From Polaromonas sp. CF318 (lineage in GTDB: Bacteria > Pseudomonadota > Gammaproteobacteria > Burkholderiales > Burkholderiaceae_C): a stretch of DNA of 56,899 nucleotides. The stretch covers positions 1 through 56,899 of the forward strand of contig NZ_AKIV01000010.1 of the NCBI RefSeq assembly GCF_000282655.1. The letters run 5' to 3'. The position numbers and the translations under genes were made by a program. The notes below the pieces were generated by a model, which searched no databases, was not told where the DNA came from, and saw nothing but the letters and a program-made list of their open reading frames with translations. This document shows, piece after piece, positions 1 to 56,899 of this stretch. Position 1 is the stretch's first letter, and each line of letters starts with the position of its first letter.

Positions 1-1
1 C

Positions 2-691
2 CGCCGTTGGTCGTGGCTGCCGTCCATCCGCATCCACCGCATCATGCGTGAAGACCAGGACCGCGACTTCCACGATCACCCATGGAACGCCCGCACCATC
101 GTCCTGCGCGGCGGCTACACCGAAGCACTGCCAGGCCAGCCTTACCTGCGCACCCGCCTTCCGGGCATGACCGGACGGCTGCTGTTCGGGGAATACCACC
201 GCATCACCAGCGTCAGCGTCGGCGGCGTCTGGACGCTGTTTTTCACATGGAAATACCAGGGCACATGGGGTTTCCTTGTCGACGGCAAGAAGGTGCCATG
301 GCGCGAATACCTCGGCAAAAACAAGGTCTCAAACGGCAGCGCCGTCGCTGATCAGTTGGCGACGGCGGATGCAACGGCGGCCGTGATCGAGGCCGCCCGC
401 CAGTGGTCAGCAGACCGCGAAATTCAAGACTGGAGCGAAGCCGACCTCATGAAGGCGATCGCCACCCTGGATGGCGACTGGCCCGGCTGCGATGACTGCC
501 AGTTTGACTGCGACGAGCCATGCATGCCGTCGACGGTGGCTCAGTTCCACCGCGCCATTGACTGCCAGGTCGCACAGCTCGTGCACGACGGCAAGTTACC
601 CAAGTACGAAGGCTACGAGCCGCCGCAAGGCTTCGTGCCGACGCCACCGCGCCGCAAGCGCATTCCCATCGCTTCCCATCACCAACCGTAA
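2..691 (+). CDS. Partial phage-type hypothetical protein with cupin-like HDHPW motif
   Basis: The frame is open from the window edge, and codons before the first ATG (44) read like protein (an IRIHRIM stretch), so the gene starts upstream. The N-terminal half contains DFHDHPW followed by VLRGGY, a pattern I associate with small cupin-like phage proteins in which the histidines could bind metal. After about residue 110 comes an acidic, cysteine-containing part (CDDCQFDCDEPC). The stop lies 13 bp before the ATG of the first DGR target. No function is assigned; the cupin resemblance is judged by eye. Confidence 0.6.
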   Translation, partial: RRWSWLPSIRIHRIMREDQDRDFHDHPWNARTIVLRGGYTEALPGQPYLRTRLPGMTGRLLFGEYHRITSVSVGGVWTLFFTWKYQGTWGFLVDGKKVPWREYLGKNKVSNGSAVADQLATADATAAVIEAARQWSADREIQDWSEADLMKAIATLDGDWPGCDDCQFDCDEPCMPSTVAQFHRAIDCQVAQLVHDGKLPKYEGYEPPQGFVPTPPRRKRIPIASHHQP

Positions 692-704
692 ACAGGAGAA
701 AACC

Positions 705-1211
705 ATGGATACACAAGTCGCTACCCACAATGTGCTCACCCCACCAGCCCACGGCGAGATCTGGCCAGGCCAGGGCGGGCGCTTCATCTGCACCATGCCC
801 GCCCTGATGGGTGTGCCGGCGCGCCACCTCGTCGTCAGCGAGGGCGAGGCCGAGGACCTCCAATATGGCCCCTACGGCCTGGACGTGCCCGGCGCCAAAA
901 GCCAGATCGACGGCCCCGCCAATACCCAGGCACTGATCGACAGCGGCCAGAACCACCCAGCAGCACAGTGGGCCCGCGCCTATACGGCTGACGGCCACTC
1001 GGATTTTTACCTGCCTACGCGCCTGGATTTGGTGATGGCCCACATCTGCGCATCGCAGCTTTTCAACCAGCAGGACTACTACTGGTCTAGCACGCAGACC
1101 TCGCGCACCAGCGCCTTCGTCCAGTACTTCGAGTACGGCAGCAGCTACTGGTACTGCAAGGACGGCGAGTTTCGGGTTCGTGCTTTCCGCTGGGTTCTCT
1201 TGACACCTTAA
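705..1211 (+). CDS. DGR target protein 1, DUF1566/C-type-lectin-like variable protein
   Basis: This 168-aa protein starts at ATG 705 behind AGGAG; an upstream in-frame extension lacks a ribosome site and overlaps the previous gene. The C-terminal half resembles DUF1566 (Lcl C-terminal, C-type-lectin fold): GHSDFYLPTRLDL near residues 97-109, YWSSTQ near 126-131 and the ending FRVRAFRW. Residues 129-162 are the variable repeat. The positions matching AAC template codons are S129, T132, T135, S136, Y141, Y144, S146, Y148, Y150, C151 and G154. No signal peptide or membrane segment is seen. By analogy it is a ligand-binding protein whose surface is diversified; the ligand is unknown. Confidence 0.9.
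   Translation: MDTQVATHNVLTPPAHGEIWPGQGGRFICTMPALMGVPARHLVVSEGEAEDLQYGPYGLDVPGAKSQIDGPANTQALIDSGQNHPAAQWARAYTADGHSDFYLPTRLDLVMAHICASQLFNQQDYYWSSTQTSRTSAFVQYFEYGSSYWYCKDGEFRVRAFRWVLLTP
1089..1190 (+). repeat. DGR variable repeat VR1
   Basis: This 102-bp segment aligns without gaps to the template at 2993-3094. Thirteen of the 22 adenines in the template's 11 AAC codons are changed (for example AAC to TAC, AGC, ACC, TGC, GGC). The only other mismatch is the second codon (ACG versus template GCG), shared by all three VRs, so it probably marks the 5' limit of exchange. The final 24 bp, GAGTTT through TTCCGC (1167-1190), are identical to the template and would hold the initiation-of-mutagenic-homology site. 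Confidence 0.95.
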
Positions 1212-1240
1212 ACCCTTCAATCCTCAAAGAGTCCATCACC

Positions 1241-1255
1241 ACCGGCGTAGCCGGT
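1241..1255 (+). other. VR1-downstream hairpin
   Basis: ACCGGC-GTA-GCCGGT is a perfect 6-bp stem with a 3-nt loop, 50 nt after VR1 and 29 nt after the target stop. The same stem follows VR2 and VR3. In BPP-1 a hairpin/cruciform downstream of the variable repeat is needed for efficient retrohoming, and this is the natural candidate. A T-run follows 6 nt after the stem, so a weak terminator role is possible. Confidence 0.7.
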
Positions 1256-1279
1256 CCGCAATTTTTTTCAGGAGCATCC

Positions 1280-1789
1280 ATGAAACCCAATCCATTCAAG
1301 CCGCCTTACCTCACAGGGTATGTCGCGGGCCAGGGCGGCTACCTCGCAGCCGTCATGCGCGGCCACGTCGTCAACGGCGTTGAGCAGCCAGCCTATGCAC
1401 TCATCGCATCCGAGGCCGCCGCCGGCGAGTTCATCAGCATCTGGGGCAACCGCGACCAATCTGTCGACGGCGCCAACAGCCGCCACGACGGCAAAGCCAA
1501 CACCGAAGCCATGGCCGCTGCTGGTTGCCCTGCAGCACTCAAGGTGAAGGCCTTGGTGATCGAAGGCCACAGCGACTGGTACGTGCCCAGCCTGGGCGAA
1601 TTGAATGCCGCCGCATCCAATGCCCCCGAGTTGTTCAGCAAGGGCTGGCATTGGACCAGCACGCAGTACTCGCGCAACCTCGCCTTCGTCCAGCTCTTCG
1701 AGTACGGCGACAGCAGCTGGGACAGCAAGGACGGCGAGTTTCGGGTTCGTGCTTTCCGCCGGATTCCTCTTGAAGCCTTGACCACTTAA
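1280..1789 (+). CDS. DGR target protein 2, DUF1566/C-type-lectin-like variable protein
   Basis: This 169-aa protein begins at ATG 1280 behind CAGGAG. Its N-terminal part has GQGGYLAAVMRG and YALIASEA, shared in pattern with targets 1 and 3. The DUF1566-like part has GHSDWYVPSLGELNAA near residues 96-111 and WTSTQ before the variable region (residues 127-160), and ends in FRVRAFRR. Its DNA from about 1567 is nearly identical to the equivalent part of target 3, suggesting a recent duplication. No signal peptide is seen. It is one of three alternative binding proteins served by a single template. Confidence 0.9.
   Translation: MKPNPFKPPYLTGYVAGQGGYLAAVMRGHVVNGVEQPAYALIASEAAAGEFISIWGNRDQSVDGANSRHDGKANTEAMAAAGCPAALKVKALVIEGHSDWYVPSLGELNAAASNAPELFSKGWHWTSTQYSRNLAFVQLFEYGDSSWDSKDGEFRVRAFRRIPLEALTT
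1658..1759 (+). repeat. DGR variable repeat VR2
   Basis: The segment aligns without gaps to the template at 2993-3094. Thirteen of 22 AAC adenines are substituted, including two AAC-to-CTC double changes, AAC-to-GAC, AAC-to-TAC and AAC-to-GGC; one AAC codon (seventh) is unchanged. All other template adenines (in CAG, GAG, AAG, GAC, AGC codons) are conserved. The last 24 bp match the template exactly. Confidence 0.95.
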
Positions 1790-1805
1790 ACACCTTCATC
1801 CTCTC

Positions 1806-1820
1806 ACCGGCGCAGCCGGT
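1806..1820 (+). other. VR2-downstream hairpin
   Basis: ACCGGC-GCA-GCCGGT is a perfect 6-bp stem with a 3-nt loop, 46 nt after VR2, followed by CCGCGATTTTTT. It has the same stem as the other two hairpins, with a C instead of T in the loop of the first. Confidence 0.7.
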
Positions 1821-1850
1821 CCGCGATTTTTTCAACCATCAGGAGTTTTC

Positions 1851-2366
1851 ATGAAGCCAGTGAATTTCACACTTCCAGCCTTCGGCAGCGTCATCGCTGG
1901 CCAGGCCGGCATCCTCGCAGCCATCATGCGCGGCCCTTCCATCTTCGGCGTCGAGCAGCCGCCCTATGCCCTGCTGATCTCCGATAAATCCGAAGGCGAG
2001 ACCGACAAGCACGCCTATGGCAATTACGGCACCGATGTCGCCGGCGCCACCAGCCGCACCAACGGCAAAGCCAACACCGATGCGCTGGTGCTCGCGCAAA
2101 GCCCAGCGGCTCTGTGGGTGCGCGAACTGTCCATCGGCGGCCACAGCGACTGGTACGTGCCCAGCCTGGGCGAATTGAACGCCGCCGCAGCCAATGTGCC
2201 CGAACAGTTCGAACCAAAAGGCATCTATCAAGCCAGCACGCAGCTCTCGCGCAACCTCGCCTTCGTCCAGGACTTCGAGAGCGGCCGCAGCAACTGGTAC
2301 CTCAAGGACTACGAGTTTCGGGTTCGTGCTTTCCGCGCGATTCCGCTTGAACTCTTGACCACTTAA
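1851..2366 (+). CDS. DGR target protein 3, DUF1566/C-type-lectin-like variable protein
   Basis: This 171-aa protein starts at ATG 1851 behind AGGAG. Its architecture matches target 2: GQAGILAAIMRG, a GVEQPPYALL segment, GKANT, then GHSDWYVPSLGELNAA near residues 97-112, and the variable region at residues 129-162, ending FRVRAFRA. Variable residues include L132, L136, D141, S144, R146, Y150, L151 and Y154. The VR sits at the extreme C-terminus, nine residues from the end, as is typical for DGR targets. No export signal is visible. Function beyond diversified binding is unknown. Confidence 0.9.
   Translation: MKPVNFTLPAFGSVIAGQAGILAAIMRGPSIFGVEQPPYALLISDKSEGETDKHAYGNYGTDVAGATSRTNGKANTDALVLAQSPAALWVRELSIGGHSDWYVPSLGELNAAAANVPEQFEPKGIYQASTQLSRNLAFVQDFESGRSNWYLKDYEFRVRAFRAIPLELLTT
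2235..2336 (+). repeat. DGR variable repeat VR3
   Basis: The segment aligns without gaps to the template at 2993-3094. Thirteen of 22 AAC adenines are substituted (CTC three times, CGC, GAC, AGC, TAC); two AAC codons (seventh and the one after AGC) are unchanged. It shares its first, seventh and eighth AAC-site codons with VR2 but differs at most later ones. The last 24 bp are identical to the template and to the other VRs. Confidence 0.95.
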
Positions 2367-2382
2367 CCAATTCCCCAACCCC

Positions 2383-2397
2383 ACCGGCGCAGCCGGT
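2383..2397 (+). other. VR3-downstream hairpin
   Basis: ACCGGC-GCA-GCCGGT is a perfect 6-bp stem with a 3-nt loop, 46 nt after VR3, the same spacing as after VR2. It lies between target 3 and avd and is followed by a short T-run. Confidence 0.7.
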
Positions 2398-2415
2398 CGT
2401 TGAATTTTTCTACCC

Positions 2416-2805
2416 ATGGCCCTTCATACCGAACTTCCCATCTACGAGCACGGCTGCAAATTGCTGGAGCTGGCGCTCGACGTCCAGACCCAGATGCGCC
2501 GCGACTTCAAACGCACGCTGGGCGACAGGATTCACGCCCTGTGCGTGGACATGCTGGAAGACATGGCCATGGCAAACGCCACCAGGGAGCATGAAAGGCT
2601 GGAGCAGATCGAAATGCTGCTCAAGCATTCACGCACGCTCACTGCGCTGCTACGTGTGGGCCACGCCCACAAAATGAAGTTGATCAGCAATGCCCTCTGG
2701 GCTGATTCCATTGACCTGCTGGACACCATTGGTGCGATGGCAGGGGGTTGGAAAAATCAGACCAAAGATGTCATTGCCAGGCTTTCCACGGCGCCTGCTG
2801 TATGA
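2416..2805 (+). CDS. avd: DGR accessory variability protein (Avd-like four-helix bundle)
   Basis: This 129-aa protein lies between the last target and the template repeat, exactly where avd sits in BPP-1. It is almost wholly helical by eye, with charged amphipathic stretches (HERLEQIEMLLKHSRTL near residues 59-75) and a C-terminal GWKNQTKDV, consistent with the 120-130 aa Avd/bAvd family. Avd forms a basic pentamer that binds RT and nucleic acid and is needed for cDNA synthesis. No good ribosome site precedes ATG 2416, so translation may be coupled to upstream genes or weak. Confidence 0.82.
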   Translation: MALHTELPIYEHGCKLLELALDVQTQMRRDFKRTLGDRIHALCVDMLEDMAMANATREHERLEQIEMLLKHSRTLTALLRVGHAHKMKLISNALWADSIDLLDTIGAMAGGWKNQTKDVIARLSTAPAV

Positions 2806-2992
2806 CGGTCAAGGCCATCATGCCCGTGCGTTTTATGAATCCGGTCGAGCCGCTGGGCACCTCGCCCACCGCCATGCGCACCACGGATACCGGCGAGCAC
2901 TTACAGCTCGATCTATGGTCCGGCGCAGTTTCCGGGCTGATCGGTACTCAAAGCAATTTGAGCCTTCGGCCTGGCGACGTAGATAGCTCGGC
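2806..2992 (+). other. avd-TR spacer with GCAA-tetraloop hairpin
   Basis: No convincing gene lies between avd and the template. A frame is open into the RT reading frame, but it runs through the template and reads as low-complexity S/T/R. A perfect stem-loop CTCAAA-GCAA-TTTGAG (2947-2962) with a GNRA tetraloop lies 30 nt before the template and could be part of the structured template RNA. Confidence 0.5.
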
Positions 2993-3094
2993 AACGCGCA
3001 GAACTCGCGCAACAACGCCTTCGTCCAGAACTTCGAGAACGGCAACAGCAACTGGAACAACAAGGACAACGAGTTTCGGGTTCGTGCTTTCCGC
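2993..3094 (+). repeat. DGR template repeat (TR)
   Basis: This 102-bp non-coding copy of the target 3' ends contains 11 AAC codons in the target frame, an extreme enrichment because AAC gives the widest amino-acid choice when adenines are mutated. It pairs with VR1-VR3 with no indels. Eight further adenines lie in non-AAC codons from the third codon on and are never changed in the three VRs. The final 24 bp contain no adenine after GAG and are identical in all copies. It is expected to be transcribed as the template RNA for the RT. Confidence 0.96.
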
Positions 3095-3103
3095 GGATTC
3101 ATC

Positions 3104-3122
3104 CGCCCCACACGATGGGGCG
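3104..3122 (+). other. TR-downstream hairpin
   Basis: CGCCCCA-CACGA-TGGGGCG, a perfect 7-bp stem with a 5-nt loop, starts 9 nt after the template and ends 9 nt before the RT ATG. It could structure the template RNA 3' of the TR, where DGR cDNA synthesis is primed in BPP-1, or influence RT translation. Confidence 0.55.
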
Positions 3123-3131
3123 CCCTTTTCA

Positions 3132-4214
3132 ATGGCAGACCTAGTCCATGCGTGGCTGGGCTGCGAGCGCCACAAGCGCCAGACCCACAGCGCCAAGGCC
3201 TTCCGGTCTTATATCGAACGTGAATTGTGCCTGCTGCGCGCCGAGTTGATCAGCCAAACCTATGTGCCCGGCCGCAGCAGTTGCTTTGTCGTCACCCACC
3301 CAAAGCCGCGCGAGATCTGGGCCGCCGACTTCCGCGATCGCGTCGTGCACCAACTGCTCTACAACGCCATCGCTCCACGTTTCCTGGCCAGCTTTGACGC
3401 CGGCAGCGCCGCATGCATCCCGGGCCGCGGCACGTTGTATGCCGCCAAGCGCCTGGAGCATCAGGTGCGCAGCATCACCCAGAACTGGAGCCGCCGCGCC
3501 TTCTATCTCAAGTGCGACCTGGCCAATTTCTTTGTCGCAATCGACAAGCAGGTGCTACAGGCCGAGTTGCACAAGAAAGTCAAACATCCATTCTGGCGCT
3601 GGCTGGCCGACACAGTTCTGATGCATGACCCACGCACCGACTTCCGGCTGCGCGGCGATCCCGGCCTGCAAGACATGGTGCCGGGCCACAAGCGCCTGGT
3701 AAATGCACCCAATGAGACCGGCCTGCCCATCGGCAACCTGAGCAGCCAGTTCTTTGCCAACGTGCTTTTGGACGTGCTGGACCAGTTCTGCAAGCACCAG
3801 CTCAAGGCAAGGCATTACGGGCGCTACGTCGACGACTTCATCTTGCTGCATGAAAGCCCACAGCAACTCAACGAATATCTGCAACGCCTCACCGCATGGC
3901 TTCCTGAGCGCCTGGGCGTGCGCCTCAATCCCAGCAAAACCATTTTGCAGCCCATAGATCGCGGCGTCGACTTCGTAGGCCATGTCATCAAGCCATGGCG
4001 CAGGACCACCCGCAAGCGCACCGTCGCCGTCGCCATCAAACGGCTGCGAGAGATGCCGGCGGAAGAAGTCTTCACCGCTGGCAACAGCTATCTGGGATTG
4101 GCACGCCAGGCCAGCCACAGCCACCACGACCAGGCCCAGCTCATGAATGTGCTGCGCAAGCGCGGCCACAGCTTCAAACCCGACTTAACCAAGATTTTTA
4201 GGAAGGCCGCTTGA
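3132..4214 (+). CDS. DGR reverse transcriptase
   Basis: This 360-aa protein is taken from ATG 3132. The frame is open further upstream, but that part reads through the template and lacks protein character. RT motifs are clear: palm motif A with the catalytic Asp in LKCDLANFF (D129), the DGR-type IGNLSSQ (residues 200-206) and YVDD (232-235), followed by a thumb-like region (LGVRLNPSKT). The length fits DGR RTs (about 280-400 aa), and there are no maturase or endonuclease domains as in group II introns. It copies TR RNA with adenine-specific errors, acting with Avd. The coding region ends one base before the next ATG. Confidence 0.95.
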   Translation: MADLVHAWLGCERHKRQTHSAKAFRSYIERELCLLRAELISQTYVPGRSSCFVVTHPKPREIWAADFRDRVVHQLLYNAIAPRFLASFDAGSAACIPGRGTLYAAKRLEHQVRSITQNWSRRAFYLKCDLANFFVAIDKQVLQAELHKKVKHPFWRWLADTVLMHDPRTDFRLRGDPGLQDMVPGHKRLVNAPNETGLPIGNLSSQFFANVLLDVLDQFCKHQLKARHYGRYVDDFILLHESPQQLNEYLQRLTAWLPERLGVRLNPSKTILQPIDRGVDFVGHVIKPWRRTTRKRTVAVAIKRLREMPAEEVFTAGNSYLGLARQASHSHHDQAQLMNVLRKRGHSFKPDLTKIFRKAA

Positions 4215-4215
4215 C

Positions 4216-4440
4216 ATGACAAACACATCAGCCAGCCCAGGGGAACCTCTCATCACTTGCTCCGGTGGGTGCGGCACCCAGGCCACCGAAGAGCAGGCAG
4301 AAACACAACTGGGCTGGCAACGCCTTCCCATCACTGGACGCATGCGTTGCGGTGGCTGCACACGCGCGCTTGAAGCCGTTGGCAAGCTCGGCGGCCCGTG
4401 CGAGCCGACCTCAAATCACCACATCCCCACTCACCCTTAA
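4216..4440 (+). CDS. Small cysteine-rich hypothetical protein
   Basis: This 74-aa protein starts one base after the RT stop and ends 10 bp before the ParB-like gene. It has two cysteine pairs, CSGGC and CGGC, about 30 residues apart, which could make a zinc knuckle. The rest is polar and shows no recognised family. Tight spacing suggests co-transcription with the RT or the ParB-like gene. Function unknown. Confidence 0.5.
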   Translation: MTNTSASPGEPLITCSGGCGTQATEEQAETQLGWQRLPITGRMRCGGCTRALEAVGKLGGPCEPTSNHHIPTHP

Positions 4441-4450
4441 GGCAACCCAC

Positions 4451-6520
4451 ATGACAAACGCCGTCGCCACCACCGAGTCCTTCGCCCGCATGGCCCACAA
4501 CCTGCTGGTGCCGAGCCTGACCAATCGCAAGCCGCTGCCTCTGGCAAAACTCCAGGCGATGGCCGACACCATGCGCAACGGGCGCGGCGTGCGCCAAGCG
4601 CTGATCGTGCGCGTGCTCCCCCCTGAGCGGCTGCACGATACAAAGCTCAACACCCCCAAGGGTCAACCGTTGCCCACACACGAAATTGTGTGTGGTGAAC
4701 AACGCTGGCACGCCGGCGCGCTGGCCGCGCTGCAGGACGTGCCCGTCATCATCCGCAAACTCACCGACGCCGAGGCCCTCGAAGAGCAGGTGATCGAGAA
4801 CGTCCAGCGCCAGGACTACACCGAGTTCGAAGAAGGCGAGGCCTTCCAGCGCCTCATGCAGCACAACCACCTCACCGCCGACGAGGTGGCCGCCAAGGTC
4901 GGCCGCAGCCGCCGGCATGTGTTCAACCGCATGAAGCTGCTGGACCTGCGCGCCGAAACAAGGACGGCGCTGACCGCGGGCGAGATCGACGCCACCCGGG
5001 CCTTGCTGCTGGCCCGCATCCCAGACCATGAGCAGCAACTCAAGGCCCTGCCCATGCTGGCCAAGCGCGACTTCCATGGGGACTACGAACTCAGCAGCGC
5101 CCGCGCCAGCGAACTCATACAGCGCGACTTCATGCTCAACCTGAGCGGCGCGCCCTTCAAGTGCACCGACGAGACGCTGGTGCCAGAGGCGGGCAACTGC
5201 AAGACCTGCACCAAGCGCACCGGCCACAACCCCGACCTGTTCGCCGACGTCAAGGGTGCAGACATTTGCACCGACCCGCCCTGCTACCACCGCAAGGAAG
5301 CCGCGCACCACAACCGCGTGCTCGAGCAGGCCCACGCCAACGGGCAAGAGGTCATCACCGGCCGCGAGGCCAAGGCTCTCATGCCCAACAGCTTTGGCGG
5401 CATAGAAGGCTACCTGCGGCTTGACGACGCCAAGGACAGCCCTACCGACAAGCCGCTGCGCAAGTTGCTGGGCAACATTCTGGAGCGCGATGAGGTCAAG
5501 ACCACGCTGGTCGAAAACCCCCATAACAAGGGCGAGATGATCGCCGTGCTACCGGCCGCCAAAGTGGCCGAACTGCTCAAGGCGCGTGGCCACAAAGCAG
5601 CCGCCAGCGCGTTGGAGGCCGAGGAGGAGGGCACCAGCCGCGCCCAGGCCGAGGCCGCTAAGGAGGCCAAAAAGCTGGCGTTCGAGCAGGGCTGGCGCGA
5701 CGAGTTGCTCAACCGCACCTACGCAAAACTCTGCGAGGCCGCGCCCATCGAGTTCCAGGTGATCTCTGACGACGTGCTGCGCATCATTGCCCGCCACCTG
5801 GTCGACCGCGCCAACGGCGAGCGCACCCGCCAGCTCTGCGAGTTGCTGGCGCTGGGCAAGATCGCCCCGCGCCAGGCCTTGAACGACTACATCCTGGCCT
5901 GCGCCGATCCTGAGCGCGTCGTCCTGCTGCTGGTCATGCACGCCGACGTCGAGTTCAAGGATTTCATGGCCGACCCCACCGCCGCCAACCGCGGCCTGCT
6001 GCAAGTCGCTAGCGAATACGGCGTCGACGTCCAGGAAGCCAAGGACGCCACCAAAAAGGCCATCCGCGCCTCCGAAAAGACCCCTACCCCGGCGGCTTCG
6101 CCATCTAAGGGGGAGGGGGGGGGCCAAGACCAAAAACGAAAAACCTCCAGAAAACCCAAGATCTCCGCAGAGCAAGCCACTCAAGGCATCGCTTCCGCGA
6201 TGCAAAACCTTGAAGAGAAAGCGGCGGTTCCCGCCGCAGCGCCGCCAGCCGTACAACAACCCACAACCACCAAGACGGCCAGCAAGCCCGGCAAAGGGCA
6301 GGAACCTGCCGCACCAGCGGCAGGCGGCGAGGTAGACCCCCTGCAGCAACAGGCCGCCCAACTCGTCATAACTCAGCAGAAGGCCACCGTGCGCCTGCTG
6401 AAGACCGAACTAGGCATAGGCACCACCAAGGCCCTGGAGGTGATGGCTTGGCTGGAGGCCCAGGGCACAGTCAGCACCTGCGACGAACGCGGCGTGCGGA
6501 AGGTTCTGGTGGCGGTATGA
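4451..6520 (+). CDS. Large ParB-like partition/nuclease-family protein
   Basis: This 689-aa protein starts at ATG 4451; codons further upstream overlap the previous gene out of frame. The N-terminal ParB/Sulfiredoxin-type domain has GEQRWHAGALA (the ParB GERRxRA box) and NVQRQDYTEFEEGEAFQRLM, followed by an HTH-like VAAKVGRSRRHVFNRMKLL. A cysteine cluster (CKTCTKRTGHNPDLF through CTDPPCY, about residues 255-285) may bind metal. The extreme C-terminus (TVRLLKTELGIGTTKALEVM) resembles the FtsK-gamma winged helix. It is much longer than chromosomal ParB (about 300 aa). No ParA neighbour is present, so a role in partition is uncertain. Confidence 0.8.
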   Translation: MTNAVATTESFARMAHNLLVPSLTNRKPLPLAKLQAMADTMRNGRGVRQALIVRVLPPERLHDTKLNTPKGQPLPTHEIVCGEQRWHAGALAALQDVPVIIRKLTDAEALEEQVIENVQRQDYTEFEEGEAFQRLMQHNHLTADEVAAKVGRSRRHVFNRMKLLDLRAETRTALTAGEIDATRALLLARIPDHEQQLKALPMLAKRDFHGDYELSSARASELIQRDFMLNLSGAPFKCTDETLVPEAGNCKTCTKRTGHNPDLFADVKGADICTDPPCYHRKEAAHHNRVLEQAHANGQEVITGREAKALMPNSFGGIEGYLRLDDAKDSPTDKPLRKLLGNILERDEVKTTLVENPHNKGEMIAVLPAAKVAELLKARGHKAAASALEAEEEGTSRAQAEAAKEAKKLAFEQGWRDELLNRTYAKLCEAAPIEFQVISDDVLRIIARHLVDRANGERTRQLCELLALGKIAPRQALNDYILACADPERVVLLLVMHADVEFKDFMADPTAANRGLLQVASEYGVDVQEAKDATKKAIRASEKTPTPAASPSKGEGGGQDQKRKTSRKPKISAEQATQGIASAMQNLEEKAAVPAAAPPAVQQPTTTKTASKPGKGQEPAAPAAGGEVDPLQQQAAQLVITQQKATVRLLKTELGIGTTKALEVMAWLEAQGTVSTCDERGVRKVLVAV

Positions 6521-6768
6521 CAACCGATCTTGAGAACTTCCTGCATGCGCGCATCACAGCGCTGCGCACCCTCAACATCGCCTACTTCAAATCGCAGTGC
6601 CCTGGCGCCAGCGACGAGGTGGCGCTCATTGGACTCCACAAGGCCCGCTATGAGTGCCGCGAGATTGAGGCCTCGTTGCGGCTGGAGAGCGGCGAGTGGC
6701 TGCGTGCCCACGGATATGGCCGCCTGCGGGTAGGCGAGATCCTGCCTACCGGCGAACTGCCGAAATGA
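6517..6768 (+). CDS. Small hypothetical protein
   Basis: This 83-aa protein has an ATG overlapping the stop of the ParB-like gene (ATGA), implying translational coupling. It is largely helical with a basic and acidic mix, and ends VGEILPTGELPK. No family is recognised. It is accepted as real because of the overlap and consistent codon use. Confidence 0.55.
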   Translation: MTTDLENFLHARITALRTLNIAYFKSQCPGASDEVALIGLHKARYECREIEASLRLESGEWLRAHGYGRLRVGEILPTGELPK

Positions 6769-6824
6769 AATTTTCTAGAACCTGATTGACGCGGCTCTGG
6801 CTGCACAACAACGAAAACGACAAT

Positions 6825-8651
6825 ATGAGCCTCGAAAACATTCATCATTTTCACGTATGCGGAGGCGTCGGATCTGGCGCTGCTGGCTTCAACGATGCCG
6901 ACCCTACCCTCGGGACGCTTAAGGGCAAGATGGTCTGTGTCGGCGGGGTCGACGTGGACCCTAGGGCCTGCGCCGATTTCAAGCAGCTAACCGGTGTGGC
7001 TCAGACCTGCCGGGACATGTTCAGCCTCGGCCAGTACAGCGCCTTTCACGGGCATATGCCGCCGCCAGGATGGGTTGAGATGGTCCCGCAGGATATGCGC
7101 GACGCTGCGCACCGCATCTTCCCGGACATCGTCTTCACCTCGATGCCCTGCAAGGGATTCAGCGGGCTGCTGTCGGCCGTCAAGAGCACCACGATCCGCT
7201 ACCAGGCGCTTAACGAGCTGACGCTGCGCGGTGTGTGGCTGGCCCTGGAGGCCTTCGCCGACAACCTGCCGTCGCTCTTCATCTTTGAGAACGTGCCGCG
7301 CATCGCCACACGCGGCCGGCACCTGCTGGACCAGATCGTCGCGCTGCTGCGCCACTATGGCTACATCGTGAACGAGACTTACCACGACTGCGGAGAGCTG
7401 GGCGACGGGATGAGCCAGAGCCGCCGGCGCTTCCTGCTGGTGGCCAGGCTGCCCAGCAAGATCCCCAGTTTCCTTTACGAGCCGCCCAAGCGCGCGCTGC
7501 GCCCGGTGTCCGACGTGCTCGGCTACATGCCCATGCCGGGCGACGAGCTCGGTGGCCCGATGCACCGTATCCCATCATTACAGTGGAAGACCTGGGTACG
7601 CCTGGCATTCGTGGAAGCCGGCAGCGACTGGCGCAGCCTCAACAAGCTGGCCGTCGAGGACGGGCGCTTGAAGGACTACCTGATCATGCCGCTGGTCCAC
7701 TCCGGGATGCTGGGCGTCAACGAATGGGGCCAGCCGATGGGCACGATCACGAGCCGCGGCATGCCCAACAACGGGAATTTCTCTGTCGCTGATCCACGGC
7801 AACAGCTCTACTCTGCCGGCTATGGCGTCACGCCATGGGGAGAGCCTTCTGGCGCCGTGTCGGGCGAGTCTCTGCCCAGCAATGGTCGTTTCAGCGTTGC
7901 CGATCCACGCCTGACCATCAAGCACAACAACTGCTTCCGGATTGTGAAGTTTGACCAACATGCCGGCACCGTCACCGGCGGTACAGGGCCCAGCGCCGGC
8001 GCTCAGGGTGTTGCAGATCCACGCCCCGCTTGGGACGGCCGCCACGGTCACCTGCACGTCACCGATTACGAGGCCCACAGCCGCACCGTCACAGCGGGCG
8101 GCAAAGGGGTCCAAGTTGGCTATCTGTCCGTGGCGGATCCGCGCCCTGGGATGCAGCGAGAAAAGGGCGATCACTACCTGACCGGCGGTCACTATGGCGT
8201 CGTGCCGTGGAGCGCGAGCAGCGGCGCAGTCAGTGCCAGCGCCTGTCACGACAACGGCCCTTGGAGCGTCGCTGACCCCAGGCCTATGCCGGCGCCAAGC
8301 GACAAGATCGTGTGCCGCATCCAAGCCCTGGACGGCACCTGGCACCGCCCCTTCACCACGCTGGAGTTGGCAGCGCTGCAAACCATCATCGATCCGGAAG
8401 AGTGGTTCGCGCCCGGCGGACCCGGCTCGCTAGGCCAGACGTTCGTCATGGACGGCAGCAGCGACCAGCGCTGGCGCGAAGGCATCGGCAATGCTGTGCC
8501 GCGGAAGTCGGCCAAAGCCATCGGGACGGTGATGGGCCAGACCATCCTGCTGGCGCGAAGCGGCGAGACCTTCGCACTGGGCAGCACACCAATCTGGGTG
8601 CAGCCGCTTGCTGTCGCCCTCTCCGTGCAACCACTGGCGGATCTGTCATGA
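6825..8651 (+). CDS. C5 cytosine-specific DNA methyltransferase with internal repeats
   Basis: This 608-aa protein is read from ATG 6825; a TTG at 6786 is also possible. C5-methyltransferase motifs are in order: GGVGSGAAGF (motif I), SMPCKGFSG with the catalytic Cys (IV), FENVPR (VI), QSRRRFLLVARL (VIII) and GNAVPRKSAKAIG (X). Between VIII and X lies a region of five imperfect repeats, each ending in (S/G)VADPR (codons ending near 7799, 7909, 8023, 8143 and 8282), in the target-recognition part. It is an orphan methyltransferase with no restriction enzyme beside it, and probably protects or marks the element. Its stop overlaps the next ATG. Confidence 0.9.
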   Translation: MSLENIHHFHVCGGVGSGAAGFNDADPTLGTLKGKMVCVGGVDVDPRACADFKQLTGVAQTCRDMFSLGQYSAFHGHMPPPGWVEMVPQDMRDAAHRIFPDIVFTSMPCKGFSGLLSAVKSTTIRYQALNELTLRGVWLALEAFADNLPSLFIFENVPRIATRGRHLLDQIVALLRHYGYIVNETYHDCGELGDGMSQSRRRFLLVARLPSKIPSFLYEPPKRALRPVSDVLGYMPMPGDELGGPMHRIPSLQWKTWVRLAFVEAGSDWRSLNKLAVEDGRLKDYLIMPLVHSGMLGVNEWGQPMGTITSRGMPNNGNFSVADPRQQLYSAGYGVTPWGEPSGAVSGESLPSNGRFSVADPRLTIKHNNCFRIVKFDQHAGTVTGGTGPSAGAQGVADPRPAWDGRHGHLHVTDYEAHSRTVTAGGKGVQVGYLSVADPRPGMQREKGDHYLTGGHYGVVPWSASSGAVSASACHDNGPWSVADPRPMPAPSDKIVCRIQALDGTWHRPFTTLELAALQTIIDPEEWFAPGGPGSLGQTFVMDGSSDQRWREGIGNAVPRKSAKAIGTVMGQTILLARSGETFALGSTPIWVQPLAVALSVQPLADLS

Positions 8652-9601
8652 GCGAAAAAACACCCATCGAGTGGACCGACGCCACGTGGAACATCATCAC
8701 TGGCTGCGACATCGAAAGCCCAGGCTGCCGCGACTGCTATGCCATGAAGCTGGCGGGCACGCGGCTGCGCAACCATTGGTCGCGCATCAACCTCACGAAG
8801 ATGAGCGCGGCCGGACCCGTCTGGACTGGAGAGGTCCGCTTCAACGAGCCGTGGCTGAACCAGCCGATGGACTGGACTCGGTCGCGCATGATCTTTGTCT
8901 GCGCGCACGGCGACCTCTTCCACCCCGGCGTGCCCTTTGAAACCATAGACCGAATCTTCGCAGTCATGGCGCTGTGCCCACAGCACAAATTCCAGGTGTT
9001 GACAAAGCGCACCGCCAGGATGGCCGAGTACTTCGCCAACCCCATCCGCGAAGCGCTGATAGGCCAGCAGGTCGGGCAGTTGCACCTGCAGCGCACAGGC
9101 GATCCGGTCAGCCAGTGGTCTGGCCTGCCCATGCCCAACGTCTGGCTCGGCACAAGCGTGGAAAACCAGCGCTATGCGGACGTGCGCCGCGCCCCGCTCG
9201 CTGCCCTGGCGGATGCGGGCTGGCTGACCTGGGCCAGCTACGAGCCGGCGCTGGGCCCCGTCGACTGGAGCGACTGGGAGTTTCTTCGCTGGATGGTCGC
9301 CGGCGGCGAGAGCGGCGCCACGGCCCGGCCGCCGCATCCCGATTGGTTCCGTGCAGCGCGCGACTTTTGCGCCACGGCAGAGGTGGCGTTCCTGTTCAAG
9401 CAATGGGGAGAGTGGGCGCCAGTAGATGTGGTCGACAGCGACCCTGAATGCGCCGAAATATTCAAGGACGACGGCACCGAAGAGCAGCTTTTCGGGCGCC
9501 TGACTCTCTCCCGTATTGGCGGCGCCCACGTCGCCAAGCTTGGCAAGAAAGATGCCGGCCGCCTGCTGGACGGCGTAGAGCACAACGAGTTTCCGCAATG
9601 A
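8648..9601 (+). CDS. DUF5131 / phage Gp37-Gp68 family protein
   Basis: This 317-aa protein starts at an ATG overlapping the methyltransferase stop. The N-terminal IEWTDATWNIITGC followed by SPGCRDCYA is the signature of the DUF5131 (phage Gp37/Gp68) family. Its CxxxxxxxCxxCY cysteines resemble a radical-SAM or metal-cluster motif. Other family stretches are LTKRTARM, WLGTSVENQRYADVR and WMVAGGESG. Members are common in phages and islands, often near methyltransferases. The biochemical function is not established, so no activity is claimed. It is coupled to the genes on both sides by 4-bp overlaps. Confidence 0.88.
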   Translation: MSEKTPIEWTDATWNIITGCDIESPGCRDCYAMKLAGTRLRNHWSRINLTKMSAAGPVWTGEVRFNEPWLNQPMDWTRSRMIFVCAHGDLFHPGVPFETIDRIFAVMALCPQHKFQVLTKRTARMAEYFANPIREALIGQQVGQLHLQRTGDPVSQWSGLPMPNVWLGTSVENQRYADVRRAPLAALADAGWLTWASYEPALGPVDWSDWEFLRWMVAGGESGATARPPHPDWFRAARDFCATAEVAFLFKQWGEWAPVDVVDSDPECAEIFKDDGTEEQLFGRLTLSRIGGAHVAKLGKKDAGRLLDGVEHNEFPQ

Positions 9602-10083
9602 AGCGCCGCAGCCACCGCAAAACCACCGGCACCTATGGCCCGCTGGCTGAGCTGCTCGCCAGCCCGATCGCGCCCATGCCCAAGGCCCTACGCGTGCACC
9701 AGCTCACCCGCATGTGGCAGGGCCTGGCCGCGATCGAAACGGCGCCGCTGCCAACCACAGACGACTGGAGAGTTTGCAGCGACGCTGTGAACCTGATGGA
9801 AACCCTGGTGGACATGGGCCAGGTAGAAGACCACCGCGGCCTGCTGCTCGACGCAGTGGCCGCGCTGGCCATGGCCGGCAAGCGCCATGTCGCCGGCAAC
9901 CATATCCGTATGGACGGCAAAGGCATCCAGGCCATCCGCGCCGTGCTCGAAGACTATGCCAAGGTTCTGGAGGCGCTGCCGCATCGGACCATGGTGCAGT
10001 GCCACCGCCTCACCGAAAAGCGCCTGCGCGAGATCCTGGCCGGCCGCAAGCGCCCTCATGACGTGGAAATCACCGCACTCTAA
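9598..10083 (+). CDS. Phage-type hypothetical protein
   Basis: This 161-aa protein has an ATG overlapping the stop of the DUF5131 gene. It has a basic N-terminus (MKRRSHRK), a helical middle (LLLDAVAALAMAGKRHVAG) and a basic C-terminus. No domain is recognised. The arrangement places it in the same transcript as the methyltransferase and DUF5131 genes, just before the excision/integration genes. Confidence 0.6.
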   Translation: MKRRSHRKTTGTYGPLAELLASPIAPMPKALRVHQLTRMWQGLAAIETAPLPTTDDWRVCSDAVNLMETLVDMGQVEDHRGLLLDAVAALAMAGKRHVAGNHIRMDGKGIQAIRAVLEDYAKVLEALPHRTMVQCHRLTEKRLREILAGRKRPHDVEITAL

Positions 10084-10095
10084 GCCGGTATCACC

Positions 10096-10536
10096 ATGGC
10101 CATTGAAATCCTTCCCAGAGTCATCCGGCAGCGCGATGCGCCAGACTATCTGGGCATGGACAAAAACCGCTTCAACGAGGAAGTTCGGCCCGAATTGACT
10201 GAGGTCCCCATGGGCAAACACGGCATCGCCTATGACAGGCTAGAGCTGGACGCCTGGTGGGAAGCGTATATTGCTGCCCGTGGGCGTCCGGGTCGCAACC
10301 GAAAAGGAGAAAGACCATGCGAACCCGAACAAAGGGAATCCAACTCGTCGGGGACGAGCGGATCATTGAAAAGCAATACCACGGTGTACGCATCTTCCAG
10401 CGCCTCGGCAAAATCAGTCAAGACGACGCGGAGGCATGGCTTAGAGGCAGGCAAGCGGAAATCGACAACGACCGAGAACGGGAGCTTCGAACGGGCAATA
10501 GCCGCCTGTTCGCTGATGGGGCAGCGAAGTACCTGA
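10096..10536 (+). CDS. Putative excisionase/AlpA-like DNA-binding protein, 3' part overlaps integrase
   Basis: The N-terminal 72 residues (IRQRDAPDYLGMDKNRFNEEVRP, then an ELDAWWEAYIAARGRPGR part) look like the MerR/excisionase-type winged HTH typically encoded just before a tyrosine integrase. From about residue 75 the sequence becomes low-complexity S/T/K and overlaps the integrase coding sequence in another frame for 220 bp. The frame has no earlier stop, so the protein either truly carries this tail or the annotated end is an accident of frame. Role: directionality of excision, inferred from position and HTH look. Confidence 0.55.
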   Translation: MAIEILPRVIRQRDAPDYLGMDKNRFNEEVRPELTEVPMGKHGIAYDRLELDAWWEAYIAARGRPGRNRKGERPCEPEQRESNSSGTSGSLKSNTTVYASSSASAKSVKTTRRHGLEAGKRKSTTTENGSFERAIAACSLMGQRST

Positions 10537-11438
10537 TCGAGTGCAAAGCCAAGGGTGTGCGCACCCTGGACACGATCAGTTACCACGTTACCCTTCTGCT
10601 GCCGTACATTGGCCGACTGCCGATGCCGCTGGTCTGCAATGAGTCGCTGGAAAGCTTTGTGGCCGATCGGCTTGAGGATGGCGTCAAAAACGCCACCATC
10701 AACCGCAGCCTGGAGGTGGCGAGAACCATCACCAACCGGGCCGCACGCGTGTGGCGGGACAACGGCAAGCCATGGATACCCAGCCCGCCGCTGATCGAGA
10801 TGATGGACGAGACAGCACAGCGCCGCCAGCCCTACCCCATCACCTGGGCGCAGCAGGCGGCGCTGGTGCCAGCCTTGCCTGGTCACTTGCAGCGGCCCGT
10901 GCTGTTTGCCTTAAACACCGGCGCCAGGGATGACAACATCTGCGGCCTGCGGTGGGACTGGGAAGTGAAGGTGCCGGAGTTGGGGCGCAGCGTGTTTGTT
11001 GTGCCGGCGGAGGAGTTCAAGGGGCAGCGCGACCACGTGCTGATTCTGAATGATGCCGCCTGGAGCATTGTGGAGTCGTGTCGTGGCCGTCACGAGGACT
11101 ATGTCTTTGTGTACCGCCGCGAGCGGGTCAAGCATCTTGACCGGCCGCCGGAGATGGAATACCGGCGTATCGACACCATCAACAACACCGCGTTCCAGCG
11201 TGTGCGGGCGGAGGTTGGACTGGAGAAGATGCGGGTTCACGACCTCCGCCACACCTTCGGCCAGCGGCTGCGCGACGCCGGCGTCACCGAGGAAGACAGG
11301 GCCCTGCTGCTGGGCCATGCGATAGAAGGAATGCCGCAACACTATGCGACGGCCACGGTGGCCCGCCTGGTGGAGGCGGCCAACAAGGCACAGTACACGG
11401 TGGACCGGACCACCCTGCTACGTGTTGTAAATGGGTAA
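10317..11438 (+). CDS. int: Tyrosine recombinase / phage integrase
   Basis: This 373-aa protein starts at ATG 10317 with GGAGAAAG just upstream. The catalytic core is complete: the first Arg in NTGARDDNICGLRW, then HDLRHTFGQRL (H-x-x-R), LLGHAIEG, and the nucleophile Tyr in MPQHYATA. The N-terminal part has the usual core-binding helices (MRTRTKGIQ onward, then RTLDTISYHVTLLLPYIG). It would integrate and excise the element at the adjacent tRNA-Arg gene, whose 3' end it faces. It is intact, so the element may still be mobile. Confidence 0.93.
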   Translation: MRTRTKGIQLVGDERIIEKQYHGVRIFQRLGKISQDDAEAWLRGRQAEIDNDRERELRTGNSRLFADGAAKYLIECKAKGVRTLDTISYHVTLLLPYIGRLPMPLVCNESLESFVADRLEDGVKNATINRSLEVARTITNRAARVWRDNGKPWIPSPPLIEMMDETAQRRQPYPITWAQQAALVPALPGHLQRPVLFALNTGARDDNICGLRWDWEVKVPELGRSVFVVPAEEFKGQRDHVLILNDAAWSIVESCRGRHEDYVFVYRRERVKHLDRPPEMEYRRIDTINNTAFQRVRAEVGLEKMRVHDLRHTFGQRLRDAGVTEEDRALLLGHAIEGMPQHYATATVARLVEAANKAQYTVDRTTLLRVVNG

Positions 11439-11470
11439 CAAGGGGTGAAAAGTCACGCTGCGAGTCACGC

Positions 11471-11510
11471 AAAAAACAATGCCCTAGGTAGTTGAGATAC
11501 CTAAGGCATT
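11471..11510 (-). terminator. Rho-independent terminator downstream of the tRNA genes
   Basis: Read on the minus strand, a 13-bp stem with one G-T wobble (halves at 11498-11510 and 11478-11490) and a 7-nt loop is followed by G then six T. It lies 17 bp beyond the tRNA-Arg 3' end, on the element side of the presumed attachment site, so the element seems to supply the terminator for the tRNA transcript. Confidence 0.75.
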
Positions 11511-11527
11511 GATCTGTAAGCAGATTT

Positions 11528-11604
11528 TGGTGCGGCTGGCAGGAATTGAACCCACGACCCCTTGGTTCGTAGCCAAGTACTCTATCCAACTGAGCTACAG
11601 CCGC
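11528..11604 (-). tRNA. tRNA-Arg(ACG), integration target
   Basis: The 77-nt cloverleaf on the minus strand has acceptor GCGGCTG pairing with CAGCCGC, a normal D arm (AGCTCAGTTGGATAGAG), anticodon loop CTACGAA (anticodon ACG), TpsiC arm GTGGGTTCAATTC and encoded CCA. Its 3' end faces the integrase gene, as expected of an attB in a tRNA gene. Confidence 0.95.
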
Positions 11605-11631
11605 TAAGCCTCAAATTATAGCTTATTTAAA

Positions 11632-11708
11632 TGGTAGGGCGTGAGTGACTTGAACACTCGACCAAAGGATTATGAGTCCTCTGCTCTAACCAACTGAGCT
11701 AACGCCCC
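11632..11708 (-). tRNA. tRNA with CAT anticodon (tRNA-Met, possibly tRNA-Ile2)
   Basis: The 77-nt cloverleaf on the minus strand has acceptor GGGGCGT with ACGCCCT (G-T at the end), anticodon loop CTCATAA and encoded CCA. It lacks initiator features. The anticodon-arm context (GACTCATAATC, then TTGGTCG) resembles that of E. coli tRNA-Ile2, where C34 becomes lysidine, so elongator Met versus Ile2 is not settled. It is 27 bp upstream of tRNA-Arg in the same direction. Confidence 0.88.
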
Positions 11709-11753
11709 ACACAAGAGGGAGATTGTAAGGGCGTCTGAGGCCTGTTCTCGGGC

Positions 11754-12773
11754 CTACTTGCTGTGGCTGAGGGCGGTGCTGACCAGTTTGGAGGTGATGT
11801 CGACAATCTGGATCATTTTTTCGTAGGGCATGCGCATGGGACCTATGACACCCAGCGTGCCCACGACCTGGCCGTCAACCTCGTAGGGCGCGGTCACCAC
11901 CGACAGTTCCTGGTAGGGAATGACCTGGCTTTCGCCGCCTATGTAGATGCGAACGCCTTCGGCGCGACTGGACACGTCGAGCAGGCGCATGAGCTGCGCT
12001 TTTTGCTCGAAGAGGTCGAACAGCTTGCGCAGGTTGCCCATGTCTCCCGAGAAATCGCTGACGGCCAGCAGGTTACGCTCGCCGGAGATCACGACCTCGT
12101 CGCGCGATTCGATGGCCTCGGAGCTGACCTTGACTGCGGCCTGCATCAGGGTGGCGATCTCGCCGCGCAGCGCCTCGACCTCGTTTTTCAGGCGCTCGCG
12201 CACTTCCTCGATGGCCATGCCTGCGTAGTGTGAATTGAGGAAATTGGCGGCCTCCACGAGCTGCGACTGGGTGTAGTCGGCCTCGGTGAAGATAACCCGG
12301 TTCTGCACGTCGCCGTCGGGCGACACGATGATGACGAGGAAGCGTTTCTCCGACAGGCGCAAAAATTCGATATGGCGGAACACCGAGGTCCGGCGCGGCG
12401 CCATGACCACGCCGACGAACTGCGACAGGCTGGACAGCATGTGCGCCGCGTTGCTGAGCACCTTCTGCGGCTGGTCGGGCGCCAGCCGGGGCGCGCCTAT
12501 CTGGCCGGCGGCGGCGAACGGGTCGCGCTGCGTGGTCAGCATGGTGTCGACGAAGAGGCGGTAGCCGCGCGCGGTGGGAATACGGCCGGCCGAGGTGTGC
12601 GGGCTGACGATCAGGCCGAGCTCCTCGAGGTCACTCATCACATTGCGTATGGTGGCGGGGGACAGCTCCAGGCCCGAGGCCTTGGACAGCGTGCGCGAAC
12701 CCACCGGTTGCCCGTCGGCAATGTAGCGCTCCACCAGCGCCTTGAGAAGCAACCGCGCACGATCATCAAGCAT
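11754..12773 (-). CDS. hrcA: Heat-inducible transcription repressor HrcA
   Basis: This 339-aa protein shows the HrcA N-terminal winged helix ([19 protein letters not shown], then [10 protein letters not shown] and [16 protein letters not shown]) and the C-terminal [15 protein letters not shown] signature. HrcA binds CIRCE operators and, with GroEL as modulator, represses chaperone genes. A perfect CIRCE lies before rpoH in this window (44294-44320). hrcA is divergent from nadK, with 48 bp between the two start codons. The length is normal for the family. Confidence 0.96.
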
Positions 12774-12821
12774 GCCGACATTCTACGAAGCCTGGGCCGG
12801 ATGTTGTGATGTAATTTGCCG

Positions 12822-13697
12822 ATGAAGTCGCAATTCCGCCATGTCGCCCTGATCGGCAAGTACCACGCGCAAGGTTCCCGGTCGGCGCTGGAAGACATCG
12901 CGCACTTCCTGGGCACCCAGGGCTGCGAGGTGGCGATAGAGCAGGACACCGCCAGCAACACGGGCCTGACGCAATTCCCGACGCTGGACGCGGCCGGCAT
13001 AGGCGCCCAGTGCGACCTGGCCCTGGTGGTCGGCGGCGACGGCACCATGCTGGGAATAGGCCGGCTGCTGGCGCAGTTCGGCATCCCGCTGGTGGGCATC
13101 AACCAGGGCCGGCTCGGCTTCATCACGGACATCGCCTTCGAGGGCTACCAGAACACGCTGATTCCCATGCTGCGCGGCGAGTACGAGGAAGACCGCCGCT
13201 GGATGATGCAGGCCAAGGTGGTGCGCGACGGCCGCTGCGTCTTCAGCGCCACCGCCATGAACGACGTGGTGGTCAACCGCGGGGCGACCGCCGGCATGGT
13301 GGAGCTTCGCGTCGAGGTGGACGGCCGCTTCGTGGCCAATCAGCGCGCCGACGGCCTGATCATCGCCTCGCCCACCGGCTCCACGGCCTATGCGCTGTCC
13401 GCCGGCGGCCCGCTGCTGCACCCCTCGATTGCCGGCTGGGTGCTGGCGCCGATCGCGCCACACACCTTGTCGAACCGGCCCATCGTGCTGTCCGACTCAG
13501 GCGAGATCACGATTGAAATCGTCGCCGGCCGGGACGCCAGCGCCAATTTCGACATGCAGTCGCTGGCCAGCCTGCTGCACGGCGACCGCATCACCGTCAG
13601 GCGTTCGGAGCACCAGATGCGTTTTCTGCATCCCAAGGGCTGGAGCTACTTTGACACCCTGCGCAAAAAACTCCACTGGAATGAAGGCGGAGCCTGA
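12822..13697 (+). CDS. nadK: NAD kinase
   Basis: This 291-aa protein is read from ATG 12822; an in-frame TTG six bases earlier is less likely. Family motifs are GGDGTMLG (71-78), NQGRLGF, and the NE/D-type region [20 protein letters not shown]. It phosphorylates NAD to NADP in the cytoplasm using ATP. It sits directly before recN, a conserved pairing in Burkholderiales and other proteobacteria. Confidence 0.96.
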
Positions 13698-13715
13698 AGG
13701 GCCCGGATCCACCTT

Positions 13716-15359
13716 ATGAGCCTCAAAAGCATCTCGCTTCGCGATTTTGTCATCGTCCACGAACTCGAGCTGGACCTGTCCGGCGGATTCACGGTGCTTA
13801 CCGGTGAAACCGGCGCCGGCAAATCCATCCTGATCGACGCGCTGCAACTGGCGCTTGGCGCGCGCGCCGATGCCGGCGTGGTGCGTGAAGGCGCGGCGCG
13901 CTGCGAGATCAGCGCCGAATTCGACAGCCCCCAAAGCCTGGCCCCCTGGCTGGAGCAAGCCGGCTTCGACGGCGGCGACACCCTGCTGCTGCGCCGCACG
14001 ATAGACGCGCAGGGCAAAAGCCGCGCCTGGATCAACGGCAGCGCGGCCACCGCCACCCAGCTCAAGGAGATCGCCGACCAGTTGGTCGACATCCACGGCC
14101 AGCATGCCTGGCAAAGCCTGACGCGGCCCGACGCGGTGCGCGGCCTACTGGACTCTTATGCGGACGTTTCCACGGACGAACTCTCGCGCCGCTGGCAGCA
14201 GTGGCGCCTGGCGCAAAAGACACTGGCGGAAGCGCGCGACGCCCAGGACAGCCTGCAGCGCGAACGCGAGCGCCTGGCCTGGCAGATCGGCGAAGTGGAC
14301 AAGCTCGCCCCCGGCGCCGACGAGTGGGACGAACTCAATGCCCAGCACGGGCGCCTGTCGAATGCCCAGGCCCTGCGCGACGCGGTGCAGACCGCCGTCG
14401 ACGCGCTGCAGGAGTCCGACGACAACGCCAACGCGCTGCTGGGCCGCGCGATCACCGCATTGCAGAACCAGGAACACATAGAGCCCGAATTCAAGGCCAT
14501 GATCGAGGTCCTGAACGGCGCGCTGGCGCAGATGGAAGACACCGTCCACTCGCTCAACGGCTATGCCCGCCATGCCGAACTCGAGCCGCAGCGCCTGGCC
14601 GAACTGGACGAGCGGCTGTCGCTGTGGGTCAGCCTGGCGCGCCGCTACAAACGCACGCCGGCAGAGCTGCCGGAACTGCTGGCCTCCTGGCAGGCCGAGC
14701 TGCAAAAACTCAATGCCGCGGCCGACCTGGCCCAACTGGAAAAGAACGAGGCCCAGGCCAAGGCCGCCTACCTCGAAGAAGCCAGCCAGGTGTCCAAGGC
14801 CCGGGCCAAGGCCGCGCCCAAACTCGCCAAGGCCATCACCCAGGCCATGCAGGGCCTGGGCATGCAGGGGGGCAAATTCGACGTGGCACTGGCCAGGCTG
14901 GAACAAGCCGCCCAACACGGGCTGGAGCAGGCCGAATTCCTGGTGGCCGGCCACAGCGGCAGCACGCCGCGCCCGGTCGGCAAGGTGGCCTCGGGCGGCG
15001 AGCTGTCGCGCATCGCGCTGGCCATTGCCGTCACCACCAGCCAGCTCGGCCAGGCCGAAACCCTGATTTTTGACGAAGTGGACTCCGGCGTGGGCGGCGC
15101 CGTCGCCGAAACCGTGGGCCGCCTGATGAAGCAGCTGGGCAAGGACCGCCAGGTCATGGCCGTCACCCATTTGCCCCAGGTGGCGGCCTGCGCCGACCAG
15201 CACCTGGTGGTCGCCAAGCGCGCCGAAAACGGCGTCACCCTGAGCGCCGTCGACCATGTCAACGGCGAACAGCGCGTGGCCGAAATCGCCCGCATGCTGG
15301 GCGGCGAGCGCCTCTCCGGCACCACGCTGGCCCATGCCAAGGAAATGCTGGGGCAGTGA
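13716..15359 (+). CDS. recN: DNA repair protein RecN
   Basis: This 547-aa SMC-like ATPase has Walker A GETGAGKS near residues 29-36, a long central helical coiled-coil region, then the ABC signature [11 protein letters not shown] and Walker [15 protein letters not shown]. RecN acts at double-strand breaks with RecA. The start 18 bp after the nadK stop suggests one transcript, and the stop codon overlaps the rapZ start. Confidence 0.96.
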
Positions 15360-16225
15360 TGGCGGCGCTGGAAATGGTCCTCATCACCGGGATGTCGGGC
15401 TCGGGAAAATCCGTGGCCCTGCATGCGCTGGAGGACGCCGGTTATTACTGCGTCGACAACCTGCCCCCGGAACTGCTCACGCCCTTCGTCGCGCTGGAGC
15501 AACAACACGGCGCGCAAAAAGTGGCGATCGCCATGGACGTGCGCAGCGCCACGTCGCTGCCGCTGGTACCCCAGCAGTTGCGCCAGCTGCGCGAATCCGG
15601 CGTGGTGGTGCAGTCGCTGTTCCTGGACGCCAACACCGAAACCCTGGTGCGCCGCTTTTCGGAAACGCGCCGGCTGCACCCGCTGTCGCGCATAGACGCC
15701 TCCGACCAGCACCGCGCGCTGGTGGACGCCATCGAACTGGAGCGCGAGCTGCTCGGCGAAATGCGCGAGCAGGCCCATGTGCTGGACACCAGCATGATCC
15801 GCTCTTCGCAGCTGCAGGGTTACGTGAAATCGCTGATTTCCGCGCCCATCACGCAGCTCACGCTGGTGTTCGAGTCCTTCGCCTTCAAGCGCGGCGTGCC
15901 GCTGGACGCCGACTATGTGTTCGATGTGCGCATGCTGCCCAACCCGCACTATGAGTCAGGGCTGCGCGCGCTGACGGGACGGGACCAGCCCGTGGCGGAC
16001 TACCTCAGGGGGCATGCCGAAGTCGGCGAAATGTTCAGCCACATCGAGCAATTCCTCAAGCACTGGCTGAATGCGCTGGTGCGCGACCACCGCAGCTACG
16101 TGACGGTTGCCATAGGCTGCACCGGCGGCCAGCACCGCTCGGTCTACCTGGTCGAAGAGCTGGCGGTGACCTTCAGCCCGCACTGGCGCACGCTGAAGCG
16201 GCACCGCGAACTGGACGCCGGCTGA
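15359..16225 (+). CDS. rapZ: RNase adapter protein RapZ
   Basis: This 288-aa protein has Walker A GMSGSGKS near residues 11-18, [13 protein letters not shown], a Walker-B-like region and the C-terminal [16 protein letters not shown] motif of the RapZ/YvcJ family. A GTG at 15356 is an alternative start; both overlap the recN stop, so translation is coupled. In enterobacteria RapZ delivers the sRNA GlmZ to RNase E to control glucosamine-6-phosphate synthase. The RNA partner in this organism is unknown. Confidence 0.94.
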
Positions 16226-16250
16226 GGTTTTTCAGAAACGGGAGCCGGCC

Positions 16251-17309
16251 TCAGGCATCTTGCGCGAGCAGCTTGCGTATGGGCGCGGGCAGGCCCAGTC
16301 CGGGCCAGGCATCGGGGCCGAACCAGGCGCCCGGCCGTTCTTCCGACACCATGGCCTTGGGCAGGGCCTGGCCGGCGCCAAAGCCCACCACCCACGGCGA
16401 CAGGTACAAATCCTTGTGGGTCAGCACGTGGACAAACTGCGGCAGCGGATCGAGCCGTGATTGCAGTGAAGCCGGCAGCACCGCCTTGAGTTCGTCATCG
16501 CTGTCGAACACGGGCAGGCAATACAGCCCGCCCCAGACACCCCGGCCCGGGCGTCTTTCCAGCCACACGGAACCGTCGGGCCGCTGCGCCCACAACAGGC
16601 TCAGGCCCTGGGCGCTGCGCTTGAGCTTGCGAGTCTTGACGGGGTATTTTCCAGGGTCGCCCTCGGCGAAACCGCGGCACAGTTTCTGGACGGGGCACAG
16701 CAGGCACTGCGGCTGGCGCCCGGCGCAGATCGAGGCCCCCAGGTCCATCAGCCCCTGGGTGTAGCGCGGCATGGTTTCGGAAAGGTTTCGCCTGGGCAGC
16801 AGTTCCGTCGCCAGGCTCCACAAGGCTTTTTCATTGGCGCTTTGGGCCAGGTCGGCGGAAAAACCCAGCACCCGCGTGAGCACCCGCTTGACGTTGCCGT
16901 CCAGGATCGCGACACGCTCGCCGAAACAAAAAGAGGCAATCGCGGCCGCCGTCGAGCGGCCTATGCCGGGCAGGGTCTGGAGCTGCTCCGCCGTGCCCGG
17001 AAATTGCCCGCCGTGCAGGGCCACCACGTCTTTTGCGCAGCGGTGCAGGTTGCGCGCACGGCTGTAGTAGCCCAACCCGCTCCACAGGCCCAGCACTTCG
17101 TCTTCGCTCGCGGCGGCCAGTTGGGCGACCGTGGGGAAGCGCTGCAGGAATCGCGCGTAGTAATCGAGCACGGTCGCGACCTGGGTCTGCTGCAGCATGA
17201 TTTCGGACAGCCACACGCGATAGGGATCGCGCGTGTTCTGCCAGGGCAGGCTGTTGCGCCCGTGAGTACTTTGCCAGCGGACGATTTCCGCGGAAAAACC
17301 GGCAGGCAA
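16251..17309 (-). CDS. mutY: A/G-specific adenine DNA glycosylase MutY
   Basis: This 352-aa protein has catalytic Glu36 in SEIMLQQTQV, the helix-hairpin-helix LPGIGRSTAAAI, catalytic Asp137 in ILDGNVKRV, and a [4Fe-4S] loop with cysteines 195, 202, 205 and 211 (C-x6-C-x2-C-x5-C). The C-terminal NUDIX-like domain (GRGVWGGLYCLPVF) recognises 8-oxoG. It removes adenine opposite 8-oxoG and so acts with MutM, encoded 2 kb away on the same strand. Its start lies 3 bp after the stop of the GTPase gene. Confidence 0.95.
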   Translation of the reverse strand: MPAGFSAEIVRWQSTHGRNSLPWQNTRDPYRVWLSEIMLQQTQVATVLDYYARFLQRFPTVAQLAAASEDEVLGLWSGLGYYSRARNLHRCAKDVVALHGGQFPGTAEQLQTLPGIGRSTAAAIASFCFGERVAILDGNVKRVLTRVLGFSADLAQSANEKALWSLATELLPRRNLSETMPRYTQGLMDLGASICAGRQPQCLLCPVQKLCRGFAEGDPGKYPVKTRKLKRSAQGLSLLWAQRPDGSVWLERRPGRGVWGGLYCLPVFDSDDELKAVLPASLQSRLDPLPQFVHVLTHKDLYLSPWVVGFGAGQALPKAMVSEERPGAWFGPDAWPGLGLPAPIRKLLAQDA

Positions 17310-17312
17310 GGC

Positions 17313-19292
17313 TCAGGCTGCCTCGGGCAAGGCCGTATTACTGGCGGCCACGGCGGCGCCCTGCGCCTTGTCCTGCGCCGAGGGGCCGCCCATCAGGTGC
17401 GCGGTCAGCTCAGTGAGTTTGGTGTCCAGTTCATTGAGCACACCCTCCTGCTCGTCGATCTCGGCGATGCGCTCGTCCAGGCCCGATGCGGCCTGCTGGA
17501 TACGCTCAATCGCCTCCAGCCTGCGCCCGAAATTGCGGCGCCGCTCGCGCAGCTGGGCGTCCAGCTGCGAAGCCGCCGATTTGTTCCAGAGCTCGACCTC
17601 GCCCAGCGCGGTTTCATAGACCACGCGCAGGCGCGTGGCCAGCGCGCGCACCAGGCGTTCGGAAAAGTCCGCCTGTGACAGCTTGATCACATTGCCGAGC
17701 CCGAGGTACTGCAGGTGGCTGCGCTCTATCTGCTCGAGGTCGTGTTCGTAGCGGATCAACTCAGGCTCCTTGGGCGCCTGCAGCGAGAAGCTGAATTCGG
17801 AGTTGAGCTGGCGAAAGGAAGCGGTCAGCATGGACTGGATTTCGCCGCTCAGGACCTGGGATTTCTGCAGGCCCTCGCGCAGGCGCGAGAAGGTCTGCCC
17901 GTAGGCTTTTTTGACGCCCAGCTTGATGCCCGGCTGCTTCAGCGCGTTCGTGAGCTCGGCCAGTTCGGCCTTGAGGGTGGGCGTGCTGAGCAGGTTGAAC
18001 AGGTCACGCAGCATCTTGAGGTGCACCGAGCGCACCGCGTGGATCTTGGAGCCGCTGGTGTCGAACTCGGCCTGCTCCTGTTCGATGCGGCTGCGCATGT
18101 GCTTGATCACCGAAACGTTTTTGCCGCGCAGGCCGCGCAACTCGATCATCTGCTCGGCCAGGTCGCGCCGGCGTATGTGCATGGCGCGTCCGGCCTCCGT
18201 CCTGAGCTCGCCGATGCCGGCGGCCACCGCCGAGCGCAGGATTTTCTGGCGCTGGCCCATCACGCCCTGGCCCAGCGCCAGTTCAAGCGCCGGCAGGTTG
18301 CTGGATTCGAGCAACGGCTTGTCGCGGGTCACCTTCGCCACCAGGCCCTTCTGGGCGGAGACGGGAATGACCTGGGTCTCGGGCAAGCCCAGGATTTCGG
18401 CCGAGGTCGCGCGTTGCCGGTCGATCTGGGCCTTGACCTGCTCGGGGGTGCTCAGCGCGTCCCAGAGCGTATCTATCTTGTTGAGCACCACCAGGCGCGC
18501 GTCGCTACCGTCGCCCTCGGTGATCAGGTGCTCGCGCCAGATCGACAGGTCGGACTTGGTGACGCCGGTGTCGGCCGCCAGGATGAACACCACGGCATGC
18601 GCCTGGGGAATCAGGCTCACGGTCAGCTCGGGTTCCGCGCCTATGGCGTTCAGGCCGGGCGTATCGAGGATCACCAGGCCCTGCTTGAGCAGCGGATGCG
18701 CGATATTGATGAGCGCGTGGCGCCACTTGGGCACTTCGATCAGGCCGTCGGAGCCGGCCAGGGGGTTGTCGTCAGGGCTGTTGTCATGCCAGAAGCCGAG
18801 CGCGCGTGCTTCGTCCTTGGTGACGTGCCGCACTTCGGCGACTTTTTCCAGGGCCTGGGCCAGCTGCGCGGGATCGTTAACGTCCAGGTCCAGCCGGGTC
18901 CACTTTTCGGGCGCCGAGCGCCATTCCATCAACGCCTGTTTCTGCAGCCGCGTCTCTATGGGCAGCAGGCGCAGGCAGGGCGGCACGTCCGCGTCGTAGC
19001 CGAGTTCGGTCGGGCACATGGTGGTGCGGCCGGCGCTTGCCGGCATGATGCGGCGGCCGTAGCCGGCGAAAAAGATCGCATTGATCAGTTCGGACTTGCC
19101 GCGCGAGAATTCCGCCACAAAAGCCACCATGACCTTGTCGGAACGCACCTGCGACTCCAGCCGCTGCAGTCGCTCCTCGACGGCCGCGTCGAGCAGGTCA
19201 TGGTCTTTCATCCACTCAGCAAGCAGCTTCAGGCGAAGCGCAAATTCGCGCCGCCACTGGCCATGCTGGTCAAATTGTTCGTTAAAAGACAT
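17313..19292 (-). CDS. Dynamin-like GTPase
   Basis: This 659-aa protein has a GTPase domain with P-loop EFSRGKSELINA (GKS 65-67), G3 DTPG (210-213) and G4 NKID (271-274). A long helical region with several heptad-rich stretches and an Ala-rich C-terminus follow. The architecture fits bacterial dynamin-like or YjdA/CrfC-type proteins that act on membranes or nucleoid organisation. No transmembrane segment is seen. It lies between mutM and mutY on the same strand. The physiological role cannot be read from the sequence. Confidence 0.82.
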   Translation of the reverse strand: MSFNEQFDQHGQWRREFALRLKLLAEWMKDHDLLDAAVEERLQRLESQVRSDKVMVAFVAEFSRGKSELINAIFFAGYGRRIMPASAGRTTMCPTELGYDADVPPCLRLLPIETRLQKQALMEWRSAPEKWTRLDLDVNDPAQLAQALEKVAEVRHVTKDEARALGFWHDNSPDDNPLAGSDGLIEVPKWRHALINIAHPLLKQGLVILDTPGLNAIGAEPELTVSLIPQAHAVVFILAADTGVTKSDLSIWREHLITEGDGSDARLVVLNKIDTLWDALSTPEQVKAQIDRQRATSAEILGLPETQVIPVSAQKGLVAKVTRDKPLLESSNLPALELALGQGVMGQRQKILRSAVAAGIGELRTEAGRAMHIRRRDLAEQMIELRGLRGKNVSVIKHMRSRIEQEQAEFDTSGSKIHAVRSVHLKMLRDLFNLLSTPTLKAELAELTNALKQPGIKLGVKKAYGQTFSRLREGLQKSQVLSGEIQSMLTASFRQLNSEFSFSLQAPKEPELIRYEHDLEQIERSHLQYLGLGNVIKLSQADFSERLVRALATRLRVVYETALGEVELWNKSAASQLDAQLRERRRNFGRRLEAIERIQQAASGLDERIAEIDEQEGVLNELDTKLTELTAHLMGGPSAQDKAQGAAVAASNTALPEAA

Positions 19293-19370
19293 CGGTCTTC
19301 CGTTAAGTGTGGTCGGTCAATATAGCATCGCAGCCCCGAAAGGCCTATTGGCGCGACTACGGACCCGGCT

Positions 19371-20186
19371 TCAAGGTTTTTGGCAGGTTGCGCAATAAAA
19401 AGTGGAGCGCTGGCCCTGCCGTATGCTTTTGACGGGTGCGGCGCAGACCCGGCAGGGCTGGCCGGCCCGGTCGTAAACCATGGCCTCCAGCTGGAAATAG
19501 CCCGATTCGCCCCAGGCATTCGAGAAGTCCCGTAAGGTGCTGCCGCCCTTTGTAACAGCCTGCGCCAGCACCTGGCGTATGGCCGCGTGAAGCAGCGCCG
19601 CGCGCGGCTTGCTGATGCGGCTGGCCCGCGTGGTAGGACGAATGCCCGCCAGGAACAGGGCCTCGGAGGCGTAAATATTGCCGACGCCCACCACCGCTTC
19701 CCCGCCCAGCAGCACCTGTTTGATGGGCGTCTGCCGCAGTTTGAGCGCCCGGTGAAAGCCGGCCGCGTCGAAAGCCTCGCTGAGCGGCTCCACGCCCAGG
19801 CGGCCCAGCAGCTTTTGCGCGGCCGGGGAATTTTCATCGCTGGCATAAACCACCGCACCAAAACGGCGCGGATCGTTGAGCCTCAGGGTTCCCAGGCTGG
19901 TGACCATCTCGAAGTGGTCGTGCTTGCCCGGCGCGGGAAAGCCGATGCCAAAACTCACGCTGCCGGACATGCCCAGGTGAATCAGCAGCAGGCCCTCGCT
20001 CAGGTCCACCAGCAGGTATTTGCCGCGCCGGCGAACCGCCAGTACCTGCCGGCCCGCAAGCTGGCGCGGCTGGCAGCCCAGCGGCCAGCGCAGGGGCTTA
20101 CCCATCTCGATGCGCTCTATGCGCGCCCCCGTGATGCGGTCCGCAAAGCTCAGGCGGGTGACTTCGACTTCCGGCAGTTCAGGCAT
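19371..20186 (-). CDS. mutM: Formamidopyrimidine-DNA glycosylase MutM/Fpg
   Basis: This 271-aa protein is read from the ATG giving MPELPEVEV, because Fpg needs Pro1 (after Met removal) and Glu2 for catalysis; an in-frame extension upstream is rejected. Other features are the conserved Lys region ([15 protein letters not shown]), HDHFEM, and the C-terminal zinc finger CRVC...CATC. It excises 8-oxoG and cleaves at abasic sites, complementing MutY. Confidence 0.96.
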
Positions 20187-20317
20187 AGGTTTTGCAGCTG
20201 GGGGCGCCGGTCCACGGGCGCAAGGTGATCGACGGCAGCGCGGGGCCGGCACAAAAGCTTTCATGACGGCCGGGTAAAGCGGGAGCGCCGCGAGGGAGCA
20301 TCAATTATCATGGTTCG

Positions 20318-22099
20318 ATGAAGAAAAAAACTGGCCTTGCCGGCCTTGCCCTCAGCGGCTTGTGGTTTGTCGTCCCCCTGGCGCTGGCACAGACCGACGC
20401 GCCTGTGTCCGCAGCCCCCGCCACGCTGGGCGAAGCCAAGGCAGTGCAGGAGGCTGCGCCGTCTTCCCTTCTGGACAGCGCGCTGTTCTACCAGTTGCTG
20501 GTCGGCGAAATGACCCTGCAGGACGGCGAGCCCGCAGCGGGCTTCGCCCTCATGCTGGACGCTGCCCGGAAGACCGGCGACGCGCAGCTTTACCAGCGCG
20601 CCACCGACATCGCCCTGCAGTCGCGCTCGGGCGACGCCGCCTTGCAGTCGGCACGCGCCTGGAAGCAGGACCAGCCGACCTCACGCGAGGCCAATCGCTA
20701 TGTGCTGCAGATCCTGGTGGCGCTCAACCGGATCGCCGACACGGTGGAGCCGCTGCAAACCGAAATCAGGCTGGCCCCGGATGTGGAACGGCCCGCCGTC
20801 CTGGCCGCGGTGCCGCGCGTCTATGCCCGTGTAGGGGACAAAAAACAGGCCAGCACCGTGGTGGAAGAAGCGCTTGCCGACTACCTGGGTGCACCCGCCA
20901 CCGCTGGCGCCGCCTGGACGGCGGTGGGCCGCATGCGCCTGGCCGCCGGCGACACCAAGGGAGCGCTGGCAGCCGCCAGGCGCGGCCAGGCCGCCGCCCC
21001 GCGTGCCGAGGGCCCGGCCCTGGTGGCGCTCGAGTTGATGGACCCCAAGATGCCCGAAGCCGAAGGCGTGGTCCGCGGCTATTTCGAAGGCAATCCCAAG
21101 GCCCTGCCCGAAATCAGGATGGGTTATGCCCGGGCCCTGCTGGATGCCCAGCGTTATGCCGAGGCCTCCGCCCAGTTGCAAATCGTGACGCGCGACAAAC
21201 CCGACATGCCCGAAGGCTGGCTGGTGCTGGGCTCCCTGCAACTGCAGGACAACCAGCTGGCGCAGGCGCAAAGCTCGCTGGAGCGCTACGTCGGCCTGGC
21301 GCAGCAGCAGACGTCCGAGGGCGAACGCAACCGCGGCCTGGCCCAGGCCTATTTGTCGCTCTCGCAACTGGCGGAAAAGCGCAAGGATTACGCCGCGGCG
21401 GAAAGCTGGCTCGCCAAGATCGACAATCCCTCCGACCTGGCGCTGGCGCAAACCCGGCGCGCGTCCATCCTGGCCAGCCAGGGCAAGCTCGATGAGGGCC
21501 GCCAGCTGATCCGCAAGCTGCCCGAGCGCAATGCATCCGAGGCCAGGGTGAAGCTCAATGCCGAGGTGTCCCTGCTGCGCGAATTCAAGCAGTACCAGCT
21601 GGCCCACGACGTGCTTGCGCAGGCCCTGGTCAAGGCGCCGGACGAAACCGAGCTGCTCTACGACCAGGCCATGATGGCCGAAAAGCTGGGCAAGCTCGAC
21701 GAAATGGAAAGCCTGCTGCGCAAGGTCATCCAGCTCAAGCCGGACTACCACCACGCCTACAACGCCCTGGGCTACTCGCTCGCTGATCGCAGTGTGCGGC
21801 TGCCCGAGGCGCGCGACTTGATCCGCAAGGCGCTGGAATTCGCCCCCTCCGACCCGTTTATCGGCGACAGCCTGGGCTGGGTGGAGTTCCGCATGGGCAA
21901 CAACGCCGAAGCCGTGAGAATTTTCGAGGCGGCCTACAAGGCCAAGCCCGATGCCGAGATCGCGGCGCATTTCGGCGAAGTGCTGTGGGCCATGGGTCAG
22001 CGCGACCGCGCCATCGCCATCTGGAAGGAAGGCCGGCTGCTCAACCCCGAGAACGAAACACTGCTCGAGACGCTCAAGCGCCTGCGCGTGAAGCTGTAA
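20318..22099 (+). CDS. Exported tetratricopeptide repeat protein
   Basis: This 593-aa protein begins with a signal peptide (MKKKTGLAGLALSG followed by a hydrophobic run, cleavage near ALA-QTD). The rest is helical with several TPR units, clearest near the C-terminus (YHHAYNALGYSLADR, DPFIGDSLGWVEFRMGN, AEIAAHFGEVLWAMGQ). It is divergent from mutM and 15 bp before lolB, with which it is commonly paired in Burkholderiales. A role in envelope assembly is likely but is inference. Confidence 0.85.
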   Translation: MKKKTGLAGLALSGLWFVVPLALAQTDAPVSAAPATLGEAKAVQEAAPSSLLDSALFYQLLVGEMTLQDGEPAAGFALMLDAARKTGDAQLYQRATDIALQSRSGDAALQSARAWKQDQPTSREANRYVLQILVALNRIADTVEPLQTEIRLAPDVERPAVLAAVPRVYARVGDKKQASTVVEEALADYLGAPATAGAAWTAVGRMRLAAGDTKGALAAARRGQAAAPRAEGPALVALELMDPKMPEAEGVVRGYFEGNPKALPEIRMGYARALLDAQRYAEASAQLQIVTRDKPDMPEGWLVLGSLQLQDNQLAQAQSSLERYVGLAQQQTSEGERNRGLAQAYLSLSQLAEKRKDYAAAESWLAKIDNPSDLALAQTRRASILASQGKLDEGRQLIRKLPERNASEARVKLNAEVSLLREFKQYQLAHDVLAQALVKAPDETELLYDQAMMAEKLGKLDEMESLLRKVIQLKPDYHHAYNALGYSLADRSVRLPEARDLIRKALEFAPSDPFIGDSLGWVEFRMGNNAEAVRIFEAAYKAKPDAEIAAHFGEVLWAMGQRDRAIAIWKEGRLLNPENETLLETLKRLRVKL

Positions 22100-22114
22100 T
22101 CCGGAACACCGACC

Positions 22115-22636
22115 TTGCCGCTCACCCTCTCTACGCGCCTGGCCCGGCTGGCCCTTGTTTTTGCGGGCTTTTTCACGGCACTTTTCCTGGCCGGCTGCGC
22201 GCAAACGCCCCGGGCCACGGCCCAGGACGGGCTCAAGAACGAATTCTGGACCGGCCGCATCAGCCTGCAGGTGCAGAGCGAGCCTGTTCAGTCTTTCTCG
22301 GCCAGTTTCGAACTCAGGGGCGGGCCTGAACGCGGTGAGCTTTCGCTGGTCAGCCCCCTGGGCAATGTGCTGGGCGTGCTGCGCTGGGCGTCCGGCGAAG
22401 CGCTGCTGGATTCGGGCAATGGCAAGGTCCAGCGCTTTGCCTCCGTCGACGAGTTGATGGCCCAGGCCACGGGCGCGGCCGTGCCGCTGGGTGCGCTGTT
22501 TGCCTGGCTGCGGGGCGACAATGCCGCCGCCAGCGGTTGGTCGGCCGACCTCTCGCGTTACCAGGACGGCCGCATTTCGGCCAAAAGGTCCCAGCCTGCG
22601 CCGCAGGCCGACCTGCGCGTTGTGCTCGACCAATAG
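22115..22636 (+). CDS. lolB: Outer-membrane lipoprotein insertion protein LolB
   Basis: This 173-aa lipoprotein starts at TTG 22115, the only in-frame start that retains the full signal sequence. The lipobox is LAGC near residues 26-29. The mature part has the LolB beta-barrel pattern: FWTGRISLQV, FELRGGPERGELSLVSPLG, then a C-terminal WSADLSRYQDGR. LolB receives lipoproteins from LolA and inserts them in the outer membrane. The gene order lolB-ispE-tRNA-Gln-prs is conserved in proteobacteria and supports the call. Confidence 0.9.
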   Translation: MPLTLSTRLARLALVFAGFFTALFLAGCAQTPRATAQDGLKNEFWTGRISLQVQSEPVQSFSASFELRGGPERGELSLVSPLGNVLGVLRWASGEALLDSGNGKVQRFASVDELMAQATGAAVPLGALFAWLRGDNAAASGWSADLSRYQDGRISAKRSQPAPQADLRVVLDQ

Positions 22637-22669
22637 CCACCCCGCCCTCGCATCGGCTTTCGTGTTTTT

Positions 22670-23590
22670 ATGACTTCAAGCGCTTCCGCCTCCAGCACTA
22701 CACCCCCGCTCAAGGCCCTCTATGACGTGCCGGCGCCCGCCAAGCTCAACCTTTTTTTGCACATCACCGGGCGCAGACCCGACGGCTACCACCTGCTGCA
22801 GTCCGTTTTCATGCTGATCGACTGGTGTGACACCCTGCACTTTGAACTGCGCACCGACGGCCGGATCAGCCGCGAAGACCTGGAAGCCGACGGCCAGGCG
22901 GCCGAGGCCCTGCCCGCGGACGACCTGGCGGTACGCGCCGCCAGGGCGCTGCAAGCCGCCTGCGGCACCTCGCTGGGCGTGCACATCGGCCTGCAAAAAA
23001 GTATTCCCTCGCAGGCCGGCATGGGCGGTGGCTCCTCGGACGCGGCCAGCTGCCTGCTGGCGTTGCAACGCTTGTGGGGCGTGCGCCTGACGCCCCAAAA
23101 ACTGCAAGCCCTCGCACTCTCGCTGGGCGCCGACGTGCCTTTTTTCCTCTCGGGAGGCCATGCCTGGGTGGAGGGCATAGGCGAGAAAATCACGCCCCTG
23201 GCCCTGCCGTCGGCCCATTTTCTGGTGCTCAAGCCGGCCGCCGGGTTGCCCACCCAAGGTATTTTCAGCGCCCCAGGGCTCAAACGCGACACAGAAACTG
23301 CTACAATCCAAGGCTTTGCTGCAAATGCTGAAGGCCAGTCGAAATCGTTTGATTTCGGATTCGGCCGCAACGACTTGCAGCCGGTAGCGCAGGAGATGTG
23401 CCCGCAGATAGGCCAATCGCTCGATTGGCTCAAAAGCAGACATCTTCAAGGGCGCATGACCGGCTCCGGAAGTGCTGTATTTGCGCAACTGCCGCATGAA
23501 GCAGATTTGCCGGATACCTCAGGATTGCCCGAGGGCTGGAAAGTCCGCAAATGCGGTAATTTGGAAGCGCATCCCCTGGCCGGTTGGTAA
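22670..23590 (+). CDS. ispE: 4-diphosphocytidyl-2-C-methyl-D-erythritol kinase
   Basis: This 306-aa GHMP kinase has APAKLNLFLHITGRRPDGYHLL near residues 23-44 and the ATP-binding PSQAGMGGGSSDAA. The C-terminal MTGSGSAVFA completes the fold. It phosphorylates CDP-ME in the MEP isoprenoid pathway. It is slightly longer than usual because of a Ser/Ala-rich N-terminal tail of about 18 residues. Confidence 0.95.
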   Translation: MTSSASASSTTPPLKALYDVPAPAKLNLFLHITGRRPDGYHLLQSVFMLIDWCDTLHFELRTDGRISREDLEADGQAAEALPADDLAVRAARALQAACGTSLGVHIGLQKSIPSQAGMGGGSSDAASCLLALQRLWGVRLTPQKLQALALSLGADVPFFLSGGHAWVEGIGEKITPLALPSAHFLVLKPAAGLPTQGIFSAPGLKRDTETATIQGFAANAEGQSKSFDFGFGRNDLQPVAQEMCPQIGQSLDWLKSRHLQGRMTGSGSAVFAQLPHEADLPDTSGLPEGWKVRKCGNLEAHPLAGW

Positions 23591-23675
23591 AATAGCCGCT
23601 CTCGAAATGTGTTTCCAAGCGACCATAAATGAACAAGTTATAGGTCTGTTGTTGGCAACAACAACTGTCCTGTGT

Positions 23676-23752
23676 AGGGGTGTCGCCAAGCTGGTTAAGG
23701 CACCGGATTTTGATTCCGGCATTCGCAGGTTCGAATCCTTCCACCCCTGCCA
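23676..23752 (+). tRNA. tRNA-Gln(TTG)
   Basis: The 77-nt cloverleaf has acceptor AGGGGTG pairing with CACCCCT, anticodon loop TTTTGAT (anticodon TTG), TpsiC arm GTTCGAATC and encoded CCA. Its position between ispE and prs is conserved in betaproteobacteria. Confidence 0.96.
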
Positions 23753-23819
23753 AATTTAAGACTGCGGGCCACAGCCCCGGTGTTGCGGACCCGCCCGGAG
23801 CGGGCCCGCGTGACTCCTG

Positions 23820-23860
23820 ACAGACCCGCATGATGTGTATCAGCGGGTCTGTGTGTTTTT
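23820..23860 (+). terminator. Rho-independent terminator after tRNA-Gln
   Basis: A perfect 10-bp stem ACAGACCCGC / GCGGGTCTGT (23820-23829 and 23843-23852) is followed by GTGTTTTT. It would end the tRNA-Gln transcript, so prs (23984) probably has its own promoter in the following 120 bp. Confidence 0.85.
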
Positions 23861-23983
23861 GGAAACACGCCAGGCAAGCGGCGCTCACTGCCAAGCCCCC
23901 TTGCAACGTGTTGTCCCCGTGCGTATTTTGCTTCGATCAGAAATTTCAGCCACGTTCAAGTCCTTGTAGCAGCTGGGCCCCAC

Positions 23984-24958
23984 ATGCAAACGCACCACCC
24001 CGATTTCATGGTTTTTACCGGCAATGCCAATCCGAGCATGGCCTCCGAGATTGCCCAGAACCTGGGTATTTCGCTGGGCGCGGCCCATGTGGGACGTTTT
24101 TCGGATGGTGAAGTCACCGTCGAGATCCAGCAGAACGTGCGGGCTCGCGATGTGTTCGTGGTGCAGTCGACCTGCGCGCCGACCAACGACAACCTGATGG
24201 AATTGCTGATCATGGTCGACGCGCTGAAACGGGCTTCGGCCGAGCGCATCGCCGCGGTGATCCCGTATTTCGGCTACGCGCGGCAGGACCGCCGCCCGCG
24301 TTCGGCGCGTGTGCCCATCACGGCCAAGGTGGTGGCCAACATGCTGCAGGCCGTGGGCGTGTCGCGTGTCCTGACGATGGACCTGCATGCCGACCAGATA
24401 CAGGGCTTTTTCGACATTCCGGTCGACAATATTTATGCGTCGCCGGTGCTGCTGGGCGACTTGCGGCAGAAAAATTACGCCGACCTGATGGTCGTCTCGC
24501 CCGACGTGGGCGGCGTGGTGCGCGCCCGGGCGCTGGCCAAGCAGCTGGGTTGCGACATGGCCATCATCGACAAACGCCGCCCCAAGGCGAACGTGTCGGA
24601 AGTGATGCACGTGATCGGCGACATCGAAGGCCGCAACTGCGTGATCATGGACGACATGATCGACACGGCCGGCACGCTGGTCAAGGCGGCCGAGGTGCTC
24701 AAGGAGCGCGGCGCCAAGAAGGTTTATGCCTATTGCACGCATCCGATTTTTTCGGGTCCGGCCATAGACCGTATCGCCAAGGGCGACGCGCTCGATGAAG
24801 TGGTGATCACCAACACCATTCCGCTGAGCCCGAATGCCGAAGGCTGCAAGAAGATTCGCCAGCTCTCCGTGGCGCCGCTGATCGCTGAAACCATACAGCG
24901 CATCGCCAAGGGAGAGTCGGTCATGAGTTTGTTTTCGGACCAGGACAACCTGTTCTGA
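23984..24958 (+). CDS. prs: Ribose-phosphate pyrophosphokinase
   Basis: This 324-aa protein shows the PRPP synthetase motifs [21 protein letters not shown] (flexible loop), [21 protein letters not shown] and the PRPP-binding [11 protein letters not shown]. It makes PRPP from ribose 5-phosphate and ATP for nucleotide, His and Trp synthesis. It is followed by rplY after 112 bp. Confidence 0.97.
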
Positions 24959-25070
24959 TCTGAAACAAAAAGCGGCTGCTTCGCCCGCGAGGTCCAGGGA
25001 CCTCACCGGGCTGTGCAGCTTTTTAAAGTCGGGGTGAGCTGGTCGCGGCCTGCCCTTTTTGGAGAAGATT

Positions 25071-25766
25071 ATGAAATTCGTCGCTTTTGAGCGCGCAAAG
25101 CAGGGCACGGGTGCGAGCCGCCGTCTCCGCATCACGGGCCGCACGCCCGGTATTGTTTACGGTGGCGCCAAGGAACCCACGCTGATCGAAATCGATCACA
25201 ACGCGTTGTTCCACGCCATCAAGAAAGAAGCGTTCCATGCTTCCATCCTCGAGATGGAACTGGGTGGCAAAGAACAAAAAGTTCTGCTGCGCGACCTGCA
25301 AATGCACCCGTACAAGCAGCAGATCCTGCACATCGACTTCCAGCGCGTTGAAGCCAAGACCAAGATGACCGTCAAGGTGCCCGTGCACTACAGCGGTGAA
25401 GAAGAGTCCCCGGCCGTCAAGACCGAGAACTGCCTGGTCAACCACGTGATCACCGAGCTGACCGTCTCCTGCTTCCCGGCCGACATCCCTGAATTCATCG
25501 CCGTCGACCTGAAGGGCCTGAAGAAGGGCTCGCCGCTGCACATCAAGGACATCACGCTGCCAAAGGGTGTGAAATTTGTCGCCAAGGGCCAGGACAACCC
25601 GGTTCTGGTGTCCGTGTCCGCCGTTTCCGACGAAGCCGAGGCCGATGCCGCAGCAGCCGCTGCCGCTGCCGCACCGGTGGACCCGAAAGCTGCCAAGGCC
25701 GCCGCCGCCAAGGAAGCCAAAGCCGGCGCCAAGGCTGACGCCGCCAAGCCTGCCGCCAAGAAGTAA
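25071..25766 (+). CDS. rplY: 50S ribosomal protein L25/general stress protein Ctc
   Basis: This 231-aa protein is read from ATG 25071 with GGAGA upstream; a TTG 12 bases earlier overlaps that ribosome site. The N-terminal L25 domain (GASRRLRITGRTPGIVYGG) binds 5S rRNA, and the TL5/Ctc-type second domain follows (VPVHYSGEEESPAVK). The last 45 residues are a low-complexity Ala/Lys tail, common in the long beta-proteobacterial form. Confidence 0.95.
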   Translation: MKFVAFERAKQGTGASRRLRITGRTPGIVYGGAKEPTLIEIDHNALFHAIKKEAFHASILEMELGGKEQKVLLRDLQMHPYKQQILHIDFQRVEAKTKMTVKVPVHYSGEEESPAVKTENCLVNHVITELTVSCFPADIPEFIAVDLKGLKKGSPLHIKDITLPKGVKFVAKGQDNPVLVSVSAVSDEAEADAAAAAAAAAPVDPKAAKAAAAKEAKAGAKADAAKPAAKK

Positions 25767-25796
25767 TCCACTTCGCGCGCAGGCCTGAAAAGGCCC

Positions 25797-25834
25797 ACGG
25801 CCCTTGTCCTTTTGCGGGACAAGGGCCGTTTTTC
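25797..25834 (+). terminator. Rho-independent terminator after rplY
   Basis: A perfect 13-bp stem ACGGCCCTTGTCC / GGACAAGGGCCGT (25797-25809, 25817-25829) is followed by TTTTTCTT. It separates prs-rplY from pth. Confidence 0.9.
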
Positions 25835-25901
25835 TTGGCCGCCCACCCCTGGCGAGGCGTCGCAGGCGCGCCCCCTAGAATTGGGCGATGGAAATTTCCG
25901 C

Positions 25902-26525
25902 ATGATCAAATTATTTGTTGGCCTGGGCAACCCCGGCCCTGAATACGAAGCCACGCGCCACAACGCCGGTTTCTGGTGGATAGACGCCCTCTCGCGCGAA
26001 CTCAAGGCGCCGCTCAGCCTGGATAAGAGCTACCACGGCCAGGTGGCCCGCATCACGGTGAACGGCCAGAACGTCTGGCTGCTCAAGCCGCTGACCTTTA
26101 TGAACGTATCGGGCAAGTCAGTCGCGGCGCTGGCCCGGTTCTTCAAGGTCGCGCCCGAAGAAGTGCTGGTGGCGCACGATGAAATGGACATCGTGCCTGG
26201 GCAGGTCAAGCTCAAGTTCGGCGGCAGCCATGCCGGCCACAACGGCCTGCGCGACATTCATGCGCAGCTGGGCACGCCCGACTATTGGCGCCTGCGCATA
26301 GGCGTGGGCCACCCGGGCGTGAAAGCCGAAGTGGTCAACTGGGTGCTGAAAAAGCCCTCGGCCGAACACCGTATCGCCATTGAAGACTGCATCGCGCGCT
26401 GCCTCAAGGCCGTGCCGGAGCTGCTCAAGGGCGAGATGGAAAAGGCCACGATGATGATCCACACCAGCACGCCGCCGCGGCCCAAGCCGCCGCGCAAGCC
26501 CGTCGAGCCCGAATCCGAAGACTGA
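25902..26525 (+). CDS. pth: Peptidyl-tRNA hydrolase
   Basis: This 207-aa protein is read from ATG 25902, giving [21 protein letters not shown] with the catalytic His. Other motifs are [16 protein letters not shown] and [13 protein letters not shown]. It recycles peptidyl-tRNAs released by stalled ribosomes. A Pro/Lys-rich C-terminal tail ([12 protein letters not shown]) adds about 15 residues. An upstream in-frame extension overlaps the terminator and is rejected. Confidence 0.96.
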
Positions 26526-26544
26526 GGGGCCAGGCCCTACCGGC

Positions 26545-27326
<782 letters not shown>

Positions 27327-27404
27327 AGGGGGAATTATGCCCGCCCCCGCCTTTTCCCCGGTGTGGGCAGCACTGTAACCACGAGGCAGGCAAGGCCGCG
27401 GGAT

Positions 27405-28046
27405 TCAGGCCGCCCCGGCCAGCAAATGAAAATGCACGGCGCCGGCCTTGCCGCTGCGGTGCACCCGCAAGCCCAGCGGCTGCAATTCCTCGTCACTCCA
27501 GGGCTTGGGTGCCTCCAGGTAGACCAGGCCGGTCGGGCCTATGGCCCGCGCGGCGGCCTGCAGCGCGGATTCGAAAAGCGTGGATTCAAAGGGCGGGTCC
27601 AGCAGCACCAGTTGCAGGCTGCCTGGGGCAACGCGCTTCAAGGCGCTCAGCCCATCCCCGCGCTCGATGTGGCACATGTCGGCCTTGAGCCTGGCCTGCA
27701 CCGCCTTGAGCTGCAGTGCCAGGGCCGGGTCTTGCTCGCATAGCAGCACGTCGGCCGCGCCGCGCGAGGCGGCCTCAAAGCCCAGTGCGCCCGTGCCGGC
27801 GAACACGTCCATGCAGCGCCAGCCCGTCAAGTCCTGGCCCAGCCAGTTGAACAGCGTTTCGCGCACGCGGTCGGGCGTGGGGCGCAGGCCGGGCTTGCTG
27901 GGCACCGGCAGCTTGCTGCGCTTGTACAGGCCGCCAATGATGCGGATTTCGCCGGGGGGTACGGTCTTGCGGCCCACCACCTTGCCGCCCTTGGGGCGCG
28001 GGGCCTTGTCGGCGGAGGGGGCGTTGGATGCGGGGGTGTATTTCAT
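27405..28046 (-). CDS. rsmD: 16S rRNA (guanine(966)-N(2))-methyltransferase RsmD
   Basis: This 213-aa protein has RIIGGLYKRSKLPVP, PTPDRVRETLFNWLG, DVFAGTGALGFEAASRG (SAM site) and the catalytic LLDPPF. It methylates G966 of 16S rRNA. Its ATG overlaps the stop of the upstream M16 gene by 3 bp, so translation is probably coupled. Confidence 0.95.
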   Translation of the reverse strand: MKYTPASNAPSADKAPRPKGGKVVGRKTVPPGEIRIIGGLYKRSKLPVPSKPGLRPTPDRVRETLFNWLGQDLTGWRCMDVFAGTGALGFEAASRGAADVLLCEQDPALALQLKAVQARLKADMCHIERGDGLSALKRVAPGSLQLVLLDPPFESTLFESALQAAARAIGPTGLVYLEAPKPWSDEELQPLGLRVHRSGKAGAVHFHLLAGAA

Positions 28047-29407
28047 GGCGCGGCGCCCAGGATCAGCGTCACCATTTTCTCGGGCTGCAGCTTGCGCGCG
28101 AAGGCCGCCTTGATGTCGGCCACCGTCACCTTGTCCACCTGCTGCGTCCAGGTGTCCAGGTAATCGAGCGGCAGGCCGTTCCAGGCAATGCTCGCGATGT
28201 TGTCCAGCAGTTTGCGGTTGCTGTCGATGCGCAGCGCAAACCCGCCGACCAGGTTGTCCTTGGCGGCCTTCAGTTCTGCCTCGGTGGGGCCCTTGGCGAC
28301 AAAGTCCTTGACCACCTCGCGCACCAGCGCCACCGCCCGGCCGGCCTGGTCGGGCCGCGTCTGCAGGCCGACGGTGAAGCTGCCGGCATGCAGGCCGGGA
28401 GAGAAATAGCTGTAAACGCCGTAAGTCAGCCCCCGACTTTCACGCACTTCCCGCGTCAGGCGCGAGGCAAAACCGCCGCCGCCCAGGATGTAGTTGCCGA
28501 CGGTCAGCGCGAAATAGTCCGGGTCGTCGCGCTTGAAGCCGGGCTGGCCCATCAGCACGTGGGCCTGCGCCGAATCAAAGGGGATGCGTTTTTCCTCGGC
28601 CTGGGCCAGAGGCGCCACCTCGGGCACCTGCGGCATGGGCGGCAGGCTGGCGCAAGGCACCTGCGGCAGGCGCGACAGCAGGCGCGCGGCGATCGCATCG
28701 GCCTGCGCGCGCGTCACCGCGCCCACCATGCTGACACGGGCGCGGCAGGCCACCACGCCGGCATTGTAAAAAGCACGCATGTCGGCGATGCTGATACGCG
28801 CCAGCGTGGCTTCGGTCACCTCATAGCCGTAGGGGTGCGTGCCGTACACCGCCTTCGCGTAGGCGCGGGCAATGATGCTGCCGGGCCGGGTGTAAGACTC
28901 CTTGAGCGATGCCACCATGCGCTCGCGTTCGCGCTGCCAGATGGCGTTCGGGAAGGACGGCTGCGCGATCTGGCGCGCCGCGAGCGCCACGGCCTTGTCG
29001 AGCAGTTCTGGATCGGTCAGTGTCCGCAGCGAAAACCCCAGGCGCTCACCGGTGGCGCTGGCGCCGAACTGCGCGCCCAGGTCGGCCCAGGCCTCGCTGA
29101 GCGCATTCTCGTCCATGGCGGGTTCGCCATTTTTGGCGTCCAGGCCTTTGTCCAGCATGGTCATGGTCATGCTCGCCAGGCCCGCCTGGGCGGCCGGGTC
29201 GCGCCGGGTGCCGGCGTCGAAATCGACCTGCACATCGAGCATGGCGATGGCCGGGCTTTCGACCAGGTAAACCTGCGCGCCGCCGGGCTGCGCCCATTGC
29301 TGGATGGGGATGGCCGCGCCGGCCGTTGCCTGCAGGCACAGGCATATAAAGCCGGCAGCCCAGAGAGGAAGAGGGCTGTTGGCCCTGTATTTGGTGGCGA
29401 TTGTCAT
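28043..29407 (-). CDS. M16-family peptidase-like protein, non-catalytic subunit
   Basis: This 454-aa protein is read from the ATG at 29407, giving a signal peptide (WAAGFICLCLQATAGA). The fold is M16 (insulinase/pitrilysin) with conserved C-terminal GGGGFASRLTREVRE, but the zinc site HxxEH is absent: the corresponding helix reads TMTMLDKGLDAKN. It follows the active M16 gene 20 bp downstream. Such pairs form heterodimers, with one catalytic and one structural partner, in the periplasm. Confidence 0.88.
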   Translation of the reverse strand: MTIATKYRANSPLPLWAAGFICLCLQATAGAAIPIQQWAQPGGAQVYLVESPAIAMLDVQVDFDAGTRRDPAAQAGLASMTMTMLDKGLDAKNGEPAMDENALSEAWADLGAQFGASATGERLGFSLRTLTDPELLDKAVALAARQIAQPSFPNAIWQRERERMVASLKESYTRPGSIIARAYAKAVYGTHPYGYEVTEATLARISIADMRAFYNAGVVACRARVSMVGAVTRAQADAIAARLLSRLPQVPCASLPPMPQVPEVAPLAQAEEKRIPFDSAQAHVLMGQPGFKRDDPDYFALTVGNYILGGGGFASRLTREVRESRGLTYGVYSYFSPGLHAGSFTVGLQTRPDQAGRAVALVREVVKDFVAKGPTEAELKAAKDNLVGGFALRIDSNRKLLDNIASIAWNGLPLDYLDTWTQQVDKVTVADIKAAFARKLQPEKMVTLILGAAP

Positions 29408-29427
29408 GGGGATTCGGGTTATCGGGT

Positions 29428-30933
29428 TCAGGAGCCGTCGCCATGGCGAATCGGGAGCGCCGGCTTGCGGGGTTTGCGGTTGGGGTCGGCGGGCTGCGGT
29501 AACAAGGTAACCATCGTCATCTGGTCGTCGCCGAAGTATTTGGCGGCCACCGCCTGCACTTCGGCGGCCGTGACGCGGCGCAGGCCGGCAATCACGCGTT
29601 CGCTGCCATCGAGCGGCAGGCCCTGTATCCAGTTGGAGCCCAGCTCGCGCGCCTGGCTGAACACGGAGTCGAGCTTGTAAATCTCGCTGGCCACCCATTG
29701 GGTCTTGACGCGCTTGAGTTCCGCCTCGCTCACGCCTTCGCGCGCGACCAGGGCGACTTCCCGGCGCAAGGCCTCGGCCACCTGCTGCGTGGTCTTGCCG
29801 TCGGCGGGAACGCCGTCAAGCACAAACAGCTGCGGCCCGCGCCCCATGAGGCCGTTGGAGGCCCCCGCGCCGTCGGACACCCTGTTGTCGCCCTGCCCCA
29901 GCGCGCGCTCCAGGCGCGCGCCGCCATAGCCGTCGAGCACCGCGGCCAGCACGGTCAGGGCCAGGGCGTCGCGGCTGCCCGCCGCCGTCGGCGAGGCCGG
30001 TGCACCGGCGACCGGATCCAGGAGGTCGGCCGGCTCCAGCTTGGGCACCTTGAAGGACATGCTCACGTAAGCCTGACTGGCCGGGGCCTTGTAGTCCAGG
30101 CGACGCGGGCCGTCCTGCTCGGGCTCGGTGCGGGGCTTGCGCTCGGGCACAGGCCTGGCCGGAATGCCGCCGTAGTATTTTTCGGCCAGTTTCCGGACCT
30201 GGGCGATTTCCACGTCGCCCGCCACCACCACGGCCGCGTTGGCCGGCACATACCAGCGCCGGTAGAAATCGCGCGCGTCGGCCGCCGTCATGGCGTCCAG
30301 GTCGCTCATCCAGCCAACGACGGGGCGCCGGTAAGGCGAGGTGATGAAGGTCACGGCCGCACCCTGCTCGTAGAGCATGGCGCGCGGCGAATCCTCGGTG
30401 CGCAGGCGGCGCTCCTCCTTGACCACCTCGATCTCGCGCTTGAACTCCTCGTCGGGCCACTGCATGTGGGCAAAGCGGTCGGCCTCCAGCCGCATCACAT
30501 CCTCCAGTTTGGCAGCGGGGATCTGCTGGTGGTAGCCGGTGTAGTCACGGGTGGTAAAGGCATTGTCGCGCCCGCCCAGCGCGGCAACCCGTTTGGCAAA
30601 ATCGCCGGGTTTCACCGTGGCTGTGCCCTTGAACATCATGTGCTCCAGCGCATGGGCCACACCCGAGGTACCGTCCACTTCGTCCATGGAGCCTACCCGC
30701 ACCCACAGCATGTGGGCCGCCGTGGGCGCGCGGTGGTCGGGTTTGACAATCACCGTGAGGCCGTTGGCTAACGTGAATTTCTCCACCACCGGCGCCGGAG
30801 CGGGCGCCTGGGCAAAAGCGGCGGCCCCCAGGCACAGCGCCACCAGGACGGCGGCCGGGGCACGGCGAAGGCGGAAAACGGGGCGGGAAAGGGGTACTGG
30901 GGAGGCCAAAAGGGTTTGTCTGGGGTGTTTCAT
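29428..30933 (-). CDS. M16-family zinc peptidase, catalytic subunit
   Basis: This 501-aa protein is read from the ATG at 30933; an in-frame extension crosses the ftsY start region and is rejected. It has a basic N-terminus with a hydrophobic signal segment ending FAQA, the inverted zinc motif HALEH in GVAHALEHMMFKG, and the downstream E for zinc in EIEVVKEER. The C-terminal domain has GYGGARLERALGQ. Substrate unknown. It is divergent from ftsY. Confidence 0.9.
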   Translation of the reverse strand: MKHPRQTLLASPVPLSRPVFRLRRAPAAVLVALCLGAAAFAQAPAPAPVVEKFTLANGLTVIVKPDHRAPTAAHMLWVRVGSMDEVDGTSGVAHALEHMMFKGTATVKPGDFAKRVAALGGRDNAFTTRDYTGYHQQIPAAKLEDVMRLEADRFAHMQWPDEEFKREIEVVKEERRLRTEDSPRAMLYEQGAAVTFITSPYRRPVVGWMSDLDAMTAADARDFYRRWYVPANAAVVVAGDVEIAQVRKLAEKYYGGIPARPVPERKPRTEPEQDGPRRLDYKAPASQAYVSMSFKVPKLEPADLLDPVAGAPASPTAAGSRDALALTVLAAVLDGYGGARLERALGQGDNRVSDGAGASNGLMGRGPQLFVLDGVPADGKTTQQVAEALRREVALVAREGVSEAELKRVKTQWVASEIYKLDSVFSQARELGSNWIQGLPLDGSERVIAGLRRVTAAEVQAVAAKYFGDDQMTMVTLLPQPADPNRKPRKPALPIRHGDGS

Positions 30934-31006
30934 AGAATAGCTGGGTGGCGCCGCACGTTGCCCCGCAACGGTGCAACAGCCCACTAGGACTCCGCAAGCA
31001 TACCCA

Positions 31007-32110
31007 ATGTTCAGTTTTTTCAAGAAAAAATCCCCCCCTCCCGCCGCCGTACCGTCCACGGCGCCGCCTGCGCCGGCTGCAGACGCTGCGCCTGCGTCGA
31101 CACCTGCCGGGGGAGGATTGATAGGCAGCGCGCTGGTCACCCCCATCGCCATGCCGGCCCCCGGCGCCACCCCGCCGGAACGCGAGCGCTGGCTCAACAA
31201 GTTGCAGGCCGGCCTGCGCAAAACCGGCTCCAGCATTTCAACGGTGTTCACCGGCAGCCGCATCGACGATGCGCTTTACGAAGACCTTGAAACCGCGCTG
31301 CTGATGGCCGACGCCGGCACCAAGGCCACCGAACACCTGCTGGCCGACGTCAAGCGCCGCGTGCGCGAAGGCGGCATGACCCACCCCGTCGCCGTCAAGA
31401 ACGCGCTGGTCGACTCGATTGCGCAACTGCTCAAACCGCTGGAGCAGCCGCTGGTGATAGGCCAGTACCAACCCACCGTGATCATGGTCACCGGCGTGAA
31501 CGGCGCCGGCAAGACCACCTCCATCGGCAAGCTCACGCGCCACCTGGCGAGCGAAGGCGCCTCGGTGCTGCTCGCGGCGGCCGACACCTTTCGCGCGGCG
31601 GCGCGCGAGCAGCTCAGCGTCTGGGCCGACCGCAACACCGTCGAGATCGTGAGCCAGGAAGGGGGCGATCCGGCCGCCGTGAGCTTTGACGCCGTGAGCG
31701 CCGGCAAGGCGCGCGGCAAGGATGTGGTGCTGGTCGACACCGCCGGCCGCCTGCCCACGCAGCTGCACCTCATGGAAGAGCTGCGCAAGATCAAGCGCGT
31801 GGTGCAAAAGGCGGATGCCACAGCCCCGCATGAGGTCTTGCTCGTGATTGATGGAAACACCGGCCAGAACGCCCTGGCCCAGGTCAAGGCCTTTGACGAC
31901 ACGCTGCAGCTGACCGGCCTTATCGTGACCAAGCTGGACGGCACGGCCAAGGGCGGCGTGCTGGCGGCCATTGCGCTGTGGGCCCGCGAACGCGCGCTGG
32001 CCTCGCCGGCGCTGCGCCCCGTCTCGGTGTACTTCATCGGCGTGGGCGAGCAACTCGAAGACCTGGAAACCTTTAACGCGCGCGAATTCGCGCAGGCCCT
32101 GCTGGGCTAA
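31007..32110 (+). CDS. ftsY: Signal recognition particle receptor FtsY
   Basis: This 367-aa protein is read from ATG 31007, giving MFSFFKKK and a short Pro/Ala-rich A domain. The NG domain has GVNGAGKTTSIGKL (P-loop), DTFRAAAREQL, DTAGRLPTQ and TKLDGTAKGG. It docks ribosome-SRP complexes at the membrane. The M16 peptidase pair lies divergently beside it, as in other Burkholderiales. Confidence 0.97.
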   Translation: MFSFFKKKSPPPAAVPSTAPPAPAADAAPASTPAGGGLIGSALVTPIAMPAPGATPPERERWLNKLQAGLRKTGSSISTVFTGSRIDDALYEDLETALLMADAGTKATEHLLADVKRRVREGGMTHPVAVKNALVDSIAQLLKPLEQPLVIGQYQPTVIMVTGVNGAGKTTSIGKLTRHLASEGASVLLAAADTFRAAAREQLSVWADRNTVEIVSQEGGDPAAVSFDAVSAGKARGKDVVLVDTAGRLPTQLHLMEELRKIKRVVQKADATAPHEVLLVIDGNTGQNALAQVKAFDDTLQLTGLIVTKLDGTAKGGVLAAIALWARERALASPALRPVSVYFIGVGEQLEDLETFNAREFAQALLG

Positions 32111-32126
32111 GCGCTTCCTTCAGGCT

Positions 32127-33149
32127 TCAGGCACCACCCAGGCGCAACAGCAGCACCGCGGCCACCACAAAGGCCACGATAAACACGGTCTCGGTAACCA
32201 GCATCGCCACCGGCTTCCAGCCCAGCTTGAGCAGGTCCTCAAAGCTGGTCTTGACACCCGCGGCCGCGATGGCGGTGACCAGCATCCAGCGCGAGGCATC
32301 GCCGGCCAGCTGAACCAGAGGCGGGCTGATGAGGCCGGCGCTGGCCAGCATCACCAGCACGACAAAGGCCAGCAAAAAGCCCGGCACCAGCGGCACCTCG
32401 GTTTCCGGCACCTTCACGGCCGGATGCTTGCGGTACATCACGGCCACCGCCAGCACCACCGGCATCAGCATCATGACGCGGAACAGCTTGACCACCGTCG
32501 CCGTGTCGCCGGCCTGCGGCCCCAGCATCATACCGGCCGCCACCACCTGCGCCACGTCGTGGATGGAGCCGCCCAGCACGATGCCGGCCTGGCCCGGCAG
32601 CAGGCCTATGGCCTGCAGGCTGAAGGGATAGACCACCATGGCCAGCGTCGACAGCACCGTGACACCCACGACGGCCAGCAGCGTGAAACGCTCGTTCTCT
32701 TTGGTCTGCGGCAGCACCGAAGACACCGCCAGCGCCGCCGACGCCCCGCAAATGGCTACAGCGCTGCCCGAGAGCAGGCCTTCATCGCGCGAGCACTTGA
32801 GCCAGCGCGCCAGCAGCACGCCCAGCCCTATCGTGAGCAGCACCGCCAGCACAATGACCGCCGCGGTCTCCAGGCCCAGCTGGGCCACCTGCGAGAAAGT
32901 GATGCGCGCGCCCAGCAAGGCCACACCGACACGCAGCACCACACGGCCGCAAAAACCTATGCCCTTGGCCGCCTGCGGATGGCTGTGGAGAAAGTGAAAG
33001 GCCAGCCCTATAAGCAGCGCGTACAGCAGTTGCGGCCCGCCGTAATGCTCGGACACAAAGGTGGCCGCCAGCGCAATCACCATGCATACCAGCACACCCG
33101 GGAAGTACGAAGTCAAGGAGGCCAGTTGCGAGCGCCATGTGTGAATCAT
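32127..33149 (-). CDS. YeiH/UPF0324-family putative sulfate exporter (SuyZ-like)
   Basis: This 340-aa membrane protein of the UPF0324 (COG2855) family has about ten hydrophobic segments and the family stretches LLGARITFSQ, GSAVAICGASAALAVSSV and GGSIHDVAQVVAAG. COG2855 proteins next to sulfolactate or taurine genes are annotated as sulfate exporters (SuyZ in Paracoccus pantotrophus). Here it is the last gene of the minus-strand operon with the phosphatase-like gene and the GntR regulator, opposite suyAB. I infer export of sulfate or sulfite released from sulfolactate. Confidence 0.85.
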   Translation of the reverse strand: MIHTWRSQLASLTSYFPGVLVCMVIALAATFVSEHYGGPQLLYALLIGLAFHFLHSHPQAAKGIGFCGRVVLRVGVALLGARITFSQVAQLGLETAAVIVLAVLLTIGLGVLLARWLKCSRDEGLLSGSAVAICGASAALAVSSVLPQTKENERFTLLAVVGVTVLSTLAMVVYPFSLQAIGLLPGQAGIVLGGSIHDVAQVVAAGMMLGPQAGDTATVVKLFRVMMLMPVVLAVAVMYRKHPAVKVPETEVPLVPGFLLAFVVLVMLASAGLISPPLVQLAGDASRWMLVTAIAAAGVKTSFEDLLKLGWKPVAMLVTETVFIVAFVVAAVLLLRLGGA

Positions 33150-33197
33150 CGGAACCCAATAAAAATTTCAAAAAAATTGCGAAGCGGAGCACCCGCC

Positions 33198-33989
33198 TCA
33201 TGAGCGCTTGTCATGGAGTTTGAGCACGCCTTCGAGCAGGGCGGTACCGGCAGGGCTGCCGGCCACCAGCATCCGGCTCTCCAGCAGCGGCAGGCCGTCC
33301 ATCGCCCGCATCACGGCGCCGGCTTCGCGCAGCAGCACCGCGCCGGCCGCGGCGTCCCAGGCACCCATGCCGCGCTCCCAGAAGGCGTCTACCCTGCCGG
33401 CCGCCACATAGGCCAGCTCCAGCGCCATCGCGCCGCTGCGGCGCACCTGGCCGAAGGTTTTCAGCACGCGGCCGAATTCGGCGAGGTAGTCGTCCATGAA
33501 GGGTGCACCGGGTTTGGGAAACACCGTGGCCACCAGGCACTGGCCCGGCAGGCGCGGGCCGGCGCAGGTGATGGCCTGCCCGTTCAGCCGCGCGCCCAGC
33601 CCGGCCGCAGCGGTAAAGACTTCATCGCGCGAAGGATCGACGATCACGCCCAGCACCGGCTCACGGCCCACGCAAAGGGCGATGGCCACCGCGTACTGCG
33701 GGTAGCCGCGCGCGAAGTTGGCCGTGCCGTCTATCGGGTCCACCAGCCAGGTGGGCTCGTCCGTCAACTCGCCGCCGCCCTCCTCGCCGACAAAGCGGCC
33801 CTGCGGCAAGGCATGCTGCAGGGCTTCCTGCAGGTCCTCCTCCACTTCACGGTCAAAGCGCGTGACCCAATCGCCGGGCGCTTTCTGGCTGACGTCGGCC
33901 GGTTTCAGGCCGGCCTGGGCCTGCTGGATGCGGGCGGCCGCTTCCATGCCGGCCAGCCTGGCCTTCTCGAGTAAAAAAACAAGGTCCAT
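33198..33989 (-). CDS. Inositol monophosphatase family protein
   Basis: This 263-aa protein has the Mg-site motifs GEEGGGE, DPIDGTANFARGYP (84-97) and GAWDAAAGAVLLREAGA typical of IMPase/SuhB/CysQ enzymes. It begins 2 bp after the regulator stop, so it belongs to the regulator-exporter operon. Specificity is not clear: inositol phosphate, PAP (CysQ-like) or another phosphate ester. The setting hints at a link to sulfonate or sulfur metabolism, but that is inference. Confidence 0.85.
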   Translation of the reverse strand: MDLVFLLEKARLAGMEAAARIQQAQAGLKPADVSQKAPGDWVTRFDREVEEDLQEALQHALPQGRFVGEEGGGELTDEPTWLVDPIDGTANFARGYPQYAVAIALCVGREPVLGVIVDPSRDEVFTAAAGLGARLNGQAITCAGPRLPGQCLVATVFPKPGAPFMDDYLAEFGRVLKTFGQVRRSGAMALELAYVAAGRVDAFWERGMGAWDAAAGAVLLREAGAVMRAMDGLPLLESRMLVAGSPAGTALLEGVLKLHDKRS

Positions 33990-33991
33990 GC

Positions 33992-34792
33992 TCAGGCTCT
34001 CTTGGACAGCACACTGACGTAGTCGTGCGCCTGGGTGTTGATGGTCGACACGCGGTATTCCACCGGCTTGTCGCCAAAGGTCAGCGCCAGCCGGTGCACT
34101 TCCATCACCGGCGCGCCGGCCGCCACGCCCAGCACGCGGGCCGTGGTTTTGTCGGCCGCCGCCGCGCGCGCGCGCTCCTGCGCGCGCAGCACGGTGATGC
34201 CGAAGTCGGTCTGGTACAGCGCGTAAATCGTGCTGGGCCTTTCGACAAAGCGCTTTTCGGTGAGGTTGCGAAACAGCGCCGCCGAGATGGCCAGCCTGTC
34301 ATGCATCACCACGCGGCCGCGCAGCGCGAGCCGGTTCTCGGCCCTGAACACCGGCTCGCCGGCCTTGATGCGCAAGGCGGCGGCCTCGGCTTCCGTCGCC
34401 CGCTCACGCGCGAAGGCGATGCAATCGATCTCGGGGTAGTCGCGCTCGCGCGCCTCATCGTCGTCGCCGAAATTCCAGCGCGGCTCCACATGGAAAAACT
34501 GGAACATGAAACGGGCATTGGTGTGCGGCGCCACAAACGTGCCCTTGCCCTGGCGGCGCAGCAGCACGTGCTCGTGCACCAGCTCGTCCACCGCATGGCG
34601 CAGGGTCCCCACGCTGACCTGCAGGCCCGTGGCGATTTCAGCCTCGCTGGGCAGGGGTTTACCCGGACCGTAGTGACCGGCTTCAATGAGTTTTTGCAGC
34701 TCCCGTTTGACCTGGCGGTACAGCGGCATGGTGTCCCCGCCCGCCAGCGGGCGCAGGGATATGGGTCTGTTTTTCACGTTCACGGCCGCCAT
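33992..34792 (-). CDS. GntR-family (HutC/UTRA) transcriptional regulator, probable SuyR
   Basis: This 266-aa protein is read from the ATG at 34792. The N-terminal GntR winged helix is PLYRQVKRELQKLI, then PLPSEAEIATGLQVSVGTLRHA and RQGKGTFVA. The C-terminal UTRA ligand domain ends with YRVSTINTQAHDYVSVL. Position divergent to suyA suggests that it controls the sulfolactate genes in response to a pathway metabolite. A 12-bp palindrome and a promoter lie in the shared intergenic region. Confidence 0.88.
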   Translation of the reverse strand: MAAVNVKNRPISLRPLAGGDTMPLYRQVKRELQKLIEAGHYGPGKPLPSEAEIATGLQVSVGTLRHAVDELVHEHVLLRRQGKGTFVAPHTNARFMFQFFHVEPRWNFGDDDEARERDYPEIDCIAFARERATEAEAAALRIKAGEPVFRAENRLALRGRVVMHDRLAISAALFRNLTEKRFVERPSTIYALYQTDFGITVLRAQERARAAAADKTTARVLGVAAGAPVMEVHRLALTFGDKPVEYRVSTINTQAHDYVSVLSKRA

Positions 34793-34820
34793 TGAAACAC
34801 CGATGGCCGGGTCGTACAAG

Positions 34821-34865
34821 TCATATATATGAGTAAATTGACAAGGTGCCGGCCCTCCATAAAAC
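34821..34865 (+). promoter_or_regulatory. suyA promoter with upstream palindromic operator candidate
   Basis: TCATATATATGA (34821-34832) is a perfect 12-bp palindrome, AT-rich against a GC-rich background. Five bases later comes a consensus -35 TTGACA (34838-34843), and after 16 bp TAAAAC (34860-34865) matches four of six -10 bases. Transcription would start about 34872, 33 bp before suyA. The palindrome is a candidate GntR-regulator site and could also cover the divergent regulator promoter. Confidence 0.55.
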
Positions 34866-34904
34866 TGGCGGCTCGATTCAACCCAGCCCCTTGATGGAGA
34901 ACCC

Positions 34905-35186
34905 ATGATTCATTTTGTATTGCATGACGCCAAAGACACCGTGGCCGTCGTGGTGGTGGAAGGTGTAAAGGCCGGAACCGCCATGACCGGCTGGATCATG
35001 GACGAGGACCGCATGATCAATGTGCAGGCCCAGCAGGACATCCCCATCGGCCACAAGGTGGCGCTCAAGGACATGGCCGTCGGCGATACGGTGCTCAAGT
35101 ACGGAATCGACATGGGCAAGGTCGTCGCCAACATCAAGGCGGGCCAGCATGCGCACGTGCACAACATCAAAACAAAAAGATGGTAG
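34905..35186 (+). CDS. suyA: (2R)-sulfolactate sulfo-lyase subunit alpha (UxaA/SAF-domain)
   Basis: This 93-aa SAF-domain protein has DIPIGHKVALKDMAVGDTVLKYG and ends HVHNIKTKRW, the signature shared by the altronate dehydratase N-terminal domain and SuyA. A separate small subunit followed by a UxaA-type large subunit is the form of SuyAB. Its neighbours are dehydrogenases of the SlcC and ComC types and a sulfate exporter, which favours sulfolactate over altronate. With SuyB it would cleave (R)-sulfolactate to pyruvate and sulfite. Confidence 0.82.
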   Translation: MIHFVLHDAKDTVAVVVVEGVKAGTAMTGWIMDEDRMINVQAQQDIPIGHKVALKDMAVGDTVLKYGIDMGKVVANIKAGQHAHVHNIKTKRW

Positions 35187-35310
35187 TTGATGGCCTGTCT
35201 GGCTACTGCGCGGGCGGGATGCTGCGTTGCAAATCCTCGCCGGGCAGCAGCCCGGCTGCGGTTTGCGCCTTGCCTGCCGCCCGCTCGCTACGCCATCCAA
35301 ACCATCAACT
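35185..35310. repeat. Palindromic element between suyA and suyB
   Basis: A 126-bp segment is bounded by perfect 9-bp inverted repeats AGTTGATGG (35185-35193) and CCATCAACT (35302-35310). Its centre is a perfect 7-bp hairpin GCCGGGC-AGCA-GCCCGGC (35239-35256), and further imperfect pairing lies between (GCGGGCGG with CCGCCCGC). It begins at the suyA stop codon and ends 24 bp before suyB. It could be a REP- or MITE-like element or an mRNA processing/stability structure. Confidence 0.6.
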
Positions 35311-35334
35311 CAGAAAACTTTAAAAGGACTTCCC

Positions 35335-36510
35335 ATGTCAGTGATTAATAAAGACACCACATTCCTGGGCTATCGCCGCGAGAACGGCCGCGTCGGCGTG
35401 CGCAACCACGTCATCATCCTGCCGCTGGACGACCTGTCCAACGCGGCGGCCGAGGCCGTGGCCCACAACATCAAGGGCTGCATGGCGATTCCGCACCCTT
35501 ACGGCCGGCTGCAGTTCGGCGCCGACCTGGAGCTGCACTTCCGCACGCTGATAGGCGCGGGCTGCAACCCCAACGTCGCGGCGGTGGTGGTGATAGGCAT
35601 TGAAGACGGCTGGACCAAAAAAGTCGTCGACGGCATCGCGACCACCGGCAAGCCGGTGGTGGGCTTCGGCATCGAGGGCCACGGCGACCACGAGACCATC
35701 ATGAAGGCCTCCAGGGCGGCGCGCGAGTATGTGCAGTGGGCCAGCGAAAAGCAGCGCGAGGTCTGCGGCATCTCCGAACTCTGGGTCTCCACCAAATGCG
35801 GCGAGTCCGACACCACGTCGGGTTGCGGCGCCAATCCCACGGTGGGCAACGCTTTCGACAAGCTGCACCCGCTGGGCAACTACCTGTGCTTCGGCGAAAC
35901 CTCGGAAATCACCGGCGGCGAAAAAATCGTGGCCGACCGCTGCGCCAACGACGCGGTGCGCGAGCGCTTCATGTTCATGTTCAACCGCTACCAGGACATG
36001 ATCAACCGCCACAAGACCAGCGACCTGTCCGACTCGCAACCCACCAAGGGCAATATCGCCGGGGGCCTGACGACCATCGAGGAAAAAGCCCTGGGCAACA
36101 TCCAGAAGATCGGCAAGGTCTGCACGGTGGACGGCGTCATCGACAAGGCCGAAATGCCCACGCACCCGGGCCTGTGGTTCATGGACTCGTCCAGCGCCGC
36201 CGCCGAGATGGTGACCTTGTGCGCAGCCTCGGGTTACGCCGTGCACTTCTTCCCCACGGGCCAGGGCAATGTGATCGGCAACGCCATCGTCCCGGTGATC
36301 AAGATCTGCTCCAACCCGCGCACCGTGCGCCTGATGAGCGAACACATCGACGTGGACACCTCGGGCCTGCTGCAGCGCGAGATCACGCTGGACCAGGCCG
36401 GCGACAAGCTGCTGGAGAACATGCTGCGCACGGCCAATGGCCGCCTGACCGCGGCGGAAGCGCTGGGCCACCGTGAGTTCGTGCTGACGCGCCTGTTTGA
36501 ATCAGCCTAG
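35335..36510 (+). CDS. suyB: (2R)-sulfolactate sulfo-lyase subunit beta (UxaA family)
   Basis: This 391-aa protein is read from ATG 35335 with AAAAGGA upstream. UxaA-type stretches are [59 protein letters not shown] and [13 protein letters not shown]; the cysteines could bind the family's iron. The length matches SuyB. It pairs with the small subunit upstream. Altronate or galactarate dehydratase is the main alternative, but no uronate genes are nearby. Confidence 0.84.
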
Positions 36511-36522
36511 AGCGGAGGACGC

Positions 36523-37449
36523 ATGGCGCGCATAGTCATCTGCGAGTTCATGGACGAGCGCGCCGTGGCGCGGCTTGGGGCGGCGCACGAGGTGCTCTAC
36601 GACCCGCAGCTGGTGGGCGATGGCGCCCGCCTGCGGGCCGAGGCGGCAACGGCCGATGCGCTGGTCGTGCGCAACCTGACCCAGGTGCGCGGCGAACTGC
36701 TGGCCGCGCTCACGCGCTGCAAGGTGGTGGGCCGGCTGGGCGTGGGCCTGGACAACATTGACGTCCCGGCCTGCGAGGCCCGGGGCATCAAGGTCATCCC
36801 CGCCACCGGCGCCAATGCGCTCAGCGTGGCCGAATACGTGATCGCCAGCACCATGCTGCTGCTGCGCGGCGCCTTTGCCTCCAGCGCGGCGGTGGCCGCC
36901 GGCCAGTGGCCGCGGGCGGCGCTGGGCAACGGGCGCGAGACCGCCGGGCAGACGCTGGGCATCATAGGTTTCGGCTCCATAGGCCAGACCACGGCGCGCC
37001 TGGCGATCGGCCTGGGCATGCGGGTCATCGCGCACGATGCGATGCTGCCGCCCGACGCGCCCGTGTTCGCGCAGTCCGGCGTCCGGCCTGTGGGACTTGA
37101 TGAACTCGTGCGCAATGCCGACGCCGTCACGCTGCATATCCCCCTGCTCGACAGCACGCGCGGCCTCTTCAATGCGGCCCGCATCGCCGAAATGAAAAAA
37201 AATGCGGTGCTGATCAATACCTCGCGCGGCTACATCGTCGACATCGATGCTGTCGCCGCCGCGTTACGTGCCGGCCGCCTGGGCGGGGCGGCGATCGATG
37301 TGTTCGATCTTGAACCCCTGCCTGTAAGTCCTTTGTTGCAGGATTGCCCCAATCTGTTGCTAACCCCCCACATCTCAGGTGTCAGCGCGCAGTCGAATGC
37401 GCGTGTATCTGTAATGATCGCCGACAAGGTTCTGGAAAGTTTTTTGTAA
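36523..37449 (+). CDS. slcC: D-2-hydroxyacid dehydrogenase, probable (S)-sulfolactate dehydrogenase
   Basis: This 308-aa protein has the Rossmann motif GFGSIG (149-154) and the catalytic triad R235, E264 and H283 in NTSRGYIVD, DLEPLP and TPHISG. SlcC oxidises (S)-sulfolactate to 3-sulfopyruvate with NAD. Identity is inferred from its place between suyB and a ComC-type enzyme, the same set known from Chromohalobacter salexigens. The stop is immediately followed by the next ATG. By fold alone it could act on another 2-hydroxyacid. Confidence 0.8.
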   Translation: MARIVICEFMDERAVARLGAAHEVLYDPQLVGDGARLRAEAATADALVVRNLTQVRGELLAALTRCKVVGRLGVGLDNIDVPACEARGIKVIPATGANALSVAEYVIASTMLLLRGAFASSAAVAAGQWPRAALGNGRETAGQTLGIIGFGSIGQTTARLAIGLGMRVIAHDAMLPPDAPVFAQSGVRPVGLDELVRNADAVTLHIPLLDSTRGLFNAARIAEMKKNAVLINTSRGYIVDIDAVAAALRAGRLGGAAIDVFDLEPLPVSPLLQDCPNLLLTPHISGVSAQSNARVSVMIADKVLESFL

Positions 37450-38475
37450 ATGGCGCATCTGACTCTTGAAGAAGCTCGTCGCCTGGCAACGCAGGCGCTG
37501 CGCGAAGCCGGCGCCGCCGAGGCCATGGCCGATGCCACGGCAAAAGCATTGGTTCGCGCCGACGCGCAAGGCCTCGCCTCGCATGGGTTGAGCCGCGTGC
37601 CGCAATACGCCACCCATCTTCGCAACGGCCGCGCCGACGGTCAGGCCGTCGCCGTTGTGTCGCATAAAAAAGGCGCTGCCGTGCTGGTGGATGCGAAGCA
37701 GGGGCTCGCTTTTCCGGCCTGTGACCTGGCCATCGCCACGGCCATCACCACGGCGCGCGAGATGGGTGTGTGTTTTGTCGGCATCACCAACAGCCACCAC
37801 TGCGGCGTGTTGATAGACCACCTGCGTGCCGCGGCCGATGCCGGTCTGGTGGGCCTGGGTTTCGCCAACGCGCCGGCGGCCATGCCGGCGGCCGGCGGCA
37901 AACACCCGGTGTTCGGAACCAACCCCCTGGCCGCGATCTTTCCGCGCCGCGACGCCGACCCGCTGATGATCGACCTCTCGCTCAGCGAGGTTGCGCGCGG
38001 CAAGGTCATGCTGGCCGCCAAGGAAGGCAAGCCGATTCCGCTGGGCTGGGCGCTGGACACCGAAGGCCGGCCGACCACCGACGCGCAGGCGGCGCTCGAA
38101 GGCTCCATGCTGCCGCTGGGCGCGGTGAGCAGCCCCAAGGGCTCCATGCTGGCACTGGTCGTGGAACTGCTTGTCACTGCCGTGATAGGCGCGCGCTTTT
38201 CTTTTGAGGCATCCTCCTTTTTTGTCGATGAAGGCAACCAGCCGCGCCTAGGCCAGGCCTTTATCCTGATAGACCCAGGCGCCCTGGCCGGCGCCGACAG
38301 CTATTTTGAGCGCATGGAAACCCTGATCGCCGAAATGCTGCAGGACGACGGCGTGCGCCTGGCCGGCGCGCGGCGCATCGCGCTGGAAGCCAAGGCACAG
38401 CAGGCGGGGATCACCATCCCCGATGCGCTCAAAGCTCAATTGGATCAGTTAATCAGTGAGGGATCTGTCGTTTAG
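37450..38475 (+). CDS. comC: LDH2-type malate/lactate dehydrogenase, probable (R)-sulfolactate dehydrogenase
   Basis: This 341-aa protein of the LDH2/MDG2 family has ADAQGLASHGLSRVPQYATHL near the N-terminus, ITNSHHCGVLIDHL (the catalytic His region), GTNPLAAIFPR and DLSLSEVARGKVMLAA. ComC reduces sulfopyruvate to (R)-sulfolactate with NAD(P)H. Together with SlcC it acts as a sulfolactate racemase, feeding SuyAB. It starts at the base after the slcC stop, so the two are one translational unit. Confidence 0.82.
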   Translation: MAHLTLEEARRLATQALREAGAAEAMADATAKALVRADAQGLASHGLSRVPQYATHLRNGRADGQAVAVVSHKKGAAVLVDAKQGLAFPACDLAIATAITTAREMGVCFVGITNSHHCGVLIDHLRAAADAGLVGLGFANAPAAMPAAGGKHPVFGTNPLAAIFPRRDADPLMIDLSLSEVARGKVMLAAKEGKPIPLGWALDTEGRPTTDAQAALEGSMLPLGAVSSPKGSMLALVVELLVTAVIGARFSFEASSFFVDEGNQPRLGQAFILIDPGALAGADSYFERMETLIAEMLQDDGVRLAGARRIALEAKAQQAGITIPDALKAQLDQLISEGSVV

Positions 38476-38496
38476 TTAAAACTCAAGGAGATTGGC

Positions 38497-39471
38497 ATGA
38501 AGCGTCGTGACATCGTATTGGCATCAGCAGGTGCAGCCCTGACGGGCGTTCCGGGCCTGGGGCTGGCCCAACAGACCTTTCCCAAGCCGGGCAGCACCAT
38601 CAAGTATGTGGTTCCGTTTACGCCCGGCGGACTGACCGACATGATGGCCCGCACGGTTGCCCAAAAGCTCTCCGAAGCGTGGAAGACCTCGGTAATTGTC
38701 GAAAACAAGGCCGGCGGAAACGCGCAGATCGGCGCCGAGCAGGTCGCCAAATCAGCGCCCGACGGCAATACGCTGCTGGCCATCACGTTGACGCATGCTG
38801 CGAACGTGTCCCTGTATCCCAATGCGGCTTACAGCTTCACCAAAGACCTGCGTCCGGTCGCCCTGCTGGCCAGTTCGCCGATGCTGGTCGTTGTCCCCAC
38901 CGCCAGTCCCATCAAGGATTTCAAGGACCTGATGGCGGTGTCCAAAACCAAGCAGCTGAGCGCGGGCTCGAGCGGCAACGGCACACCGGCGCACCTGACT
39001 ATGGCTTTGTTCAACGAACTGAACAAAACGAAGATGATCCATGTACCCTACCGCGGTGGTGCGCCATCGATGGTCGACCTGATCGGTGGCCAGTTGGACG
39101 TGGTCTTTTCCAACTATCCGGAATCGATCGCTCACGTCAAAGGTGGCAAGCTGCGCGCGATCGCCATCTGCAGCCTGGGCCGGCACCCGGGGGTGCCTGA
39201 TGTTCCGACCGCCCTGGAAGCGGGCATGCCGGGTCTCTTTGTCGAAAACTGGACAGGCGCCATGCTCCCGGCAAAAACACCGGATGACATCGTGGACAAA
39301 TTCTCGCGCGAGATGATCAAGATCATGTACAGCGCCGAAGTGGAAGAGCGCGCCAAGCAGCAAGGCTTTCGTGTCTCGCAAAAGGGTTCGGACGAGTTCG
39401 GACGCTTCCTGAAAAGCGAAATAGACCGCTGGAGCCGGATTATCAAGACCGCGAAAATCACCCCGACCTGA
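38497..39471 (+). CDS. Tripartite tricarboxylate transporter (Bug/TctC) receptor
   Basis: This 324-aa protein has a signal peptide with twin arginines (MKRRDIVLASAGAAL, then a hydrophobic run ending LAQQ) and the Bug-family pattern: KYVVPFTPGGLTDMMAR, VENKAGGNAQIGAEQVAKS, HVPYRGGAPSMVDLIGGQLD. It is a periplasmic solute-binding protein. It ends the suy operon, so sulfolactate or a similar sulfonate is its likely ligand. No TctA/TctB membrane genes are in the window; orphan receptors of this family are frequent in Comamonadaceae. Confidence 0.88.
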   Translation: MKRRDIVLASAGAALTGVPGLGLAQQTFPKPGSTIKYVVPFTPGGLTDMMARTVAQKLSEAWKTSVIVENKAGGNAQIGAEQVAKSAPDGNTLLAITLTHAANVSLYPNAAYSFTKDLRPVALLASSPMLVVVPTASPIKDFKDLMAVSKTKQLSAGSSGNGTPAHLTMALFNELNKTKMIHVPYRGGAPSMVDLIGGQLDVVFSNYPESIAHVKGGKLRAIAICSLGRHPGVPDVPTALEAGMPGLFVENWTGAMLPAKTPDDIVDKFSREMIKIMYSAEVEERAKQQGFRVSQKGSDEFGRFLKSEIDRWSRIIKTAKITPT

Positions 39472-39528
39472 TGTCGCCCGGGCGCCGTGCCCGGCTTTGT
39501 AAAACACCGCGGCTGTATTAAAGTGGGA

Positions 39529-39557
39529 GAAAAAAGGCGCTGATTGCGCCTTTTTTC
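39529..39557. terminator. Bidirectional-type terminator after the suy operon
   Basis: AAAAAAGGCGC-TGATT-GCGCCTTTTTT (39530-39556) forms an A/U-flanked GC hairpin with T-runs in both directions. It closes the suyAB-slcC-comC-tctC transcript. Confidence 0.85.
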
Positions 39558-39572
39558 CCAAAGGAGACAGAC

Positions 39573-40064
39573 ATGGACAATACGGCGCACACACACGACA
39601 CCCCCGACACCCCCGACACTGCCGGCGCACCGGCCGAACCCCGCAAAGTCGACCAGTTGCTCGCGCACTACGGCGAAAGCCACCAGAACCCGCGCAACGA
39701 GCTGATCCACTTCATCGCCATTCCCCTCATCATGCTGAGCCTGGTCGGCATGCTGTTTGCGCTGCATCCCTATGTGGCCTATGCCTTTGTCGCGGCCAGC
39801 ATGGTGTACTACGCCCGGCTGTCCGCGGTGTTCTTCGTGAGCATGGCGCTGTGGTCGGTGCTGTTCATGGCCCTGGTGTTCGCCATGGGGCCGCTGGTGT
39901 TGCCGCTTAGCATCGCCATTTTTGTGGGCGCCTGGATCCTGCAATTCATAGGCCACAAGATCGAAGGCAAAAAGCCCTCGTTTTTCGAAGACATCCAGTA
40001 CCTCTGGGTCGGCCCGCTGTTTGTGCTGAGCAAACTGTTCGGCAAGCTGGGCATACGCTGGTGA
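39573..40064 (+). CDS. DUF962/Mpo1-like membrane protein
   Basis: This 163-aa protein starts at ATG 39573 with AAGGAGA upstream. After a Thr/Pro/Asp-rich N-terminus comes HYGESHQNPRNELIHFIAIP, then four hydrophobic segments, then GHKIEGKKPSFFEDIQYLWVGPLF. These are the hallmarks of the DUF962 (YGL010w/Mpo1) family, whose yeast member is a dioxygenase of 2-hydroxy fatty acids. The conserved His residues are present. The bacterial function is unproven. Confidence 0.85.
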   Translation: MDNTAHTHDTPDTPDTAGAPAEPRKVDQLLAHYGESHQNPRNELIHFIAIPLIMLSLVGMLFALHPYVAYAFVAASMVYYARLSAVFFVSMALWSVLFMALVFAMGPLVLPLSIAIFVGAWILQFIGHKIEGKKPSFFEDIQYLWVGPLFVLSKLFGKLGIRW

Positions 40065-40124
40065 TGCATCCAGCTTGAAAAAGCGCCCTTCGCCTCTAGA
40101 TGCGAGGTTTAAACCTTTTCACAG

Positions 40125-40427
40125 GTGTTTCGCTTGATCAGCAAAATTCTGCGTTTTTTCCTCAAACTGGTGCTGGGCCTGTTTGCGGCGGTGTTTGCCC
40201 TCAGCCTGCTGGCGGCCGCGCTGATCGTCGTGGTGCTGAGCCTGCTGAAATCCCTGGTCACCGGCCGCAAGCCGGCACCAGCGGTGGTCTTCGGCCGCTT
40301 CCAGCGCTATTCGCCCCAGGGCATGTGGCCGGGCGGCGCCGGCCGTGAGGCCGGCAACGCGGCACGCACCGGCGACGTGGTGGACGTTGAAGTGCGCGAA
40401 GTGCGCGACGACAAACGCCTGCCTTAA
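40125..40427 (+). CDS. Small single-pass membrane hypothetical protein
   Basis: This 100-aa protein starts at GTG 40125. It has a long hydrophobic segment (residues 10-45) followed by a basic/Gly-rich cytoplasmic-type tail with FGRFQRYSPQGMWPGG and DVVDVEVREVRDDKRLP. No family is recognised. The clear membrane-plus-tail organisation and codon use support a real gene. Confidence 0.55.
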   Translation: MFRLISKILRFFLKLVLGLFAAVFALSLLAAALIVVVLSLLKSLVTGRKPAPAVVFGRFQRYSPQGMWPGGAGREAGNAARTGDVVDVEVREVRDDKRLP

Positions 40428-40476
40428 ATCCCCGCCGCCAAGGCGCGCAGGACGCCAGTCCCATCGCAGCCCTGCT

Positions 40477-40632
40477 TTCTTTTCTTGCTGCTCCACCAGT
40501 TCCACGCGGCGGTTCTTCGCGCGGCCGGCTTCGTTCGCGTTGCTGGCCACCGGTGCGATATTCGCGGTGCCGTGCGCACGTCCAGATTGCGGCCCTTGGA
40601 AGAGATCGGCCTTGCCCTGCTGGCCCCGCGCC
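40477..40632 (-). pseudogene. Remnant of an OmpA-family C-terminal domain
   Basis: Read on the minus strand, the interval encodes GQQGKAD, then a disrupted stretch, then IAPVASNANEAGRAKNRRVEL. The last part is the typical OmpA-like peptidoglycan-binding ending (N-x-x-x-GRAKNRRVEL). No start or complete domain is present, and the frame continues antisense into the small membrane gene. It looks like the eroded tail of a lost outer-membrane protein gene. Confidence 0.45.
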
Positions 40633-41574
40633 TCAGGCCGCGACGGGTGAACGGTTTTGCCGCAGTACAGCCAGCGTGTTGTTCACGGCGGCGACGCCCA
40701 TGTTGACGTAGGCATCGCTGGTGACGCCGCCGATGTGCGGGCTCAGGATGAAACCGGGCTGGTGGTGAAAGATATGCGGCACCGTCATGGGCTCTAGCGC
40801 AAAACTGTCGAGCGCGGCCATGCCGACCTGGCCCGACTGCACAGCCGCCAGCAGCGCGGGCTCGTCAACCAGTCCACCGCGCGCGGTGTTCACCACGATC
40901 ACGCCCTTTTTGCACTGCGCCAGGGTGTTCGCGTTCAGCAACTGCTTGTTGTCGGCCGTCAGCGGGCAGTGCAGGGAAATGGCATCGGACTCGCGCCAGA
41001 GCGTGTCCAGATCGACCGGTTGGATATGGGCGGGCAGGCTCTTCGCAAAGGGATCAAAGCCCAGAACGCGCATGCCCATGGCATCACACATTTTCGCGAA
41101 ACGCAGGCCTATGGCGCCCAGGCCGATCAGGCCTATGCTGCGCCCGCCCAGCTCCACGCTCTTGTGCGTGGCCTTGTCCCAGTGTCCCGTGTGCATGCGG
41201 GCGTTAAGCTGGACCACCGACTTGGCGCAGGCCAGCAGCAGTGCCAGCGCCTGCTCGGCTACCGCGGCGGCGTTGGCGCCCACGGCGGCGGTGACCGCTA
41301 TGCCGCGCGCGGCGGCCGCCGCCTTGTCGATGGTGTCCGTGCCGCTGCCGTGCTTGGAAATGACTTTCAGGGCCGGCGCGGCATCCATCACCTCGGGCGT
41401 GATGCTGCTGTAGCGCACGATGATGGCCACCGGGTTGTAGTGCCGGCACAGGGCCACCAGGTCGGCCACCTGCGGCGTCTTGCCGGCATAGACCACTTCA
41501 AAATCCTTGAGCAAGGACAGCGCCTGGGGGGCCAGGTCGGCGGCGGTGACCAGGATGGCGGGCTTGGCGCTCAC
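40633..41574 (-). CDS. D-isomer-specific 2-hydroxyacid dehydrogenase
   Basis: This 313-aa NAD(P)-dependent enzyme has Rossmann GLGAIG (151-156) and catalytic R232, E261 and H280 (NTARGGLVDE, ALEPM, SPHIGG). Its start overlaps the stop of the RraA-family gene by 4 bp. It clusters with that gene, a TctC receptor and an IclR regulator, suggesting catabolism of a hydroxy-carboxylic acid. The substrate cannot be read from the sequence. Confidence 0.87.
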   Translation of the reverse strand: MSAKPAILVTAADLAPQALSLLKDFEVVYAGKTPQVADLVALCRHYNPVAIIVRYSSITPEVMDAAPALKVISKHGSGTDTIDKAAAAARGIAVTAAVGANAAAVAEQALALLLACAKSVVQLNARMHTGHWDKATHKSVELGGRSIGLIGLGAIGLRFAKMCDAMGMRVLGFDPFAKSLPAHIQPVDLDTLWRESDAISLHCPLTADNKQLLNANTLAQCKKGVIVVNTARGGLVDEPALLAAVQSGQVGMAALDSFALEPMTVPHIFHHQPGFILSPHIGGVTSDAYVNMGVAAVNNTLAVLRQNRSPVAA

Positions 41575-42266
41575 AGGCTTTCCCCCGCCTGCAGCACGCC
41601 GGCGGCCACCAATGATTCATTCAGCCAGGGTGCGCTGGTTTTGCCTTCCTTGATCTGGGCGATGCGTTTGGCCTCGGCCGCCACCTTGTGCGCCGCCAGC
41701 GGCAGCAGCGATTCAATTTTTTCGCGCTCGACCACGACCACGCCGTCGGCGTCGCCGCTGATGAAGTCGCCGGGGTTGACCGTCACGCCGCCCACCGACA
41801 CCGGATGGCCGATACGGCCGCCGGCCTGCTTGGTCGGTCCGTTGGGATTGGTGCCGACGGAGAACACCGGATAGTCCATGTCGTCGATCTCCAGGCTGTC
41901 GCGCACCGCGCCGTCGATCACCACGCCGGCCAGTCCCAGCTGCCGGCATGCCGTCATCATGATGGTGCCCATGAGCGCGCTGGTCTGGTCGCCTTTGCCG
42001 TCAATCACCAGCACGTCACCCGGCCGGGCCAGCGCCATGGCGGCATGGATCATGAGGTTGTCGCCCGGGCGCACCTCCACGGTGAAGGCCGTGCCGGCGA
42101 ACTTCATGCGCGGGCGCAAGGCCTTGATGCGGCCGTGCAGCGCGCCGCGGCGACCCGCCACGTCGGCCAGGATGGCGGGCTGGTATTGCGCGGCCTGCGC
42201 GACGACCCCGGCGGGTACGCGGTCGAAGGCTTTATTGATGTCTTGCTGGTTCATGGGAGTGCTCAA
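41571..42266 (-). CDS. RraA-family protein (putative HMG/CHA aldolase or oxaloacetate decarboxylase)
   Basis: This 231-aa protein has the RraA/aldolase stretches DNLMIHAAMALARPGDVLVIDGKGD, MTACRQLGLAGVVIDGAVRDSLEI and FSVGTNPNGPTKQ; the metal-binding GxxxDxxxRD pattern (GAVRDS) is present. Catalytic members cleave 4-hydroxy-4-methyl-2-oxoglutarate or decarboxylate oxaloacetate. Given the adjacent dehydrogenase and carboxylate receptor, an aldolase in a catabolic pathway is more likely than the RNase E inhibitor RraA. Confidence 0.82.
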   Translation of the reverse strand: MSTPMNQQDINKAFDRVPAGVVAQAAQYQPAILADVAGRRGALHGRIKALRPRMKFAGTAFTVEVRPGDNLMIHAAMALARPGDVLVIDGKGDQTSALMGTIMMTACRQLGLAGVVIDGAVRDSLEIDDMDYPVFSVGTNPNGPTKQAGGRIGHPVSVGGVTVNPGDFISGDADGVVVVEREKIESLLPLAAHKVAAEAKRIAQIKEGKTSAPWLNESLVAAGVLQAGESL

Positions 42267-42299
42267 TAAGGAATTGTTGAAAAAGACAGTGCGGCGCGC

Positions 42300-43271
42300 T
42301 CAGTCCAGCTTGGCGCCGGATTCTTTGACGACCGGTGCCCAGCGCGTGATCTCAGCCTTGATCAGCGCGCCCAACTGTTCGGGCGTTCCACCCAGCACGG
42401 CGGCACCCTGGTCACCGAGTTTTTTCTTGACGTCGGCGGTTTGCAGCGCCTTGTTGAGTTCGGTGTTCAGGCGCAGCACGATGTCTTTGGGCACAGCCGC
42501 GGGGGCCACCACGCCAAACCAGGTCACCGCCTCGAAACCCTTGTAGCCCGACTCGGCCACCGTCGGCACCTGCGGCAGGTCGTCCACGCGCTTGAGGGAG
42601 GTGACGGCGATGGCGCGCATCTTGCCGTTCTTGATATGGCCCAGCAGCGTGGGTACCGACGACATATACAGCTGCACCTGGCCGCCTATGACGTCGGTCG
42701 CCGCCTGGGCCATGCCCTTGTACGGCACGTGGATGAATTTGACCCCCGCCGTCTTCTGCAGCAGCTCGCTGGCCAGGTGGGCCACGGTGCCGTTGCCAGG
42801 GGACGCGAAATTGAGGGACCCGGGTTTGGCCTTGCTGGCATTGACCACGTCGGCCAGCGTCTTGTAGGGTGAATCGGCGGCCACCACCAGCACCAGCGGC
42901 GCGCTGGCCACCAGGCCGACCGGCGCCAGGTCCTTGACCGGGTCATAAGGCATCTTGCTGTAAAGCGCGGGGTTGATGGCCAGGTTGCTGGTTTGCCCCA
43001 GCGCCAGCGTGTAACCGTCGGCAGCCGCCTTGGCCGCGGTGTCCACACCCAGGTTGCCGCCGCTGCCGGGTTTGTTGTCAATGACAAACGTCCAGCCCAG
43101 CGTGGTGGACAGCTTTTGGGCCACCTCCCGCGCAATGATGTCCGTGCCCCCGCCCGCCGGGAAGGGCACGACCAGGCGGATCGGTTTGTTCGGATAGGCC
43201 TGCTGGGCCAGCGCGGGAATCGCCAGCATGGCGAGCAGGGCGGCCAGCAGGCCGCGGCGCAGAAAAATCAT
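42300..43271 (-). CDS. Tripartite tricarboxylate transporter (Bug/TctC) receptor
   Basis: This 323-aa protein is read from the ATG at 43271. The signal peptide is MIFLRRGLLAALLAMLAIPALAQ. Bug-family stretches are IRLVVPFPAGGGTDIIAREV, DNKPGSGGNLGVD and HVPYKGMAQAATDVIGGQVQ. It lies first in the minus-strand cluster with the RraA-like aldolase and dehydrogenase, divergent from the IclR regulator. It probably binds the carboxylate degraded by these enzymes. Confidence 0.88.
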   Translation of the reverse strand: MIFLRRGLLAALLAMLAIPALAQQAYPNKPIRLVVPFPAGGGTDIIAREVAQKLSTTLGWTFVIDNKPGSGGNLGVDTAAKAAADGYTLALGQTSNLAINPALYSKMPYDPVKDLAPVGLVASAPLVLVVAADSPYKTLADVVNASKAKPGSLNFASPGNGTVAHLASELLQKTAGVKFIHVPYKGMAQAATDVIGGQVQLYMSSVPTLLGHIKNGKMRAIAVTSLKRVDDLPQVPTVAESGYKGFEAVTWFGVVAPAAVPKDIVLRLNTELNKALQTADVKKKLGDQGAAVLGGTPEQLGALIKAEITRWAPVVKESGAKLD

Positions 43272-43334
43272 GAAATGTCTCCGTAGTTCTGAACTGACCC
43301 GCAAATTGTGATGCAGCGTTCCGTTTGTTAAAAT

Positions 43335-43360
43335 ACAGTTTCACCTGTCGCAACACAGTT
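43335..43360. promoter_or_regulatory. Direct repeat in the IclR-tctC intergenic region
   Basis: ACAGTT occurs at 43335-43340 and 43355-43360, 20 bp apart (about two helical turns), inside the 95-bp region shared by the two divergent genes and just before the regulator start. It is a candidate IclR-type operator; the motif is short, so this is tentative. Confidence 0.3.
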
Positions 43361-43366
43361 CATGTC

Positions 43367-44140
43367 ATGAGTGCATCCCCGCCCAACACCCCTGGCCCGG
43401 CGCCCGAAGAAGAATCCACCGGTGTCAGCGCAGTCACCCGCGCGCTGCGGCTGCTGGAGGCCTTTGGCACCAGCGATGCCCAGTTGACCCTGGCCGAATT
43501 GAGCCGCCGCACCGGCATGCACAAGACCACGGCCTTGCGCATCGCCCGCACGCTGGCTACCGACCATTACCTGGTGCAAAAGGAAGACGGCAGCTGGCGG
43601 CTGGGCCGGGCCGCCGGCTGGCTGGGCGCCTGCTACCAGGCGACCTTCAACGTGCATGAAGTGGTCGAGCCCGTGCTGCGGGAACTCACCATAGAGACCG
43701 GTGAAAGTGCCTCGTTTTACGTGCGCGAAGGCAACCAGCGCACCTGCCTGGCCCGGGTTGACGGGCCGCGCACCATTCGCCACCACGTGCGTGTCGGCAT
43801 CGGGCTGCCGCTGAACCTGGGCGCGCCTGGCCGGGTGATCCTGGCTTTTTCGGGCGAGCCCGGCGAGCCTTATGAAACGATCCGCCAGCGCGGCTACCAC
43901 CTGTCGCTCGGCGAACGCGAGCCGGAGGTGTCCAGCGTGTCGGCGCCGGTCTTCAGCATGGGATGGCGGCTGCTGGGTTCGGTCTGCATTTCAGGGCCCA
44001 CCTCGCGCCTGACGGAGCCGCGCCTGAAGGAGCTGGCCCAAACCGTGATCAAGGCGGCCAACCAGCTGTCCTATGCGCTGGCGGGAAGCCGCAAACCTGC
44101 GGCCGGGCCAGCGGGAGCTCCGGCCGCCTGGCATCCTTAA
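43367..44140 (+). CDS. IclR-family transcriptional regulator
   Basis: This 257-aa protein is read from ATG 43367; the frame extends upstream, but that part overlaps the promoter region. The N-terminal winged helix is VSAVTRALRLLEAFG, then LTLAELSRRTGMHKTTALRIARTL, and the C-terminal effector domain has RVGIGLPLNLGAPGRVILA and SVSAPVFS. It is divergent from the TctC/RraA/dehydrogenase cluster, which it probably controls. Confidence 0.9.
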   Translation: MSASPPNTPGPAPEEESTGVSAVTRALRLLEAFGTSDAQLTLAELSRRTGMHKTTALRIARTLATDHYLVQKEDGSWRLGRAAGWLGACYQATFNVHEVVEPVLRELTIETGESASFYVREGNQRTCLARVDGPRTIRHHVRVGIGLPLNLGAPGRVILAFSGEPGEPYETIRQRGYHLSLGEREPEVSSVSAPVFSMGWRLLGSVCISGPTSRLTEPRLKELAQTVIKAANQLSYALAGSRKPAAGPAGAPAAWHP

Positions 44141-44293
44141 GATCGTTGGCCCATCTGGTAATTGGAAGAATTACCCGCATTTACATCCCGGAAACCAAAG
44201 CGGCTGAACCAAAGCCCGGGCACCGCGCTCATACTGGGGACCTAGGGTTATTACTTATTAGCCTTGCGCTATCCGAGTCATTGAACCTATTGC

Positions 44294-44320
44294 TTAGCAC
44301 TCTCTCTAACAGAGTGCTAA
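44294..44320 (+). promoter_or_regulatory. CIRCE operator (HrcA-binding site) upstream of rpoH
   Basis: TTAGCACTC-N9-GAGTGCTAA is a perfect match to the CIRCE inverted repeat, 30 bp before the rpoH GTG. A TAATAT -10-like hexamer (44318-44323) overlaps its right arm, so HrcA binding would block the promoter. hrcA itself is at 11754-12773 in this window. Confidence 0.92.
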
Positions 44321-44350
44321 TATTTAGCACTAGAGAAAAGGAGTTCTGCA

Positions 44351-45313
44351 GTGTCATATGCTCTTTCCCCCCAATCGCTGACCGCTGCCGTGGCCGTGCC
44401 CCAGTCGGGCGCCGTCGCAGCCGTCAACCCTTGGTCGCTGGTTCCCCCACTGGGCAACCTGGACGCCTACATTTCCGCCGTCAACCGCCTGCCCATGCTC
44501 ACCCTGGAGCAGGAGCAGGAATACGCCAAAAACCTCAAGGAAAACAACGATCTGGACTCGGCCGGTAAGTTGGTGCTCTCTCACTTGCGCCTGGTGGTGT
44601 CGATTTCGCGCAAATACCTGGGTTACGGCCTGCCGCACGGCGACCTGATCCAGGAAGGCAACATCGGCCTGATGAAGGCCGTCAAACGCTTCGACCCGGA
44701 CCAGAACGTGCGCCTGGTGAGCTATGCCATGCACTGGATCAAAGCCGAGATCCATGAGTACATCCTGAAGAACTGGCGCATGGTCAAGGTCGCCACGACC
44801 AAGGCCCAGCGCAAGCTGTTTTTCAACCTGCGCTCCATGAAGCAGGGTTTCAAGGACGATGCCGACGTGGCGACGCACCGCGACACGCTGACCGAAGGCC
44901 AGATCGATTCCATGGCCAAGACGCTGAACGTCAAGCGCGAGGAAGTCATCGAGATGGAGCAGCGCATGTCGGGCGGCGACGTCCTGCTGGATCCCAGCCC
45001 CGGCGACGACGGCGAGGACGCCTTCGGCCCCATCGCCTATCTGGCCGACGCGACGCAGGAGCCGACCGCGCTGATGGAATCGCGCCAGCGCGACAACCTG
45101 GCCTCTGACGGCATCACGGCCGCGCTGGAAGAACTGGATCCTCGCGCCCGGCGCATCGTGGAAGAGCGGTGGCTCAAGGTGAACGACGACGGTTCGGGCG
45201 GCATGACGCTGCACGACCTGGCAGCCGAGTACAAGGTCAGCGCCGAACGGATTCGCCAGATCGAAGTGGCGGCCATGAAGAAGATGAAAAAGGTGCTGGC
45301 GGCTTACGCATAA
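44351..45313 (+). CDS. rpoH: RNA polymerase heat-shock sigma factor RpoH (sigma-32)
   Basis: This 320-aa protein starts at GTG 44351 with AAAAGGAG 7 bp upstream. Sigma-70 family regions are visible: LGNLDAYISAVNRLPML (1.2), GDLIQEGNIGLMKAVKRFDP (2.1-2.2), YAMHWIKAEIHEYILKNWRMVK (2.4/RpoH region) and the region 4 helix ADEYKV-type AEYKVSAERIRQIEV. It directs transcription of chaperones and proteases on heat shock. The CIRCE site indicates repression by HrcA, so both heat-shock circuits are connected. Confidence 0.96.
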   Translation: MSYALSPQSLTAAVAVPQSGAVAAVNPWSLVPPLGNLDAYISAVNRLPMLTLEQEQEYAKNLKENNDLDSAGKLVLSHLRLVVSISRKYLGYGLPHGDLIQEGNIGLMKAVKRFDPDQNVRLVSYAMHWIKAEIHEYILKNWRMVKVATTKAQRKLFFNLRSMKQGFKDDADVATHRDTLTEGQIDSMAKTLNVKREEVIEMEQRMSGGDVLLDPSPGDDGEDAFGPIAYLADATQEPTALMESRQRDNLASDGITAALEELDPRARRIVEERWLKVNDDGSGGMTLHDLAAEYKVSAERIRQIEVAAMKKMKKVLAAYA

Positions 45314-45360
45314 GCGAAGACGCATAAACAGGCCGGGCAAGCCCGCGCCGTGCTCCCCGA

Positions 45361-45392
45361 AAGCCCGCTCCCTCCAGGGTGCGGGCTTTTTT
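45361..45392 (+). terminator. Rho-independent terminator after rpoH
   Basis: AAGCCCGC (45361-45368) pairs with GCGGGCTT (45381-45388) around a 12-nt loop, followed by TTTT. It lies 47 bp after the rpoH stop. Confidence 0.85.
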
Positions 45393-45526
45393 GTGGGCCA
45401 TGCCTCCTCCTTTTGGCTTTCCGCTGCAATAAATTGCCGTTGCGCGCGCACACCACTTGAGCGAGGCACGCCAGGCCGGCGCAAATTTAGAAAGCTTTTA
45501 CCCGCGCGCAGTCGCACAATGAATTT

Positions 45527-47326
45527 GTGCTGATCTTTCACGCGCTCACCGGCAGGCCCGGACGCTTTCAGCAGTTCGTGCGCGCCATCCTCTGCAGCAA
45601 GGGCATCAGGGGAAGGGTGTTGGCGGTGTGCCTGCTGGCCGCCATGCCGGGATGGGCGCAGCAAGGCGCCGACGCGCGGTTGCCGGTGCTTCAGCTCAAT
45701 GCGCCCGACGGCCAGATCGAACTGGCCGAACACAGCCAGTTCTGGATCGATGCGACCGGCAAGGCCGTGCCGGAACAGGTGGAAGCCTGGGAGTACGACC
45801 TGCCGTTTGCGATGCGCCCGGCCGGCCACACCGCCATGCTGGAGGGCAAGGTGATGTGGGTGCGCTTTAATGCCATGCAACCCGACCTGTCGCAGCGCTG
45901 GGCGCTGGAAGTGAGCAGCGCGGGCGTGGACCGCGTGAGCCTGCATTACCGCGACGCCGCCGGGAACTGGGTCGAACAAAAGGCGGGCGACAAAATCCCG
46001 GTGAACCAGTGGCCGCGCCCCGACCGCTTTCCGGTCTTCGACCTGGATAGCGAGCAGACCCGGCCGGTCACCTATTTCATACGCGTAGAGCAGGCGCGCA
46101 GGCCATTTTCAGCGCCTCTTTATATCTACAAGCACCCTGCCCTGCTGGCGCAGCGCATGCAGGAGCAGTTCCTGCTGGGTGCCTACTTCGGCCTTGCGCT
46201 GCTGATGGCCCTGGTGGCCGCCGCCAATGCGGTGGCATTCAGGGACAGGAGTTTCGCGGCCTACGCCGTTTACATCGCCGCGCTGGCGGCGGCGCAAGCC
46301 GCGCTGCTGGGCATAGGCGGGCAATACCTGTGGCCGGACTCGCCGAGATGGAACGACCTTTCGGCCTTCCTGCTGCCGGTGCTGGCAACCTGCAGCGGCC
46401 TCTGGTTTGCCCGTGTGGTGACCCGCCCGCGCCAGTTCTCGGCCGTGCTGGACTGGCTGTCGCTCAGGCTGATCACCGTATTGGCGCTGCTGACGCTGCT
46501 GGACACCGCGCTCCCGACACGCGCGGGCTTCATCACCGTCACGGCCCTCATCGTCGCGGCCCTGGTGCTGATCTGCGTGATGGTGTTCATCGCCTGGCGA
46601 AGCGGTGAGCCCACCATGCGCTGGATCGCGCTAGGCTTTGTGCCGGTCGCGGTCGTGGTGCCCTTCCCCATACTGCGCGACCTGGGCCTGGTCCCGATCA
46701 GCTTCCTCACCCAGTACGGCCTTACCCTGGGCGCGGCGCTGGAAACGCCGCTGCTGTTTTACGGCCTGCTGCGGCGGGGCGCGCAGCGCCGCGAAGCCCG
46801 GGCGCGCGCCGCGGCGCTGGCGCAGACCGAGCCGCTCACGGGCCTGAGCAACCTGCACACCTTCGAGGCGCGGCTGCAGGAAGCCTTGCTGCGCTCCAGC
46901 CGCTACGGGCACCGCAGCGCGCTGCTGATGATTGAGCTCTCCAACCACGGCTGGTTCGCCAGGGAGCACGGGCGGCAGATCGCCGACTACGCGCTGGTGC
47001 TGGCGGGCTCCTGCCTGCGCAAGCTGGCGCGCGACATCGACATCGCCGCGCGCGTCGACGACAGCGAGTTTGCTCTGTTGATAGAAGGGCCTGTGACTGC
47101 CGCGCAGGCCGTGGCCGCGGCCACCCAGCTGGTGGCGCGTGCGCTACAGCCCTCGGACTTGCTGCCGGTGGGCTCGCACCTGAAGCTGCACGTCGCGATC
47201 GCCATGGTGCCGGACGCGCAGTGCGGCGCGCAGCCGGACGCGGCGCTGCACCTGGCCTATATGCTCAAGTCGCTGCGGGAGATGCCGGCCGACACGCGCA
47301 AGTCCATCAAGACGGTGAACTTTTAA
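45527..47326 (+). CDS. 7TMR-DISM membrane protein with degenerate GGDEF domain
   Basis: This 599-aa protein starts at GTG 45527. A signal segment ends WAQQ. A periplasmic 7TMR-DISMED2-type beta domain spans about 40-205, with seven hydrophobic helices at about 215-410, then a cytoplasmic GGDEF-like domain beginning TEPLTGLSNLHTFEARL. The active loop reads VDDSEF where GGDEF is expected, so diguanylate cyclase activity is unlikely. It may be a sensory or c-di-GMP-related regulator. It is convergent with sco, only 9 bp apart. Confidence 0.82.
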   Translation: MLIFHALTGRPGRFQQFVRAILCSKGIRGRVLAVCLLAAMPGWAQQGADARLPVLQLNAPDGQIELAEHSQFWIDATGKAVPEQVEAWEYDLPFAMRPAGHTAMLEGKVMWVRFNAMQPDLSQRWALEVSSAGVDRVSLHYRDAAGNWVEQKAGDKIPVNQWPRPDRFPVFDLDSEQTRPVTYFIRVEQARRPFSAPLYIYKHPALLAQRMQEQFLLGAYFGLALLMALVAAANAVAFRDRSFAAYAVYIAALAAAQAALLGIGGQYLWPDSPRWNDLSAFLLPVLATCSGLWFARVVTRPRQFSAVLDWLSLRLITVLALLTLLDTALPTRAGFITVTALIVAALVLICVMVFIAWRSGEPTMRWIALGFVPVAVVVPFPILRDLGLVPISFLTQYGLTLGAALETPLLFYGLLRRGAQRREARARAAALAQTEPLTGLSNLHTFEARLQEALLRSSRYGHRSALLMIELSNHGWFAREHGRQIADYALVLAGSCLRKLARDIDIAARVDDSEFALLIEGPVTAAQAVAAATQLVARALQPSDLLPVGSHLKLHVAIAMVPDAQCGAQPDAALHLAYMLKSLREMPADTRKSIKTVNF

Positions 47327-47335
47327 CGGGGCTGC

Positions 47336-47968
47336 TCAGGAGTTCTTCAGCAGCAGGCGGATGTCGGATGCCAGCGCCTCCGCGCCGCCGCCGTAGCGGT
47401 TGTACAGGCGTATGCGGCCCTTGCCGTCGAAGACATAGCTGCCCGCGGAGTGGTCCATGGTGTAGCTGCCGGGGGTCTTGCCGTCGACCTTCTTGTAATA
47501 GACCTTGAAGTCCTTGGCGACGTCCGGCAGTTGGGCCATGGTGGGGCGCAGCGCCAGAAAGCCCGGGTCGAAGTTGCCCATATAAGCCTTGAGCAATTCG
47601 GGCGTGTCGCGCTCGGGGTCGACGGTGATGAAGATGGCCTGCAGCTTGTCACCGTCGGGGCCCAGCAGTTTCTTGACCTGGGCCAGCTCGGCCATGGAGG
47701 TCGGGCAGACATCGGGGCATTGCGTGAAACCAAAGAAGACCACGACCACCTTGCCGGGGAAATCTTTCAGCGTGCGCACCTGGCCGTTGTGGTCAGCCAG
47801 CGTGAAACCCTGCGCATAGTCGGCACCGGTCAGGTCTATGCTTTTGAACTGCGGCTTGTCGGGCGCGCAGGCCGCCAGCAAGCCGGCCATGGCCGCGAGC
47901 GCGGCGCCGCCGGCCAGGGTTCGAATCGCGCCGCGGCGCGTGGGCGGCAAGGTGTTGGGGGTTTTCAT
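47336..47968 (-). CDS. SCO1/SenC-type copper chaperone for cytochrome oxidase
   Basis: This 210-aa protein is read from the ATG at 47968. A twin-arginine-like N-terminus (TRRGAIRTLAGGAAL) leads to a lipobox LAAC. The thioredoxin-fold copper site is CPDVC with a distal His in MDHSAGSYVF. SCO proteins deliver copper to the CuA centre of subunit II. It is the last gene of the oxidase cluster. Confidence 0.93.
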   Translation of the reverse strand: MKTPNTLPPTRRGAIRTLAGGAALAAMAGLLAACAPDKPQFKSIDLTGADYAQGFTLADHNGQVRTLKDFPGKVVVVFFGFTQCPDVCPTSMAELAQVKKLLGPDGDKLQAIFITVDPERDTPELLKAYMGNFDPGFLALRPTMAQLPDVAKDFKVYYKKVDGKTPGSYTMDHSAGSYVFDGKGRIRLYNRYGGGAEALASDIRLLLKNS

Positions 47969-47975
47969 GCGGGAT

Positions 47976-48896
47976 TCAGACAAGGTAGTGGTCCAGCAGC
48001 AAGGCCGCAAACAAGACCGAAAGGTGGATCAGCGAAAAACGGAAGGTCTTGCGCGCCAGCGCATCGGAATAGTTGCGCCACAGGCGCCAGCCGTACCAGC
48101 TGAAGCCTATGCTCAGCGCCACGGCGGCCACCAGGTAGAGCCAGCCGCTCATCTTGAAGATAAAGGGCATCAGGCAGGCGGGAAACAGCACCAGCGTGTA
48201 CAAAAACACCTGCAGACGCGTGAACTCGTTGCCGTGGGTGACGGGCAGCATGGGCAGGCCGGACTTGCGGTAGTCCTCGACGCGGTACAGCGCCAGCGCC
48301 CAGAAATGCGGCGGCGTCCAGAGGAAGATGATCAGGAACAGAATCAGCGCCTCGGGGCCGACCGCGCCCGTCATCGCGGCCCAGCCCAGCACCGGCGGCA
48401 TGGCGCCCGAAGCGCCGCCGATCACGATGTTCTGCGGCGTCATGGGCTTGAGGATCACGGTGTAGACCACCGCATAGCCGATGAAGGTGGCGAAAGTCAG
48501 CCACATGGTGAGCGGGTTCACCCACACATACAGGATCCAGGAGCCCAGCGCGCACAGCGCGGCCGAGAACGCCAGCGTGAGCGGATTGTTGAGCTCGCCC
48601 TTGGCCGTAGGGCGCCACGCGGTGCGGCGCATGCGCGCATCGATATGCTGCTCGACCAGGCAGTTAAAGGCCGCGGCGGCCCCGGCGACCAGCCAGATGC
48701 CGGCGCAGGCGATGAGCGCGAGCCTGATGTCGGGCCAGGTGGGAACGCCGGGAACGGCCAGCACCATGCCGATCAGCGCGCAGAACACGATGAGCTGCAC
48801 CACGCGCGGCTTGGTCAGCGCATAGAACTGCGCGAACTTCGACGGAACGTGGGGCGCGGCGGAAGCCGGGGCGGCGGACGGGGTGCTGGGGTTCAT
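47976..48896 (-). CDS. ctaB: Protoheme IX farnesyltransferase (heme O synthase)
   Basis: This 306-aa UbiA-family membrane prenyltransferase has the Asp motif [17 protein letters not shown] and the second site [18 protein letters not shown] [18 protein letters not shown]. Nine hydrophobic segments are visible. It adds a farnesyl group to heme b, making heme O, which CtaA converts to heme A. It follows ctaA by 9 bp. Confidence 0.95.
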
Positions 48897-48905
48897 GGGG
48901 AATCG

Positions 48906-50039
48906 TTAGGCATTCAATTTTGACGCATGTGGCGCGAGGGCCCCGCCGCGGCCGGAAAAGACCACGCCGCTGAGCACAATGACCAGGGCCGCGGCGCCGC
49001 CGGTATGCATGACCGCGGCCAGCAAGGGCCAACCCAGCACGGCGTTGCTGATACCCGTGACGGCCTGCAGCAACGTGAGCCCGGCCAGCCAGCGCGCAGG
49101 CGCACGAAACGCCGGCACGCGATGCAGAAGGAAAGCCAGCGCGAGAAACGCGGCAAACACCAGGTAGGCCGTGAGGCGGTGCACATAGTGGATGGCCGTG
49201 AGCGCCTGGAAGCTGATGTTGGCGCCGTCATGGCCCGCGCCCAGCTCGCGCCACAGCGTGAAACCCTGGCGAAAGTCCATGGCCGGCCACAGCGAGCTCT
49301 GGCAGCCCGGAAAGTCGGTGCAGGCCAGCACCGCGTAGTTGGTGCTGACCCAGCCGCCCAGAGCAATCTGCAACCACAGCAAGGCGAAGGCCGCCATCAC
49401 GGCCAGGCGCAGGCCCGCGGGAAGAACCGTGGCGCTGGCGCCGTGTGCCTGCGCGTACCGCGCGGCCTGCGCGCGCAGCAGCGCCAGCAACACCAGGCCG
49501 CCCAGCAGGTGCAGCGTGACGATGGCGGGGAATAACTTCATGGTGACGGTGAGCGCGCCGAATGCGCCCTGCAAGCACACCCAGACCAAGGTGGCGGTAG
49601 GCCACCAGGGCGAGACGGATATACGCCTGCGCTCCAGCCAGCTGGTCACCGCGAGGGTCAGGATCAGCACGCCGACGCCCGTGGCGAGGTAGCGATGGAT
49701 CATTTCAATCCACGCCTTGGAATGCGTGACCGGCCCCGTGGGCATCGCGGCTTGCGCGGCTTCGATGTACACCTGCGCACCGACCGGGCTGGCGCTGCCG
49801 TAGCAGCCCGGCCAGTCGGGGCAGCCCAAGCCCGAATCGGTCAAGCGGGTGAAGGCGCCGAAGATCACCAGGTCAAAGGTAAGGAAGAGCGTGACCAGCG
49901 TGAGCACGCGCAATCGCTGCGCTACCGGCGCATGCTTGTTGTGCGCCCACACCCAGGCCAGCGGCCCGAGCGCAACCACAAGGCCCATGATCATCAGGCG
50001 CAGGGCGGGGCTCAGGTCGTAGAGGACGGTACTGGACAT
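48906..50039 (-). CDS. ctaA: Heme A synthase (COX15/CtaA)
   Basis: This 377-aa membrane protein has about eight hydrophobic helices and the COX15 stretches GAFTRLTDSGLGCPDWPGCYG, EMIHRYLATGVG, HLLGGLVLLALL and IHYVHRLTAYLV, with the His residues that ligate heme. It oxidises heme O to heme A for the aa3 oxidase. Confidence 0.95.
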   Translation of the reverse strand: MSSTVLYDLSPALRLMIMGLVVALGPLAWVWAHNKHAPVAQRLRVLTLVTLFLTFDLVIFGAFTRLTDSGLGCPDWPGCYGSASPVGAQVYIEAAQAAMPTGPVTHSKAWIEMIHRYLATGVGVLILTLAVTSWLERRRISVSPWWPTATLVWVCLQGAFGALTVTMKLFPAIVTLHLLGGLVLLALLRAQAARYAQAHGASATVLPAGLRLAVMAAFALLWLQIALGGWVSTNYAVLACTDFPGCQSSLWPAMDFRQGFTLWRELGAGHDGANISFQALTAIHYVHRLTAYLVFAAFLALAFLLHRVPAFRAPARWLAGLTLLQAVTGISNAVLGWPLLAAVMHTGGAAALVIVLSGVVFSGRGGALAPHASKLNA

Positions 50040-50083
50040 GGTGTGATGTGAGATGAGATAGGCGTTAAACCGGCTTTGTCGGT

Positions 50084-50800
50084 TTAACGTCCTTCTTTAT
50101 CCCAGCTACTTGAGGCGCGCAACAGGCGCTCCAGGTCGCGCTTGGCCTTGGCCGCAGCGGCGGTATCCATGTCGGCCGGGAAACGCATCATCAAATTGCC
50201 GATGGGGTCGACCAGGTAGAGGTGGTCTTCCAGGCGCTTGCCGGCGGCGGGCTCCAGCCACTGCGCGAGTTCGGCCGGCGCCACGCGCAACACGGCCGAC
50301 GATGCCAGCGCCGGCAGCAGCGCATCGCGCACGGGCGCGTCGTCGGCAACCAGCCAGACGCGGTCCAGGCGCTCTTTTTCCTTGCCCAGCGATTCGCGCA
50401 GCTGGCGCTGGAAATACAGGTTCTGTTCGCAGCGCGCCTCACAGGCGCCACCAGCCACGCTGATCAGCAGCCACTGGTTCTTGAGCGCCGTCAGCGTGCC
50501 GGTGCGGCCGTCGAGCGCGCGTGTGGCCAGCGGCGGCAGCGGGCGCTGCGGGTCTATCAGATCGCCGAAGTTGCGGCGGCCTTCAGGACGGACCACGTAG
50601 TAAGTGAAATAGGAGGCGACCACCGGGGCGGCGCACACCAGCAGCACGGCCAGCATCTTCCAGCGGCCGGCGACGGTGTTCGGCTCGCGCGTGCTGGACT
50701 GGTCCAGCACGGGCATGGCATGCACGGTCAGGCCCAGGGGCTGGTCCTGCGGGGCCGGCGCGGCGGCGGGGTTGGAGGAGGTGTCAGGCGTTGGGGTCAC
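50084..50800 (-). CDS. Membrane-anchored thioredoxin-like hypothetical protein of the oxidase cluster
   Basis: This 238-aa protein starts at the GTG at 50800, which overlaps the SURF1 stop (GTGA). A Pro/Ala-rich N-terminus precedes one transmembrane helix (MLAVLLVCAAPVVASYFTYYV) and an outer domain. The stretch ISVAGGACEARCEQNLYFQRQL contains a CxxxC resembling the SCO copper site, and YLVDPIGNLMMRF resembles the SCO C-terminus. I infer a SCO-like assembly or redox role; the distal His of SCO is not obvious. Confidence 0.7.
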   Translation of the reverse strand: MTPTPDTSSNPAAAPAPQDQPLGLTVHAMPVLDQSSTREPNTVAGRWKMLAVLLVCAAPVVASYFTYYVVRPEGRRNFGDLIDPQRPLPPLATRALDGRTGTLTALKNQWLLISVAGGACEARCEQNLYFQRQLRESLGKEKERLDRVWLVADDAPVRDALLPALASSAVLRVAPAELAQWLEPAAGKRLEDHLYLVDPIGNLMMRFPADMDTAAAAKAKRDLERLLRASSSWDKEGR

Positions 50801-51558
50801 GGCAGTTGATCGCGGCTTGTTGGGCGGCGTGAGTGGATACGGGCACGGAAAGGAAGAACCAGCTGAAACCAGCCATAAAGAATGAATACCAGGGCGCACA
50901 GGCCGAACCACTGGAAGGCATAACCGTAGTGCTTGTCGACACCGAGATTCGGGGCGGCCCATTCGCGCAACAGGCCTTCGCTGGCCACGCCTGTCTGCAG
51001 CAGGGAGACCTCCAGCAGCGGCAGGCCGGTTTGCGCCCCATAGGCCGGCAAGTCGAGATTTTGCCGTATCCGGCCGGTCTCTATGCCCTGGAACTCATAA
51101 AGCTTGGAAGGTGACGAGGCGATACGGCCCTCCACCGTGACGGTACCGGTGGGCGTTGCCACCTCCGGCAGGCGCGTGCGGTCGGCGAAATCGCGCGGCA
51201 CCCAGCCGCGCTGGACCACGATGGCCTGGGAGCCGCCTTCCAGCACCAGCGGCGTGAGCACCACAAAACCAGTCTTGCCGGCCATGGGCCGGTTGTCGAG
51301 GTAAACCGTGTGTTCCGGCCGCCAGCTGCCCTTGAGCACGGCCGGCCGGTGTATCTCGCCCGCCCTGTTCGGGCTCGCGAGCAGCGCGCGCGCATCGAGG
51401 GCGGGCAAACGGCCCTTGGACTCGACGTCCGCCTGCAGGGCTTCCTTCTGCGCGGCGCGGCGTAGCTGCCACTGCCCCAGCGAGAAGGTGGTGCCGGCCA
51501 CCAGCACAGCGGCCGCGGTCAGCAGCCAGAAGCGCGGGGAATGCAAAGCCGGTGTCAT
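50797..51558 (-). CDS. SURF1-family cytochrome oxidase assembly protein
   Basis: This 253-aa protein has two terminal membrane helices (AAAVLVAGTTFSLGQWQLRRA and YAFQWFGLCALVFILYGWF) and the SURF1 stretches YLDNRPMAGKTGFVVLTPL and VQRGWVPRDFADR. It assists heme A insertion into subunit I. It is coupled to the next gene by a 4-bp overlap. Confidence 0.93.
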   Translation of the reverse strand: MTPALHSPRFWLLTAAAVLVAGTTFSLGQWQLRRAAQKEALQADVESKGRLPALDARALLASPNRAGEIHRPAVLKGSWRPEHTVYLDNRPMAGKTGFVVLTPLVLEGGSQAIVVQRGWVPRDFADRTRLPEVATPTGTVTVEGRIASSPSKLYEFQGIETGRIRQNLDLPAYGAQTGLPLLEVSLLQTGVASEGLLREWAAPNLGVDKHYGYAFQWFGLCALVFILYGWFQLVLPFRARIHSRRPTSRDQLP

Positions 51559-51576
51559 GCGTCGATAATCCTGTTC

Positions 51577-51807
51577 ATGAACTATCTCGTTGCACTGGCG
51601 TTTATCGCCATCCTGGCCAGCCTGGCTTCCGCGCTTTTTTTCATGCTCAGGGGCAGCGGCGACAGTAAAGATGGCAAGCGCAAAGCCAGCAACATGGCGC
51701 GCGCGCTGGCCTTCCGTATCGGGTTCTCTGTGCTGCTGTTCATTTGCATTCTGATTGCGTGGAAGCTTGGTTACATACAGCCCACTGGTATTCCCGCAGG
51801 CAAATAA
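51577..51807 (+). CDS. Twin transmembrane protein (DUF2909)
   Basis: This 76-aa protein is read from ATG 51577. Two hydrophobic helices (YLVALAFIAILASLASALFF and RIGFSVLLFICILIAWKLG) flank a short basic polar loop, the form of the DUF2909 family found beside oxidase genes. It is divergent from SURF1, with 18 bp between start codons, unlike the rest of the cluster, which is on the minus strand. Confidence 0.85.
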   Translation: MNYLVALAFIAILASLASALFFMLRGSGDSKDGKRKASNMARALAFRIGFSVLLFICILIAWKLGYIQPTGIPAGK

Positions 51808-51835
51808 ACGTCACGCCAGCTGGCGAAATAAAGAA

Positions 51836-51860
51836 CAAAGGCCGCATCAAGCGGCCTTTG
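51836..51860. terminator. Hairpin between convergent DUF2909 and ctaE genes
   Basis: CAAAGGCCGC-ATCAA-GCGGCCTTTG is a perfect 10-bp stem with a 5-nt loop in the gap between convergent genes. Only short T-runs follow on each strand, so it is a probable bidirectional terminator. Confidence 0.7.
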
Positions 51861-51892
51861 ATTGAGCGGCCGTAGCCGCAATTGGTTCCGTC

Positions 51893-52810
51893 TTAGAGCC
51901 AATACACCAGGATGTAGAGGCCCAGCCACACCACGTCCACAAAGTGCCAGTACCAGGCGGCGCCTTCAAAGCCGAAGTGCTTTTCAGGCGTGAAATGGCC
52001 TTTTTGCAGGCGCAGCGTGATGAACAGCAGCATCAGCATGCCGACGAACACGTGAAAGCCGTGGAAACCCGTGAGCATGAAGAAGGTCGAGCCGTACACG
52101 CCGGACGACAGCTTCAGGTTCATCTCGTGGTAGGCGTGGAAGTACTCATAGCCCTGCACGAACAGGAAGACCACGCCGAGCACCACCGTCGCCCACATGA
52201 AGGCGATGGTGCGGGCGCGTTTGCCTTCGATCAGCGCATGGTGGGCAATGGTGATGGTGACGCCGGAACTCAGCAGCAGCGCGGTGTTGACCGTCGGCAG
52301 GGAGCCCATGATGCTGGCCCAGATGCCGCCGCCCACGGCCAGCGGCTTCATGGCGGTGAATGGCTCGATGATGTCAGCGGGTGAAGCGGTCACGCCGGCG
52401 GCCAGGCTGGGCCAGACGGCCTTGAAGTCGGGCCAGAGCAGCGCGTTTTCCAGGCTGCCCAAGGCAGGCAGCGAGTGCGCGCGGGCCCACCACAGGGCGG
52501 TGAAGAAGGCTCCGAAGAACATCACTTCCGAGAAGATGAACCAGCTCATGCTCCAGCGGAAAGACATGTCGATCTTGCGGCCGTACATGCCGCTTTCGCT
52601 TTCGCCGATGGACTGGCTGAACCAGCGGTACAGCGTCACCAGCCACCAGATCATGCCGAAGGCCAGCGACCATTTGCCCCAGTCGTGGCCGTTGATCCAT
52701 TGGCTGGCGCCGAGAATGACAAAAAACAGGCCGATAGACGCCATCACCGGATGGCTCGATGGGCTGGGAACAAAATAGTGGGGGGTTGACCCGTGGGTTG
52801 CTGATGACAT
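51893..52810 (-). CDS. ctaE: Cytochrome c oxidase subunit III
   Basis: This 305-aa protein is read from the ATG at 52810. Seven hydrophobic helices are visible with the COX3 stretches MSWFIFSEVMFFGAFFTALWWAR, GYEYFHAYHEMNLKLSSGVYGSTFF, TGFHGFHVFVG and the C-terminal AAWYWHFVDVVWLGLYI. It is part of the aa3 oxidase core complex. Confidence 0.96.
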   Translation of the reverse strand: MSSATHGSTPHYFVPSPSSHPVMASIGLFFVILGASQWINGHDWGKWSLAFGMIWWLVTLYRWFSQSIGESESGMYGRKIDMSFRWSMSWFIFSEVMFFGAFFTALWWARAHSLPALGSLENALLWPDFKAVWPSLAAGVTASPADIIEPFTAMKPLAVGGGIWASIMGSLPTVNTALLLSSGVTITIAHHALIEGKRARTIAFMWATVVLGVVFLFVQGYEYFHAYHEMNLKLSSGVYGSTFFMLTGFHGFHVFVGMLMLLFITLRLQKGHFTPEKHFGFEGAAWYWHFVDVVWLGLYILVYWL

Positions 52811-52885
52811 CGCTGGACTCCTGTTTTTCTCTCGAATTTTCAATAATCTTTTAACTCACACCGTGATGCGCTGGCGGATGCGGCC

Positions 52886-53101
52886 TCAGCGCGCGACCAT
52901 CCACTTCGCCAGCAGCACCAGGACTGCGACAAATACCACCACGGCGATCAGCCCGACCACAATGATGTGGAGAGGGTTCAGATTTTTCACGTCTTCCTCG
53001 TAATCGCCGCGCGCGCGCAGCCCCACGAAGGACCAGGCCACGGCCTTGACCGTGCGCCAGAAGGAAGGTTTTTTGGCGGATGCGGCGGCCATGCTGCTCA
53101 T
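52886..53101 (-). CDS. DUF2970 small membrane protein
   Basis: This 71-aa protein has an ATG overlapping the ctaG stop (ATGA). The N-terminal basic helix (FWRTVKAVAWSFVGLRARGDYEED) and the single C-terminal transmembrane segment match the DUF2970 family, regularly found between ctaG and ctaE in Burkholderiales. The role in oxidase assembly is inferred only from position. Confidence 0.85.
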   Translation of the reverse strand: MSSMAAASAKKPSFWRTVKAVAWSFVGLRARGDYEEDVKNLNPLHIIVVGLIAVVVFVAVLVLLAKWMVAR

Positions 53102-53709
53102 GCGCCTGCCTGTTTTTCCGCAGCAACACCGGCCGTCGTCGCCTTGGACGTCGCCGGCGCGGCCGGCGTCTTGCCGCCGACTTCAAAAAAGGTATAGGAC
53201 AGCGTGATGGTGCTCACGTCTTTCGACAGCTTCGGGTCGATGACAAAGGCCACCGGCCACTGCTTTTTCTCGCCGGGCGCCAGGGTGTACTGGCTGAAGC
53301 AGAAGCATTCCAGCTTGTTGAAATGCGCGCCGGCCTGGGCGGGCGCGTAGCTGGGAATGGCCTGGGCGGACATGGTCCGGTTCTGCACGTTCTGGAATTC
53401 GTACATCACCGTGGTCAGCTCGCCCGGATGCACCTGCAGCGTGTTTTTCGCGGGCTTGAATTGCCAGGGACCGCGCGAATTCGCGTCGAACTCGACGGTA
53501 ATGGTGCGGCTGAAGTCCACCTGGGTATTGGCCGGCAGGCTGGAAGTCGCCCCGGGAATCTGCCGGTCCGACAGGGCCAGCACGTTGATGCCGGTCATCT
53601 CGCAAATCGCCTTGTAAAGGGGCACCAGCGCATAACCGAAGGCGAACATGCCGAGCACGATCACGCCCAGCTTGCCCATCATCTTGAAGTTTTCGCGCTT
53701 GAGCCGCAT
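53098..53709 (-). CDS. ctaG: Cytochrome c oxidase assembly protein CtaG/Cox11
   Basis: This 203-aa protein is read from the ATG at 53709; a GTG one codon earlier is possible. An N-terminal anchor helix (GVIVLGMFAFGYALVPLYKAIC) precedes the copper-binding KLECFCFSQYTL and the Cox11 stretches VDFSRTITVEFDAN and VAFVIDPKL. It inserts copper at CuB of subunit I. The C-terminus has a low-complexity Ala/Thr tail. Confidence 0.95.
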   Translation of the reverse strand: MRLKRENFKMMGKLGVIVLGMFAFGYALVPLYKAICEMTGINVLALSDRQIPGATSSLPANTQVDFSRTITVEFDANSRGPWQFKPAKNTLQVHPGELTTVMYEFQNVQNRTMSAQAIPSYAPAQAGAHFNKLECFCFSQYTLAPGEKKQWPVAFVIDPKLSKDVSTITLSYTFFEVGGKTPAAPATSKATTAGVAAEKQAGA

Positions 53710-53750
53710 CACAGTGGTATCGGTTTGAGCCTGTAGCCGGATGGACCGGT

Positions 53751-53864
53751 TCAGTGCGCCAGGAAAATCATCTTGGCCATGAAACCCACAAAAAAGACGA
53801 GCGCGACCGAGGCCAGTATCAGGGCCAGCCTCAGGTTGCTTTTCTTTTGCTCAGGTGTCGTCAT
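53751..53864 (-). CDS. Very small cytochrome oxidase assembly membrane protein
   Basis: This 37-aa protein lies between ctaD and ctaG. It begins MTTPEQKKSNLRLALILASV and continues as one transmembrane helix ending MAKMIFLAH. It is followed by ctaG after 41 bp. Burkholderiales oxidase clusters commonly have such a small single-pass protein here. It is easily missed by gene finders because of its length. Confidence 0.75.
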   Translation of the reverse strand: MTTPEQKKSNLRLALILASVALVFFVGFMAKMIFLAH

Positions 53865-53888
53865 GACGGTTTACCGATGGAGTTTGAA

Positions 53889-55523
53889 TCAGCCGATCAC
53901 GCGGGTTGCCGAGGCATCCAGCTTGGGCGGGGTTTCATAGGTGTGGAAAGGCGCGGGAGACGGGACTTCCCACTCCAGGCCTTCGGCGCCCTTGCCGCCT
54001 TCATCCACCCAGGGGTTCTGCTTGGCCGGGGCGCCCTTGCCGCGCATCGTGGGCACCACGATGAACAGGAAGAAATAGAGCTGCGCGAAGCCGAAGAAGA
54101 AGGCACCCACGCTGGCCACGGCATTGAAGTCGGCGAACTGCATGGGGTAGTCGGCGTAGCGGCGCGGCATGCCGGCCAGGCCCAGGAAGTGCATCGGGAA
54201 GAAGGTCACGTTGAAGGAAATCAGCGACCACCAGAAGTGGATCTTGCCGCGGGTTTCGTTGTACATGACGCCGGTCCATTTGGGCGACCAGTAGTAGTAG
54301 CCGGCGAACAGCGCGTAGAGCGAGCCGGCCACCAGCACGTAGTGGAAGTGGGCCACCACGTAGTAAGTGTCCTGCAGCTGGATGTCGATCGGTGCGACCG
54401 AAAGAATCACGCCCGTCAGGCCGCCGATGGTGAACACGAAAATGAAGCCCACCGCGAACAGCATGGGGGTTTCAAAGGTCATGGAACCACGCCACATGGT
54501 GGCGATCCAGTTGAACACCTTCACGCCCGTGGGCACGGCGATCAGCATGGTGGAGTACATGAAGAACAGCTGGCCCGTGACCGGCATGCCGGTGGTGAAC
54601 ATGTGGTGCGCCCACACGACGAAGCTCAGGATGGCGATGGAGCCGGTCGCGTACACCATGGAGGCGTAGCCGAACAGGCGCTTGCGCGAGAAGGCGGGAA
54701 TGATCTGGCTGATGATGCCGAAGGCCGGCAAGATCATGATGTAGACCTCGGGGTGGCCGAAGAACCAGAAGATGTGCTGGTACATCACCGGGTCGCCGCC
54801 GCCGGCGGGGTTGAAGAAGCTGGTGCCGAAGTGGCGGTCGGTCAGCGTCATGGTGATGGCGCCTGCCAGGACGGGCATCACGGCGATCAGCAGGTAGGCG
54901 GTGATCAGCCAGGTCCAGCAGAACATCGGCATCTTCATCAGCGTCATGCCGGGAGCGCGCATGTTCAGGATGGTCACGATGATGTTGATCGAGCCCATGA
55001 TGGACGAGGCGCCCAGGATGTGCATCGCGAAAATACCGGCGTCCATGGACGGGCCCATCTGCAGCGTGAGCGGCGCGTAGAGCGTCCAGCCCGCGGCGGG
55101 CGCGCCGCCGGGCATGAAGAAGGAGCCGGCCAGCATGATGCCGGCGGGAATCATCAGCCAGAAGCTGAAGTTGTTCATGCGGGCGAAAGCCATGTCGGCC
55201 GCGCCGATCTGCAGCGGGATCATCCAGTTCGCGAAGCCCACGAAGGCCGGCATGATGGCGCCGAACACCATGATCAGGCCGTGCATGGTGGTGAGCTGGT
55301 TGAACAGTTCGGGATTGACCACCTGCAGGCCGGGCTGGAACAGCTCGGCGCGGATCAGCAAGGCCAGCACGCCGCCGAACATCAACATGAAGAAACTGAA
55401 CAGCAGGTAGAGCGTTCCGATGTCTTTATGGTTGGTCGCGAACACCCAACGGCGCCAGCCCGCCGGGGCATGGTCGTGGTGGTCGTCGTGCGCGTGGTCG
55501 TGATGGTCTAGAACTGCACTCAT
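53889..55523 (-). CDS. ctaD: Cytochrome c oxidase subunit I
   Basis: This 544-aa heme-copper oxidase subunit has twelve hydrophobic helices, the heme a ligand region TTMHGLIMVFG, WFFGHPEVYIMILPAFGI (CuB His and the Tyr crosslink, D/K channel), VWAHHMFTTGMP, and the heme a3/a region YYVVAHFHYVLV. It is the proton-pumping aa3 catalytic subunit. It lies after ctaC with 91 bp between. Confidence 0.97.
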   Translation of the reverse strand: MSAVLDHHDHAHDDHHDHAPAGWRRWVFATNHKDIGTLYLLFSFFMLMFGGVLALLIRAELFQPGLQVVNPELFNQLTTMHGLIMVFGAIMPAFVGFANWMIPLQIGAADMAFARMNNFSFWLMIPAGIMLAGSFFMPGGAPAAGWTLYAPLTLQMGPSMDAGIFAMHILGASSIMGSINIIVTILNMRAPGMTLMKMPMFCWTWLITAYLLIAVMPVLAGAITMTLTDRHFGTSFFNPAGGGDPVMYQHIFWFFGHPEVYIMILPAFGIISQIIPAFSRKRLFGYASMVYATGSIAILSFVVWAHHMFTTGMPVTGQLFFMYSTMLIAVPTGVKVFNWIATMWRGSMTFETPMLFAVGFIFVFTIGGLTGVILSVAPIDIQLQDTYYVVAHFHYVLVAGSLYALFAGYYYWSPKWTGVMYNETRGKIHFWWSLISFNVTFFPMHFLGLAGMPRRYADYPMQFADFNAVASVGAFFFGFAQLYFFLFIVVPTMRGKGAPAKQNPWVDEGGKGAEGLEWEVPSPAPFHTYETPPKLDASATRVIG

Positions 55524-55614
55524 CTTGGCTTCCTTTGGTGGCTTTGGCCTGTAGCTTTATCTTGGCGGCCGGCGCGCGGGGCGCCGGCGAATTCTGGTCG
55601 TGGGACGGATCGGC

Positions 55615-56817
55615 TTACTTGCGGGCGGCCTGCACTTCGGCGGGCTGGACGATCTGGCCGGTCTGGTTGGACCAGTTGTTCTTGGTGTAGCTGACGACAG
55701 CCGCGAGGTCGGTGTCGCTCAAAGCCTTCCACGATGGCATGGCGCCGCCGGCAGCGCCATTGAGCACGATGGCGATCTGTTTCTTGTGGTCGGCGTCGAG
55801 AACGATGGCCGAGCCGTCCAGCGGCTTGATCGGGCCTGCGCCCTTGCCGTTGGGCTGGTGGCAGGCGGCGCAGTTGGCGGCGTAAACCTTTTCGCCGCGG
55901 GCTTTCAGGTCAACCAGGGTCCAGACCTTGGAAGGATCATCGGCCTTGGCGGCGGCTTCCTTGGCCTTGACGGCAACCCAGGCGGTGTAGTCGGCGGCGG
56001 AGACGACCTTCACGTGGATGGGCATGTAGGCGTGTTCCTTGCCGCAGAGCTCCTGGCACTGGCCATAAAAGTCGCCCACTTGTTCGGCGCGGAACCAGGT
56101 GTCGCGCACAAAACCGGGAATCGCATCCTGCTTGATGCCGAAGGCCGGCACCGCGAAGGCGTGGATCACGTCGCTGGCGGTGGTGATGATGCGGATTTTC
56201 TTGTTGACGGGAACAACCAGCGGGTTGTCGACCTTGAGCAGGTAGTTGTCGGGCGCCTCGCCGACCTTGGGGCCGCCGTTGTCGGACATTTCGCGGTGGG
56301 TGTTGTCGAGCGTGGAGACAAAGCCTATGCCTTCGCCTTCACCCTTGATGTAGTCATAGCCCCATTTCCACTGGATGCCGGTGGCCTTGATGGTCAGGTC
56401 GGCGCCGGTGGTGTCCTTCTGGGCGACCAGCACCTTGGTGGCGGGCAGCGCCATGGCGATCACGATGAGGAAGGGAACGATGGTCCAGGCGATTTCCACG
56501 GCGGTGGACTCGTGGAAGTTGGCCGATTTGTGGCCCACCGACTTGCGATGCTTCACGATGGAATAAAACATCACGCCGAACACCGCCACGAAGATCACGA
56601 GGCAGATGGCCATCATGAACCAGTGCAGCCACTGCTGTTCTTCGGCGATCTTGGTCACGGCCGGGTGCAGGTTCAGCTGGTTGACGGCGGGGCCGCCCTT
56701 CAGGTCGTTCACGGCGTAAGCGGCGGTGCTGACCCAGGCGGCCGCAGATACCAGAATTGCGCCTGCATGCTGCATGCCAAGCCGTGTCATTTTGCTCATG
56801 GTGTTGCTTACGTTCAT
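55615..56817 (-). CDS. ctaC: Cytochrome c oxidase subunit II with fused cytochrome c domain
   Basis: This 400-aa protein is read from the ATG at 56817; a GTG three codons earlier is possible. A signal peptide ends AAYA. Two transmembrane helices (WLHWFMMAICLVIFVAVFG and IAWTIVPFLIVIAMALPA) precede the CuA domain with the ligands in GQCQELCGKEHAYM. The last 90 residues contain YAANCAACHQPNGKGAGP, a CxxCH cytochrome c domain with a later Met (GGAMPSWKAL). This is the caa3-like form in which electrons enter through the fused heme. Confidence 0.95.
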   Translation of the reverse strand: MNVSNTMSKMTRLGMQHAGAILVSAAAWVSTAAYAVNDLKGGPAVNQLNLHPAVTKIAEEQQWLHWFMMAICLVIFVAVFGVMFYSIVKHRKSVGHKSANFHESTAVEIAWTIVPFLIVIAMALPATKVLVAQKDTTGADLTIKATGIQWKWGYDYIKGEGEGIGFVSTLDNTHREMSDNGGPKVGEAPDNYLLKVDNPLVVPVNKKIRIITTASDVIHAFAVPAFGIKQDAIPGFVRDTWFRAEQVGDFYGQCQELCGKEHAYMPIHVKVVSAADYTAWVAVKAKEAAAKADDPSKVWTLVDLKARGEKVYAANCAACHQPNGKGAGPIKPLDGSAIVLDADHKKQIAIVLNGAAGGAMPSWKALSDTDLAAVVSYTKNNWSNQTGQIVQPAEVQAARK

Positions 56818-56899
56818 CGTGATCACTTTTTCTGCTTCAATTACCGACCAAATTAACCGGCTGATTATAAAGTTAGCGGCGGGTCCCCCCGCCGCACCT
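56818..56899. other. ctaC upstream region at window edge
   Basis: This 82-bp non-coding stretch is less GC-rich than its surroundings and probably contains the promoter of the minus-strand oxidase cluster. I see no convincing -35/-10 pair or operator before the window ends. Confidence 0.3.

What the first reader, a model, noticed from the sequence alone, without database searches (positions are those of the whole stretch)
705..4214. Complete diversity-generating retroelement with three targets and one template
Seen directly: a 102-bp template (2993-3094) aligns without indels to the 3' ends of three consecutive genes, with 13 substitutions in each, all at template adenines, plus one shared G/A difference at the 5' edge. 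An Avd-like gene and an RT with IGNLSSQ and YVDD complete the set. From known DGRs (BPP-1 and relatives), this is a targeted hypermutation system. It sits in an integrated element next to an intact integrase.
Basis: partly seen in the sequence, partly recalled or inferred. Interest (0 to 1): 0.95.

Follow-up and report, generated by a model that had tools for sequence, protein, structure and literature searches.

The report
Prophage mutator with four early-gene targets
A prophage in this likely Polaromonas bacterium carries one template whose sequence recurs in four target genes with differences only at adenines, the mark of a targeted mutator, and the genes lie in what is predicted to be the phage's early-control region rather than among its tail genes, so the varied proteins likely work inside the cell instead of helping the phage attach.

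Summary
Confirmed, and larger than reported. Template 2997-3094 matches three tandem targets with 12 changes each, all at adenines, and a fourth target on another contig with 14 (0 of 280 non-adenine cells changed). Avd, an RT grouping with DGR RTs and Rfam RNA RT-15 5' of the template complete the cassette. A 47-bp repeat of the tRNA-Arg 3' end ties both contigs to one prophage. It is a DGR, but not placed like the tail-fibre kind: cassette and targets lie on the strand of the putative repressor and the integrase, opposite the structural genes. Related temperate phages share this layout where assessable and have two or more targets in 26 of 27 loci; five opened outgroup phage DGRs lie among tail or lysis genes. 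One congener carries both kinds, with separate templates. In three close pairs of relatives VR adenines differ far more often than other sites, so such DGRs look active in nature. Fusions to early-type domains suggest an intracellular role. Mutagenic retrohoming is well supported but untested here; what the lectins bind is unknown. New variant of a known kind.

The parts
705..1211 (+). target gene 1 (168 aa; C-terminal Lcl_C/DUF1566-type lectin-like domain)
   Evidence: PF07603 27.1 bits (cut-off 34.9); phrog_4245 9e-27
1093..1190 (+). variable repeat 1
   Evidence: 12 of 28 adenines changed, 0 of 70 other sites
1191..1225 (+). post-VR tract with TTNA-N4-TTNA (also after VR2, about 1760-1795, and VR3, about 2337-2370)
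   Evidence: 35 of 45 post-VR stretches, 0 of 20 post-template stretches
1241..1255 (+). short hairpin ACCGGC-GTA-GCCGGT after target 1 (similar at 1806-1820 and 2383-2397)
   Evidence: function unclear
1280..1789 (+). target gene 2 (169 aa); predicted C-type-lectin fold
1662..1759 (+). variable repeat 2
   Evidence: 12 of 28 adenines changed, 0 of 70 other sites
1851..2366 (+). target gene 3 (171 aa)
   Evidence: PF07603 22 bits (cut-off 34.9); phrog_4245 9e-23
2239..2336 (+). variable repeat 3
   Evidence: 12 of 28 adenines changed, 0 of 70 other sites
2416..2805 (+). avd (accessory variability determinant), 129 aa
   Evidence: phrog_3206 4e-22; NF033474 44.5 bits (cut-off 80); PF22296 39.6 bits (cut-off 40)
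2789..2998 (+). Rfam RF03018 RT-15 RNA: likely 5' part of the template RNA
   Evidence: 165.1 bits, gathering score 82
2997..3094 (+). template repeat (TR); 10 of its 32 full codons are AAC
3132..4214 (+). DGR-type reverse transcriptase, 360 aa
   Evidence: PF00078 57.6 bits; phrog_1423 1e-103; tree
10257..11438 (+). tyrosine integrase of the prophage
   Evidence: PF00589 54.4 bits; phrog_1 1e-32
11528..11574 (+). att direct repeat in the 3' end of tRNA-Arg(ACG), 47 of 47 identical at G000:C148:29899-29945

Best explanation
This is a diversity-generating retroelement whose single template matches four target genes except at adenines, carried on the strand of a prophage's putative repressor and its integrase and opposite its structural genes, and it likely diversifies lectin-like proteins that would act inside the infected or lysogenic cell rather than tail fibres. 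Shown: four targets changed only at adenines; an avd-RT pair that groups with known DGRs; a conserved RNA just 5' of the template; the same gene layout in related temperate phages where it could be assessed; adenine-focused differences between close relatives. Inferred: that RT and Avd copy the template RNA with adenine errors and that the cDNA replaces the target 3' ends up to the adenine-free block 3073-3094, as in BPP-1; that the putative left promoter, which bears one of three putative operators, makes the operon repressor-controlled and early; that the varied domain works in the cytoplasm, most plausibly by binding host or rival-phage factors (defence, counter-defence or exclusion).
For: Adenine-only differences: 50 of 112 adenine cells and 0 of 280 other cells over four VRs, while the target parts before the VR are only 47-67% identical. 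RT inside a 26-row DGR group, support 99/98, apart from three RTs taken as non-DGR. RT-15 RNA before the TR in 10 of 10 loci searched. Prophage: att repeat, terminase, portal, head and tail genes on C148. Early arm: CII-like gene and structural genes face away from target 4; 3 operator-like sites at the control region (pattern chosen after seeing the sites) and 0 in the window. Labelled repressor upstream on the RT's strand in 5 of 7 annotated relatives; structural genes opposite in the 3 viewed. Outgroups: 5 of 5 opened, of the 120 phage records matched, have the DGR among tail or lysis-type genes. Natural variation: L022/L023 VR adenines 19 of 39 against 2 of 1829 other sites; L059/L060 25 of 66 against 63 of 3056; L038/L040 (a distant DGR) 16 of 23 against 10 of 3246. 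Intracellular hints: target 4's N-terminal domain occurs alone (68 hits; the tool's length limits allow only stand-alone sizes); P0076 and P0078 join a VR-like lectin end to a phrog_3007 domain with weak beta-clamp similarity; 29 of 31 proteins tested (29 targets, P0076, P0078) have no 19-residue segment at hydropathy 1.6 or more, while 3 of 3 chromosomal relatives have signal-peptide-like starts.
Against: No expression, virion or binding data. The prophage halves lie on two contigs with an unsequenced joint. The putative repressor (L045 1343-1846) has no Pfam or PHROG match, so it is named by position. Early-arm genes can be expressed in lysogens, early infection or both; timing is not settled. 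An early gene product could still be packaged. Target 3 has a borderline hydrophobic stretch (1.68). Some long, tail-type phage proteins share the fold. Targets persist with no RT among the annotated neighbours in phages D3, U7 and Medea1, so diversification is not essential to their role. TR and VR 3' ends are identical, so an IMH/IMH* pair was not seen. Four further pairs (two of them the same phage twice) showed no VR adenine difference, one showing a single non-adenine VR difference. P0076 and P0078 were not shown to have a template.
Confidence: 0.62

Rival explanations
1. A classical tropism-switching DGR: the targets are virion receptor-binding proteins that happen to be encoded in the other arm, as the Magia announcement allows (alter its host range).
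For: Best-studied phage DGR function; the lectin fold suits receptor binding; the viral structure library also lists long tail-type proteins with this fold; PMC7883833 passages mention host range for Magia.
Against: Target 4 lies opposite the structural genes, and the cassettes of three annotated relatives do too. Targets are small (147-275 aa) and some are fused to domains that also stand alone; two VR-like relatives are fused to a DNA-metabolism-type domain. Congener G464 has a separate DGR with its own template beside tape-measure and tail genes as well as the early-arm one. The template finds no match in this genome beyond itself and the four targets.
Confidence: 0.12
2. Lysogeny variant of the main reading: the lectins are made in the lysogen from the repressor side and give the host varied exclusion of, or immunity to, other phages.
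For: Phage D3 orf68, a relative of the targets, is the first annotated gene after cI; Magia gene 57 and the Cruim01 third target lie near the repressor. A review and a study propose DGR-based immunity (PMC10053308 passages; PMC10907252 passages), there for other DGRs.
Against: In this prophage a terminator-like site lies between the putative repressor gene and target 4, followed by an operator-bearing promoter-like site, which fits repression in the lysogen; these are consensus scans: 3 promoter-like sites against 0.9 expected, 4 terminator-like sites against 4.8 expected.
Confidence: 0.22
3. An inactive relic: a DGR that once worked and is now only inherited.
For: No near-identical isolate was found, so present activity of this copy is untested.
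Against: RT, avd and all four targets are open; the non-adenine VR sites are 280 of 280 identical to the template although the parts before the VR diverge to 47-67%, which implies recent overwriting; close pairs of relatives are diversified.
Confidence: 0.04

Closest known systems
Bordetella phage BPP-1 DGR (mtd-avd-TR-brt)
   Same: [quoted passage not shown] lectin-type fold of Mtd is recalled.
   Different: BPP-1 cassette lies in the structural arm opposite cI, with one annotated tail target; here early arm, at least four targets, RT-15 RNA family and a conserved post-VR tract; the BPP-1-type post-VR hairpin (7-10 bp stem, 4-nt GRNA loop, PMC3240598 passages) is not general in this lineage.
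Burkholderia phage Magia DGR (and Shewanella QDWS, Pseudomonas Haboob, phPA-G, Cruim01, SC_8, LPPA56)
   Same: RT 57-63% identical, two or three VR targets, early-arm placement where assessable.
   Different: Fewer targets found; target 4's N-terminal domain has no match in the phage collection. PMC7883833 (passages) names genes 47 and 57 as potential targets; the scan finds a third VR (8251-8341 of L057) in the next gene.
[quoted passage not shown] two-target phage DGRs with tentaclins
   Same: One DGR serving several targets, many of them lectin-fold (PMC10743442 passages; PMC6642488 passages).
   Different: The passages seen do not describe them as lying in the repressor-integrase arm of a temperate phage.
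Cellular DGRs diversifying putative antigen sensors (Thiohalocapsa PB-PSB1)
   Same: Varied lectin domains, several predicted to act inside the cell, some on N-terminal extensions (PMC10907252 passages).
   Different: Those are cellular conflict systems with MoxR/NACHT partners; here phage genes, and the targets tested (1, 2 and 4) and avd have no PADLOC match.

Membership tests
Diversity-generating retroelement (DGR) | Template and variable repeats differing mainly at template adenines | tested here: met
   50 of 50 changes over 2997-3094 at adenines in four VRs
Diversity-generating retroelement (DGR) | RT of the DGR clade rather than group II intron or retron | tested here: met
   26-row DGR group 99/98 with BPP-1 inside, three RTs taken as non-DGR outside (two with QG..SP motifs); long outgroup branches; IGNLSSQ motif
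Diversity-generating retroelement (DGR) | Avd or equivalent accessory gene | tested here: met
   phrog_3206 4e-22; below the curated cut-offs of PF22296 by 0.4 bit and of NF033474 (44.5 against 80)
Diversity-generating retroelement (DGR) | VR in a target with C-type-lectin fold | tested here: met
   [not shown]
Diversity-generating retroelement (DGR) | IMH/IMH* pair at the 3' ends | tested here: inconclusive
   adenine-free 3' block identical in TR and VRs
Diversity-generating retroelement (DGR) | Hairpin after VR with 7-10 bp stem and GRNA loop (PMC3240598; a common, not a defining, feature) | tested here: not met
   targets 1-3 have 6-bp stems with 3-nt loops 46-50 bp after the VR, target 4 none; 13 of 45 stretches in the lineage had a hairpin of the looser kind tested, against 350 of 6000 random stretches
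Diversity-generating retroelement (DGR) | Active mutagenic retrohoming | not testable with these tools
   needs culture; indirect support from relatives
Tail-fibre tropism-switching DGR (BPP-1 type) | Cassette with tail or late structural genes on the late strand | tested here: not met
   opposite arm and strand; 5 of 5 opened outgroups lie among tail or lysis-type genes
Tail-fibre tropism-switching DGR (BPP-1 type) | Target is a virion protein | not testable with these tools
   needs virion proteomics
Retron or defence RT (DRT) | Membership of a retron or DRT family above cut-off | tested here: not met
   NCBIfam retron, DRT and group II models all far below their cut-offs; PADLOC RT models match only generally, best PDLC01136 5e-31, no cut-off given

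The most novel reading that the evidence does not exclude
A lineage of temperate phages runs an intracellular, self-diversifying recognition system: from the repressor-controlled early operon they make a repertoire of hypermutated lectin-fold proteins, some grafted onto early DNA-metabolism proteins, that grasp changing host-defence or rival-phage factors, while tail tropism is left to a separate DGR when there is one (as in congener G464).
Probability: 0.33. Interest if true: 0.92.

Novelty: new variant of a known kind. Interest (0 to 1): 0.64.

Why it matters
In the global survey whose passages I read, targets of the virus-dominated DGR clades are mostly annotated as tail proteins used in attachment (PMC8144416). 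A phage DGR lineage whose targets lie in the early arm, sometimes carry early-type N-terminal domains and come in sets of two to four would mean phages use targeted hypermutation inside the cell as well. The congener with one DGR in each arm lets the two roles be compared in one genome, and the set makes it testable what an early phage protein gains from hypervariability.

Tried and rejected
RT as retron, group II or defence RT: rejected. A first tree with badly cut outgroups was discarded; L080, L082, L083 and L016 were dropped, and L078 (a stop inside) was never used.

More targets elsewhere in the genome: the template finds itself and four VRs only, at E<=0.01.

A third VR at the left end of L006 (a target-like end): not supported (33 non-adenine mismatches at best). 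L019 was not scanned for VRs.

BPP-1-type hairpin as the target mark: a hairpin in 13 of 45 stretches, enriched over random (350 of 6000) but not lineage-wide; the octamer tract is in 35 of 45. A stricter tract pattern gave 21 of 49 (some anchors were off).

Att repeat for congener G464: none found in the part compared, and no integrase like the window's; its prophage ends are unmapped. The plasmid collection gave only RTs under 60% identical.

Papers: searches; none of the listings or passages that I saw describes an early-arm phage DGR lineage; the library holds open-licence PMC papers only. Passages only were read of PMC7883833, PMC8144416, PMC10743442, PMC12860723, PMC3240598, PMC6642488, PMC10053308 and PMC10907252; PMC8143477 and PMC12875486 were seen in listings only.
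Full report
1. Observation. The 102-bp template at 2993-3094 aligns without gaps to 1089, 1658 and 2235, 88 of 102 identical each, with 13 adenine changes and one shared G-to-A. Two differences (2994, 2996) are shared by all three targets, so the exchanged tract is 2997-3094, with 12 changes per target. A search of the whole genome finds the template and exactly four VRs: the three in the window and one at C148:335-445, minus strand. In that fourth VR 14 of 28 adenines are changed and none of 70 other sites. Over all four: 50 of 112 adenine cells and 0 of 280 other cells changed (19 to G, 19 to T, 12 to C). If changes fell at random, all 50 at adenines would have a chance of about 6e-28. Upstream of the VR the four genes are only 47-67% identical, so the VRs look freshly overwritten from one template. 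Ten of 32 template codons are AAC; changing the first two letters of AAC cannot make a stop codon.

2. Cassette. avd 2416-2805 matches phrog_3206 (Avd, 4e-22) but scores just under the Pfam cut-off and well under NCBIfam's. The RT (3132-4214) has IGNLSSQ and YVDD (that this form is DGR-typical is recalled). In the second tree (four rows dropped) it sits in a 26-row DGR group (99/98) that holds BPP-1, in a 14-row subgroup (97/95) with the Magia, QDWS, Cruim01, Haboob and LPPA56 RTs; the three outgroup rows are taken as non-DGR (QG..SP motifs in two) and have long branches. Rfam RT-15 (RF03018) lies at 2789-2998, ending at the template (165 bits), and was found at the same place in 9 of 9 further loci searched (a tenth, L027, was left out for length). 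No paper in the library holds both the DGR phrase and RT-15.

3. The element. The window is a whole contig (C10). Its tRNA-Arg 3' end next to the integrase is repeated 47 of 47 at C148:29899-29945 in the matching orientation, so the prophage most likely runs from there through C148:1, an unsequenced joint, to window 11574, about 41.5 kb plus the joint. C148 codes for terminase (GpA), lambda-type portal, S49 peptidase, gpT-type head protein and a minor tail protein on its plus strand. The host is likely Polaromonas: HrcA is 98% identical to that of Polaromonas sp. YR568.

4. Early arm. Target 4 (C148 1076-327, minus) has the same direction as the window cassette and opposes the structural genes. 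Behind it lies a 167-aa gene taken as the repressor by position only (no Pfam or PHROG match); a CII-like gene (PF06892) faces the other way. A promoter-like site ends 54 bp before target 4 and a mirrored one faces the CII-like gene; the scan found 3 such sites (a third at 1200-1172) against 0.9 expected. Operator-like GTTTAG-N6-CGAAAC with up to 2 mismatches occurs at three places in 20 kb, 1131, 1847 and 1895, two of them in those promoter-like sites and one at the start of the putative repressor gene (six strand hits against 0.67 expected, 0 of 200 shuffles; pattern chosen after seeing it, and palindromic sites count twice), and 0 times in the window.

5. The lineage. A template/VR scan of 46 RT loci (L019 left out) found VRs in 37. 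Of 27 loci with RT at least 56% identical (some are copies of one phage), 26 have two or more VRs (the other is cut by the contig end); of the 19 more distant ones, 1 does (several of these are cut too). Among 7 annotated phages of the lineage a labelled repressor lies on the RT's strand upstream in 5 (Magia, QDWS, Haboob, phPA-G, Cruim01); LPPA56 shows only the integrase downstream and SC_8 is barely annotated. The structural genes are opposite in the 3 that I viewed. Cruim01's third VR lies beside its repressor. Of the 120 phage records with an RT match I opened five outside the lineage (BPP-1, FP_Lagaffe, ACA1, BalMu-1, Bacuni_F1): 5 of 5 have the DGR among tail or lysis-type genes (in Bacuni_F1 the labels are outer capsid protein and amidase). 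RT relatives at E<=1e-80 occur in 6 of 399 family genomes and, at E<=1e-40, in 3 of 87 genus genomes, the window's own counted in both.

6. Congeners. G422, on an unbroken contig, shows the layout: a regulator (phrog_5736, 7e-8), a first target about 0.9 kb on, later two more targets, avd and the template; a phosphoadenosine phosphosulfate reductase-type gene lies between template and RT. G464 carries two DGRs in one region of contig C50: one with three targets (RT 77% identical to ours) running away from a CII-like gene and terminase, and, beyond terminase, head and tape-measure genes, a one-target one (RT 54%) in line with them. Each template matches only its own targets. No repressor was identified there: the one candidate tested has no PHROG match. 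I take both as one prophage because CII-like, terminase, head and tail genes lie between them and the region is bounded by tRNA-Val and what look like host genes (named from sequence by recall) about 41 kb apart; att sites and integrase were not found.

7. Natural variation. In three near-identical pairs VR adenines differ far more often than other sites: L022/L023 19 of 39 against 1 of 65 other VR sites, 0 of 104 template sites and 1 of 1660 elsewhere; Haboob/phPA-G 25 of 66, 0 of 137, 0 of 104 and 63 of 2815; the distant pair L038/L040 16 of 23, 1 of 95, 0 of 118 and 9 of 3033. Four further pairs showed no VR adenine difference; two of these are the same phage fetched twice, and L028/L029 had one non-adenine VR difference. 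No such pair was found for this prophage.

9. Post-VR mark. After the VR a tract TTNA-N4-TTNA occurs in 35 of 45 stretches (20 lineage loci plus target 4 and L071), in 0 of 20 post-template stretches, 99 of 4500 shuffles and 59 of 6000 random stretches; hairpins in 13 of 45, 2 of 20, 46 of 4500 and 350 of 6000. The tract also follows 7 of 7 VRs of G422 and G464, the tail-arm VR included, so it is not a mark of the early arm. It may be the target mark that a hairpin provides in BPP-1 (PMC3240598 passages); this is inference.

10. Verdict. DGR identity is nearly certain (about 0.97); early-arm placement strong (about 0.85); an intracellular role plausible (about 0.55); what is bound is open. Multi-target DGRs and one phage of this lineage were already in print (PMC7883833, PMC10743442, PMC6642488, passages); early-arm targeting as a lineage trait was not seen in the searches listed under Tried and rejected.

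Noticed in passing
L091, L092 (G464 contig C50, RTs at 86782-87855 minus and 119801-120871 plus): What looks like one prophage with two DGRs, one in the early arm with three targets and one beside the tail genes with one target; templates do not cross-match.
   Followed up: partly
L090 3042-4124 minus (G422 contig C3): A phosphoadenosine phosphosulfate reductase-type gene lies between template and RT of the congener's DGR.
   Followed up: partly
window about 1191-1225, 1760-1795, 2337-2370 and many relatives: Octamer-repeat tract TTNA-N4-TTNA follows most VRs and no template tested.
   Followed up: yes
P0076, P0078: VR-like lectin end fused to a phrog_3007 domain with weak beta-sliding-clamp similarity.
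   Followed up: partly
L069 7917-8477 (phage D3 orf68); L070 5869-7177; L072 5243-6438: Homologues of the targets without an annotated RT nearby; in D3 it is the first annotated gene after cI.
   Followed up: partly
window 2789-2998: Rfam's RT-15 family appears to be the 5' part of this DGR lineage's template RNA; phage Cruim01's record labels the same stretch RT-15.
   Followed up: partly
window 44-691: Gene upstream of target 1 matches phrog_4786, named cysteine dioxygenase.
   Followed up: no
window 8672-9601: phrog_2045 protein that also matches PADLOC candidates PDC-M41B and PDC-M30B.
   Followed up: no
window 4451-6520: ParB-like protein with a C-terminal FtsK gamma domain; the prophage gene at L045 4204-5925 (DUF5906) carries an FtsK gamma domain too.
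   Followed up: no
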